Positions 1 to 64,000 of a DNA stretch of 64,000 bases are shown here, in pieces. The notes beneath the pieces were generated by a model. That model was not told where the DNA came from and ran no database searches. It was given only the letters and a program-made list of their open reading frames with translations. Source of the stretch: Punctularia strigosozonata HHB-11173 SS5 (lineage: Eukaryota; Basidiomycota; Agaricomycetes; Corticiales; Punctulariaceae); assembly GCF_000264995.1 (NCBI RefSeq), contig NW_006767438.1:1178310-1242309 (forward strand). Direction: 5' to 3'. The position numbers were made by a program, and so were the translations under genes. Position 1 is the first letter of the stretch, and the number at the start of each line of letters is the position of its first letter.

Positions 1-103
1 CCCCCCCCTTTCTCTCTCTGCTGTCTATCCCCTTCCCTCCCTCTCTCTCTTTGTGCCGTCTATCTTTGGTTCGGGATCCCTGATGCGAATGTTGGGCGCG
101 CAG

Positions 104-304
104 GGTCCGAGGAGCGACGTGCGCGACGTGCAGGAACGCTGGATCGACGCGCGCGAGGAGTGGGACGCGTGGGAGCGCAAGGAGTGGCGCAAGGAGGGCG
201 AGGCCGTGCGGGCGCAGCGGGAGGCGGAGGCGAAGAAAGAGGCGGAGGCGGAAGCGGAGGCGAAGAGTGGCGGTACCGTTAGGAGCGGGATACGGGAGAG
301 GTAG
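104..304 (+). CDS. 3' terminal exon of an unidentified gene (partial)
   Basis: This is probably the last exon of a gene that begins before the window. A pyrimidine-rich stretch is followed by a splice acceptor (gcgcag) at about 103, and the frame then stays open to a TAG at 302-304. The peptide is very hydrophilic and rich in Arg, Glu, Lys and Ala. It contains VQERWIDAREEWDAWERKEW and then an Ala/Glu/Lys repeat that looks like a charged helix or coiled coil. An in-frame ATG at 53 could instead be a start, but the intron-like upstream sequence and the lack of any domain favour a C-terminal tail. I do not recognise the family. Confidence 0.4.
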   Translation, partial: GPRSDVRDVQERWIDAREEWDAWERKEWRKEGEAVRAQREAEAKKEAEAEAEAKSGGTVRSGIRER

Positions 305-1640
305 TCTATTGGACACAAGGTCCGCGTCTTCCGGCTTGGAAAATATTCGGAGGTTTAGAGCTCACGGAGGTGAACCCGGCAGGTAAAGTAAGTATGTGCG
401 AAGTGTACGTCTAGGTAGTAGGAGAAGGATATGGAATCGATCGGGGAAAAAAAAAAACAAGTTCACGCCGCGAAAGACGATCCACCGTCAATGAGATGCC
501 ATCGCGTCCTCTTCTTTCAAGCCATAGCCCAGAATGCTGTACAGACAGCCATCGTCTGACGAAGCCTCTCGATGTCTGTGGCCAGATGGCATACACACAT
601 ATCCGACCCGTGACAGCGCCGACGCGTATTCCTACACTACGTCCCCCAATTCAAACCTGCACTGTTTTTTTTTTTTTCCACAAGCCCCGAGACCGCCCTC
701 GTCCACATCGAGAGCTCGCCACCGCGCTCCCCCGCAGCCGTGCTCGAACTGCCCACGACGATCAGCGCGCGCCGGCGCCCGCGTCCCACGTGACGTTTCT
801 AACCGGCGCGCTCTCGTCCTCCACGAACCCGGGCTCGCCGTGCGGGTTCCGCGCGCACGGTGCTGAACACCATCGTATCGCTCGTCCGCTCTCGTGGCCC
901 TGGAAGCCGTTGATCGTCTCTGCCGGCACGGATGAGGGCAGCGCGGCAACGAGACGACCTGCCGAGAGTAAAGGAGGGGGGGGGAAGGACGGTGATGGAA
1001 AAGTTTCGACGCCTCAGACAGACCCCTCTCCTCTTCTCTCCCTTTGCGTTCGGGTTCCTTCTCGGCCTTACCCTTTTTTTTCCCCCCCTTGTCCTGGGCG
1101 CGTTGTTCGGGCTCTCCGGCGTGGCGCATCCGCGAGAGCTTTGACGATCGTTGTCGCGCCACGAGCTCGACCTGGGCCCTTGTGGCCACCGCCCATCATC
1201 TCTCTCCTCGGCCGTGGCAGTCGACGAAACGCGACTGGGACGACGACGACGCCATTCTCGCAGCTTCGCCGTGTGGCCTCGCCGGCGGCGTCCAGCGGTG
1301 TTCGCAGATGGCCTTTGGGCGGGAAAGCTGGGCGATCTGCGCCGGGAAACCGGTATTTGAACCTGCGAGATGGGTGCGGTGGTCAGGAATCGGGGATGGA
1401 AGCAGACGGTCCAGAGGCGGCTCTCGTGTAGCATGGTCTCCGCGTCATTACCTCCCCCTGGCCATTGGTGTGGGGCAGCTCGAGTAGCGAAACGCCATGC
1501 AGGAGGGCTTTTGACATTGGTCGCACCTGATTCATCCACTATGAAGTCACGGTCCTGAAAGCTCAGCGAGGCTAGACCGATCGTGGGCTGCAGCTGGACG
1601 CTGTGGTGGATGAGATCAGCGTGCTGTCGGATCGATTAAG
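305..1640. other. Intergenic, no gene supported
   Basis: Open frames occur on both strands, the longest being 311 codons on the plus strand at 496-1431. They are Arg/Pro/Ser-rich, overlap one another on opposite strands and show no domain or splice pattern. T-rich and C-rich tracts lie at about 664-678 and 1073-1088. I see nothing that I can call a gene. Confidence 0.5.
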
Positions 1641-1644
1641 GGTC

Positions 1645-2340
1645 GATAGGGCAACGCTCACTCGTCGCCCACGAGGACGGCTCTGCGACAGCCCCTTTAC
1701 CAACGGGATCAGCGTGGTTGGTTCCGTGACCTTGCGATGCCTTATCCACGAGGGGCGATGTCGAAGTCGACGGATCGGAGCGTACCCAGTCCAGCGCCTG
1801 CGGATCGTTGTCCTGTCTTTCATGATCAGGATCAACTATCAGCAGGGGAAACCCTGCACGGACCTGCACACGTCGTGAAGACCACGACAGACTCCTTCAC
1901 GCGCTTCTTGGCTTGCTCCAGTACGTAGCCTCGGGTTCGCGTTGGGGTCACCGCCTACACGGGCATCCACGGTAAAACTTTGAACCTCTTTGCTAACCTT
2001 GGAGTAATCTGTAGCGACACGGATCATGCGATCTGGAGGGAGTAGCTCCTTAGCCTCGTTGAGCTTGATGAAGCGCTCGACAATATCATCCACCGCTGAA
2101 TAACGTCGTGTAAGGGGGAATTCGAAACTGAGATAAGGAAGAGCCAACCATCGTGCATGGACGCTGTCACCAACACCTTATAATTGTCCGTTAGCATGTT
2201 CTGCGCGATGCGCTCCCATTTCCTTTTTACCATGACCGTGGTCTTTCCGGTTCCTGACGTACATCGCAAGATTTGACGGCCGCAATTTGGCTTGGGTTGA
2301 ATTCGGAGTCCCCGGCGTCAGTTACTGAGGATAAGCAAGA
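1645..2340 (-). pseudogene. Remnant of an SF1 (IGHMBP2/Hcs1-like) helicase
   Basis: On the minus strand the pieces of a superfamily 1 helicase ATPase core appear in the correct order. They are SEFNPSQIAAV (Q-motif-like, about 2290), SGTGKTTVMVKRKWERIAQN (Walker A, about 2255), a block ending KRVKESVVVFTTCAG (about 1885), GLGTLRSVDFDI after a plausible 66-nt intron, LVDKASQ where DEASQ is expected, TEPTTLIPLVKG, and CRRAVLVGDE. The pieces lie in different frames, so at least three small indels are needed, and the Walker B Glu reads as Lys. No N- or C-terminal half is found. This is the host's own type of gene and is best read as a decayed fragment. Sequencing errors could explain one break but not all of them. 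Confidence 0.65.
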
Positions 2341-2483
2341 CCTCTTGAAGGACGGCCGGGGCTCGCACGCATACAGATGTGAAGAACATGATATTGCAGA
2401 AGTCCTGAATGAAAAGGTCTCCAATCGTGCTCGTGATTTTCTCAAGACCCAAAACCTAGAGAGTCAGACAACGACACTCCGGC

Positions 2484-2885
2484 ACGTCATCAGGAAAGAC
2501 CACGCTTTGCGATACGTTGGCAGACTGTGTTGGTCTGCGAGCGCCTTCGCACATTGAGGAGGTAGCTAGGACTGTGATGAAGAATACGAGCTTCTCCAGG
2601 ACGGATATACATAAGTTGGAGATGCAGCTCGCGATCATGGAGGAGCAGACTCGCGCGGAAACGAGAGGGAAGGAGACCGTCGCCCGCGGCGAAGCACAGT
2701 TCCTTTTGAGCGACCGGTGTGTTATAGATGCTCTTGTCTATACCATCTTAGCTGCGACGTCGGAAGAGGAGGCGAGCCGGCGATGGGAAATCGTCGTCAG
2801 TTCTGCGATGTTCCCCCACGCTTTGGCTTCCTATCAAGATGCAGTTGTCATCCTTTGTGCTCACCTCACTCTCTGTGAGCTTTAG
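2484..2885 (+). pseudogene. NadR/Ttd14-type AAA P-loop fragment
   Basis: The reading frame gives a P-loop (SGTSSGKTTLCDTLA) followed by HIEEVARTVMKNTSFSR, KLEMQLAIMEEQ, then FLLSDRCVIDALVYTILAAT and EEEASRRWEIV. This is the order seen in basidiomycete NadR/Ttd14-like kinase-domain proteins (P-loop, EVAR.VM, AIM..Q, SDR..ID..VY). The first P-loop position is Ser where Gly is normal. No convincing start exon is found; a cag acceptor just upstream suggests a lost first exon. The frame stops at 2885 soon after VVILCAHL, before the usual C-terminal part. It lies head to head with the helicase remnant and just upstream of the flavin reductase gene. Probably a truncated gene. Confidence 0.6.
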
Positions 2886-2932
2886 ACATTGGCCACAGAT
2901 CTATCGCCTCCTGGATAGTACTCTGCTACAAC

Positions 2933-3610
2933 ATGGAAGAATTCCCTGTCAAGAAAGCCTACCGCTTCATCGAACCTGGCCCTGTAATTCTGATCACCAC
3001 CCAACCTGAACCTCCAGGTTCTACGCCGAGTGGCAGCAAGCGCAAGAGAAGGCGCGCCAGCGTCACCCAGACGGACCGTGATATTGCTGGGGAGAGCGCG
3101 GACGATGCTGCCCAACATCCTCGGCCCAACATCATGACATGTGGCTTCCACATGGTCATCCAGCATGAGCCGCCGATACTCGGCGTTTGCGTCGGACCAT
3201 GGGACGCGTCGTTTAAGACGCTCAAATCGACGAAGGAATGCGTCATCGCCATCCCTCCCGTCAAGCTCGCCGAGAAGGTTGTCGACATTGGTAACTGCTC
3301 GGGTTCCGATGTCGACAAGTTTTCGAAGTTTGGTTTCACCCCGCTCGAGGCGAAGAAGGTCAAAGCGCCGCTGATAGCGGAATGCATGGCAAATCTCGAA
3401 TGCAAGGTCCGGGATGAGAGTATGGTGAAGAAGTACAATTTGTGGGTGTTAGACGTTGTCAAGGGATGGAAGAAGAAAGACGAGGGAGTCGACGGTGACA
3501 GGAGCGACGAGAAGATTTTCCACCACAGAGGGGACGGAACGTTCTCTGTGGATGGTGAAATCATTGACCTGCAGGAAAGGATGGTACTGTGGAAAGAATT
3601 CCAGGATTGA
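2933..3610 (+). CDS. Flavin reductase-like FMN-binding domain protein
   Basis: A single-exon gene of 225 codons. It belongs to the flavin reductase-like / FMN-binding split-barrel family, whose members bind FMN and often reduce flavin with NAD(P)H; the substrate cannot be told. Visible family features are the N-terminal YRFIEPGPVILITT strand, a central NIMTCGFHMVIQHEPPILGV segment, then KSTKECVIAIPPV and NCSGSDVDKFSKFGFTPLEA, and the region ECMANLECKV. A Lys/Arg/Ser-rich insert (about residues 30-60, GSKRKRRRASVTQ) separates the first strand from the core and is a loop expansion. The ATG at 2933 directly precedes the conserved first strand, and the TGA is at 3608-3610. The frame is intact. 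Confidence 0.88.
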   Translation: MEEFPVKKAYRFIEPGPVILITTQPEPPGSTPSGSKRKRRRASVTQTDRDIAGESADDAAQHPRPNIMTCGFHMVIQHEPPILGVCVGPWDASFKTLKSTKECVIAIPPVKLAEKVVDIGNCSGSDVDKFSKFGFTPLEAKKVKAPLIAECMANLECKVRDESMVKKYNLWVLDVVKGWKKKDEGVDGDRSDEKIFHHRGDGTFSVDGEIIDLQERMVLWKEFQD

Positions 3611-3802
3611 TGCGTGATATGTCCTCTCGTTCTTCCGACGCGCATGCACCTCGAGCTAATCCCTGAGTGATAGTTCTTGTATTTGTACAGGTTCCTGTAT
3701 GTGTACAGCGTATCTGTTGCCCACACCCTCTCTTATTCGACGACTGGTTGCTTTCCCATTCACGATAGCCGATAGAATCGTCAAGCTGGAGGATAGGCCC
3801 AT

Positions 3803-4910
3803 CTACTTCTGACGAAGCGAAGCAAACCTCTCCTTGAACACCTTCGTCACGTACGGCTGTGTGCCAATGAGTCAGTGTGAAGGATACGGCGTCATTGACA
3901 AGACGACATGCCTCGTCCCAAGTCTTGATGAAGCTAGGTCTGGCCTTGAGATCCTGCACGTATTGATTGTAACGCGCGAACTGGGGCCCAGACAGGGCCT
4001 CGAGAACTTTTTTGCTCTCGCCCTCCGGATAGGCTCCGAGATCGTTGTCCAACACCACGCTCAGACGGGCAAGGAACTGCAAGATATCTCGTCATCAGAG
4101 AACTCTCCGAAACGAGATTTTGAACAAAGCCTCACAGGTAAGATTGCGATATCAGCGGCGGTGAAGTCATCCCCAACTGCGTATTTCTTGTCTTGAGGGA
4201 GAAGAGACTGGATCGCCTCGATCCCCTTCAGGAACGACTCGTACGACTCGCCCTTGCGAAGCCAGGCGTTGTACGCCGGCAGGAGCTTGTTGGATACTGC
4301 GTCGATGAAAAACCGCGCTTTGGCCCGAAGGACAGGATCCGAGGGCAGACTGCCGGACTGTGGGTACAGGTCCGCGACGAACTCAACCAGGATCAGCGAC
4401 TCGGCGAGCTTCACCGACTCGGGCGATGGCTGGTCTGCGGGGACCTTCGGTCCTCCATAGGCTATAGCGGGTACCTGCCCGAGGAGGACAAGGTGATCAG
4501 CGAACGTGCATTCCAGCAGCTCGTGACGACATACCTTGCTGGCCGGGTTGACCTTGGGCGCGTACCATTCCGGCTTGTTCTGCAGATCAATCTCGTATCG
4601 TTCGTACTCCGCACCGGCTTCTTCGAGGGCGATCTCAGTCTATGAGACGCCGTCAGCGTTTAAGCTTTCATACGGAATGCGTACCGAACGATGACGCTCC
4701 TCGTGGGGGCACTCCCGCGCTTGCAGGCTGCTCGCATGAGGGGGGCCGTCATCGGTCGCACATGCACGCCTACCCTGTGTGCGTATGGACAGATCTACAG
4801 TTATGCAGTACGCCACAGGGGTGACACTTGAAGTCAGTTTCCATATCTTATAGATCAAAGGGCCTGAGGTGCGTTACCTTTGCGGTATAGAGGGTGATAT
4901 GTTCAGGCAT
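3803..4910 (-). CDS. Fungal glutathione S-transferase (five or six exons)
   Basis: A cytosolic glutathione transferase that joins glutathione to electrophiles. The start gives MPEHITLYTAK, the first thioredoxin-fold strand. Later exons give TEIALEEAGAEYERYEIDLQ, NKPEWYAPKVNPASK, VPAIAYGGPKVPADQPSPES with LAESLILVEFVADLYP (GSH-binding site and start of the helical domain), then YAVGDDFTAADIAILP (C-terminal N-capping motif), FLARLSVVLDNDLGAYPEG and YVTKVFKERFASLRQK before the stop. Good donors and acceptors join these blocks. The exon that should carry the active-site Cys is best placed at 4685-4711 (27 nt, CPHEERHRS), in phase on both sides, but this is tentative. It converges with the flavin reductase gene. 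Class is close to fungal GSTs of the Ure2-like/GTE groups. Confidence 0.82.
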
Positions 4911-7365
4911 GATGTTCTCTAACGGGCTGGAAGGGTGGAGGACGCGAGTACGACTCAAAGGGATGCGCAGCTCGATGAATAAGGGGCGCGGGCTCACAGC
5001 TTTATAGTCGTGAGCCAGCGGCAAGCTATCTTTGTGGTATTCTCTCACCGCGGCATCGTCATTTTGACTTCAGAACACGCAACTGGACACCGGCAGATGG
5101 GTCGCGAGCTCTACCGCGACGGGATTAGTCAGTGCGTGATGACGCTTATAGAGCTCCAGCAGCCCTCAGAGCCATGGATAGATAACAGATCGAACCTTGG
5201 ATCATCGCATTGCTGAATCTTGATCTACGGCCAGACTCTATTCCGCTTCCCCCACGAGCAAGTGCTTGGGGAAGCGGATGATGCAGAGTATGGTTTCCTT
5301 GTATTCCATATTTGCACGCGAGTGTCCCTACAAGTTGGGTCATGGGTCATGGAGAATTCGGACTGCATGTTTCTGAAGCAGATCGCAGTATATGTCGAGA
5401 ACAAGCAGTCCTCATGCTAGCATTTGGAAAAGACTTTGAATGCAATGACGAACTACTAACTTCGAACGTGAGCTACGCAACGCGTGATATGCTAAGGTTT
5501 CATATGGACGGCCGATGGCACAGAGGGTTCACCGAAGCGTTTTGAACCGGATTACCTGGACAGTGGTGTGACGATGCTTCGACAGGGACACTCCACGCGG
5601 TCCTCGTCGTGCGCCGTCGAACCATCCACCTTGGAACAAGAAAACCAGATACGACCGCGCAAAAATCGATTGGGATACTCACCATTTCACTGCGTTCCAA
5701 TCTTACATTCATTGTGTACATCTTGTACTGTTCGAGGGCCTGACGCGTCATTCTTCAGGCCTGGGGCAGACAACAATCGATCGCATCTGCAAGGAAAGGT
5801 CATCGACAGCTCCAATTCTTGCTCGGTAATCATAGTGCAAACACACGCTGAGAGAACCACACACCACATGTGCGTACCGTCACACTCAGAGGTCACCACA
5901 TCCCTTGAAGCGTCATCGCTGTGAGTGACATCATGCTTGCGGTCGTCAGGCCATGAAACGCGAACGGATCCACCTCTTCGTGACCATTTCATCTAGCGTG
6001 GATGCCTCATGATATTTCGTGCAACCTCACCAGGGTCGCTACTGGGAATGCGGCATGCTTCAGGACGTCGAGGACCAATATATTCTGGACAATGCGCACG
6101 ATAACCAGAATATCGCGTCCATACGCCAATGTGAAGTCCGCGACCGAAGTGCGCCTCTGGTTTGGAAGTCACAGAAGATCCACAGCGAAATCAAGACATA
6201 ATGATGCGCGCAAGTTCCTGAACGCCAACGTGATGCCTTCGTCGGAGCGACAGCTCCGTCGATCGCGGAGCCCCAAGCTGCAAGTCGTCCGGCAGGGTCG
6301 CCTGGGTTCTCCAAGGGCGGAGAAGTGCGAGCGGCACGAGGTGCTGGGACATCCCATGTTGAAACGCCGAGCTTGCGCTTGGGGTGACATTTGACCTTAT
6401 CTACGCGGGTGGAGATCCACGCGCTGGCCTGGGGTCTGAAGTGGGGCCCCGATGAGTGGTCGTCAAAATCTTCGGCAGCGGTCGCAGAACGTAAGGAGAC
6501 GGGATGAGGAAATTGTGAAGTACCGAGGGTAGATGTATGTCATAAGTCGTACACAATTTATAGTAGCTGTAGATTGAAGCGCTCACCGTTGCGTTCGGAC
6601 CGGATAGCAAGGGAGGGTTAGCCGGGTCAGGCCTCCCAGCACCGTGCCGCAGAGGCAGTGGCAACGCAGGATTTACCCAGACCATACCGCCAGGATCCGC
6701 ATTTCGCACCAAATGAAATCAAGGTATTCAAGATCCGACAAAGGATGCTGCTGCCGCCTGGTTAGCTCATGCCAATTTCGCCAGTGGTCGGACTGAGATT
6801 TATATGAAAGCACAGTAACAAAGGAGGTATATGCCTCGTATGGTGTTCTTGTATCGCCTGGTTGTACAGATTATCAGAGGATATATGGTCCAGAGACCGA
6901 CGTTGCAGACGGAGACATGTCATCGACGGGGTATGGCCAGCAAGGTGGTGGGAGGATGAGAGCCTCGTGTCGTGCACATTGCACGCTTCTGCCTCCGCAA
7001 CCACGCCTTCACGTCAACCTTGTCCTCTGCTTTGCCACTGGCCCTCAAGCAGCACGCACCCGCTCGGGGCAAAGTTGCCTAAGCGGTTCACCGACCTATC
7101 GCTCATCTCCCAGGGCGACCCTCCTTCGTTCGAGCCAACGTGTATCACATTCTGTCCACTCAGGCATCGGCTCATGCCCCATTCATTCGCTCTGGACCAT
7201 TCGGATTATGATGTAGCAACGCCCTTCTTGGGCTGAGCTCGTGCATACGGCATTTTCGGCGGCCTATTGGTCCGATGCAAGCTTATAACCTGGTGCTCCT
7301 GCGAGGTTGAGACCTCGCAACTTCATGTTCCTTTGGCTCCTCCAGTCCGTCGACGGTTGATCACG
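4911..7365. other. Long intergenic stretch without a recognisable gene
   Basis: About 2.4 kb between the divergent glutathione transferase (-) and the Pro/Ser-rich gene (+). Only short open frames occur and none carries a known motif or a chain of matching splice sites. It probably holds the two promoters and either old degraded sequence or an unrecognised RNA. Confidence 0.45.
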
Positions 7366-9102
7366 ATGTCCAAAATTCATTCGTCCACGCAACAGGTCAG
7401 TTCAGCCACACGGCTATGTCTTTCCGATGAATCCCGGTCCCTGACGGATTGTGTCCAGCAGATGTTCCCAGGTCAGGGTTGGTCTGTCTACACCACGGGC
7501 GCTGGCACCTATTCTTCGTACACGCCATCCCAAAACCACCCCGGGTCCGCTTCGAGCGACCCTCGCCAGATGGCGCAAAACGCGCACTATGCCGCATCTT
7601 CGTCCACTATGAACCCCCTCCGTGATGGGCACCGGGTGCCCCGCGGTTACAGTATGGTCGCAGTCGACCCGAATCGCTCTTATGCGTACAGGGACTCCGT
7701 ATTTTCGCAAACCGACAGCTTCACCGCGTCCTCCTTCCTCAGTACCGACAGTTTTCAGAGCGACGAAGAAAGCTCCCCGGATACACCCTCCGGCGGGACA
7801 CCCCCTACTCCGATCAGCCACCCCGTTCCGTTGCCCCCAGCCTCGGAAGCCGAGAGCGACACCACCCTCCGAGGCGACGAAGGCTCCATGCAGCCTCACT
7901 CGTCCAACCGTTACGGCATGATCATTCCCGACCAAACCCGAGTGTTCATCGCCAGATCAGCTGGGGACGATGGCTCTTCTTACGCTCGAGGACCGCTTCT
8001 CGAGCGCCAGCTCTCGAATGCAGGTCCATCCCGACCATCCCCACCTCGTTTCAACTTCCCGCCTATGGCCCCCTCGTCCATCATGCATCGCACCCTCTCA
8101 AAATCGAGGGACACCTCGCCGCCCCGCGCGCGGCCCACTATGGTCCCCGTCCGTAGAGGATCGGCGGACGAAAATGATATACACCCCCGTCCTTCTCTGC
8201 CATCGCGCTCTAATTCAGCGCCCCCTAATGTCCTTCGCAAGCTGCCTCCGGGTCGGCGCGAGGGAGCTGGAAACCAGTTTGTCGTAGTGCCTCCTATGCC
8301 ACCGATGACTGAGCCTCCGCGCCGCCCCTTGCCCACCGTCCCTCAACAGTCCTCCATGCCGGCCTCCATGCCCGGCAGGGAACGCCGACCATCTCTTTCG
8401 GGCCCATCCCCGAACACCTTGCCTATGCCTAATGCACCAGGCGCTCCGGTCTCTGTCCCCGGAAGAGAACGACGTCCATCCGTTTCGGGTCCCGCCCCTA
8501 ATCCCATGCCTATGCCTAACGCACAAGGCGTCCCCGTATCTATTCCTGGCCGCGAGAGGCGGCCCTCGTTTTCTATGCCCACCCCGCCAATTGCCGTTCC
8601 TCCTCCCCAGGGATCCGTCGTGAACGTCCCACCGAGGGAACGCAGACCCTCATTCTCGAACGGCCGGCCGGAGGCTCAGCGCCACCTCTCCGATACGGCT
8701 GTCGAGATCACGCAGCAGCAACGTGTCCTGGACGCCGCCGCCGCCCAGCGCCCTGAGACTCGGAGGAGTCAGTCCGACCCCTTACCCGTTGGTGCTGCGT
8801 ACCACGGCCAAGCGCACAGTGCCGCAGCCGGGCGCTCTGTGCGCTGGAAGGAGGAGCTGATATGTCCCTCGCCGCTTCTGCACCAGCGCAGGAAGGGCTG
8901 GTGGAACAAGCGCGGTGACCAGCTGTGGACGAATGACGGAGGCTACCGCGGCCCGCTCCCCGGCGAGGAGTACCCACTCGACTTAGCCGAGTACCCCGAT
9001 GTTGGCGAAGGGTGGATGAACGAGGACGGCATGCGAATCGACATGTCGCATCGCCTTATCCCGAAGCTGCCTGCTCGTTCCGCATTGAAGCGCAGGGCGT
9101 GA
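7366..9102 (+). CDS. Conserved Pro/Ser-rich basidiomycete protein with RERRPS repeats
   Basis: I do not recognise a named family. The model has an ATG at 7366, a 30-nt first exon, a 66-nt in-frame intron (7396-7461) with a good branch site (CTGAC) and CAG acceptor, and one long exon ending in TGA at 9102, giving about 556 aa. Most of the protein is Ser/Pro/Thr-rich and looks disordered. At 8371-8660 there are four imperfect repeats built around RERRPS[LVF]S, separated by PMPNA-type Pro spacers. The last 90 residues are different: compact, Trp-rich and charged (WKEELICPSPLLHQRRKGWW, then GYRGPLPGEEYPLDLAEYPD, and RSALKRRA at the end). That is probably the conserved functional part. The intron is a multiple of three, so an unspliced frame is also open; an ATG at 7267 is a weaker alternative start. 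Confidence 0.7.
   Translation: MSKIHSSTQQVSSATRLCLSDESRSLTDCVQQMFPGQGWSVYTTGAGTYSSYTPSQNHPGSASSDPRQMAQNAHYAASSSTMNPLRDGHRVPRGYSMVAVDPNRSYAYRDSVFSQTDSFTASSFLSTDSFQSDEESSPDTPSGGTPPTPISHPVPLPPASEAESDTTLRGDEGSMQPHSSNRYGMIIPDQTRVFIARSAGDDGSSYARGPLLERQLSNAGPSRPSPPRFNFPPMAPSSIMHRTLSKSRDTSPPRARPTMVPVRRGSADENDIHPRPSLPSRSNSAPPNVLRKLPPGRREGAGNQFVVVPPMPPMTEPPRRPLPTVPQQSSMPASMPGRERRPSLSGPSPNTLPMPNAPGAPVSVPGRERRPSVSGPAPNPMPMPNAQGVPVSIPGRERRPSFSMPTPPIAVPPPQGSVVNVPPRERRPSFSNGRPEAQRHLSDTAVEITQQQRVLDAAAAQRPETRRSQSDPLPVGAAYHGQAHSAAAGRSVRWKEELICPSPLLHQRRKGWWNKRGDQLWTNDGGYRGPLPGEEYPLDLAEYPDVGEGWMNEDGMRIDMSHRLIPKLPARSALKRRA
8371..8660 (+). repeat. Four-unit coding repeat, RERRPS-Pro spacer
   Basis: Four copies of a motif [GP]RERRPS[LVF]S are spaced 28-30 residues apart and separated by Pro/Met/Asn/Ala-rich linkers (PMPNAPGAPVS and PMPNAQGVPVS). 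The first two linkers are nearly identical, which points to recent internal duplication. R-R-P-S matches the basic-residue consensus of AGC-type kinases; that role is inference. Confidence 0.75.
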
Positions 9103-9281
9103 GCCATATTCCATCACGATATTCAATGTTCTGTTCTCTATTGAGTAAGATCGCATTCATTATTTATTCTGCATTCACCTATTTATTTCAACCACCACGC
9201 ACGGACTGGCCTCACCTGATGTATCATACATTGTATCGTCACAACTGTACTTACATATTCAAATCAAGCAATCACACACGT

Positions 9282-12678
<3,397 letters not shown>

Positions 12679-12979
12679 CTTTTGCTACGCGTTAGTCTTG
12701 TTCAACAATGGTAAAGGAAGAGCAGAACGCACATCGTCTGAGCCAACATGATCCGATGAGTAGCTTTTGAACGACGACATCTCGGACAATATTCATACAA
12801 CAGCTATGAACGTCAATAATGTGTGGTGCGGGATTCCGAAGGCCACGACGCGTCACGCGATGACTCTGAGAGGGCACAACGCGTCTGTCACGCAGACAAT
12901 CCTTTCCTCTACGCAATTTGTCACGTCACGCCTAAGTAGTTTGACCTCGACTTTTCCTACGCATTCGTCTACCACAACT
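12679..12979. promoter_or_regulatory. Shared divergent promoter region of the RecQ and EZH2-like genes
   Basis: Only 301 bp separate the chosen start codons of the RecQ helicase (-) and the SET-domain methyltransferase (+). Both promoters must lie here or overlap the 5' ends of the genes. An upstream in-frame ATG at 12767 would shorten the gap to 88 bp. I do not see a clear TATA box. Confidence 0.5.
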
Positions 12980-15572
12980 ATGAACGCTACTCTCACTAGG
13001 GCAGCTGTTGATTTTGTGCTAACCGATGTGTGGACGAACTTCTTCGCTTGGAAACGCGACTATGCTCGGGCGAAGCTCGCGTCTCTGGCGGAAGCGCCGC
13101 CACCTACTACACGCTCAGTTGGGGGCACTCCAGATAAACCTCAACCTCTTGCCGTCGATGGATTTATCTCGATCTCGATGCGCTCTCCATCTCTGTACTA
13201 CGACGATTTACTTTCAACTTCCGCAACACTCGAACCGATAATTATACCCCTCCCGGAATCCTCCCTGGAACCCTATCCAGAATACGAATGCATTGCGCCT
13301 ATAGCACGGAGCATATACGTCGGCGACGACAGTGATGATATGCCCTTCATCCCTTTCTCAGGTATATACAGCGTCTTTACTTCTCTCAGAGGAGAAGAAA
13401 CGAGACCCAGACCCTGTTCGCGTATTATCATGTACAGACGATCCGACGTTCGACCATGGTCAGCACATGACTGCCTACTCCAGTTTATCTTGGCAAGGCT
13501 CTTTATCAACCCATCAACCTACTCGTAGGTATCTAATACCGTAGCTGGAGTATACCCGTTGATGCCATTTGCTGTGCAGTGGACCTGATTGCCGCTGTGA
13601 CTATATACAGACTCCGAAGGGACCTTAACATCACCCTTGAGGAAATAAAGATAAACGGCGCACTGCCGCCAATATTATCCCTCAGTCGCTCTGCGATGCG
13701 GCGGTATGCTTTCAAACTTCTCGTTAGATGCATCTGAACTCGTTCCCAAACTCAGGGATTTTCCGCCGTGGCCTGCCATACAGGAAGTTATCCGCGACCC
13801 AGCCTTCCCGTCCTTTCTCTATACGAAGCCAACCCCAGGAAACGACTTCACCATGAGACTCGAAGCTCTGAATGCAAAGTTTTGCCCGAATTTGAGCTGC
13901 ATCGAAACACATTGCACTCTCCATGGCGAGTAACCTTTAGGTGACGGTGTCAATGTCTGACCTTCCGCCTGTATTGACAGATTACTGGAATAAGCCTCCG
14001 CAGCCCATTCTCGCGAGGGTGAAGGCTCAGGACACACCGTGCAGCCCTGACTGCCACTTGATACGAGGATGCACGGAGAGCGCTCCGAACATTGTAGCGC
14101 ACGCAGATCCAAGTACATTGGACGATATACGGGCGATTACACGTTTGGTTCCTACCATCTCGTCGTGTGATCTAGCTGCGCTGGTCCGTTTGCCTTGCTA
14201 TCAGGTATACACTGCTCAATGTGCACCCGCGTAAATACGAACTGTTGATAGGCTTTCAAGCTACGGGAACAGGAAATGGGCCAGAACGTGCAGAACCTAT
14301 TGAACATGCTGACGAAGATCGCCGATGCCAGTTCATCGGAAACGTTGCCCGCCTTTAGCGAAGCACCCACCTTTGCAGCTAAGGACCCCTCAAAGTTTGT
14401 TCCGTGCGTGCGCTCTATGGATCACTTCGTCCTTGGTCTGCGCTCTGACGTACAAAACCCCACTCACTCAGCAACGAGCCATGCTATCACGACGGACCAT
14501 GCACCACAAACACGTTGTGCGTCTGTTCTCAAAACTTGGCGCACTGCGAGCGAAACTGCCGGTGTTCTTCGACATGTGCGCAGGACTGTTGACGGCATGC
14601 AGCCGATATGATCTCATGCTGGCTCCAGGCGAACGCAGGTTTCGCGGTTGCGACTGTGTGGATACGAAGCAGAACAACGGGAGATGCGCGAATTCTAGGT
14701 GCCCGTGCGTCGAAGCTGGTCGTGAATGCGACCCCGAAATATGCGGCAGTTGCCAATCACGGTACGCTGTCCTTTTGGTTTTGTGGCTCGCCTGTCGCTA
14801 AACGAAAAGCGTAGCGGCATGTTGTGTGAAATTGTGTCCGAACGGCATCCATTGATGTTTCCGTAGATGCGGAGCTCGGCTCCTGCAAAAACTCCCAAAT
14901 TCAGAGAGGCAGCAGCAAGGTGAGATACTGACACGTTTCCGGTAGTTCGCTCAACATACCACAGAATACTACTGTTCGGCCCGGCATGTCTGGCCTCGGG
15001 CTCTTCTTGGAGGAAGCAGTGATAGAGGGTGACCTCATTACTGGCGAGTAACCGATTTAACACATAAGCTACCTCTACTTACATACTCGTAGAGTACGTT
15101 GGAGAGCTCATTGCCGAGGCGACGGTTGATAGCCGCGAGTACGTCTCAACCTACCATATCATGTCGAGGAAATGTTAAATCGGGTTCAATCCAGCGACGT
15201 GGCAACCCACCGCGGCCGCGGGTACGTGTTTGGGATGAACGCTGAATACTCGGTGGACGCTTCGTACGCGGGAAATGCAGCGAGGTTTATCAATCACGCC
15301 CCAAAATCGAAAGCGAACTGTGTAGCGCAAGGTACGATTCCTCTCCCCACGCCCTCTCCTGGTAACTAAAGGTACGAGTTGATAGTGAAACTGGTCAACG
15401 GAGACCATCGCATCGGCATATACGCCAGTGAGTGCATATGGTTTCTCCCGTTGTCCGAAAATAGACGGGTGCTTTCGTTACAGCGCACAAGATGGCTGCC
15501 GGTAGAGAGTTGTTGCTAGATTACGGGCCCGAGTTCTTCGTTCACGCCAAGCATCGCAGTTACAAGAGATAA
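12980..15572 (+). CDS. EZH2-like: EZH2/KMT6-like histone H3K27 methyltransferase (PRC2 catalytic subunit)
   Basis: The SET enzyme of Polycomb repressive complex 2, which methylates H3 Lys27 in chromatin. The N-terminal exons give VDFVLTDVWTNFFAWKRDYA and a DDPTFDHGQHM segment. A CXC (pre-SET) Cys cluster follows: RGCDCVDTKQNNGRCANSRC then PCVEAGRECDPEICGSC and SCKNSQIQRGSSK. The SET domain reads GMSGLGLFLEEAVIEGDLIT, EYVGELIAE, YVFGMNAEYSVDASYAGNAA with RFINHAPKSKANC, VNGDHRIGIYA, and LLLDYGPEFFV, with the catalytic NH, NC and DY elements present. Stop TAA at 15570-15572. The CXC-SET order and VNGDHRIGI are diagnostic for E(z)-type enzymes. About ten exons. The ATG at 12980 was chosen because coding-like sequence starts there; an in-frame ATG at 12767 is possible. 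Confidence 0.87.
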
Positions 15573-15847
15573 AGTAGCATAGACCGGGTACATATATGCC
15601 ATATGGTTGAACTTGCTATATGCCATGATTTGCAGATCCAGGCAACTTCGAGGCGATAGGGAGGCGCGGAGTCTCCCTTTGAGCTCCGCTTCAGACCCCG
15701 GCGACGCGCAAATGTTGGTTGCGCGCGTGATCAGAGACTTGGCTGGAACCTCGACTGCTGCCATCGCAGGCGCGTTCCTTTGTTCAAGTTGTGAAAGTTC
15801 TCAACGGTACCAACGTACTTACTCCTGGAGGAAAAGGTGCCAGCGGG

Positions 15848-18800
15848 ATGTATGTCGCCCGGCAGGAGGTCCTGTCACCGAGTGGCGTGGAGTTTGCCAC
15901 AAGCCTCAACCTTACACCGTCAACGACTTGGACCAGAGGTTCCGATGCTACGCCCAACGACTTCGTTTCGCGCGTCTTGACCAACTTGGTGGTCGCTCGC
16001 TCCCACTTTTTGCGTGTGTTCGAAGTGTGGCAAGAGCTAGCGCCTGCCTCCTCCGAGGTGGACCATGAAAGGGAGAAAAGAGCGAAGGTTCGAAAAGGAA
16101 CGGAAGCTGTCGAAGGAGAGGTTGCGATGGACGAGGATGGGGAGGGGTTTATCAACGTCGGACAAGTCAAGGTGACTGGAGAAGCCCTTTGTATCGATTG
16201 CAGCTACGCTTGTTGTCTTAGCGAGCAATCTATCGTACGTTCAACGTAATACTGATTGTGACCTCTGCTGTATACAGTCCATCGGCGAGAGTGGCATTCC
16301 CAAAGCGAATACTGTTGCCCGTCTGCGACTTGTACGCGAGCATCGCCTACATGGCATGGTGACTGGCCTCGGTCGCATCAAGATTCTATCCTCGCTTAAT
16401 GACGGCTTGGATCGTCTGCTCATATCGTTCGAGGACGCCAAGGTTCGTATATGCGCTGAGGATGACATCGACGACTAAACGCAATTCTCACAGATTGCTG
16501 TCCTCGAATGGTCGGAAGAACAACACGACCTGCTCACGGTCTCCATCCACACCTATGAACGGGCTCCCCAGTTGGTTCGTAGTCATCCCATTCTTGGCAC
16601 GCTTAGTCGCTGACGCCGCAACCCGCCAACCAGATGTCGTTGAATGCGTCCCTGTTCCATGGGTGGCTTCGGGTTGATCCTATATCGCGATGCGCTGCTC
16701 TGGCTTTACCTTGCGACGCTTTCGCCATCATTCCCTTTCACCAGACTCTCGAGTATGAAGAGACTCAGTTACGGTGCGTATCCTCCTCTTTCAGCATATG
16801 ACCCAGCTCATCTAAGGATGAACGGAACAATAGGGAAGCTCCATACGCCCCAAGTTTTATCCTGGATCTTACTTCCGAAGTTGATCAGCGCATTCACAAC
16901 GTGGTCGATATGAGTTTCCTCCCCGGATTCAACAACCCAACGGTCGCTGTTCTCTTTCAACCTACCCAAACGTGGACAGGGTACGTGCACTCGCTTCCAG
17001 AACACAATTTTCTGGCTGAGTCCCCTTTCAGGCGTCTGACAGAGTACAAAGACACGATGAAGCTCCTAGTTTTCACGTTGGATGCCGTCACTCGCAACTA
17101 CCCGGTCATCACCTCTGTCGACAACCTCCCCTACGACTGTCTCTCCGTGCATGCCTGTTCGGCTGCTGTTGGCGGCGTCATCGTGATCACATCCAACTCC
17201 ATCATCCACGTCTCACAGAGCTCCCGCAGAGTTGCCCTTTCTGTCAACGGTTGGGCCTCCAGGGTCACCGACATGTCGTTGGCACCCGTACAGGCTGAAT
17301 ATGCCACCCGAAATCTAGCTCTAGAAGGATCGAGGCTGGCGTTTGTGGACGACAGGACGTTTTTCTTATTTCTCAAGGATGGGACTGTGTACCCTGTGGA
17401 GCTATCGCTGGATGGTGCGGTGGTTTCGACGATATCTATGGGCCACGCGCTAGCGCAATCGGCGATACCGGCTGTCGTTACACCGGTCACCCAAGAGCAT
17501 ATATTCGTTGGCAGCACTGCAGGTACATCCGTCCTACTCAAGATTACGTCCGTTGAGGAAGAAGTCGAGGACAACGCGAGCGATGCTGTTGCCGCAGCCG
17601 TGGTGGACACTGCAGACAGTATGGTCATGGACGATGATGATGGTGCGCGTTCTCGACTTCGTTATAGATTTCGATGTGCTCAGTTTGAGACCCTAGATAT
17701 CTACGGTGTCTCGATGAAAACGGATGCCCAATCCCTCAGTAATGGGCACGCCAATGGGACGCATCTTTCCGTCAAGAAACGTTCCGTGACTCACCTTTCT
17801 CTCAGCGATTCATTACCTGGATATGGTTCAATCTCGGACATGTCGTTTTCGCTGGCTAAGAACGGCGTAAGATAGAGATTACCTCGTGTAAGCCTCTTGC
17901 TGACCACGTTTCATAGGAAAAAGTTGTTCCGGAGCTCGTCGCTGCTACCGGAAGCGGCTCCATGGGAGGATTCACGCTGTTCCAGGTACGCTGCAGTGGG
18001 CAAATGTGTTCTGCAACGTCTCCTGACACGAGAGGTCCCTTAGCGTGATCTTCCCGCGCGTACCAAACGCAAACTCCACGCGATTGGTGGTGGTCGTGGA
18101 ATGTGGTCCCTCTCCCTCAGGCCAACCGTAAAAGTCAATGGGACGTCTTACGAGCGCGCTGTGAACCCATTCCAGGCGGACAATGACACCGTCGTCGTTA
18201 GCACGGATGCAAATCCTGCCCCAGGACTGTCTAGAGTTCGTGCCCTGCGCTTACATCTAACACAACGCTCATTTCGTCTCATAGTTCTCGCACCGGACAC
18301 CAAGGACAGAAATATCGATAACCACTCGAGTTCCTGGACAGACCATTGGTGCCGCTCCTTTCTTCCAGAGGACAGCGATCCTACACGTTATGTCCAATGC
18401 CATACGCGTTCTTGAACCAGGTCGGTTCCTCATTTCTCACCTTTGCATGTTGCTAATGACTATGTAGACGGGAGCGAAAGACAGGTTATCAAGGACCTGG
18501 ATGGCAACATGGCGCGGCCCAAAATCCGGCACTGCAGCATTTGTGACCCATTCGTGTTGATCGTCCGTGAGGACGATACGATCGGTCTTTTCATCGGCGA
18601 GAGCGAGCGAGGAAAGATTCGTCGGAAGGACATGTCCCCCATGGGCGATAAGGTCAGGCTTCATCATGACCACCAGACAGCAGCTGACCCTTCCTTCTCA
18701 GACTTCCCGCTATCTCACGGGTTGCTTTTTCACGGACAACGCCGGGGTCTTTGACCTTCGATCTCAGGCGAATGGCAATTCTGGAGCAGACAAAACCGCA

Positions 18801-21347
18801 ACCTCCACTCTCCAAGGAGTCGTCAATGCTGACAGCCGGAGCCAATGGTTGCTACTGGTGCGCCCTCAAGGCGTACTTGAGGCCAGTGATCTTTCACCTA
18901 TTCCAGGATGTCGTAGACTGAACGAAAAGCAGATATGGACTCTACCCAAGCTGTCCATCGTGTTTTCCGTTCGCTTAGCTTCAACGCTTGATTGGGTCCT
19001 CGCGGATTCTGGAGACGGGCCTGCGTTGTCGATGCCTGGGGAATCGCCTCGGCGACCCCAAGAGCTCGACGTGGAGCAGGCTGTTATTGCCCCTCTTGGA
19101 GAAACTGCGCCGCAACCTCATCTTCTGGTAGGTGCGAATGGATGGCATGCACGCGTAATGTCTAACGTACCCGAAGTTGTTCCTCCGTTCAGGACAACTC
19201 GCCATCTATCAAGCCATCCCGATGCAAGCATCATCTGTAGACGAGTCGCTGTCTCGTCCCAGCCTTGGTGTTCGGTTCGCAAAAGTGGCTACCCGCGTCT
19301 TCGAAATACAGCGTCAAGATGATTCGGAGAAGTCGATTCTTGCCGAGCAAAAGAAGATATCCAGAGTGTTAATACCCTTTTTGACGTCGCCATCGCCGAC
19401 AACTACTTTTTCAGGCGTCTTCTTCACCGGTGATCACCCATGCTGGATACTGAAACCTGATCGCTCAGGAATTAGGATACATCCTTCCGGACACTCTGTG
19501 GTGCACGCGTTCACATCCTGTTCGCTATGGGAATCAAAGGGCGATTTTCTCCTGTACTCAGATGAGGTTCGATGCCATGCCAATCTCCTATTGCGTGGCT
19601 CTCATGACGAAAACGGATAGGGCCCGAGCCTGTTGGAGTGGATGCCAGACACAGATGTCGAAACAGAGCTACCTTCCAGATCAATTCCTCAACCAAGATC
19701 GTACTCTAAGGTTACGTTTGATGCATCTACGGGGCTCATTGTAGCTGCGGCCCATCTTGAAGCTGAGTTCGCCACGTATGATGAAGACAACAATATCGTC
19801 TGGGAGCCCGACTGTGAGCAGCGATGCTTCTTGCCAGATAGTTCCTTATCGCTTTTCCCTAGCTGCCAACGTCAGTTTCCCTCGCAGTTCTTGCTCAACC
19901 CTGGAACTCATCTCCCCGGATGAATGGATCACGATGGACGGGTCAGCCGATGATCTCTCATCCATAACGGGCGTATTACTGATCACACGAAGCAGGTTCG
20001 AATTCGCCAACAACGAATTCGTAACCTCGGTTGAATCTGTGCCACTCGAAACATCAAGTACCGAGAGCGGTAGCAAGGATTTTATAGCAGTAGGCACCAC
20101 CATTGACCGCGGTGAAGATCTTGCTGTTCGAGGAACGGTACGCCAATGTCTTTCAGCGGTCACAGATAGCTCATAAACAGATATAGACCTACGTCTTCGA
20201 GATTGTGGAGGTAGTTCCTCCAGAAAACTCGTCGTTGTCACGATGGTGGAAGCTACGGCTGAGATGCCGTGATGACGCCAAGGGACCCGTTACTGCGCTC
20301 TGTGCTATGGACGGCTATCTGGTGTCTTCCATGGGTCAAAAGGTTTGCATGCGTTTTCCATAAGATGGACGGACTTCGTTCAAATGCCGCGTCTACAGAT
20401 CTTCGTCCGAGCATTCGATATGGACGAGCGCCTCGTTGGAGTCGCATTTCTGGATGTTGGCGTCTACGTGACCACATTGCGGGCTGTCAAGAATCTGTTA
20501 GTCATCGGCGACGCGGCCAAAAGTGTATGGTTTGTGGGGTTTCAGGTATGTGCGCCAGCATTCGGAGTGAAACACGTAGTTCATGAGTGGTGTAGGAAGA
20601 TCCATATAAGCTCGTGATTCTGGCCAAGGACTTCCAAACCGTGTGCGTTACTACGGCCGACTTCATCTTCACCGAAGATTCGATGTCTATCTTGACGAAT
20701 GACGAGAACGGTGTGATGCGGTTGTATCAGTACGATCCACAAGGTACGAAACAATGTCTGCCGTCGATGGTCTTGGCTCACGACTCGCCTAGATCCCGAC
20801 TCCAGGAACGGACAACAGCTAATGTGCCGTACTGAGTTCGATACACATACGACGTGTCAAACCTCCATCGTATTCGCTCGTCGTGTTGGTGAAGGTGAGG
20901 AGGCCGCTTTACCTCAAGCAAAAGTCGTTGCAGGTGAGTCAGAGGTCGTCTTGATCTCACGACAGTCCATCTTACATGTGTAGGTTCCATTGACGGGTCC
21001 CTCGCCGCATTAACATGCATGGATGAGCCCGCATTCAAACGACTACAGCTACTGCAAGGACAGCTGACAAGGAACATCCAACATGTGGCGGGTCTCAACC
21101 CTAAGGCCTTCCGGTGCGTAGTCCGTTGAAAAAAGATACTTACACTAGGATTTTGATGTGATTCCGATTCAGGATTGTCCGTAACGATTACGTTTCCAAG
21201 CCGCTCTCGAAGGGCATCCTGGACGGCAACCTGCTATCTTCCTACCTAGAGCTTCCTATTCCCCGCCAGGAAGAGATCACCAAACAAATTGCAACAGAGC
21301 GCGCTGCCGTTTTGCGCGACTGGACCAGTATAGGATCTGTATGGTAG
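15848..21347 (+). CDS. CFT1: mRNA cleavage and polyadenylation factor subunit Cft1/CPSF160
   Basis: The large WD-type scaffold of the CPSF/CPF complex that recognises the polyadenylation signal on pre-mRNA in the nucleus. The start gives MYVARQEVLSPSGVEFATSL and RVLTNLVVARSHFLRVFEVW, matching the N-terminus of fungal Cft1. An acidic insert (TEAVEGEVAMDEDGEG) follows, then LVREHRLHGMVTGLGRIKIL, LDRLLISFEDAKIAVLEWSE and LSFLPGFNNPTVAVLFQPTQ-type blocks typical of the first beta-propeller. The C-terminal CPSF A part reads VAGLNPKAFR, then VRNDYVSKPLSKGILDGNLL and LELPIPRQEEITKQIATERA, ending with a TAG at 21345-21347. More than ten short introns interrupt the gene. It runs tail to tail with SEC31, about 110 bp apart. 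The end GILDGNLLSSYLEL is more like Cft1 than Rse1 or Ddb1. Confidence 0.87.
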
Positions 21348-21457
21348 TCACGCCCTAATCATGTTTCATACACGCAGTTTGTTGTTATCATCCATTCGTC
21401 CACAGAATTTGTATTATGTCATTTATAGGGTCGATACAGAACGAGACATGTTGCACA

Positions 21458-24400
21458 TTACAACCGCATAATCAGCTGCTTGACCCCTGACATCCACAAA
21501 CCGATGTCGTCCGTAAGCGAGCCTTTGGTGAGAAGATCAACGTGAATGGCAAGGGCGGCGTCGCGGTCGTGAGCTGCCATAGCTGCAGTGGCCTCGTCAG
21601 CATCCATATAAGCAATAAGTGTCTCCGAACGACCATACCTTGGGTGAGGACTGAAAGCTGGGCAACGACCGGCTGAGATAGAGTCTCGCAGTTGAGGGCA
21701 TCGAAGAGCGGGTTGATGCGGCGCTCCAAATCGTCTACGAACCGTTTCTGTTGAGGCTGAAAATGTACATTTCATTAGTCTAGCTGAATATAAGCATCAA
21801 CTGATGTCCAATATACGTACGGGAGTTATCTGCTTTAGGTGGTTCAACTGTCCAGAAATGATGTCATAGATAGGTTTAGACGCGTCGGGGATATGCGACC
21901 TATCACCAGCGGCTGCGAAGGCGTCAATAGGCAGTCCTCGGCCGATGTCAAAGGACGTACGGTATTTCGGCGGCGGCGGACCTTGCTGAGACGGCGCGCG
22001 GTTGATGCTCGCCGACCTTGGTGGCGCCATGCTCGGGCCGCCCGGGGGCGGTGGTCCCACAGCAGATGGCGGGATACCCGCTCCGGGCCCTGGGGGCGGA
22101 GCAGCGCGAGCGGCACCAGGTGGAGGGCCGTATGGCCCCGTGGGCTGAGGAGGCGACATGGCGCGATCGTAGCCGCCAGGTCCTCTGGGCGGCGCTTGCA
22201 TCTGCTGCACCGGCGGAGGCGTAGCCCGGTTGTAGGGCGCTCCGGTGTTTGGAGCGAATCCAGAAGGTGCTTGTCCAATTGGAGGAGCCACATGTCCGCG
22301 TTGAGGTGGTGGGGCGAATTGTCCTGGAGGCGGCTGCCTGGGCGAACCGGGGCCGGCATTCGGCGGTCCAACAGGGGGAACCGCTCCGCGATGAGGCGGG
22401 GGTGGCAAGTTTTGCGGCTGTCCTGGGGGTCCTGTAGTAGGTGGGCGGGAAGGCGGGTACGGTCCAGGACCTCCCTGAGGTGGAGGCGGGTGCGCCAAAC
22501 CACGCTGGGGAGGTGGGCCAGGTGGCAGACGTCCACCTTGCGCGCTAGCGGTCCGCGGCGGTGGCGGCGGCAAGCTCGCCGGCGTCCCAGGACCGCCGAA
22601 CGGTACGTTGGGAGTCTGCGGGCTAGAGTTGGGGAACGGCGATGTAATCGCAGCAGGCTTAGCGGCGGTCCCAACGGTGGGTGTCTGTCGGCGATCCAAG
22701 ACCGGCGGCGCATCATTCCATCCTCCGGCCTGGCGTTTGGGAGGTGGTGGCAAGGAAGCAGTACCAGGACCGCCATTCATCGCTCGCGGCGGTGGAGGCA
22801 GGGAGACAGCAGGCTGAGGGGGTGCCTGCTGTTGCCATCCGGGACCGCTCGTGGTTGGACCACCACCATAGGGGTTGGGCGGCGCGTACGGTGTAGCACC
22901 AGTGGTCTGGTAAGGCGGTTGCGTGGTACTGGGAGGACGGGCTGGCGCATACGGACCGCTGGGCTGCTGTGTGATGGGAGGTGCATAGGGGCCACTAGGC
23001 TGTTGCGGCGCTGCAGCGGTGTATTGATCGTAAATGGAATGTGCGGCACTGGGCTGCTTAACTTGAGGAGCCTGTTGCTGCTGCAGGTGAACGGGGGCTT
23101 GCTGGTACCCATAACTGGATGTCGAAGCAGGTACAGCGGCAGGAGCGGGGGCTGGAGCTAGCTTGGACGGTCCTGCGACGGGAGCGCTTTGCCCAGCCGC
23201 GACCAGAAGCCTCTCCCTTTCGCCAGTGAAGTCGACGGCACTGCCAGAGTAGTCCGTTGGGGTCAACTTCAAGAACTCCACAGCCTCGCCCACCAATCCT
23301 TGCGCAACGAGCAGATCCGCGTATTCGAGGTAGCGGTCGTACAACGCTGACAGCTTGTACAACTTTGTGGACGCGTTTTGACCCGACGACGCTCCTTGCT
23401 GGAGATCGGAATCCGCGTACTTGATAGCGCTGCGGAAGACTGTCACCTTCTCCACGAATGTCTGCAACGCGTGCGCGTGCGCCGAGTATAGGCTTTGTTC
23501 CTCTCCTTCCTCCCGAGCCTTCTCTTCTTCGGCGAGCTCCTCCACCCAGATGTTCACCAGCCGTTCCAGCCGACCAGCTGCCAGATATGTCAACGTTGCA
23601 TTTTTTCTCAGCTCCTTGGCCAACTCGGGCTGCCCGTCCTCGGTCGCCTTCACAAGGCGGCTCTGGAACTCCAACCGCTGGCCGAGCTGCTCCGCAAGAC
23701 CCGCGAATTCCTCCTGGCTCGCGAATGTGCACAGCACGACGAAGATCTCCTGCCACTCCTGCAGATCCGCGTTTTGGACGATGTCCGCCAAATCATTCGT
23801 GACGATGCTGCCGAACAAGCGCAGGTACGGCAGCTGCGTGGTGCGCTTCTCAAAGTAGGCCTTCTGCGTCTTCGCCAGCAGCTCCGGGCCGCCCTTCACC
23901 GCGAGCAGGATCGCGTCCGCGAACCGCTCGACGCTCAAGCACAGCGTCACCGCGCTCTCGAAGTCGCCGAGCACGAGGGCCTTCGTAACCAATCGGTCGG
24001 TCTCACTCTCGTCCGCGGGGTAGATCCTGAAGGTATTATTCTTCAATCCTTCGCTAGCCGCGCTCGATGGTCGGCTACCGATAGTCGCCGCAACGCTCGA
24101 GTCAATCGGGTAGTTCGTGTGCGGAACCTGGGGGTGCAAGCTCGTGTCGTCCGCGCCGCGGGCCATGCCCATGCTGCTGAAGAAGTCGGCAGCGGCATCT
24201 GTCTGCGGCGTACCGATGTTTTCGTCGCCGAACAAGGAGGGCACAGTGGTCGTCGACTCCCCGTCTCCGGTCGTCGTGGCGCCCGTAGCGTCGCTCGCAA
24301 CGCTGGCACTAACCTCGGATGGAGTCGCCTCCGCAGCTCCGTTCGCGTTGTCGGCAGCCTCGGCTTCGCCACCCTCCACGTCGCTCGTGACGTCTCCGCT

Positions 24401-26418
24401 CTTCTCGGGTTCCGCAAAACTCACGACAGGCTCCCGTGGCGCCTGGATGTGCGTTTCAGTCAGCTCTTGGTCGACAGGTGTGGCTGATGCGCGCTCGTCC
24501 GCCTGCTCCTTCAAATTCGTCACAGCCTGTGCGACGCGCTTAGCGATCTCCTCCTTCGAGAAGCCGAGTAGTGTCACGAGCTCATCCCTCGAATCCGCAT
24601 GGAATAAGCTTAGCAGCGCCTTCCACGCTTCGCTCGCGCCAGCCGGGTCGTCGCCGGCGCGTTCCTTCGCGAGCTCGCTCAGCGCGTCGGACTTGACCGC
24701 CTCTGTCAGCTTCTTCGCGCGTTCCACGATGGCCTCCTCGGTGACGACTTTGCGCACGTGCACGACGCTGCTCTGCGCCTTGCCCTGAGCGCCGGGCAGG
24801 TTGCTCACGCTGACCAGCTTGCCGCCGTAGCCCCAGGTGGCGCCGACGGGCCGTTTGAGCCACTTGGGCGGCTGACTGAGCGAGAGCGTCGCCTGCGTAG
24901 TGCGCGTGTATTCTGGCGCGTCGAAGATGTCGGCTCCTGATTGGGACGCCGCCGCGGTGGGCGCCTGCGAGGGGGTATCCTGGTTGGTGCCCTGGACGTT
25001 ATGGATGCCGATGGTGCCGTCGAAGAAGCCGGCGGCGAAAAGGTCAGGGTTGCGCGGGCACCACTGGACCTGGAACGCCCAGTTGTCGGCAGAAGGCACC
25101 TGGAGATCCCATGAGCAAATATCAGCGGCGACGACTGAAGAGCGGCAAGAAAACTCACCTCGCCGATGATCTCACTTGACTGAGGGTTCCAGCACAACAC
25201 GCGATTGTCCTTCCCGCAAGACAGAAGTAGGTCCGCGTCCTGCTTGCACCAGGAGAGCGAAAGCACGCCCTTCTCATGACCCGTGAGGATCTATACAGGG
25301 GGGGCACGTTTTAGATTAGTACGTGGAACGACATTCCGTCCTCACCTTCTCTGGGGCGCGAGCGTTACGCAAGTCCCAAACCATGATCACGGGCGAGGTG
25401 TCGTCTTCAGAGGACGTAACGATCCTCGTGGCCTACAGTTGGTGTAGTCAGTATACCATCCAGCCACCAGCTGCATGTAACACACGTTATCCGGATGCCA
25501 GGCCACGTCACTCATTCCTCTCCTCCCGCCAGCGCCCATACCAATACCTCCGATAGATGCGCCTGCGAGCGTCCCGGCGCCACCACCATACGCAAGGGCA
25601 ACAACCTCACGCTTTCCTCGCAGATCCCATACGACCGTGTAGCCGGTGCTGGAGGCGGTGGACAGGATGTGCGGGACCTGATGGTTCCACGCGAGAGACG
25701 TGATTTCATCCAACTTTTGAGATCGCGAGCCGGGAGAATAGGGCTTGGACGGATCGCGAAGATCCCAGATGAAGACCTGAGTAGCGATAGCTTGGTTAAG
25801 TGGCTGCAATCGCGCGCCGAGCGGAATGTGGGCGTTACCTCGCCGCCGACGGCGCCAGATGCGAGCAAGTTCGTTTGGATTGAGTTGAAGTCAAGGCCGC
25901 GTATGGGTCCACTGTGCGTGTCGTTACGGAGAATGAGCGACTCGGTTGGTCTGTGAAGGAATTCGGTTAGTATGATATCGAAGCGGATAGCCATCGCATC
26001 AACGAATCGACGCACTCCGCACTAGCGACAATCTTGTCCGCGTCCCATATCCCAAGCTCGCCGTTCTCCATCCCAGCAGCAATGACTCCCTTCGGTCTAT
26101 TTCCATCTACATATCCCCATGCAATGCGGTTGAATCTAGCCCGCGCGTCGATCAGCTCCGTGTGCTCATTCATACGAACAAGACGCGGTCTCCTCACTTC
26201 GCATGAGTGCTAACCACGCCCTTCGGCCCAGGCCTTCCCTCGCCTCCGAGGTCGTATTCCGCCGCGTCGCTGAAGTCGGGCGCCCAGATTTCGAGCTGGC
26301 TCTCGTTGCTGAAGGACTCGTCGAGCGCGCCGGCGACGGAGCCCGTGGCCAGCAGGGGCGGCGCCGGCGCCGGCGACCACGCGAAGGTCGCAGTCCGCGA
26401 GATTTCTTTGAGTTTCAT
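21458..26418 (-). CDS. SEC31: COPII coat protein Sec31
   Basis: The outer-coat subunit of COPII vesicles leaving the endoplasmic reticulum. The start (26418) gives [16 protein letters not shown], the first blade of the N-terminal WD40 propeller. Later exons give [20 protein letters not shown] with [64 protein letters not shown] and [21 protein letters not shown] long exon (21797-25099 region) holds the helical ACE1 part ([35 protein letters not shown]) and then a very Pro/Gly/Gln-rich linker of several hundred residues, which in Sec31 binds Sec23. The last exons give the small C-terminal helical region ([28 protein letters not shown]). The opposite strand of the Pro-rich exon is open over long distances but is only a shadow. 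The frame is intact. Confidence 0.92.
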
Positions 26419-27111
26419 GCGAGGTCGTGAGCGGGGAGGATGGCGAGGTCGGGACAAATAACGAAGGGAAGTCTAGGGAAGATGGCGCTGGAACCGGGGA
26501 GTATGACACGTATATTGCCAAATACGGTAAGCGGTAGCATCCGCCGCCACAGTCGCCAGGTTTCCCGCCCTCTCTCTTCCCCAAAGCTCGTACTTTATTA
26601 TCTCGCAGTGTGCCGACGTGCTATGTTTCTCTCTTCTCAATTGGCGTACTGCACCTGCCATGCTAATGTGGTGCAAGATCCATATTTACCATGGCAGTGC
26701 CTTGACATGCATACGCCAACGATCCTGAGGAGATACCGCCTACCGCCGCACCAAAGCCTGATGCAAGGGGTGATTCTACTCATATTCTACGACTGTTGGA
26801 CATAGGTTCTGTACGTACGGAACCTTGGTGGATGATAGATATCAGATGCTCGGCGATCACGAGCCAGGCCCCTGAATAAGGCTGGGCGATTGCGTACGAC
26901 GCAAAGTCAAAGAACAACCTAACTATACTCCGTTGCTCGGGTGACGAACATTCTTCTTCAATTAGAGAGAGGCAGGGAGAGAGACTTGTGCGTATCTTTG
27001 GTATCACTACGGAAGCTGACCGCGCTTTAGCGTGGCGCGGCGCCTAGCGACCAACATATAAGACATACGATATCGTACGCTTTGGCCCTCGCGTCTGGCG
27101 GTTGCGCCACC
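26419..27111. other. Intergenic, divergent promoters of SEC31 and DUF6533 gene 1
   Basis: No gene is supported here. An AT-rich catataag stretch at about 27056-27063, some 50 bp before the DUF6533 start codon, could be a TATA element. Confidence 0.4.
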
Positions 27112-28877
27112 ATGGCCGACGTGATTCCTGTTCTTCAGCGCGTGCAGTTCGCAAATGTAAGCGTTTGGCCTTGAAGAGTCAAAGCACTGCTAACATGTTT
27201 TCCCCAGTATTTTATCAGTAAGAATGTGCATGTGATGATGGTGACAACTAGCTGACGAACGCCAAGGCGCGTCGGTCCCGCTTCTGGTCTGTTGCTGCAT
27301 CGCGTGTGGTGGCTGTTGGACGATACTGAGTAGACGTACACACTCCAGATATACGACTTCTGCCTCACGCTGGACGATGAGGTGCGTGGTCTTGTACGGT
27401 ATGAGCCAAGCAACCATCAAGCCTAGTCGGTTAGGTCTCGTTGATATGGGGCTCTAAGCTCTCTTGGATCAAGATTCTTTACTTCATGAACAGATTGGCT
27501 CCATTTTCAGATGCGATACTTGGATTAGCTCGTGAGCGCTTCTGATGCTCGCCTCGTTCTCATGACTGACTAGATATGAAGGTCGGGTCTTGGCTCGCGA
27601 TGAATGGGTGATTCCGCTCTTGAGCTTGTATGCCGAGCTCGCGCTCAAGTAGCCTTGGTCTCTCTCTCAGATGTGCCAACAAGGCGATGCCATCGTTAAC
27701 TGTGGGTGTAGTGTTGTACACGGCACATCGTGATCTCAACGCGTTCGGGCGCAGCTCTCGTTCTCATCGGTTTAGCCGTGGCAGAAGGCTAGTTTATACA
27801 CACTCCCCGCGGTCTCTGCCTAACTCGGGTGAATGCGTTTAGCTCTCCTAGTAGTCCGAACATGCGCAATATGGCGCAACAGCACACGTGTTGCGTACAT
27901 CCTCTGGGCCTCGTTTGTCGTAAGTATTGATCATCTGCGTGACTGGACGCATAGTAATGTGTGGCTCAGGGGTTTTCCGGCGCTGCGGTGATCATTCTAG
28001 CTCGATACCAACTCCAAACGCGTTGTATGTCGACCCCCGCTCATCATGCTTCTGATCGAGGCTCACCCTTACATCGCAGTCATCACCATAAGCGCCACCA
28101 TACCGGGCCTGAGAGGATGTCTGGAAGTGGCCGGACGAAACGAGATATGGAAGGCATTCCTACTTCTCACGATCTCGGAGACTGGTGCGTGATGGATAGA
28201 CCCTCGATGTTTCTACAGCTACAGCAACCGATGGGTTCCAGTTATTCTGGCATTCACTGTGGCGCAATACTGCATCTCACGTACGTCACACAACGCGGAT
28301 CAAGCTGATATCCATGCCGCATCTGACCATAGGGGCACATCCGCACCGCAGATGATGGTCAGCATACGCATAGTTCGCGTCTGTTCACAACCCTGTATCG
28401 CGACGGTCAGACCCCACATGACAACTTTAGTCCATTCATCTAACACATCCTCTAGGAATGATGTACTATTTGTATTTTTTATGTGAGAGCAGCGACGGAC
28501 CCCAACGGATTCAACTAATCGTAGAATCTGCAGTGCCTAGCATCGCCAATATCGTGGTATTGGTCCGCGCGGTAATGTGTGTTCTCCTGTCCAAATCATC
28601 TTAACTATTGATATGCGCGATTTACAGGATCCGGAGCGAGCATCGTCTATGATACAGTGCGTGCAAAGCCTTTTATTCTCCGTCCTACGGTACTCATTGC
28701 ATCGCAAACAGGATTTTGCATGCCCTGCATAGCATCCTGGTATCCCGGGTGATCTTGCGATTGAGAAAGACGGCGCAGCTTCCTGCACATGAGCCCTTGT
28801 CAATGCTGAGTATTCCTCCTGTGTATACTGTGTATAGACAGTACGAGTCCCAGCACGATCCTGAGTCACATTGGTGA
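27112..28877 (+). CDS. DUF6533-domain membrane protein 1 (divergent type)
   Basis: An integral membrane protein of unknown function. Splicing the frames gives MADVIPVLQRVQFAN, then YFISASVPLL, IYDFCLTLDDE and VSLIWGSKLSWIKILYFMNR. This is the DUF6533 signature (Tyr-Asp-[YF] followed by an acidic residue and an aromatic helix) and a second helix. Later exons give RSGAALVLIGLAVAEG, LLVVRTCAIWRNSTRVAYIL, ITISATIPGLRGCLEVAGRN with EIWKAFLLLTISET, NRWVPVILAFTVAQYC, SRLFTTLYRDG and the terminal SILVSRVILRLRKTAQLPA. The pattern is six or seven hydrophobic helices and a short cytosolic tail that ends at a TGA (28875-28877). It lacks the YHQ block and the EMQ exon of the other six array members, so it is a different DUF6533 branch. 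At least ten exons; exact borders in the middle are approximate. Confidence 0.75.
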
Positions 28878-29229
28878 ATATATATTTCTACTAATCGAGG
28901 GATGTGCACTGAAACGTAAAGGACTCGTGGTCCTGAATCCGCGAAGGGTTCAAGATTCTGCAGCATCGCAGATCTGCTCCACCAAGCAGCGGATTATTGG
29001 CTGGCCTATGTTGACAATCTAGATTCGACGACATACACGTGTCAATCAGAGCGCCCGTACGATTGCTCATGATTAACCTCTGATTTAGTATCATCCTCAT
29101 CCAGACCGGAGATCTCAACCCTATCCTGATCCTGATACTATGAATTTCTTCAGTAGGGTAACGAGAGTCGCGCATATGCTGTGAGTACTACTTCCATAAG
29201 GAAGGTACCACGCAAGGTGCTCTGTGCCG
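28878..29229. other. Spacer, no gene seen
   Basis: AT-richer spacer between DUF6533 gene 1 and the partial copy of its 3' end. I see nothing coding in it. Confidence 0.4.
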
Positions 29230-29791
29230 TTGATAATCGTATTCAGTCGCATTCAGGATCGATTGAGAACTCATGTATACAGCTTCGTTAAATGCGGAAT
29301 ATCGTTAATACTGCTCTGGCCGTTGATCACTGGATGTGAGAGTCGGTCGTGCATATATGCGCAGGGATCAATCACCGCTCCTAGTATACACCTGTTGCTC
29401 GAGCGACGATGTGTATATCGGAAATGGACGAGAAATTGACGAGTGCTGCCTGCGTATTCTGGGGGGCGTAATGGTCCCTGGGATATTTTCTAAGTTGCCT
29501 AACTTGTTGATACGTAAGCACTGCAACTGATATACCTCGCCAACAGAGCCCGGGAAAGTCCTCATCGATGATACAGTACGTATGCGAGTTCATTAATTCT
29601 AGGCACTTTACCTTAGTCATTGCGATGCACACAGGATAGTTCACACTCTGCATAGCATCCTGGTGTCCCGGGTCATACTGCATATCAGGAAATCAACGCG
29701 TGTCTCTGCACATGAACCATTGTCGATGCAGGACAGTCTTTTGACGCACGAGACACATCATGTTCGTTGGGACCCGGAATCGTGTTGGTGA
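29230..29791 (+). pseudogene. Partial tandem copy of the 3' end of DUF6533 gene 1
   Basis: The two last exons of DUF6533 gene 1 are repeated here in the same order and with the same splice phases: SSMIQ, an intron with a GTACGT donor and ACACAG acceptor, then IVHTLHSILVSRVILHIRKS and SAHEPLSM, ending in WDPESCW and TGA (29789-29791). Gene 1 has MIQILHALHSILVSRVILRL, SAHEP-like PAHEPLSM, and HDPESHW. An upstream hydrophobic block (GGVMVPGIFSKLPNLL) fits the preceding helix. No N-terminal DUF6533 motif is found. It is a truncated duplicate; the 5' border is uncertain. Confidence 0.6.
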
Positions 29792-30189
29792 CGCACACTT
29801 CCGCCCATTACACGAAAATAGATATCTTGGTGCGCTAGCACTGCGTCCCATGTATGTATATTGTGCCTCGTGGACAAATCAATACCTCGCAGCTATCCAT
29901 TGTTGTGTCAAGATACCCAGACGAAATCCCACGCCAAAATTTGGACCTGCTGATGTATTGCGCAACGCACTAGTAAAGCGCGACATCATGAAACGCGTCT
30001 ACAACAATCCTACGTCGAGCGGACATCTTCTTTCGAGTTGATCACAGATGTTACAGTAATGTCTCGCTGAGGAATTCTCATAAGCCTTCCATATCCTCTA
30101 TGCGCCCGTGGGTATCATATAGATCTTCTAGCAGTACAGCAAACCGACTACCAGCGACTCTGTCGCACAAAAAATGGTATCTATCGGCG
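29792..30189. other. Convergent spacer, no gene seen
   Basis: Lies between the partial gene 1 copy (+) and DUF6533 gene 2 (-). It should hold the 3' ends of both. No coding signal was found. Confidence 0.4.
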
Positions 30190-31710
30190 TCATCTGTGAG
30201 CAGAATGTTGTTTAATCTCCGTAATGTCCGCGTCAGACGGCAATGTATGCATTTCGAAATCGATGCCGTGGTATTCGGCTGATAGGTGCGTCGTATTCAG
30301 CATCGGGGTACTAGTACTACATGCGCGGGGATGAAACTCACCACATGTGACGTTGATAACCTCTCGGTTATTGTTCGGCGCAGAGAGTACACGTGTGAAT
30401 ATATCCAGGCCTGCTCCCGTTGTATGGTCCATATTCATGTTCTGAAATCGTTGCTTGCGGGGATCGCGGATGTTGAGCATTAACCGGGACATGAGCATCG
30501 AAGACAGCGAATTCGCAGGTGCGCCACCTATTCCTCTGAGTGCGGGCGGGAAAGCAAGGAAGGCGGCGATTGTGAACGTGTAGCAGAGTGCCATGATGCT
30601 GCATGCGTTATAAAAGAGGTGATAAGGAGCTGCTTCCAGTGAAATGAGGACGGTTGAAGGCGTACCCGAAGTAGAGCGTTCCTTCAGGAATACCCAGGGG
30701 GTTAGTATTCCTCGTTGTGCGAGAGCCATAGAAACACACCATCGCGCATAAGAGTACCCCGCGCCAGGAACCTTCTTTGGGTCATGTATTTGCACAACAT
30801 AAGCCCAAAGATTGCAACATCGAAAGCGAGTAATCCGGACCAGGTGATGGCCAGGCCTGAGCAACGAATGTCATGAACAAGTGTAAACACAGCTAGCCCG
30901 TAGACTGGTGTAGCTTACGCAGCGCCCTGACAAAATATCAGCATGTAACCAAAGTGCGTGATCGAGCTGTGTTCTTACTGCTGTCTTGTCAGCAACGATA
31001 CACATCCCACAATATTATTGTGTATGGGCACATTGATTGTTGGGCTGTGATCACCCAAGACGGCCCACTGTGAGCGCAGCGTGATGAGAATGTCTATTTC
31101 ATATATGAGTTCTATAGTCGCGACACACCAAAGCGATGCCAATGACGCCAAACCCGTATCCGAGCAGAGAAAATAGGATTCTGCGACTGCGATTATAAAT
31201 CGCGTATGTTCGCATGATCTGCAAGACTGAGTCGATCAAGGTTACGCCTCGAGCCATAAGAGCGATATATTCAGGCTCACCGCCAACGACCAGTTGGATG
31301 AATATCGCCAATATTTGATGGTATGCGTGCACGGCATCGCATTGCCTCTGGTAGGCCAAATTATGTTTGATGCAGGCTCTCCGCATGTTCGTATGACGAA
31401 GTCTGGATGTCCTCGTACCTGACTGCTCCTCCAGAAGTCCTCCACAAGGAACATGATCTCCCCGAACGAACAATATCGGTTGAGAAAGTATAGCACTGAA
31501 GCCCAACCGATGTTCTTGCTCCAATACCGGTCTACCTCGTCCGCGAACGTTAAGGAGTAATCGTAGCATAGGATTGTGGTACCGATGGTCGCCACATAGC
31601 GTGTTAGATCCCTGCGCGAATAGGTTGGAGGTCAGCGAGCCGCAAACGGGATGTTAAAACACGCACCCTTGAAACTGGATCTCTGCCCCCAACTGAGTCG
31701 CCAGCGACAT
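30190..31710 (-). CDS. DUF6533-domain membrane protein 2 (subfamily A)
   Basis: A predicted seven-helix membrane protein of unknown function. A 44-nt first exon (MSLATQLGAEIQFQ, phase 2) is spliced to DLTRYVATIGTTILCYDYSL, the DUF6533 signature, then EVDRYWSKNIGWASVLYFLN, VEDFWRSSQ, CDAVHAYHQILAIFIQLVVG, LQIMRTYAIYNRSRRILFSL, LAITWSGLLAFDVAIFGLML, RRFLARGTLMRDG, IMALCYTFTIAAFLAFPPAL and SSMLMSRLMLNIRDPR. A cytosolic tail of mixed polar residues follows, and a separate last exon reads AEYHGIDFEMHTLPSDADIT. Here the EMQ motif of the paralogues is EMH. All blocks join at consensus splice sites, so the gene looks intact. It lies head to tail with gene 3, and gene 3's coding end begins about 0.8 kb upstream. 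Confidence 0.82.
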
Positions 31711-32485
31711 GAGCGAGGTACAGGAGAGGTTCGGGTTCTAGTTGCGAGGCTGAATTTCCGCCCTGTTTGCTTACCCTTAAGGCGGAGCACACCCGCAGCG
31801 CGCTCCTATGAACTTGGGCATCGGAGCGCAGGTGATCACGATTAACTTTCCACCAGGATGGTGGCCATGCACAGCTGAAGTTCCAAACAGAAGCCACATC
31901 GAGTCCACGGATGAGAATAGAATATGCCGTAATGAGATAGCGCTGTATCACGAGGTTCACAAATGCCAAAGGCCCGAATAGGCGCGTGTCCAAGCCTTCC
32001 ACATGGCTACGTGTGCCAGGAGCGAGAGACTATGAAGATGAAGAGGTCATACATCTGTGGAATGGTCTGCGACGGCCGGACTCTAATGCGCGCGTGTGAG
32101 AGTTTGCAAGGGGAGAAATCTTGATAACTTGCAGAATTGAGTTGCGTCGTCAAGGTGACCGAGGGAGCATACACCTGCGTGATCGACACCAGCTTCGTCT
32201 TCGTCGAGGACTCCAAGGAGCAACATCGTCGGAACCACAATCCAGACCTTCCATGGCATTCACATGGCGATCAAATCATCCCAGTGTTATCTTGGGTTGA
32301 TCTTGGGTCGCCAGGTCGTGACGCCACCATCGATCCTGCGTGCCTGCCAGTTGCGGCCACTGTACTGGTGTCGTTGCATTGCAACAGCTAAACTTGTTCT
32401 AGGGGTGATTCCGACCAATTTTTTGAGCAAACATATCATACAGATCTCGTAGATTGAGCTGATTCGCCGGCCTAGAGTGCGCTTC
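31711..32485. other. Spacer and promoter of DUF6533 gene 2
   Basis: About 0.8 kb upstream of gene 2 and downstream of gene 3. Short open frames have no family features. No element was recognised. Confidence 0.4.
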
Positions 32486-34132
32486 TCATCGGTCCAACAC
32501 ATCACCTATAGATTCGCGCTCAGCCTCGCTGCGGATGATTTGGCATGTGCCGTGCTCATGAACAGGCCCTCGAACATTCGTGCCATCGGTCATGCTTGAT
32601 ATCTGTTGCATTTCAACGTCGGAATCGTTGTATCGACGATCTGTTCGCAACATTGTCGCTGACTGAGATCGTCGCTTGTCGCAAGCTCTGATAAAGGACG
32701 TACCGAGAACGACACGTACGGCCCCGGCACTCTCATCATTTGACTGGGTGATTGTCATCATTCGAATATCCAAGGATGTTGATCCAGATGTCCCTCCGAT
32801 TGCGGTGTCTGGATACCGATGAAGACGAGGATCACGTATGTTCAGCATCAGTCGGGACATAAGTGTCGTGGCCAGGAAGTTCGCTGGTGCGACGCCAACA
32901 GAACGTAACGCTGGAGGAGCGACAATGAATGACGCAATGGTGAAGATATATGTGATAGCCATTATCCTGAGGAGAAATAGATGATCAGTAGCCGAAGCAA
33001 GCGTCCAACATGTCGCTACCCACCCGAAATACATCGTCCCTAGTAGTTTTCCATGAGTCAGTCAACGCCGACGGTGACGCAGATATGTATGAGATCTTAC
33101 CATCATGCATGAGAGTACCGCGGGCAAGGAACGACCTTTGGCGTACATACTTCCATAGCATTAGACCGAAAACGACGCTATCGAAGGCAAGCAATCCGGA
33201 CCACGCAATCGCTAAGCCTGCAAGACAATGTCGTCATCGGATCGGTTTGAGGAAAATATGGGGTGGTGGGTCACCAAGCGACGAATGCAAGGAAGTTTGG
33301 AATGTCCGAAATGACTGGAGTGAGTCTTTGTGGGGAGAATTTGTGTATGGTACTCGCCTATAGATCTGTTCAAGTCTGAGTTGCGATAGTTCCCGACAGT
33401 GGCAACATCGAAGCAACTTACTGCTGTTTGTCGAGAGGGGAGAGGCAACCGCTCACGGGTTCAGGCCCCAGGTAGTCGTGGCTGTCACTTTGATCGCCGA
33501 GAACGGCCAACTACCTTCCGGTGAGCCTCTTCGTCTCACGGAATCATAACAATGCTCACCAAAGCAACGCCTACGGCCGCCAGACCGGTCACAACAAGGA
33601 ATGCGAGAATTTTGAAACTGCGATTGTATACGGCATACGTGCGCAAGACCTGCGAAACTGCCGGAATGCAACCATGAGTTCCGGGTCTGCCTACAAGACG
33701 CACAGACGTACCTCCGATGACGAATTGAATGACGATTGCGAGGATCTGGTGGTATTTGTGCAACATGCGGCATTCCTCCTGGAGAACAAACATCATAGCC
33801 GTCAGCTTTCAACAGCGAGAAGCGTCCAATGGAACGCACTTGACTGCTTCGGCGGAAATCCTCCACGAGGAGCATGATTTCTCCAGCGGAAAGGTACCTA
33901 TTCAAGAAGAACAGGATCGAGGCCCAGCTCGCACCCTTGGTCCAATACCGATCGAACTCTGTTGAGAACGTCAAGGTATAGTCGTAGAAGAGGATGGTAA
34001 TGCCCATGGTCGTGGCATAGCGCGCAACGTCCCTGATTCGAATAGTAAGAATGCCAACGGTATCCCGCTAGTAGTTCGTGTTACTCACACCTGAAGTTGA
34101 ACATCCGCTGCTGGCTGGGCCCACAACGCCAT
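32486..34132 (-). CDS. DUF6533-domain membrane protein 3 (subfamily A)
   Basis: Paralogue of genes 2 and 7. The first exon is 44 nt (MALWAQPAADVQLQ, phase 2). The next reads DVARYATTMGITILFYDYTL then EFDRYWTKGASWASILFFLN and VEDFRRSSQ. Then come ECRMLHKYHQILAIVIQFVI, VLRTYAVYNRSFKILAFLVV, AVLGDQSDSHDYLGPEP, LAFDSVVFGLMLWKYVRQRS with FLARGTLMHDG, IMAITYIFTIASFIVAPPAL and LATTLMSRLMLNIRDPR. The last exon reads RRYNDSDVEMQQISSMTDGT and carries the EMQ motif; the stop is at 32486-32488. Hydrophobic stretches match seven membrane helices with an extracellular Cys and a long cytosolic tail. The function is unknown for the whole family. The frame looks intact. Confidence 0.82.
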
Positions 34133-34678
34133 GCACTAAGGAGGTGGAGCTGGGGTGGACGTTCAGTCGAAAGTCATGCCGCTATCCCACTGCTCGATAT
34201 ATGCGGGAACAGCGTCGGACATTTCTCCAGTGGGATCTACGGCGATAGCAGCCAACCGATGATGAAACCGTTCGCTGTCCCAGACCTATGGCAGAAGGCA
34301 CAGCCGATGCGTAGGTCCTAGTGAACCTGAGGGTATCTAGAGCTGTAGCGGGAAGATTGCCGTTCACATCTCGCCGAAACTGGCGCTCGTTTGCGAAAGG
34401 GCGAGATAGCTTGACCCAAAGACGGCACTCCGCGCATCGCCCCATCAGAAGCGCCAGCGACTATTCTTGCTCTGCCTCAGTCCAATCGTCGTGCGGGACA
34501 TTTCTGTTCAGACTATTCGACCAACAAATCCAGAGAGACGAACAAGATACCAGCTCTATTCGCTCGGATACAACAAAGATGCTGCTACTGATACAAAAAA
34601 ATGATTATCACCATGTATGCTATAGCGTTATAGATGCGTTACGTCTTCGTATACATCCCTTTTTGGCATCATCATCTC
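34133..34678. other. Spacer between DUF6533 genes 3 and 4
   Basis: About 0.55 kb. It holds the promoter of gene 3 and the 3' flank of gene 4. No gene was seen. Confidence 0.4.
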
Positions 34679-36864
34679 TCATGCCATGTCGACTCCGCGA
34701 TCTTGCGAAGGATCCGACATCCGATCGTGATTCGTAGCCGCGTTCGTCGTCGTCGTCGTCGTCGCGCCCGTCCCAGGCTGCATCTCAACGCCCTCCTGAA
34801 CTGCGAACGAGTTGATCATCAGCCGGGGTGGCACAGACAAAAAATATCCCTAGCTCGCGAAGGAAAAAAAAACACGGACGCTCACTCGGATAAGCCGGCG
34901 TCGCCTTCCCCGAGAGGTCCCTCGAAGCCGACGCCGACTGCGCTCGCGCGGAGCTCGCCGGCGTCCTACTCCCGCTGCTGCGGGACCAGCGAGAGAACGA
35001 GACCGTGCCCGGCGTCCTCGCTCCCCAGCCCCCGAAACTCCACCCCGACCTCGAGCTCGGGGCGGTCGAGTCGATCCCGCGCTCTTCGTCCTCGGACGGG
35101 CTCGCGTATCCGTAGCCGTACTCGCCGTAGCCGTAGTCCGGATCGCCTTGCGCCGACGGCGGGCTGATCTCTATCGCTCCCCCGGGAGTAAGCGATCGCC
35201 GCCGCAGAAAAAGAAAAAAAGAAGAAGAAGAAGAAGAAGAAGAAGGAAGAACGCTTTAGGGAAAGGAAAACAATGAAAGGGGGGGGATAAAAAAAAAGGT
35301 TATTGGACACTTGCCCAAGACGGTGCTGACGTACTGCCCCGCCGACGACACTCCGCCGCCGGTCGTGAACTCCCCGGTCCCGCTCCGGCGCGGCCGCGGT
35401 CCGAAATCGATGCGGGTGTCGGTGGCGCGCGTGCGCGAGGTGGTGGTGGCGCTCGCGAAGCGGACGACGCGCGGGTCGCGGACGTTGAGCATGAGGCGCG
35501 AGATGAGCGAGGCGGCGAGGACGTTGGTCGGCGCCGTGAAGAGACCGCGGAGGGAGGGCGCGAAGAGGACGAAGGAGAGGATGTTGGCGAGGGAGGAGAG
35601 GGCGAGGACGCTGATGCGGATGAGAAAGAGGAAGGGGTCAGGTGAAGGTGATGGAATGAGTTCAGAGGGGGGGGCGTACGCGAAGTATACGGCGCCTGTT
35701 GCGATTGCGGAACGGGTGAGCGATGCGACGAGGGTGCGAAGGAGAAGAGAGAGAGAGTGACTCACCGTCGCGCATGAGGACCGCGAATAGGTCGTGGCCC
35801 GGCATCCGCCGTCCACGCGAGACGGAGAGGGTATGTCCCAACGCTTTGGCGAGCGTGAACGCGAAGATCATCGTGTCGAACACCATCAGACCGGTCCAGG
35901 CGATGATCAGATCTATATTCACAGAAGCAGGAGTGGGAGCGCAGCGTGGGAGAGTCAGATAGTCGTGTTTCGGATTTCGTGGGGACGGATCTGAAGGCCA
36001 GACTCACGGAGGGCCCTGGAAGCGGCGAAGAACGCGGGATGAGAGCTATCCTCGACTGTGGGTGGGAGGAGAGACTCACTGGTGCCGGGTCAGGGTGGAG
36101 ATGCAGCCGATGGCGACCCCGGGCGCGGTGAGCATGATGGTCTGGCTGCGGTCGCCGAGAACGGCCCACTGTCGCACGCAAAGATATCGACGGGTCAATA
36201 TACGGATTGTTAAGGCGAAAGTGCGCAGTCGCGGGAAGCTCAGATGGGGGGACGGGATTGAGAGGAGAGGAACTTACGAGGCCGACGCTGATCACGACTG
36301 CGGCGACCGCGAGGATGAATCGGAGCACCCTGCGGTCACGGCCGTATAGCGCGTAGGTCCTGATGATCTGCAGGACTGCGATACGGTGATTCAGCCACGT
36401 TCGGAATTAAATGCGAAGGAGACTCACTGCCGACGATGATCTGCGTGATGACCGCGAAGAGCTGGTGATAGGTGTGCAACCTATCACATCGAGACTGGAT
36501 AGCAGGCGTCCTCAGCATGATGCCGTGAAACGTGAAATACTCGGGTGCACAGACCTGATCCTGCGGGTGATAGAAGTTCTCGATCACGAGCGCGAGCTGG
36601 CCAAAGACGGAGAGGTATCGGTTGATGAAGAAAAACGCGGACGGCCATGTAAGCCTCCGTCTCCAGTATCGTTGTATCTCGGTCCCGATCGTCAAAAAGT
36701 AGTCGTAATAGAGGACGGCGAAGGCGACGGTGGAGACGTAACGATTCACTTCACTGGATAAGGACCGACAATATGGTTCGCGTCAGAAGATCGAACGGTG
36801 AGCCCGCGGTTGGTGCAAGGACGTACGCCTGTGTCTGCGCGCTGATCGCAGCTTGCGAGTACAT
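34679..36864 (-). CDS. DUF6533-domain membrane protein 4 (subfamily B)
   Basis: The first exon is 38 nt (MYSQAAISAQTQ, phase 2), followed by EVNRYVSTVAFAVLYYDYFL and TIGTEIQRYWRRRLTWPSAF with FFINRYLSVFGQLALVIENF. Later exons give CDRLHTYHQLFAVITQIIVG, LQIIRTYALYGRDRRVLRFI, LIIAWTGLMVFDTMIFAFTL, SVLALSSLANILSFVLFAPS and AASLISRLMLNVRDPRVVRF. The cytosolic tail begins EISPPSAQGDPDYGYGEYGY and is Ser/Arg-rich. The last exon reads QEGVEMQPGTGATTTTT and stops at 34679-34681. The tail exon is joined by what reads as a GC-AG intron (35171-35314) that contains a (GAA)8 run. Seven helices are predicted; function unknown. Less similar to genes 5 and 6 than those two are to each other. Confidence 0.83.
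35171..35314 (-). other. GC-AG intron in DUF6533 gene 4, with a GAA repeat
   Basis: The frame ...STVL before and EISPPS after the intron is kept only if the donor is G|GCAAGT at 35314 and the acceptor is gatag at 35171. In gene 6 the same position has a normal G|GTGCGT donor. The 144-nt intron is longer than its neighbours and holds eight GAA units at about 35220-35245. Confidence 0.6.
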
Positions 36865-37839
36865 CAATGGGTCGCGGATATCCCTTGTCCCTTGAATAGA
36901 CCCAGTCCGTCGAGGAGCAGGTACGTCGAGGTCAAAGAGCGAGGCAAGCAAAGCAGACGCGACCGCGCGCGCAGGGTCTTGGCGGCCCTGTGTATGGTCT
37001 TGGATACCGGTGGAGAGAACAGCCCCTCGTCTCACCCTGGCGCCGAAACCCGCTGGTCGGAGGAGGTAAGCCAAGCTTTGTGTGTGTGCAGCTTGTGCAC
37101 ACTTGATCTCCGCGTGCCTTTGCTCGGTCCGCGGCACGACAGCTTTTCGCACGTTGGCGCCGGCGCGGCCAATCACAGGGCACATCCCATCAGCCGCCAC
37201 GTGTGCTCGCATCAGATTCGCCGGTCACCATTACAAATCGCGCGCGGAACACACCACGGGCTCGGCGCGGATCTTGCGACCGATGCTTGCACCGGGGAGA
37301 GCTGGTCAAATACTCGTGTATAGATGATAGCTGAAGGAGAAGAGGCCAAGAACTTCCTGAAAATAACCCCTAGTCCGGTAGCTCACTCACTAGCCACTGC
37401 ATACACATGGCAACAGAGTATGGTGGTATTGGTACAAACTAGGTTATAGCACGTAAGGTAAATACGGATTCTATGTAGATCCAAGAGAGTAACTCTATGG
37501 CTGAATGCCGCGGCCGCGGCCAAGTCGTGGCCTTTCAAGCTTCAATCTGTGCAAGTCAATCATCTACTCTCGATATGAACCCTCGCAGCTCCTCCGTGAG
37601 CTTGCTAATCGCAATGACCCAACATGGCCCGCTGCCCCCGGATCCACTCCCTCGCACTGAGCGCCGCTTCACGAGCACGCCAGCTCCGAGTCAAGCTGCC
37701 CCGAGGTGGATTCCCGGCGGCGTCGCACTCAGGCACCCAACACCCCAGCGGCCCGACCACAAACGCAAGAGCGCACATCAACAGCGGAGAGCGCGCTGTT
37801 GCTCGCTCGCGGTTTCCATATCGAATTAAAAAAAAGCAA
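36865..37839. other. Spacer between DUF6533 genes 4 and 5
   Basis: About 1 kb. Small Arg/Pro-rich open frames occur on both strands but none shows conserved features. It probably holds the gene 4 promoter. Confidence 0.4.
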
Positions 37840-39544
37840 TCAGTTGTCTGATCGCCCGTCCACATGCTGCGCCTTCATCTCGATGACGTCCCCGACTGCG
37901 TCGGAGATTCCGTCAGCAACTTCATTCGCACTTAGGGTGGCACTCCAGTTACACACGCACCGCTCTTGCTTTGAAACCGCGGTCCGAACGTCCACCACCG
38001 ACTGGAACTCCTCTCCGCCGACGTCGGCACGTCCGATGGAAGACCGCTCGTCCACTCCTCCTCCGCAGCTCGAGATGAATCGCGCGGCCCATACCCACGA
38101 TCGAAGGCGGCATACCCGTAACCAGAGCGTCCGCGCGGGCTGGTCTCTGTGCCACACGCAAATAAAAATCGATGGTATCGTCATGGGCGGTTCCTAAATA
38201 GCCAAAAGAAAAGGAGCGACAAACGTACCGATCGTGGCGTCTCCGGCGGTACGCGAAAGCCGAAGGAGCTCCGGGGGCGAGGGCATCGCCACGCGAACGA
38301 TGCGCGGGTCGCGGACGTTGATCATGAGGCGGGAGATGAGCGTCGCGGCGAGCACGTTCGTCGGGATCGTGAGCACACCCCGGAGAGCGGGCGAAGACAG
38401 CACGAAGGTGAGGATGTTCGCGAGCGAGGAGAGCGCGAGTACGCTGACGTATGTCCAATGACATGGATCAGAGAATCACGTCGCGATGGCGGAGCCGCAA
38501 GAACGTACGCGAAGTAGATTGCGCCGTCGCGAAGGAGCACGGTGAAGAGCGCGCCGGAGACGCGGGGGTGCAACGCGCCTGGAAGAAAAACTTGCTCCTT
38601 CGAACGGTAGACCGAGCGTGCGGCCGTGAGCGCGAAGATGATGCAATCGAACAGGAGTTGGCCGGACCATGCGATTGTGAGACCTACAAAACATCAAGAT
38701 ATAGAGAGGAGGGCTTCTCGAAAGGCAATATATCCTCACGATCGGCTCTGCGGGGGAAGTGTGAGCACGAAAGCAAATGTAGAGGTACGGTTTTATGCTC
38801 AACTGGCTTCGGGTGAGGATGTACATGCATCCCGGGTCAAGGCCCGGCGCGGTCAGCGTGATCGTCGGGCTATGATCGCCAAGGATAGCCCACTATGCGC
38901 TATTGAGACTTCTACAGATGTGACCGATCGGAGCGTGGTACTCACCAACGCAACGACAACGATTATGACAGCGCACGTTACTAAGAATATGAGGATTGCC
39001 CGGCTCCGACCATACAACGCGTAGGTACGCATAATTTGGAGGACTGTCGGAGCGGGTGGAATAGTTTCGTCAGATGACGCTACAAAGAGCATGACATCAC
39101 GTATACTGACTGCCGGCAACGAGCTGAAGCACGACCGCAAATATCTGATGATATACATGCCAGACGTGGCATTTGTCCTGTCGCGGTCTCGTCGTCAGCA
39201 ATGCGGCCAAACACGGCACATGACGAGTAGTACGGACTTGATTGGATGGGGCCCAGTACGTCTCTACGACAATAGGCAGAAATCCGAGTAAAGAGAGGTA
39301 TCGATTGATGAAGAAGAACGCAGAGGGCCATGTGAGCCTCCGTCCCCAGTAGCGCGAGATTTCGGTCGGGAGCGCGAGAGCGTAGTCGAAGTATAGCAGC
39401 GCGAAGGACACGGTGTATATGTATCGATTGATGAAGCTACCGACAATGTGTTCAATCAGCGCCACGGAACCTGGGGTTCGCGAGTTGAAGGCGTATATGA
39501 ACGTACGCATCGGTTTGAGCGTGGACGGCCACCTGCGAGAACAT
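37840..39544 (-). CDS. DUF6533-domain membrane protein 5 (subfamily B)
   Basis: Close paralogue of gene 6. The 38-nt first exon gives MFSQVAVHAQTD (phase 2), then FINRYIYTVSFALLYFDYAL, EISRYWGRRLTWPSAFFFIN and RYLSLLGFLPIVVETYWAPS. Further blocks are KCHVWHVYHQIFAVVLQLVA, LQIMRTYALYGRSRAILIFL, IAWSGQLLFDCIIFALTAAR, GALFTVLLRDGAIYFA, VLALSSLANILTFVLSSPAL and AATLISRLMINVRDPRIVRV. The tail reads ETSPRGRSGYGYAAFDRGYG with a Trp-Trp-Thr-Phe element, and the last exon VGDVIEMKAQHVDGRSDN ends at 37840-37842. Here EMQ has become EMK. Splice phases match genes 4 and 6 throughout, so the model is well supported. Seven membrane helices; function unknown. Confidence 0.83.
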
Positions 39545-40598
39545 CGTCAAGATCAAGGCAAAGCTCCGAAGGGCGGAAGCTCCTCCGCCTGCGTCAGTGC
39601 AGGCGATGATAGTCGCAAACAAGCAGGGCGAGGGAAGGCGAGCATGGGACTGGTGCAAGTACCGTTTTGTATCATGGTGGTGGCCGTAAAGTTGCGGAGT
39701 ATGGGAACGCCATTGCCGTATCTATAATATAACTTAGGCCGCGCGTCTACCACAGTGAGGAATACTGATCTCACGGTCAGGAAAGGCTAGCTCCACGGTC
39801 ATATCCCAGATTCCATCTGATCCGGCTGCTGTGCGCGGTATCGCTGTATCCTCTTGGGGTGAGACAACAGAACCACCACCGTTACGCGTCACTACACTGC
39901 GACTCAATAGAAAGAGCGATCAAGAAACGCGCAGCTTTTGCCGGATGCGTGCCGGGCTGGTCGAGGCGGGGCAGAAAACACAGCCACCTCCCCCGCACCG
40001 GGATGGTGGGCGGCTGGGCGCGCGGGTGACAGCGCCCACGAACATGCGCCGACAGCGTATTGCGTTCACATCGAGCGGGGATCTGGAGGGAGACGGGCTG
40101 TTGAGATCTGATGTCAAGCGTATTAATGGATTGCATCCTAACTGCGGCGATTGGCAATCATTGCACAGCGACGTGACTGATACATGAAGGTCTTCCAACG
40201 TCGGGTACTAATGAACTCGATGACATATATACATCGGTGGACGCGCGAATACTATTGCGATCAGGTCGCGGAGTTCGGGGCTCCGTTACATACTAGATGA
40301 TGGTACATATACAGTACATTATACTAGTCGCAGTTCGTCGTGCCAAGGCGGCCCGAAAGGGGTACAACGACGCCGTGACACGAAACCGTCTTCCAAAAGC
40401 GAAGTGGCAGGGCCTCCCCATCTTCCGATCCCAGCAGCCTCGCCTTACGCGTACGGCCGCTCTACGCTTCCACAGGAGCGCCGTGAATGGCGACGCGAAG
40501 CGACGATGGCAATCAAGCGCGTCGCGGAGAGGCGATTCGCGCTCCGCAACCTCCGCGGATCGCGAAACCGTTTCCTTTTTTTTCTTCTTTTCTTTTCT
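39545..40598. other. Spacer between DUF6533 genes 5 and 6
   Basis: About 1 kb with no recognisable gene. It should hold the gene 5 promoter and the 3' flank of gene 6, where a T/C-rich run lies at about 40571-40599. Confidence 0.4.
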
Positions 40599-42465
40599 TC
40601 ACGTATCCGTCTTACCCGCATGTGCTGACGCATCGGGCCCCGCCGGCGGACGACGACTCTGCATCTCCATCGCGTCCCCGCCTGTGCACACCGGAAGGCA
40701 CCAATCAACTCGTCAGCCCGGGCACCCCCCACAGCGCAGGAAACGCAAATCCCAGATCGAATCGCTCTCACCTTTCGCGTGGGACCGGCTGCTCCCGCCG
40801 CGCCCGAACGTCCACCGCGAGCCGGCGCTGACGCTCGTGCCCGAGCCGCGGCCAGAGGTGGCCATCGACGACGTCGCCCACTCGATATCGTCCGTCCAGC
40901 CGTCCGCGTCGACCTCTTCCTGCTCCGCCTGGGACGGGTTCGCGTATCCGTACCCGTACTCGGCGTAGCCGTAGTCCGGGTCGCCCAACGCCGACGGCGG
41001 GCTGATCTCTGCAATCCCCATCGCATATCAAAGAACAGAAGAACGAAAAAAAAGAACGTCAGCGTCTCTCCCTCGTTGTGGGTGTTTTTCCGACGCACCG
41101 AGCACGGTGCTGACGTAGGGCTCGTTCGTGGGTCGTGGCCCGTGCCCGCCGAGGAGCGTGGGCCGCGTCTGGGAGGGCGTGGCGAAGCGGACGATGCGCG
41201 GGTCGCGGACGTTGATCATGAGGCGCGAGATAAGGGAGGCGGCGAGGACGTTGGTCGGGATCGTGAGCACGCCGCGAAGCGCGGGGGAGAGGAGGACGAA
41301 GGAGAGGATGTTCGCGAGCGAGGAGAGCGTGAGCACGCTGTGTGTGCGAGAAGGAAAAACGTTTCAATTCGTCAGCCCGGGACGTTCCCTAAAATCGAAC
41401 GGTTTGGAACACGATATGCGCACGCGAAGTAGACGGCGCCGTCGCGGATGAGCACGGTGAAGAGCGCGTCCGAGTCGCGCGGGCGCGTGCCGGGAAGGAA
41501 GACCTTCAGCTTGGTGTGCTGGATCGAGCGCGCGGCGGTGAGCGCGAAGATGATGCAGTCGAACGCGAGCTGGCCAGACCACGCGATCGTAAGATCTGAA
41601 GAGGTCGAGGTTTAGACTCGTCGGTCGGAGGACATCGTCAGTATGCGAGGGATCTTACGAATAGCTCTGTCGACAAGGCGTGAGCATATGAAGAAAAGTG
41701 GGATAGTTCGGATATGGGCTCACTGGTTTCGGGTGAGTATGTACATGCATCCTAGGCTGAGACCCGGCGCGGTCAGCGTAATCGTTGGGCTGTGATCGCC
41801 GAGAATTGCCCACTGTGATACTACTTCAGGAAGGACGTTTAAAAGGGAGCAGAGAGTTATACACACCAAGGCGATGATGACCACTATCACAGCCCATGTC
41901 ACCAAGAATATAAGGACAGCGCGACTCCGACCATACAGCGCGTACGTGCGCATTATTTGGAGTACTGTCGTGGCTTCATTGGTTCAAGCTGTTTCGTGAT
42001 AGATACGTAGACGTACCGCCGACGATGATCTGGAGTACGACCGCGAATATCTGGTGATAAATGTGCCAGACATGGCACTTGTCCTACGCCAACGTGACTT
42101 GAGCTTCAATACCGCGGCAGCAAAGAGCAAGAAAAAAAACCACGATCGACAGACCTGATCAGACGGAGCCCAGTACGACTCGAACACGATAGGCACGAAC
42201 CCCAGCAACGACAGGTATCGGTTCACTAAGAAGAACGCGGAGGGCCATGTCAGCCTCCGTCCCCAGTACCGCGCGATCTCGGTCCCGAGCGTGAGGGCGT
42301 AGTCGTAGTACAGCACCGCGAAGGACACGGTGTATATGTACCGCGTTATGAAGCTGTACAGAGAGTCCGGTCAACGCCATATAGTCACCGGGGATAACAA
42401 TAGGGGGAACGCTGATAAGAGGCGTACACATCGGTCTGAGCATGGAGGACTGCCACCGGGAACAT
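40599..42465 (-). CDS. DUF6533-domain membrane protein 6 (subfamily B)
   Basis: Paralogue of gene 5. The 38-nt first exon gives MFPVAVLHAQTD (phase 2), followed by FITRYIYTVSFAVLYYDYAL, EIARYWGRRLTWPSAFFLVN and RYLSLLGFVPIVFESYWAPS. Then KCHVWHIYHQIFAVVLQIIV, MRTYALYGRSRAVLIFLVTW, IAWSGQLAFDCIIFALTAAR, LFTVLIRDGAVYFA, VLTLSSLANILSFVLLSPAL and AASLISRLMINVRDPRIVRF. The tail starts EISPPSALGDPDYGYAEYGY and has the element GSRWTFGRGG. The final exon GGDAMEMQSRRPPAGPDASA stops at 40599-40601. Gene 6 uses a normal GT donor where gene 4 uses GC. Function unknown; the cytosolic tail with its Tyr-rich and EMQ parts is the most distinctive region. Confidence 0.83.
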
Positions 42466-43086
42466 CAAGGCAGGCAGCGGGGAGGGGGGGCGGACCCCGT
42501 CGTCAGCGTCAGGGCGAGCGCGCTGGGAGTCGTCGAGGGAGCGCGGTCCGAAGGGGATCAAAGCCAGGGCATGAAATAAGGCCGAGCCCTCGAAAAGCGC
42601 CGGCAACGACCGCGCGGCCGGGATAGAGCACAGCCACTTTCCCGCATTCTGGCTCCGGGTGCTTGGGTGACAGGCCTTTGACAGCGGACTTGCAACAGTA
42701 TCGAGCGCGGATCTGAGACACCAGATTGTGCTTGCTGGATCTTGCCCCTGGACGTCATGATCGCTCGACCCGATACATAGTTTACTGCATACTTGCGTGC
42801 TTAACTACTCGAGCAGAGGAGTGGCAGAACTTGAGCGGACGGCGGGTGGAATGCGGGTGGAATGCGGCAATCTGGGCCTTATGCGGGGCGTGCAGATCTC
42901 TGAGGGAATCATGCGCCATGGCTACCGCGAGCGCTCGAGACAGAAGAGGCAGATTGTCTTTCTGCAATACATGGGACATTCCGTACACGAGGCAATCACA
43001 CGGCCGAGGATCTCCCTCCTCCCATCACGACTGCACCGCCGTTCAGTAACCCCATCACCGAAGTTCACACCGAGCTTAATGCTCGT
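42466..43086. other. Spacer between DUF6533 gene 6 and a glutathione transferase gene
   Basis: About 0.6 kb with only short open frames and no recognised element. Confidence 0.4.
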
Positions 43087-44418
43087 TCAAGGAAGCCCCC
43101 TTCCAGCATTGATCGCGTTCGCCACTTGACTCGTGTTCGGGCGGTTGAACGCATACCTATCGCGGGGCCCATCGATATATCTCAGCGCGCCGTTTCACTA
43201 AGAATACCCCGACCTGAAACTAACCTTTCGTAGCTATCAATGTACAGTTCCCTCGTGCTGCACGTCTGCGCGAACGCGGGGTGCGCGAATAGCCGTTCCA
43301 GCCACGCTCTGAACCTCGTCCCCTGCGGCATCTCGAACCCGCGGTACTCGTGGAGAACGTTGGTCGCACGGAAGAGCCCTTTTGATCCCGTCCCGTCAGC
43401 CGCATCACCACCGGCAAACAGAGGGAGGGAAGGGGGGGGGACTCACAGGGCCCGGCTAGAGCATCCGTCCAGCCCAAGTCGCCGCCTTCTTTCCATAAGC
43501 CCAGCGCCGGCTGCGACTCGGAAGGGGTCTCGCGCTCGGTGCGTTCCAGGATTTTGACCAGGTCTTCGAGCGCCGCGTGGAACTCTTTGCCGTGCTCGAT
43601 CTGTCTGTCGATATCTTGGGCTTGCAAGAATCGGTAGAATGCAGGCACGAGCGTGCGCGAGACGTGGTCGGCCTGAAGACGGACGAGCGCGCGTGCGTCT
43701 ATAAACGGGAGGCATCAAGGGACGTTGATATAGATGGCCAGCGTCAGATCCGCGGGGGGGGGGACCGAGAATGGATAAGGGAGGCGTACAGGGATCCGAG
43801 AGGGGAGGAAGTAACGATCGCCCGGTCTCGTTCGCGGCCAACCTACACAGGAGTAAAAACGACCGTGGTTTAGCAATGTGAACGGGGCCTGAGCGGAAGG
43901 ATGCGATACGCACTCCTCGAGGTATTCGAGGATGACCGTACTTTCGTTCAGGGCCCGCGGCGGGTCGTAGGCGTTCAGCCTCAGCCCGGGTACGAGACCC
44001 TTGGGCGAGACTTCGAGCAGGTCGGCCGGCTTCTCGTACGGATCGACTTCGTCTGTGCGCGCAGATGCGTGAGTCACGATGGAGAAGAGCCGCATTCCGT
44101 GCAACCGACGGACAGTACTGATATTCACGAAGGTCGCTCCGATGAGTGCGTTACGATGCGTATAGAACGGCTATGGCTCGCCTGGTAGTCGATGCCCAGG
44201 TATTCGAACGCGACCTGGACCCAGTCGATCTGATCAATCGTCGGGAGCGAATGTAAATCGATATAACCTGTACCCAGACACGCTGCACGAAGGGACAGAA
44301 ACAGCTTCCGAACAGCACGATGCCCGTGCTCGCAGGCGCGATGTCTCTCCGCAGTCTGGAGCGCGAGCCCCGTCGCTTTTTCGTGATACTTCTTCCCCGT
44401 GTCTTTCGTCTGCGTCAT
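43087..44418 (-). CDS. Omega-like glutathione transferase, copy 1 (apparent N-terminal frameshift)
   Basis: The active-site exon reads ASTGIVLFGSCFCPFVQRVW, with a Cys-Pro-Phe site as in omega-class transferases (thiol transfer and reductive deglutathionylation). Then VAFEYLGIDYQ, a 4-nt microexon, YEVDPYEKPADLLEVSPKGL with VPGLRLNAYDPPRALNESTV and ILEYLEE (GSH-binding core), FYRFLQAQDIDRQIEHGKEF and LGLWKEGGDLGWTDALAGP in the helical domain, FAQTCSTRELYIDSYER, and the last exon YAFNRPNTSQVANAINAGRG ending in LP-stop (43087-43089). Upstream, EKATGLALQTAERHR matches copy 2 (ATGVALLTTERHS) but sits in another frame, so a one-base shift near 44331-44342 separates the start from the active-site exon. 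It may be a sequence error or early decay. Head to tail with copy 2. Confidence 0.8.
44053..44181 (-). other. GC-AG intron, 4-nt microexon and GT-AG intron in transferase copy 1
   Basis: After DYQ the donor is CAG|GCGAGC. The intron 44118-44181 (64 nt) ends in atatcag. The microexon TACT occupies 44114-44117. The second intron 44053-44113 (61 nt) has a GTCCGT donor, a TGACTCAC branch region and a GCACAG acceptor. The joined peptide is DYQYYEVDPYEKP, the expected family sequence. No simple two-exon joining keeps the frame. Confidence 0.7.
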
Positions 44419-44870
44419 CGTAGCAAGGCCCTGGTGTTCAACGGCGAGGGTTCGAACACGAGGAGATGGCGTTTGAGGGAAGGAGATGTGGGAGATTCGT
44501 CAGGGTCAAGATGCGGGACAAAGGGGGCAGTATCTTTGCAATAGGCATGGGCCATCGTGGTGACCTTGCCCTTTGTTCTGTTATGTTAACTTAGCAGCTC
44601 GGCAAGAGGACGATGACGTCATCAAGGAGCAACTGCTCTTCAGATCTCCAGAGGGCTTCGGAGTTCTCGTAGTGCCTTGTGGCCAACCATGATCACGATA
44701 GCTCATACCCCAATCGGTGCTCAACATCTATATACACTTCCCACATTCATCGACATCAACACAGTGCGATCGGAGAGGCGGTCATAAGGATATCCTGGAA
44801 GTCCAAGGTCATTCTTGAACTTCCGAGGACATCTTTAGAGGCGTCGTGTCCGCGTCGTACACGGCGGCTC
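44419..44870. other. Spacer between the two transferase genes
   Basis: About 0.45 kb between the start of copy 1 and the extended end of copy 2. No element was recognised. Confidence 0.35.
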
Positions 44871-46325
44871 TCATGACCGGCGATGAGAGGCTTTCCATCC
44901 TGACGGCATCACGGTTCGCAGGATCTGAGCGCACCGACCCCACGATCCCATGGCTCTGGCCAAAGGCAGTCTTCTCTTAACGTTAATTAGATTCACCACA
45001 TGATTGTTCGAGCGGTTCAGCGCATGCCTATCACAGAGGCTCGTCTCAGTGTTTGGTTACAAGGCAGCGAGGTCCGGAAGGAGAGGGGAACACATACCTC
45101 TCGTAGTATTCGATGTACAGCTTCCTCGAGCTGCACGTCCGCGCGAACGCGGGATGCTTGAACAGCCGCTCTAGCCACGCGGTAAACCTGGCGTCCCGCG
45201 GCATCTCGAACGCGCGGTACTCTTTGAGGACGCGACTCGCTCGGAACAGCCCTTCGGATAAAACACGTCGGCGTCAGTCGGTTGTCTTCCGAAAGCGCGC
45301 GGCCGGGGGGGGGGAGAGAGGAACGGGTCTTACAGGGCCCTGCCAGAGCATCCGTCCAGCCCAGATCGCCGCCTTCCTTCCACAACCCGAGCGCACGCTG
45401 CGACTCGGCGGGGCCCCCGGCCGTCTCCCGCTCGGAGCGATACATCATATCGATCAGATCTTCGAGCGCCGCACGGAATTCCTTGCCGTGCATGATCTGC
45501 ACGATGGGGTCTTGGGCCTGCAGGAAGCGGTAGAAGGCAGGCACCAGCGTGCGCGAGACATGGTCTGCTTGGATGCGCACGAGAGCGCGAGCGTCTATAG
45601 ACAGGGTCGTCGACGTGGTCAGCACCACGGGCATCATGGAGAGCGTATGCAAGTCGAACTGCGTACAGGGAGAAGATAGGGGAGGCAGCAGAGATCGGTG
45701 GGTCGTGTTCGCCGCCAACCTGGTGGAAATAACAGTATCGTCAGCGTCGAGTTTCTCTGATGCCTGATAGAGAGACCGCAAAGCGTACTCTTCGAGGTAA
45801 TCGAGAATGATCGCGTTCTCGTTCAACGTGCGCGGCGGGTCATAAGCGTCGAGTCTCAGCCCAGGTACGAGGCGCCTTGGCGAAACTTGGAGCAGATCGG
45901 ACAGTCTTTCGTCTGGTTCGACTTCCACTGTGGACGAGACGTTCGAGTCAGTGTGTGTCCGTGACCCATGCTTGTACATACGGACCGTACTGGGCAGTGC
46001 CACGTTCCAAACATGAGAACGTTACACTTGTATAGAAAAAAGAAAACGAGCTTGCCTGGTAGTCAATCCCCAGGTACTCCAGGGCAACCTATCACCCAAG
46101 ATCGATCAGCGGACTTTCTCGTATCGAGGTTGGGCATCGCAGACGCACCCATATGCGCTGCGTAAACGGGCAGAAGCAGTTCCCTAACAGCACGATACCC
46201 GTGTCGGTCGGCATAGAGTGCCTCTCCGTCGTTAGAAGCGCGACCCCGGTTGCGTGGTAGTAGTCCTTCTGCCCCGTCATGGGTTCGATTTGAGATAGGG
46301 TCGAAGAGGTATCTGTGTTGGCCAT
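44871..46325 (-). CDS. Omega-like glutathione transferase, copy 2 (extended C-terminus)
   Basis: Paralogue of copy 1 with an uninterrupted start: ATGVALLTTERHSMPTDTGI, then VLLGNCFCPFTQRIW (catalytic Cys-Pro-Phe), VALEYLGIDYQ, a 4-nt microexon, VEVEPDERLSDLLQVSPRRL with VPGLRLDAYDPPRTLNENAI and ILDYLEEYA, VPAFYRFLQAQDPIVQIMHG, LGLWKEGGDLGWTDALAGP, RASRVLKEYRAFEMPRDARF and CSSRKLYIEYYER. The last exon reads HALNRSNNHVVNLINVKRRL. Where copy 1 stops right after LP, copy 2 reads on with a Leu codon and continues for about 30 residues to a TGA at 44871-44873, so the normal stop seems lost. If the last intron is retained, translation would instead end at 45017. Likely roles are thiol transfer and detoxification in the cytosol. 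Confidence 0.8.
45928..46055 (-). other. GC-AG intron, 4-nt microexon and GT-AG intron in transferase copy 2
   Basis: After DYQ the donor is CAG|GCAAGC. The intron 45990-46055 (66 nt) ends in gcccag. The microexon TACG is 45986-45989. The second intron 45928-45985 (58 nt) has a GTCCGT donor, a CACTGACTC branch region and a TCCACAG acceptor. The joined peptide is DYQYVEVEPDERL. The layout equals that of copy 1, although the intron sequences have diverged. Confidence 0.7.
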
Positions 46326-47504
46326 GTAGTACTCTTAAGCTTGCGGAACGAGTGGCTTAGTAGCAGGAGCGGTGGTTTGAGAGACCAGGAAACGAATCAG
46401 GCTGGCTATTTATCTAGACTGGAACTTGATCCATTGGAATATCAGTCAACTGCTGTGGCGAGCAAGAATCGAGTACACCAGTTCTCTGAGCCAAAAGTAG
46501 GATAGAAGTAACTCAATAGCATAGCCGGGAGACGATGAGATTAAAAGCGCGAGGCGAGGTCTAGGGAGGATGCCCATTGTGCGTGAGAGCAAAGATCAAG
46601 TTAACGGCAGTCCTTTCTTCCGAAGACGAGCAGCTAGATGTAGCTTGTATAGCAGAGTCTTCAGATAGTAAGATAAGGTAAGATGCTATCAAGGCAAGGC
46701 TGTGGGTACCATGAAGAGAGTTTTTGAAGGCGTTAGGACGCGAGTGGCAGGTAAGAGCTGAATTTAGAACATTCTCCCACAGACACTGATTTTCGTGACT
46801 ACTGATAATAGCGACTATTTGCGGCGGTTTTTCGTGTGTCTTGCTCATGATCGATAGTTTGTGCTACTAGTAAAATAGGGCTCGTGCAGTTTCAACAGGT
46901 CCTACGGGTCTTGCTAGTTGAATGAAATATTCCTGAATATCCGGGACATTTCATATCTGACCGTGTAAACGCTATGACTAACCGTGGGATAACAGAATCT
47001 CCCCCGGTAAGCACGTGTCCCCTGGGCTGCGGATGAACTTCCCACGGCCCCGAACTTGAGGGTGCCCCTGTCCCCTCCGACCTGGCCGAACTTACGGTCG
47101 TAAAAGTACAGTACTGGTAGAATGCAACGCCGGTCACCCACGATGTCCGCCGGGGCGCACCAACGGGTTATAACCGGTGCTCTGTGTTTTATCCATACGA
47201 TGATGTCATCCTCCTACTGAACTCCGTGTATGTGTGTCCCATCAGTCAGACGATGCTTAAAGATCATCAGCTCGAGATCCGGGCACCGCTTTCTCATTCA
47301 GATCCCGGATCCGTGTGCATATTTATCTCGAACCTTGTTTGTGTTTGTTCTCATCCTGTTTGCACGCTGGTAGATTCTGTGGTCTTGTGCCATCCAACGC
47401 CGCCGTTCTGATATGGTCGCATAGGCAGACGCCGTCTGATATAAATGTACGCACGGCGCTCAATAGAGGTCAGTCAGTCACTCGCTCTTTGATCCCATTC
47501 CCGC
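46326..47504. other. Intergenic, promoters of transferase copy 2 and DUF6533 gene 7
   Basis: About 1.2 kb between divergent genes. Short open frames on both strands show no domain. Nothing else was recognised. Confidence 0.4.
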
Positions 47505-49025
47505 ATGACGATAGCCACGATAGCGACGCAGTCGATAGCAGATATTCAGCTCCAAGGGTGCGTATATTCACGCCGCTTTCTAACTGTCGTGACTGACGTG
47601 CATATGCGAGTACAGGGATGTGATGCGCTATGTGACGACAGCGGGCGTCACTATCCTCTTTTATGATTATACTTTAACCTTTTCGACCGAGGTCGATAGG
47701 TACTGGGGCAAAGGCTTCAGCTGGGCTTCTTTCTTCTTCTTTGTCAACAGATACATTTCTGTGGGACAACTCATGTGTCTCATCGAGGACTTCTGGAGAA
47801 GCAGTGAGGTATCAAACTCGGACGCTATCCGTCTCCGTGGTCGATGAATGACGCTGCTCGTGCGCTCTAGGCGGAATGTAACATCCTGCAGGAGTATCAT
47901 CAAGTCATGGCCATTGTCATTCAATTCATAGTTGGGAGTAAGTTGTGTCGTGGGACTTACCCAATGGCAGGTGGTAACTGACTCCTCAGTTTTACAGGTT
48001 ATGCGCACATACGCGATCTACAACCGCAGCCGAACGATACTAGGTGCCCTTCTCGTCTACGGATTTTGCCTGGTGGGCCTTGCGTCCGTGAGTACATAAT
48101 CGCGGTGTATCTCCTCGTGCGATAAAGTGGGTTGTAAGTAACCAATCTCACGAATGCCAGTGGGCGGTTCTTGGCAATCGCAATTCCACCTCTGACGATA
48201 TACCTACGCCAAGTGCGGTGGTAGGATGCGTTAACCTATTGACAAAGCATCAGTAAGCTGTCTACTATATTCAACGGACGAAGAAGCCGAAGCCGATACC
48301 TTTCCAGATCTACAGGTGAGCATTGCGTGAGTTACGCCATCACGTCGAGAAGTGCTCACGCAATACCCCAAGATCTAGCAATCACCTGGTCTTGCTTGCT
48401 CGCATTTGACAGCACTATCTTCGGCCTCATGTTGTTCAAGTATGTGCAGAGTGGGCGGTTTCTAGCACGCGGAACGCTCATGCGCGATGGTACGACAATG
48501 TTCATGTTTTCAGTCGAGGAGCATTTGCTGACCTAAAGCATCCCAAGGCACGTTATACTTCGGGTGAGCGATGTGAGATCAAGCGTGAGCTGGTGTACCA
48601 CTTATGCACACCGATACCAGGATCATGGGGCTTACACATGTCTTCACCGTAATTTCCTACCTTGTGTTTCCTTCCGCATTGCGAGGCGTAGGCTCCGCGC
48701 CATCCAATTTTCTGTCCACAACGCTCATGTCTCGGCTCATGCTGAACATACGGGACCCTCGGATTTACTGGCCTCACAGCACTACAACGGGAGCGGTCAC
48801 TCGCTCCATAAGCATGGGCCAGGCAGGCACTTCGGCGCCTGCGGAATCAGCAACCGAAAGTGATCAGGACACCATAACGCGTCACGTTGCATCCGGTACG
48901 TCGCAGAGCTAGTATTCACCCCCCTCCCCTTGTGCGCATCGCTCAGGTGTCGCCGGTATTAAGCAGGGAGGTATCGCGGGCTTGACGTCGAGATGCAATC
49001 ATTTGCCTTTGTGCCAACACAGTAG
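47505..49025 (+). CDS. DUF6533-domain membrane protein 7 (subfamily A)
   Basis: A 53-nt first exon (MTIATIATQSIADIQLQ, phase 2) is spliced to DVMRYVTTAGVTILFYDYTL and TFSTEVDRYWGKGFSWASFF, the DUF6533 signature. Further exons give VNRYISVGQLMCLIEDFWRS, CNILQEYHQVMAIVIQFIVG, VMRTYAIYNRSRTILGALLV, WAVLGNRNSTS, DLAITWSCLLAFDSTIFGLM, GRFLARGTLMRDG, IMGLTHVFTVISYLVFPSAL and STTLMSRLMLNIRDPR. The last exon reads RYRGLDVEMQSFAFVPTQ and stops at 49023-49025. It is the only subfamily A member on the plus strand and lies beyond the transferase genes, so it was probably separated from genes 2 and 3 by rearrangement or later insertion of the others. Frame intact; function unknown. Confidence 0.82.
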
Positions 49026-49223
49026 CATGGCGTGCACGACGGAGTGGGGGTAGTAGTTCGTGCCGCCGGTGTCGCTGAAGGTGAAGAGGAAAATGCATCG
49101 GGTCATTTATTTCGTTTGACAGACGGATCTGTGACATACACGCGGTTGTGTATGCTGTACTGTAGTAGCGGTAGAAAATACAACGATTCTTACCGCACGC
49201 CATGGTCGCCAACGCGTTTGCTG

Positions 49224-50052
49224 CGGAGTCGCAATTCTTCTCGCCTCTCACCGCGGACCACGGCACGCACGTATGCCATGGACTCGCTCATACCGCATCC
49301 CAACAAGACATCTCGACGAAGTTTCCCCATCGTGCTAACGAGCCATACCCAGTGGGCGTCTTATCGCCCACGACGATCAATGTTCTCAGGCGGAACGGCG
49401 CCTAATCTACACGCACCATCCTCATGGCCTGCCTAATCATGGGCTCTCAAGGCTTCGCCCAAGGCTCGACGCTCGTCGAGTTACCTTGGAGCGTCTGCTG
49501 GCGCAGATCCTAGGCAGCGGTCGTCCGCGGACACGACCACCAATACACCCGCGACTGCCTACACTCCGACTCATCCATCGTTCATCAGCCCGACCGCGGG
49601 CGCACGCTCTCCCACGTGAAGATTTGCTGAGACCAGGGGCGCCCCCTGTGCACGATGACTAGTGCGGACGACGGCGGCGGAGGCAGCAAGTACGCAAGAT
49701 GGATCCCCAGTCCGTCGCCTGCGGGCTCTCGGGATTCGATGATGCCAAGTATCGTCGGAAGCTTAAAAGTGGACGTGGACATTGCAGCCCTGCTCGGGCA
49801 GGATGCAGCTGACGGTGCGTGACTCTCCTTCCAAACGGAATAGTTGTACATTACTCTGACGTCGGGCTTATATATATAGCTCTCCTCGATCGTACTGCCG
49901 AAAGCTCAGAGCGTGTCATCCCTCAGTCCTCCCGCACGCAAGCCCATGCGTACCCAAACACCAAGTCGAGCCACGCCAGTATATCCACTGCACATAAAGC
50001 TGCGACGTGGTTACCGATCGCGAGGTCGGCTTCCAGCGGACCCGCCGCCGCT
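49224..50052. repeat. Left copy of an 829-base direct repeat flanking the N gap
   Basis: These bases recur at 50177-51005, offset by exactly 953, with no difference noticed in the parts compared. The copy ends precisely at the first N and its partner starts precisely after the last N. That is what an unmerged contig overlap gives. It contains a second, incomplete start of the coiled-coil gene (ATG at 49655). Confidence 0.85.
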
Positions 50053-50176
50053 NNNNNNNNNNNNNNNNNNNNNNNNNNNNNNNNNNNNNNNNNNNNNNNN
50101 NNNNNNNNNNNNNNNNNNNNNNNNNNNNNNNNNNNNNNNNNNNNNNNNNNNNNNNNNNNNNNNNNNNNNNNNNNNN
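50053..50176. other. Assembly gap of 124 N
   Basis: A run of N. Reading frames that cross it are meaningless. Confidence 0.99.
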
Positions 50177-51005
50177 CGGAGTCGCAATTCTTCTCGCCTC
50201 TCACCGCGGACCACGGCACGCACGTATGCCATGGACTCGCTCATACCGCATCCCAACAAGACATCTCGACGAAGTTTCCCCATCGTGCTAACGAGCCATA
50301 CCCAGTGGGCGTCTTATCGCCCACGACGATCAATGTTCTCAGGCGGAACGGCGCCTAATCTACACGCACCATCCTCATGGCCTGCCTAATCATGGGCTCT
50401 CAAGGCTTCGCCCAAGGCTCGACGCTCGTCGAGTTACCTTGGAGCGTCTGCTGGCGCAGATCCTAGGCAGCGGTCGTCCGCGGACACGACCACCAATACA
50501 CCCGCGACTGCCTACACTCCGACTCATCCATCGTTCATCAGCCCGACCGCGGGCGCACGCTCTCCCACGTGAAGATTTGCTGAGACCAGGGGCGCCCCCT
50601 GTGCACGATGACTAGTGCGGACGACGGCGGCGGAGGCAGCAAGTACGCAAGATGGATCCCCAGTCCGTCGCCTGCGGGCTCTCGGGATTCGATGATGCCA
50701 AGTATCGTCGGAAGCTTAAAAGTGGACGTGGACATTGCAGCCCTGCTCGGGCAGGATGCAGCTGACGGTGCGTGACTCTCCTTCCAAACGGAATAGTTGT
50801 ACATTACTCTGACGTCGGGCTTATATATATAGCTCTCCTCGATCGTACTGCCGAAAGCTCAGAGCGTGTCATCCCTCAGTCCTCCCGCACGCAAGCCCAT
50901 GCGTACCCAAACACCAAGTCGAGCCACGCCAGTATATCCACTGCACATAAAGCTGCGACGTGGTTACCGATCGCGAGGTCGGCTTCCAGCGGACCCGCCG
51001 CCGCT
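50177..51005. repeat. Right copy of the 829-base direct repeat
   Basis: Same sequence as 49224-50052. This copy continues into the full coiled-coil gene, so it is taken as the real locus. Confidence 0.85.
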
Positions 51006-53512
51006 TCACCTCTTGACCTCTTCCCGAGCGTGGAGGACGCAAGCTCGGACTCGGATCCCTCATCATCATCCCCTTCTGTGGCAGCACCCGCGCCTTCAGC
51101 GCCTGTACCCCTTCCCATACCAGCAGAGACTCTCGAACCCGAAGAAGCGTGGAAAGGCCGCCTTCGATACCAGATCGAACGCAGCATGCAGGGCATGGTC
51201 GACGAAGTCCGCGCCGAATACGAGTCTCGCCTCGCGTCCGTCGCCTCGTCCTCTTCCTCAACGTCGCCCTTCTCCGCCACCCACGCCTCGCAACGCGCGG
51301 CCGCCAAAGCGGAGTACGACGCCGCGATGGCGAACATCGTTCGCTCCGCGCAGTCCCAGTTTGACCTCGCGCTCGAGCGCGAGCGCCAGGAGCGGCGCTG
51401 GGCCGCCGGGGGTGAAGTCGACGCCGAATGGCAGGCGCACTTGGTGGCCGAGCAGCAGGCGATCAGGGATCTGATCGCGCGCGAGAATCAGGGGCCTCAG
51501 GCTGGAAAGGAAGAACAAACTCGAGCAGGAGGATCGGGAGCGAAGCCGGGGCCGTCGAGGACCTTCCAACGCCCACACGACAAGGTGCCGTGGTCGAGCA
51601 ACAGCGCGATCCGTGCCCGCACGCTGTCGAATCCAGATCCGAGGGCTCTGGATGGCTTGCTTCGGGCACCACCAGCACAGCTATCATCGAGCAGTTCCGG
51701 TGCTCGAGGGACTGACTTGTGGATGCCGGGAGGGATGCCTTCTGAGCCGATGACTACGCGACGGCCTGCATCAGCGCAGCCCGCTGCGCCAGTGTCTAAG
51801 CCGCCATCGAACTCGAACATCAAAGGCATGTGGGGTCACGACGTCATTTACGGTACGTTTTCTGTCTTCTGCACCTTCTCGCACGCGCTGACGTTCCGTC
51901 GCATGTAGAGCATAACGAAGACTCGGAGCAGTCTGACGAAGGCGAGTCAGAATCCGAGCTCTCCGAGCCCTTCCCTGGGGATATGAGCGAAGGCCAGTCA
52001 GACGCGTACGCTGGCAAGCGCCCACTTGCCCGCCCTCAGGTGGAGGACGAGAAGCAGTGGCGTCGTGCAGACGTTCCCTCCCGCTCGCAGACCGCCGCAC
52101 AGTACTCCCGCAATGGCTTCGTACCTTCAAGCGCGGGTGGTAGGCCTCCTCTAGTGGCACCCACTCCCTCCCGGATATCGTCGACTGCTCAGGGAAGGCA
52201 GCAACAATCTCTGCTTAGCGCAAGCAGACCTATTCCCACCCCGTCGGGCAAGCCGAGTCCCAGCCCGCTTCCAGGAATGGGTACCAGCCCGTACTCGGGA
52301 GCACTCCACAGCCCTGCACCTAGACGGTCGGTAGCACCAGGCGCGCCCGCGTTCAACGCAAACTCGGCTCAACAGCCTACTCCAGGGCCAGGCAACAGTG
52401 CCTCGTCATCATTCCCGAGGAAAACGCCTTCGATGGAACAGCAGCCACGGTGGATACCGCAGGGTCGACCGACGTCACGATCCAGAGCCGGTTCTTACGG
52501 CAACGCAGGGAATCCGAGTCCCAGCCCGGGTGGCGGAGATCCGAGGCTCTACGCTCATGATCCCGCTGTTACTGAGAATCGGCCGGGGTCGGGTACACCT
52601 GGCGCGCGGCCGTGGATCCGGGGCCAGGGGTTAGGCGCGAAGTCGACAAATGCGATGCATCAGACAAACCGGTCGAGCAGCCGGTCAGGGCGAGGGCCCA
52701 GCGCGCGCCCGGCGGACGGGGAGGACGACGGCTACGACGGCGCCCTGGGTGATATAATGGAGCTCGAGTTCGTTCGAGAGCTGGAGTGGAGGGAGCAGCA
52801 GGTGAAGCAGAAGGAGGAAGAGCTGCGGACGCTGGAGACGGAGCTGCGGCGAAAGGTGGAGGCGGCGAAGCGGTGGGAAGAGGATGCGCGGATCCGTGAG
52901 GAGAACGCGAGGCTGGGCGAGGAGGAGGTCAAGCGGAAACAGGCCGAGTTGAAGCAGAGGGAGGAGGACCTGGGCCGGAGGGAAGCGATGGCGCTCCAAC
53001 AAGAGGAATATCGACTGTTGGAGGAGGAGAACAGGCGTCGCGCGGCGGAGATGCAGGAGCGGGAACGGAAGAGGATGCAAGATAGTATGAGCCCCGCTCC
53101 TCCGCCAAGATCGACATCGGCGATGGCTTCTGCCTCAATGACAGCGAGCGCACCCTGGTCAACCTTCTCGCCTACGTCATCGTCGTCTACGGCCGCTGCA
53201 ACGCGCGCTGTTACTTCTCCGCCTCCGCGAGCCGACGCCACCGGACTCGCGGGGACCTCATCTCCCCCACCTACACAGGGTGCTCGCAGTCGCGGCGGCA
53301 GTGCGTCGAGCGCGCGCAAGTCGGCATGGAGCACGTGGACATCGCAGCCCTCGACGTTGAATCGCACTACTACGCCCATGCTGCCCACCGCTCCGACCAA
53401 TCGAACCTATACAAGTTCGCCGAGCTGGAACAAGGCCGGCACTTCGCGCGCCTACTCCCATGCAACAACGCCGACGCCGCAGCCTACCGCAAACGCGATG
53501 TCGGGCCGATGA
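50608..53512 (+). CDS. Large low-complexity coiled-coil protein A
   Basis: Three exons (50608-50767, 50833-51852, 51909-53512) with consistent phases encode 927 aa. The start is MTSADDGGGGSKYARWIPSP, with an N-terminal conserved stretch DVDIAALLGQDAAD. A conserved block shared with gene B follows: EEAWKGRLRYQIERSMQGMV, then RSAQSQFDLALERERQERRW and AAGGEVDAEWQAHLVAEQQA. The middle is Ser/Pro-rich and disordered. A charged coiled coil comes next (LEWREQQVKQKEEELRTLET through EEYRLLEEENRRRAAEMQER), then a Ser/Thr/Pro tail ending at a TGA. I recall basidiomycete relatives continuing into a small C-terminal J-like domain, which is not seen here, so this copy may be cut short. No function is known to me. 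Paralogue of the gene at 60421. Confidence 0.75.
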
Positions 53513-54559
53513 TTGCCCTGACCATTGCGTCCAAAAGAATGTCATGTTTTTGTGAGTACCTTTGTTCCTTGTTTCGGTGCTCTTGAGTCCTAAGACCAAC
53601 CTGACGTTGTGCAGACCTGCGGCGGCAAATCATCGAACGCGGCCAACGGGAGAGGTGACGTGAATTCTGCAGAACACAGATGTCCAGGAAACATGATCTG
53701 TAGTTTCGACATTGCTGTTCACGCTGTCCGCACGCATGTGCCGACGTGTTTTGGTGTATATGACGATCCTGGAAAAACTCGAAATGTCGAGGCCAGTGAA
53801 CCGGCAATGACTCATTCTCCCAGGACACAGTGAAGTTGCTGCAAGCCGCGGACCGGGAGATTATTCAGCAAGGCACCCCTGCGATGAATCGAAGGTACAT
53901 ATAAAACGCGCGCGTTTCTCCATCAGGACTCCTCGGATTTTTGACAGTCTCTTGACATGATTCATCTTCACGATTGAACTAGCACAGCGTTCAACAATCC
54001 TGAGTCGAGTTGGTCAGACCGACCATCCGTTAAGTTCAACGTGCGCATCTTGATTAGCCTGAATTCCAGCAATGTTGGCGAATGACTCTCTTGTACAGAT
54101 CGTCACTGCACGCGATGCTGAACCTGGACCCGGAAGATGTCTGAGGTCCATCCAGCCTGTTTATGCATATGCCGCTCGCTCGAGGCTGTAGAGCGGCTCT
54201 GAGCTCGATTTGCACACGTTCGAAGAGGCCGAAGCCGAATATGTACGTGTATGAGTCGCACCTTTGCCAGCTCGTCGCGTCCCACTCGTCCGCTTGTCCA
54301 CGGGCGTCATCTCGCCGGTACGAGGCCCTGCTATCTATCATCGTCCTCCGCATGGCCCGTCCGAGTTCGAGCACGAACGCCAGGCCTAGCGCCGCCACGC
54401 CGCCATATCAGGTCTTCGAAGGCCGCCATGGGGCTGAGATCGGTGCTGAAGTCAAAAGCAAAGCCTTACTCACCGTTGCTCACTTTCCCCCTCGCTCCTG
54501 TCAGCCCTCGGCTTGAAAATTCTATTCTCGTCGCGCTCTACGACCTCTACCACACAACA
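53513..54559. other. Region after coiled-coil gene A, no gene supported
   Basis: About 1 kb. A well-formed intron-like stretch (GTGAGT...CTGACGTTGTGCAG, about 53551-53614) just after the gene A stop suggests the transcript once ran further. Short frames such as DLRRQIIERGQRER are seen, but no gene can be built. Confidence 0.4.
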
Positions 54560-55418
54560 ATGGCTGCACCCGCAAATCACGTCGATGTCGACTCACCTGA
54601 GCACTTACAGACCCTCCTCATCGCCGACCTTGACCGACTGTCGGTCATCTTGAACTCCTGGGGGCTGTGAGCAGCGCACGCTGCGCGCAAATGAACGCTG
54701 TACGCCTCGATCTTGCTAACGAATACGAGCGAGTCCTCTTTCTCAAGGTACGTGCCATTTCCCCCACCTTGTACTCCCTCACACATTCTCACATCTCACA
54801 TCTCACAGGTCGAAGCGGAGCAGCAAGCCGACGTCGACGCTGTCCCATCCTTCATCGTCCTCCGCGGGCACACCCTCCTCGCCTGCATCGCCGGCGCCGA
54901 GGCGCCCGCCGTCCAGACGCACTCCCACAAGCCCGGCTTTACACCTCAATCCACGACAGGTCAAGCGCCCCCGCCTCTATCACACGCCGACGACAAGAGC
55001 CCGGAAGAGCTTGAGCAGCGACTGCGGTGCGTCCTCTCACTCGCGATGTTTTCCGGACCTTATCTGGTTCAACTTGCTAGAAAACTAATGGGACAGGACA
55101 ATATCGTGATTTTCATGAAAGGCCTGCTCGATGCACCCCGTTGCGGTTCCTTCAGACGTGCAGTCGCCCTCCTCCGCGACAAGCATGCCGTCTTCGCCAG
55201 CTATGACATACTCTCCGACGACAGCGTCCGTAGCGAGGAATATCATCCTCTGTCTTCCTCCCCACGAACTGATGAAGGGAAGAAAAGGGCTGAACGCTCA
55301 ACAATGTGCCTATGTTGCCAAGTTCGTCGACGATGGCAAGTTCGTCGGTGGCCTCGACGTCGCCACGGAGATGGTCGAGAACGACGAGTGGGCAGAGGTC
55401 GCCGGTGAGAAGGCGTGA
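54560..55418 (+). pseudogene. Decayed PICOT-type monothiol glutaredoxin (Grx3/Grx4) gene
   Basis: The parts of a thioredoxin-glutaredoxin fusion occur in order: DLDRLSVILNSW, CAQMNAVRLDLANEYERVLF, then (after an intron) VEAEQQADVDAVPSFIVLRG and TLLACIAGAEAP, SPEELEQRL, LMGQDNIVIFMKGLLDAPRC, YDILSDDSVR, and FVDDGKFVGGLDVATEMVEN. Grx3/4 proteins carry Fe-S clusters and regulate iron use. Here the frame changes inside the thioredoxin active-site region and again around the normally conserved NNWPTFPQ segment (LNNVPMLP in another frame). The CGFS active site reads CGSF. Three or more lesions plus the active-site change point to a pseudogene; the intact copy should be elsewhere in the genome. Confidence 0.75.
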
Positions 55419-56411
55419 GCCGACGACAGGCCGTTTGTGTCTTGACTTGATTGGGTGGAGCGGAGGATAACCTACAGGCGCGTGGTCCTCGACTATACGA
55501 TAGGTGAGCGATATTCAACTGTTCTTGACGTCTTCGGTCACGAATACCATTTCCATCATTGTATCCTTAAACGCAAAACAGGGTGTTATACTCAAGGACC
55601 CTGCGCTTGTACCGATGATCCTTATTGCTCTCCAGTGCTCGCGGGAACAGAGGCGTGATGGACGGCGTCGGGACCATCCGGAGTTGCTTACCTGCATTAA
55701 CCGAAGGCGGACATGAAACACGACGGGTTCCAAAGAGCCTTCCAAGTTTGTGGATCAGTTTCAGTCATGCAGGTCGTATCACTAGGCTCGCCCATATTCT
55801 ATCTGGGAGCGAGCCACGTCGGACGTCTGTCATCGGTAATAAATACGGACACGCCTACGTCGGGACAGACGTGATCGAATAGAACTAGGTCCCGAGTCGT
55901 GCGGGACACGGGACGTCCTGCCCTTGGTGCGAACCACCTCATCTCATTCCGGCATGGTGAGTTACGGATATATATCACGCTCCTCGCTTTGCATATCATC
56001 CCGATGTCCCGTAGGTATCGGATTGTTACATCGTGCATTGGGAGGCGACCAAAGTGGCGTTCATTACTCCGTTTAAGGCTAGCCTATGCCAGATCACCTC
56101 GCCGCGAGTACTATCAATGACTGGCGGCCACTGGCGTTCGAAACCTAGTGTCACACACAAGCAACTGGCGGCCACTGGTGTCCGAAACCTAGTGACAGCG
56201 GCCTTATGCGTGGGCACTTATAAGGCTGGCGCATCCGATATTCGCCCCCATCCTTTTGCATACCCTTGGCAAGTCAGCTCAGGAATCATCCTGCTCGCTT
56301 CAGACTCGTCAGCCATAGCAAGCATTCATTCGTCGTTTCTTTGTGCAATCAACTCGTCGTGAGGAAAGTCGTCATCACCAGCGACCCTTCATCTCATTAC
56401 TCCCTCCTCAG
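55419..56411. other. Intergenic, with a short tandem repeat
   Basis: No gene is supported. It includes a 44-bp unit repeated twice (see separate entry), followed by the promoter of the orphan gene at 56412. Confidence 0.4.
56120..56207. repeat. Two-copy 44-bp tandem repeat
   Basis: The element ctggcggccactgg followed by a cgaaacctagtg block occurs at 56121 and again at 56165, with about three differences between the copies. Confidence 0.7.
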
Positions 56412-58276
56412 ATGGTTTACTTGCTCAAGAAACTCGACGACGGGAACTATGAAGTACAGCAAGACGCGGGCCGCCTTCCCGTAGACGGCATTGCGGCTGG
56501 TAAACACTGGCTCAAATTTGATCCAATGCGCTTCAACGGCGAGGATGCTTACCGACGGAAGGCGATCGCGCTGTACACTGAGCTTTCCCCGCCCTTCACC
56601 GATGGAGTGACACCATTCATTTTGGATATCAACTCGCTTGACATGGAAGGAGCACACATGTGTACCTCGGGGTTTTACCCAGACGTACACGACAAGACCG
56701 CGACTAACAGGGCCGATATCAGGAGGCATCTGATCGTGACGCAGTCTAGTCAGGTTGATATGCTCCCCAATCTTCCATCTTGCTGCCATATCTGATCTCG
56801 TTACTTCACACTCAGACTGGCGACATTATTCACGTCGCAGCGGCCCTGCTGCACGACCCTATGACTGACGTTGTCGTGGTATATCCGGATGGGAACCCTG
56901 GCATTGCAGGAATTAAGGCCACTGTGAGTCTCCGCTCTGTTGATGTTGCTTGCTCAGTCTCACTCATTCTTTCCAGTACGAGCTGGCTATCGGTGCCGCC
57001 GATGCTCTCAATAACTCTTATCAACAGCTCAGAGATCCTGCGGAACGTATCCGAGCCGTCAAGGATGTCGACCCACCTAGCCTAGATGGTATGCAATTGC
57101 GCAGCTGGTATGATTGCCTTCGACGAGACACATCCGATACCCCCTTCGGACAAGCTCGAGGGCATATACTCCGATTCGGAGTTCTGCAATACAAGGACAA
57201 ATTGGCCTACGTACGATCCGATGGTTAGTCCGGGCTGGGCTGTTCTACGAAATTATCATGCTGATTTCTTCTAGATGCCATCCTAGAGTATCCGGTCGGC
57301 CCCGTTGGCTGCGCTACCACAATCGTGGGGGGGTTTGCAGAACAATACCTCAAGAGCAAGGGCACGGTGTCGGGGAAGAAGGCTTTCTTGGACAAGAACA
57401 TTAAAGGCCTGTCGATCACTGAGAATGGCTTCCGCCAGAAAGCCGTCGACTATATTAAGAGTCAGTACTCGCTCGATTTGGGTCCCGGGGCCGGGCGCCA
57501 GCGCTATCTTCTCGTATGGTCTCGCTTCAGCGGTGGTTATCCGAACGGATACAACCCGGCCGGCGACTCCAGCGTCCCGGGTCAGAAGCAGCTGATCAAG
57601 TTGGGAGACGATCCGAAACGCATCGTGATCACAAGTGAGAACCGTTGTCGAACCTCTGACTGCTGTCTCCGTCTGATTGGCGGTAGTCGGCCACGGCCCA
57701 TACAACCAAGATTTTCCTGCCGACATGAAAGGTAAGATCCACCTTGGAGAGTTCTGGACCAATCCCACCGGCGACAATCCTTTCACGGCGGCTGGACGGC
57801 CGGGACAAGTCACGTTTTATGACCTCCTGAACACAAAGCACGATGTCATCCAGGTGGGGCAGAAGACTGGCGGGATGTGAGTTTCAATTTGGTTTTAGTC
57901 GGCTCTTGCAGCTGCGTATGCTGGCCCAGAAAACCGCTGACGAGCTTGGTACCCAAATAGGGACGCCGCCGCGCTGGTCGGCATGCGTACCGTATACATC
58001 GAAGCCAAGGATAGTCATGCGATCCAAAGGATGGAGAAGTGGACTAAGACGATGCCATGGTACAAAAGTGCGATCGTTGACAAAGCGCCGACGGCTCTCG
58101 GGCGCCTTATCCTAGCAGAATACGCGAAACTTGTGAAGCAGAAGGTCGGTGAACCGGGCAATTTTGCCGAAGCCAACAGACTCGGCAAGGCTACCTACGA
58201 TGCGACGGCACCTCCAGACATAGGCTACTCGCCAGCCGGAGTCAAGGCCATCGGAGATACGCTGCGCACGTTTTAG
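56412..58276 (+). CDS. Orphan 520-aa protein, six exons
   Basis: I do not recognise the family. Six exons (56412-56753, 56816-56923, 56977-57223, 57275-57634, 57687-57876, 57961-58276) join in phase at consensus sites and give 520 aa, so the gene is intact. Blocks that look structured are GDIIHVAAALLHDPMTDVVV, YELAIGAADALNNSYQQLRD, EYPVGPVGCATTIVGGFAEQ, RYLLVWSRFSGGYPNGYNPA, VGHGPYNQDFPADMKGKIHL, QVGQKTGGMDAAALVGMRTV with YIEAKDSHAIQRMEKWTKTM, and PTALGRLILAEYAKL. There is no signal peptide and no clear membrane helix. The alternation of beta-like strands and Gly-rich turns, and the GGMDAAALVG.RTVYIE segment, resemble the donor-site half of GT-B glycosyltransferases, but this is only an impression. 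Confidence 0.75.
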
Positions 58277-58572
58277 GTGGTGCCCGAGCACTGGCAGTGG
58301 CCACCTGGAAGTGCCTTGTTTCGACAGCCACAATAATGCATGACTAGTGGATGACTTCCCGTAAGATCTGGAGCGACAGAAACACAGAATAAACAGTTCA
58401 AACCCCGATCTGTGGGTTATGCTGTACATTTATGCCCCCGTACGGCCCTGCGCGTGTGGGGCGGAAATAGACATAATAAACGCGGAGATCCGTTGAGAAG
58501 GGCTGAGCAGCGAATGAGGAAGGGATAAGGTCACGTGTATGACAAATTCCTGTCTGTAAACGGTCATTTTGG

Positions 58573-58695
58573 TCTGGAAGGGGGGGTCGACCCCCCCTTC
58601 CAGATAAAAGGTCTGTACGAGCGACTTGTAAACCGACAACTTGGCTCGTCGATGCCGATTTTTCGGCATCGCTCGCTTAGTGGATTTGTAAGCGA
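58573..58695. repeat. Cluster of a 32-bp perfect palindrome and two hairpins
   Basis: Three inverted repeats follow each other. 58573-58604 is a perfect 32-bp palindrome: arms of TCTGGAA plus seven G, centre TCGA. 58650-58671 has a 9-bp stem (CGATGCCGA) and a TTTT loop. 58673-58695 has a 7-bp stem (TCGCTTA) around a 9-base loop. No open frame spans them. They may be a foldback element or a structured RNA. Confidence 0.65.
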
Positions 58696-58902
58696 AATCT
58701 ATTCTATTCGGCCTTACAGATCCTTACGGGAAGTCACCCAGTCTATGTTTAGTCGGTACTCATGACATCACCTTCACTTTCTCTCCAGCCGAGCCTACCG
58801 CTTAGTCCTCTATGCTCTCCATGTCTATACCTTAACTCTTTTTGCGTCTATGATGGGGTATTACTCCAACGACTTCGGCCTCTGCGACCTTCTGGGGGCG
58901 AA

Positions 58903-58947
58903 GGTAGGTAGGTAGGTAGGTAGGTAGGTAGGTAGGTAGGTAGGTAG
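58903..58947. repeat. GGTA tetranucleotide microsatellite
   Basis: About eleven GGTA units in a row. Confidence 0.95.
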
Positions 58948-60420
58948 TATTATCTGGCGCGGTCCCTCAAAGGAACACGTGAATCCCATTAGGTCCAATA
59001 ACTGCAGATGGGCCGCGCGGGAAACGCTTCTGACGTATACTCAAAGTAGCTGTCCTTACATCGATGTGCAGCAAATGCCTACGTTGGCATACATCGACAA
59101 TAACTAAGATTGATTACGACGTCGTTCGAGGCATATACCGATATACCGGACGGCATCCGTTCAGAGAGATCAGGTTACTGGTGCAGATGGGCGCCGATGA
59201 CATGTGGTCGTTCATGCAGGGATGTTTGCAGAGGAGCGCCGATGTCCCTCTGTCACAGGAACTGCCTGACGGGCTGCAAGAGCACGGTGGAGCTGAATTG
59301 CTGGTCGTTCGTCGAAAGAGATTCAACTGGCTCCAAAGCGCTAGAAGGAGGCCGATGCTCTAAACAAGCCTGATCTTTATATAGGTAATTCATGACCGAG
59401 GTCCCTGGGTTTCGCTGATGAATTCTGTGCTGCCGGAGTGGATCGTTGTCCGGTATTCAGACGGTGGGAATAAGAGTCCATTGCCCTGCACTGCGGAAGA
59501 GCCGCCTGACAGAGCTCGCAAGAGAATAATTCTTGCTTTTTCCCTAGTAAGCTGCGATAGCTTCAACACCTGACTGCCTGGAATTGGGCGAATATTCGCA
59601 GCCTGAGGTCGCCGGATGCGTCGGCGTCAACGGGTTTTGCTAGGAAGGAATCTGCGATCCCCTCATCCAGTGTTATTATGACTGGGGAAATGGTCAAATT
59701 CTAGTAGATCGCGTGAATCGGCGTGTTATGGGCAATGGGCACAGGGGTCGGCGCAGAAGGCAAGTCGGCACCAGTTCAGCAAGACCACCGAGGCGCCGCC
59801 GTCAGTGCAGCTCGCTCTCGTCCTCGCACCACCTCGTTGATTCCGTTCGCCTTCGCCTGCCCGAGGCTAACCGCATTCCGTCGCCTCGCGCCGTATGTTG
59901 TCAGAAGGAGAGATATCAGAGTCCAGCATGTTCGTCGTGGGAAGAAAGCGATTGCTCTGGTCCTGCTCTGCCGGATCAGCCATTGTGCCTGCTCATCGTC
60001 TACTTCATCCTCGCCACCACGACGAACAGGGCTATCGACGCTCGTTGCAACATACACAATATACCCAGGATATTCGAATCGAGGTCGCCCACTTGACTGG
60101 GGGCAGGTGAGTGGACGATCGCTATCTTCCGCCGGCGTGTTCTCCTTCTGACGCGTGTGCGGACATGAGGCAGCTCGAATTCGCGTCCCGCTTTGCTCTC
60201 GCTCCCTCCAGCCCAGGCAGCGCACGATATCGTCCGCGCGAGGCGTCCAGCGTTCTGCCCTCGACATTCTCTCCTCATCGCACCGTCCATCGCGCACACG
60301 CGCCCCGTCCCTCGTCCCGGGTAGCGCTCTCCACCACCACCACGTCCTCTCCCTGTTGATCGTGCCCCACACGCGACCCGCACGACCCATCGTGGCCGAC
60401 CCGGCTCCCTCCCGACCCCG

Positions 60421-62584
60421 ATGGCGACCATGACCGCCGCCGCGGTGCCCACCGACCCCGCCCTGGACCCCCCAGACGCCCCCGACCCCGACCCGTCGCC
60501 TGATGCCGACCCTCCCCCGGACGACGACGCCGACCCCCCTTCCGCCTCCGCCCCGGATCCCGCATCCACCCCCGCAGCCGCGGACGACCTCGAGCCGGAC
60601 GAAGCATGGAAAGGCCGGCTCCGCTTCCAGATCGAGCGCAGCATGCACGCGATGGTCGAAGGGGCCCGGAACGAGTACGAGTCGCGCCTCGCCGCCCTCG
60701 CCGCGTCCTCCTCCCCCTCCGGCCCCGGCTCCCCGTCCACCGCCTCCCAGCGCGCGATCGCCAAGGCCGACTTCGACGCCGCGATGGCCAACATCATGCG
60801 CGCGGCGCAGTCCCAGTTCGACCTCGCGCTCGAGCGCGAGCGCCAGGAGCGCCGGTGGGCCGCCGGCGGCGAGGTCGACGCCCAGTGGCAGGCGCAGCTG
60901 ATCGCCGAGCAGCAGGCGATCATGGACGCCATCGAGCGCGAGAAGCGCCAGCTGCAGCTCGGCCGCCCCGAGCAACCTCGACAGCAGCAGCAGCAGCAAG
61001 ACCACGCGGGAGGCGGTGGTACGGGCAGAGGGCGGCCGCGGTACCAGACGATCGCGGACCGCCCCCCGCCGCAGGTGCTCGGCACCCGCCCGCGGGAGAA
61101 GGTGGCGTGGTTCAGCGGCAATAATAGGTCGAGCGTCTCGTCGGACGAGGGCTCCTTCTCTGGCTCGTACGGCGGTCCTCACCAGCGCGTGAGGCAGTTC
61201 TCGAACGACTTTGGCCCCGGAAGACCGCCGAACGGGCGTTCGCCCAGCCGTCCGCCCCAGCCCACGACACCCGTGAACGCGACCGGACGCCCGCGCGGTG
61301 CGAGCATCGAAAGCCAACAGAGCTACTCGAGCGCAGATCGACGACGGCAGTCGGTCGGCAGCGACGCGGGCTCGCACCGCAGCTTCGAGGGCCCAGGATC
61401 GGCGCGGCGCCCGTCGGTGGGCGAACACTCCTCCGGACCGCATCCGCACTCGCCCCATCCTCACGGGCCCGGGCCGAGACCGTACGGAAGCGACGAGCGC
61501 GAGCGGCGGACGCGCACCGCGTCCAACGCGAGCAACAGGAGCGCGAGCGTCAAGCCGGAGATTTGGCTCCCGAGCACGTCGCCCAGCGAGCCGCTCACGT
61601 CGCGCACGCTCGCGCAGGCGCAGGCGGCGATGCCGCCCTCGTCCGCGAGCGGACCGGGGCTCGGCGCGGGCAACATCAGAGGCGTGCGGGAACACGACGC
61701 GATTTCCGGTGCGTTTCATTTTTTCCGCGTTTTCCTCCCCGTTCGCTCTCTCCGTTACGACGCCGTGGGGGCTCACGACGCGTTCGATTCCTCTCGCAGA
61801 GCGCACGGAAGATTCTGAACGTTCGGACCCGGGCAACTCGGAATCGGACCGATCGGGCTCGTACACCGACACCGACTCTGAACACGAACGCGAGCACCCG
61901 TCCGACGGCGAGGATAACGGATACTACGGCTCCTACCCCGACAACGCGCGCATGCATCAGGAACACGTGCAGCGCCGCGAGGCCGAGAGTCAGTGGCGCG
62001 CACACGCGCGCGGACTCTCCCGCTCGCAGACGGTCACGCAACACCCTCGCTATTCGCCCGTCACCCCCACCGCGGGCGGCCCGTCGATGGACGACGACGA
62101 CATGGGTGATGGCAGACCGTGGCGGGGGCCCACCCGTGCTCGCTCGCTAGCGCGCTCGCAGACGATGACGCAGCATCCGCGGAATGCGCCCCCCGCGCAA
62201 AGCCCATCCGCGGCGGGACCTCATGGACCGCCGCCTCCGCCGCCGCCCCCGGCCCCTCCCACGCCCTCCGCCTTGTCCGCGTCGAGGTTCCAGTCGTCGC
62301 TGAGCGCGAGCAGGCCGCGCAGCATCGGCGCCTCGTCGGACGAGCCCAGCCCGAGTTCCATGCCGGGCACAAGCCCGAACCCGCGACAGTTTTACGCGCC
62401 CCCGCCGCAGTCGCAGCGATCGCCCATGCCTGAAGGCTGGGGCGGACCCCCCGCGACGACACCTTCGCCCGTGTCGCCCTTTGGCGCCGCGGAGGACGGC
62501 CGATCGCAGCGGACGATATCGAAGGGCAGCATGCGGGCTCGGAGGTCGACGCCCGATTTTCATAATTTCAGCAACAACAATCCA

Positions 62585-62615
<31 letters not shown>

Positions 62616-64000
62616 CCGGACTCAACTTCAACCCGAGCTCGAACCCGAACAACGGCAACTACAACGGGGCTTACAGCAACAACGGGCCGTACACGCCGAC
62701 GGGCTACGGACCGCAATATACCCCGACGTCAGAGCAGCACGCTCCCCAGTGGCCGCCGCAAGGGCGGCCGATCGTGCGCAAGCGCTCGGACGTTGGGTTC
62801 GACGGAGGCGCCTGGGATCCGAGTCCGAGCCCGAGCGGCGGAGGGAGGCGGTTTTATGGCCCCGAGCCGCCGATCCCTGAGGATCGGCCGGTGTCGGGGT
62901 CCCCTGGCGCACGGACGTGGGGCGCGGGCACGCGGTCGTCGAGCTTGAGGGGCCGGACGTCGACGGCGAACATGCGGGGGAACCAAGGTGGAGGTGGCAG
63001 GGCGCGGAGGAAGTCGAACGCGCAGCTGTCGGACTCGGAGGACGAGGACTATGGCGGGATCATGGGCGGGATATTGGACCTGGAGATCAACCAGGATTTG
63101 GAGTGGAGGGAGCAGCAGGCGAAACAGAAGGAGGAGGAGCTGAAGGTGCTCGAGGAGCAGGCGCGGTTGAAGGCGGAGGAGGCGAATCGGCGTGCGGAGG
63201 AGGCGGCGAAGCAGGCGGCGGAGGCGAAGAAGAGGGAGGAGGAGGCGCGGAGGCGGGCAGAGGAGGTGAGGAAGAAGGAGGCGGAGATGAAGAGGAAGGA
63301 GAAGGAGGCGAAGGAGCGTGAGCAGGCGGCGAGGAGATTGGAGGCAGAGTTGAAGCGGAAGGAGGAGGAGGCGAAGAGGCGAGACGAGGAGGCAAGGAAG
63401 AGGGAGGAGGAGGCCAGGCGACGGGAGGAGGAAGCGAAGCAGAAAGAGGAGGAGATCAAGCTGAAGGAGCGCGAGTTGAGGGAGAGGGAGGAGAGCCTGG
63501 ATCGCAGGGAAGCGATGGCGCTTCAGCAGGAGGAGTACAGGATGATGGAGGAGGAGAATAGGCGCCATTTGGAGATGCAGGAGCGCGAGCGGAGGAGAAG
63601 GCAGGATAGCCTCGGTAGTGAACCGCGGCCGATACCGGCGATGGCGTCCGCTTCGGCTGCTGCTAGTGCGCCATGGTCGTCCTCCCCGCCAACATCCTCG
63701 TCACCCACGACCTCGAGAGCCAGCGCAGCGGCGACCCCTCGCGCTCAGCAATCCACGCCTGCACCCCGAGCTCCTGCTACGCCTCATCCTCCGCCACCGC
63801 CAAGTGCTGGTGATCGTAGCAGCACTGCATCCAGCGCGAGCAACTCGTCGGCGTGGAGCAACTGGACCTCGCAAACCTCGACGTCGAGCCGCACGAGTGC
63901 ATCAGGTGCAAGTACCACTACACCTGTAACACCCACCGCCCCGCCTCACCGCGCTCACGCGGGGACTCCGAGCGGGACCAGAGCGAGCCACGCACATCCG
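60421..64000 (+). CDS. Large low-complexity coiled-coil protein B (3' end outside window)
   Basis: Paralogue of gene A. Exon 1 (60421-61708) gives MATMTAAAVPTDPALDPPDA, Asp/Pro-rich, then the shared block DEAWKGRLRFQIERSMHAMV and RAAQSQFDLALERERQERRW with AAGGEVDAQWQAQLIAEQQA. A 91-nt intron (61709-61799) leads to an exon open to the window end, so at least 1163 codons. This exon holds an acidic Ser stretch, an Asn/Gln-rich part with ten Gln (62585-62614), SDSEDEDYGGIMGGILDLEI, and a coiled coil of about 170 residues rich in Glu, Lys, Arg and Ala that is longer than in gene A. The block ALQQEEYRMMEEENRRHLEM is shared with gene A. Ser/Thr/Pro sequence follows to the edge. Function unknown. Confidence 0.8.
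62585..62614 (+). repeat. Polyglutamine-coding CAG repeat
   Basis: Nine CAG codons and one CAA in frame in coiled-coil gene B. A shorter Gln run lies near 60985-61000. Confidence 0.9.

Follow-up and report, generated by a model that had tools for sequence, protein, structure and literature searches.

Two tandem glutathione transferase genes on the minus strand, which we take by class to be omega-like, very probably each contain an internal exon of just four bases, TACT in gene 1 and TACG in gene 2, placed between a GC-AG intron and a GT-AG intron. The pair lies in a 64,000-nt stretch of DNA (hereafter the window, G000:C6:1178310-1242309), part of a 33.57-Mb genome in 32 contigs. Intron style and relatives suggest that this genome is fungal, probably that of a basidiomycete. 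Several lines of evidence point to the four-base exon: the protein that it predicts ranks first in family match in each gene, its length equals that of homologues continuous at this site, and the bases around it are the best conserved stretch of the interval between the paralogues.

Layout of the two genes and their relatives

Both genes were modelled with eight exons and seven introns at matching places. In each, the order is GACTACCAG, GC-AG intron, TACT or TACG, GT-AG intron and GAAGTCGA, and the coordinates that an earlier note on this DNA had given for the two introns and the four bases are exact in both genes. The features, in window positions, are as follows.

43087..44418, minus strand: gene 1, omega-like glutathione transferase, eight exons modelled, frame shifted by a net 2 nt inside exon 1
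44274-44418, minus strand: gene 1, deficit region of exon 1
44182..44214, minus strand: gene 1, exon 2, 33 nt, ending in GACTACCAG
44118..44181, minus strand: gene 1, GC-AG intron, 64 nt, donor GCGAGC, acceptor CAG (GCGAGC...ATCAG)
44114..44117, minus strand: gene 1, proposed four-base exon TACT
44053..44113, minus strand: gene 1, GT-AG intron, 61 nt, donor GTCCGT (GTCCGT...CACAG)
43914..44052, minus strand: gene 1, exon 4
44871..46325, minus strand: gene 2, omega-like glutathione transferase, eight exons modelled, 325 residues
46056..46088, minus strand: gene 2, exon 2, 33 nt, ending in GACTACCAG
45990..46055, minus strand: gene 2, GC-AG intron, 66 nt, donor GCAAGC, acceptor CAG (GCAAGC...CCCAG)
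45986..45989, minus strand: gene 2, proposed four-base exon TACG
45928..45985, minus strand: gene 2, GT-AG intron, 58 nt, donor GTCCGT (GTCCGT...CACAG)
45789..45927, minus strand: gene 2, exon 4

With the four bases included, the predicted mRNA of gene 1 is GACTACCAG-TACT-ACGAAGTC (44182 / 44117-44114 / 44052) and that of gene 2 is GACTACCAG-TACG-TGGAAGTC (46056 / 45989-45986 / 45927), giving the joined readings YLGIDYQYYEVDPYEKP and YLGIDYQYVEVEPDERL, respectively. The GC introns start at CAG / GCGAGC and CAG / GCAAGC, the acceptors are CAG, and the four bases, a length far short of 30 nt, stand between an AG acceptor and a GT donor in the contexts AG-TACT-GTCCGT and AG-TACG-GTCCGT. Branch-like motifs, found with a loose pattern whose matches carry no chance estimate, lie 25 nt (gene 1) and 24 nt (gene 2) from the end of the GC intron (CTCAT in both), and 17 nt (CTCAC, gene 1) and 20 nt (CTGAC, gene 2) from the end of the GT intron. 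GC-AG introns of the U2 type are defined by an AG / GCRAG donor, a YAG acceptor, a branch motif and a normal length; the GC introns of both genes, at 64 and 66 nt, fit this description. A GC donor with C at position +6 is sub-optimal. Overall, the introns here measure 58-66 nt, and the other ten introns of the two genes 59-91 nt.

The GST N-terminal domain and a CPF/CPY motif are present in both proteins, the latter read from the sequence as FCPF[VT]QR and presumably catalytic. The profile PF13417 (GST_N_3; cut-off 22 bits) matched gene 2 with 54.2 bits and gene 1, from TGIV onward, with 72.7 bits, while GST_C_2 reached 20.2 bits in gene 1, against a cut-off of 24.9, and had no listed match in gene 2. 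From TGIV onward, 251 codons of the two genes align; over these, protein identity is 76%, and the pairwise values are dS 0.88, dN 0.16 and dN/dS 0.18. The best solved chain was PDB 6srb (84 bits, E 1.2e-22), for which the query was a preliminary, approximate gene 1 model. It has the same domain and an equal residue count from the FCP.VQR motif through GIPYQYKEVNPY, bar two surplus residues in the query; its similarity is moderate and, as a protein sequence, it is uninformative on gene structure. In the glutathione transferase fold, the site of the four-base exon should lie in the second beta-strand.

Searches of the same genome, which score only their best candidates, returned among these 2 matches to a 58-residue query, 17 to PF13417, 5 to a C-terminal query and 9 to a query from L010, a third omega-like GST of this genome. 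No further gene with the four-base-exon layout was seen in the N-terminal region of most matched loci, which were read by eye and non-systematically. Three of these loci (L010, L040 and L038) are continuous at the site, and a fourth, L043, is readable as a C-terminal piece only. Eleven relatives came from the 45 stretches of a bacterial scan and served for length and residue preference; one of them, L028, carries one additional residue directly after the site. There were no relatives among the 14 stretches of a viral-contig scan.

Some of these loci have peculiarities of their own. L010 contains an in-frame TAG between ATGLALKTVEAH and DPQDLVFYAGW (locus 1404-1406; G000:C10, about 1160308), near the position of the frame change in gene 1, and is open downstream over the stretch read. 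About 13 kb from it, L043 (G000:C10:1173808 region) is an omega-like C-terminal piece with no N-terminal part readable nearby by eye, and it may be a partial copy. L040 (locus 1172-1192, G000:C6, 862780 region) and L038 (in the window, minus strand, match at about 4136-4414) are two further omega-like GSTs, and both show by eye an apparent 21-nt exon coding ICPYAHR, including the CPY motif, flanked by two short introns. Gene 2 itself extends 30 residues beyond the end of gene 1 (GRGLP-stop versus RRLPLARAMGSW...; window 44871-45027, minus strand), which suggests a lost stop codon or an additional intron.

Conservation between the paralogues and the state of gene 1

We ran 20,000 dinucleotide shuffles per interval. 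The arrangement AG-TAYN-GT, with neither intron shorter than 45 nt, occurred in 66 shuffles of gene 1, in 155 of gene 2 and in none of the 20,000 for both genes together. Frame-keeping microexons of any kind (1, 4, 7, 10 or 13 nt) were frequent (6,095 and 8,542 of 20,000), so frame alone was dropped as proof, and the argument rests instead on the Tyr codon, the homologues and the paralogue. Between the two genes, the block CAGTAC[TG]GTCCGT is identical at 12 of 13 positions, a level matched by 5 of 5,000 shuffled pairs, and no other 13-base stretch of the interval is as well conserved. As a control, the remaining five intron pairs in these genes were searched over wider offsets, yet reached 8-10 of 13. 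Over their whole length, the two introns are conserved no better than the others: freely gapped alignments gave identities of 36/59 and 30/55 here and of 32/69 to 43/68 for the other five pairs. The statement that intron sequence has diverged is thus right overall.

Given that the layout is common to both tandem paralogues, a comparison that consists of this one pair, and that their dS is about 0.88, the proposal that it predates the duplication holds up well. The second half of that proposal, that the layout has since been kept, is weakened by a frame offset in gene 1. Compared with its counterpart in gene 2, exon 1 lacks a net 2 nt in the part that separates the conserved segments ATGLALQTAERH and STGIVLFG, and these two consequently lie in different frames. 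Gene 1 may be a broken gene, may contain an assembly error at exon 1 or may have a differently built 5' end. Because of the offset, its splice sites may have escaped selection and, if the gene is broken, its four-base exon reflects shared ancestry and not present selection.

The alternative that fares best accepts the four-base exon and contests only its maintenance: the layout would be ancestral and spliced as proposed, gene 1 would now be a pseudogene, and the pair would testify to common descent and not to continued selection. We regard this as a serious possibility, a little short of even. It would account for the 2-nt offset, and it agrees with the finding that the downstream frame of gene 1 has no ATG before the upstream stop. 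Against it, gene 1 is open from TGIV to its end through all modelled exons, and the low dN/dS reported above speaks for constraint, even if a pairwise ratio is blind to whether this is past or present; the offset could also stem from a faulty assembly or from an alternative 5' end.

Frame-keeping alternatives to the proposed four-base exon

We enumerated all models that joined a fixed point in exon 2 to one in exon 4 in frame and without a stop. They could contain up to two introns of the GT-AG, GC-AG or AT-AC type, each at least 40 nt long and, where there were two, no longer than 110 nt. These limits left 138 models for gene 1 (27 with no intron or one, 111 with two) and 127 for gene 2 (35 and 92, respectively). 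The idea that the genes can only be joined in frame through a four-base exon hence fails. What sets this exon apart is family fit. Scored with BLOSUM against two fungal homologues continuous at the site (6srb and L010), the four-base model ranked first in both genes, with 102 against 95 for the runner-up in gene 1 and 78 against 70 in gene 2. Its length is that of the homologues continuous at the site, namely GIPYQYKEVNPY in 6srb and NIPYQYKEVNPY in L010 and, by eye, GAEYEKYQIDL in L040 and GAEYERYEIDL in L038. A point against the model is that, across these four fungal references, the first-position residue is Tyr only in 6srb and L010; it is Lys in L040 and Arg in L038.

Models restricted to GT-AG introns were rejected, their best family scores being 82 (gene 1) and 57 (gene 2), and AT-AC combinations were likewise discarded on family score, including one gene 1 model with a splice score of 11.4 against 8.8 but a family score of 80. 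Stwintrons are introns inside introns, with no intervening bases retained in the mRNA. Such an arrangement was also rejected, as joining exon 2 to exon 4 loses the frame and reaches a stop after 34 codons in both genes.

The runner-up in both genes dispenses with the microexon and removes the interval as a single GC-AG intron whose donor lies 4 nt downstream.

44177-44053, minus strand: gene 1, alternative single intron, 125 nt
46051-45928, minus strand: gene 2, alternative single intron, 124 nt

This joins 44178 to 44052 and 46052 to 45927, with GACTACCAGGCGA-ACGAAG or GACTACCAGGCAA-TGGAAG as predicted mRNA and DYQANEV or DYQAMEV as protein. Frame and length are kept in both genes, and the four-base model leads by a modest 7-8 BLOSUM points. 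Its lead in profile scores is also small: GST_N_3 gave 72.7 bits for the microexon, 70.8 for the single intron and 65.3 for the best GT-AG-only model in gene 1, and 54.2 and 50.6 for the first two in gene 2 (differences of only 1.9 and 3.6 bits), and GST_N_2 separated them by only 1.0 and 2.4 bits. However, the Ala that the single intron places at the site occurs, by eye, in none of the four references and none of the 11 bacterial relatives; the donor hexamers required (GCCATA and GCTCGT) differ between the genes; the splice scores are -2.9 and 3.5; the intron would be longer than any of the other ten; and the conserved CAGTAC?GTCCGT block would be left unexplained. A single intron in both genes is therefore very unlikely.

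The least probable of the alternatives, which we consider highly improbable, has the GC "intron" of gene 2 translated as 22 more residues and the 58-nt GT-AG intron alone removed, gene 1 being a broken copy: the 66 nt are indeed divisible by three, stop-free and in frame, their donor is GC and gene 1 does have its frame offset, but retention lowers GST_N_3 to 42.8 bits in gene 2, aligned homologues have no such insertion, the corresponding 64 nt of gene 1 contain a stop, and an intron that is open and divisible by three is nothing unusual in a fungus, the share in PMC7072748 being 13.3% for GC-AG introns and 9.2% for GT-AG introns.

Predicted splicing, precedents and significance

Each of the two introns flanking the four bases carries its own donor, branch-like motif and acceptor. 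On the simplest reading, the coding sequence of each gene is interrupted by two ordinary short U2 introns with four bases between them. From the sequence, its coordinates, frame, family fit and conservation, we infer that the U2 spliceosome would take out the 64/66-nt GC-AG and the 61/58-nt GT-AG introns, whichever goes first, and that TACT or TACG would stay in the mRNA as a constitutive four-base exon. The Tyr codon following DYQ would consist of the first three of these bases, and the fourth would open the next codon (Tyr or Val). If the exon were skipped, translation of either gene would stop 34 codons after exon 2 begins; since four is not a multiple of three and skipping leads to this stop, selection on the enzyme would be expected to keep the exon. 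Constitutive inclusion is expected, and regulated use is possible. A stronger version, in which the four bases behind a weak GC donor act as a conserved on/off switch older than the duplication, seems very unlikely to us. In that event, inclusion would yield the enzyme, skipping would yield a truncated product and presumably mRNA decay, and retention of the GC intron in gene 2 would yield the form with 22 more residues.

The closest precedent is found in the CYP621A P450 genes of Fusarium, whose 1-nt exon is confirmed in two species by RNA reads (Nelson and Syed 2026, PMC12940212). It shares several features with the genes described here: an ultra-short fungal exon flanked by two short introns; a deduction from neighbouring exons that do not fit together in the reading frame of the family; an intronless relative as length marker; a place in a conserved motif; and an interval that, at 139 nt overall, exceeds twice the length of a median intron. 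The two cases differ in exon size (1 nt versus 4) and in boundaries, which are AG and GT in CYP621A, with GC-AG introns unmentioned in the text of PMC12940212; they also differ in that the four-base exon is a prediction from sequence. In basidiomycetous yeasts, GC-AG borders flank microexons in bglA (beta-glycosidase) genes, a different family, in which the shortest exons are 5 and 6 bp; section 16 of that article leaves unstated whether these particular exons adjoin GC-AG introns (PMC9142197). P450 genes of Phanerochaete chrysosporium, likewise a multigene family of a white-rot basidiomycete with many tiny exons and small introns, have exons down to 6 bp, and CYP63 members have conserved GT/AG junctions (PMC1184071).

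GC-AG introns account for 1.85% of introns in Ganoderma lingzhi (PMC11590231) and 1.72% in Coriolopsis trogii (PMC13395996). In both species, as here, the non-canonical introns concerned belong to the commonest non-canonical class, and some non-canonical sites have been confirmed experimentally, whereas the words microexon and micro-exon are absent from the text of either paper. No microexon in an omega-like GST gene is described in the titles and abstract beginnings of the open-licence papers that literature searches returned; in passages of PMC3990503, PMC4986451 and PMC8022950, the microexons mentioned are either an option for read mapping or those of a different family. In the light of the bglA borders (PMC9142197) and the 1-nt exon (PMC12940212), the rarity that the earlier note attached to a tiny exon with a GC donor was overstated: the combination is uncommon, yet already in print. 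The present case adds a pair of duplicates that share one such predicted exon, four bases long, downstream of a GC donor.

As a shorter exon and the GC-AG combination have both been published, the general picture of the capacity of fungal splicing is unchanged. Gene finders and read aligners often bar GC donors. They are also prone to overlooking exons so short (PMC12940212), and genes with such exons are therefore easily mis-annotated. For the minimum exon size in fungal splicing, the duplicated pair would provide a clean test.
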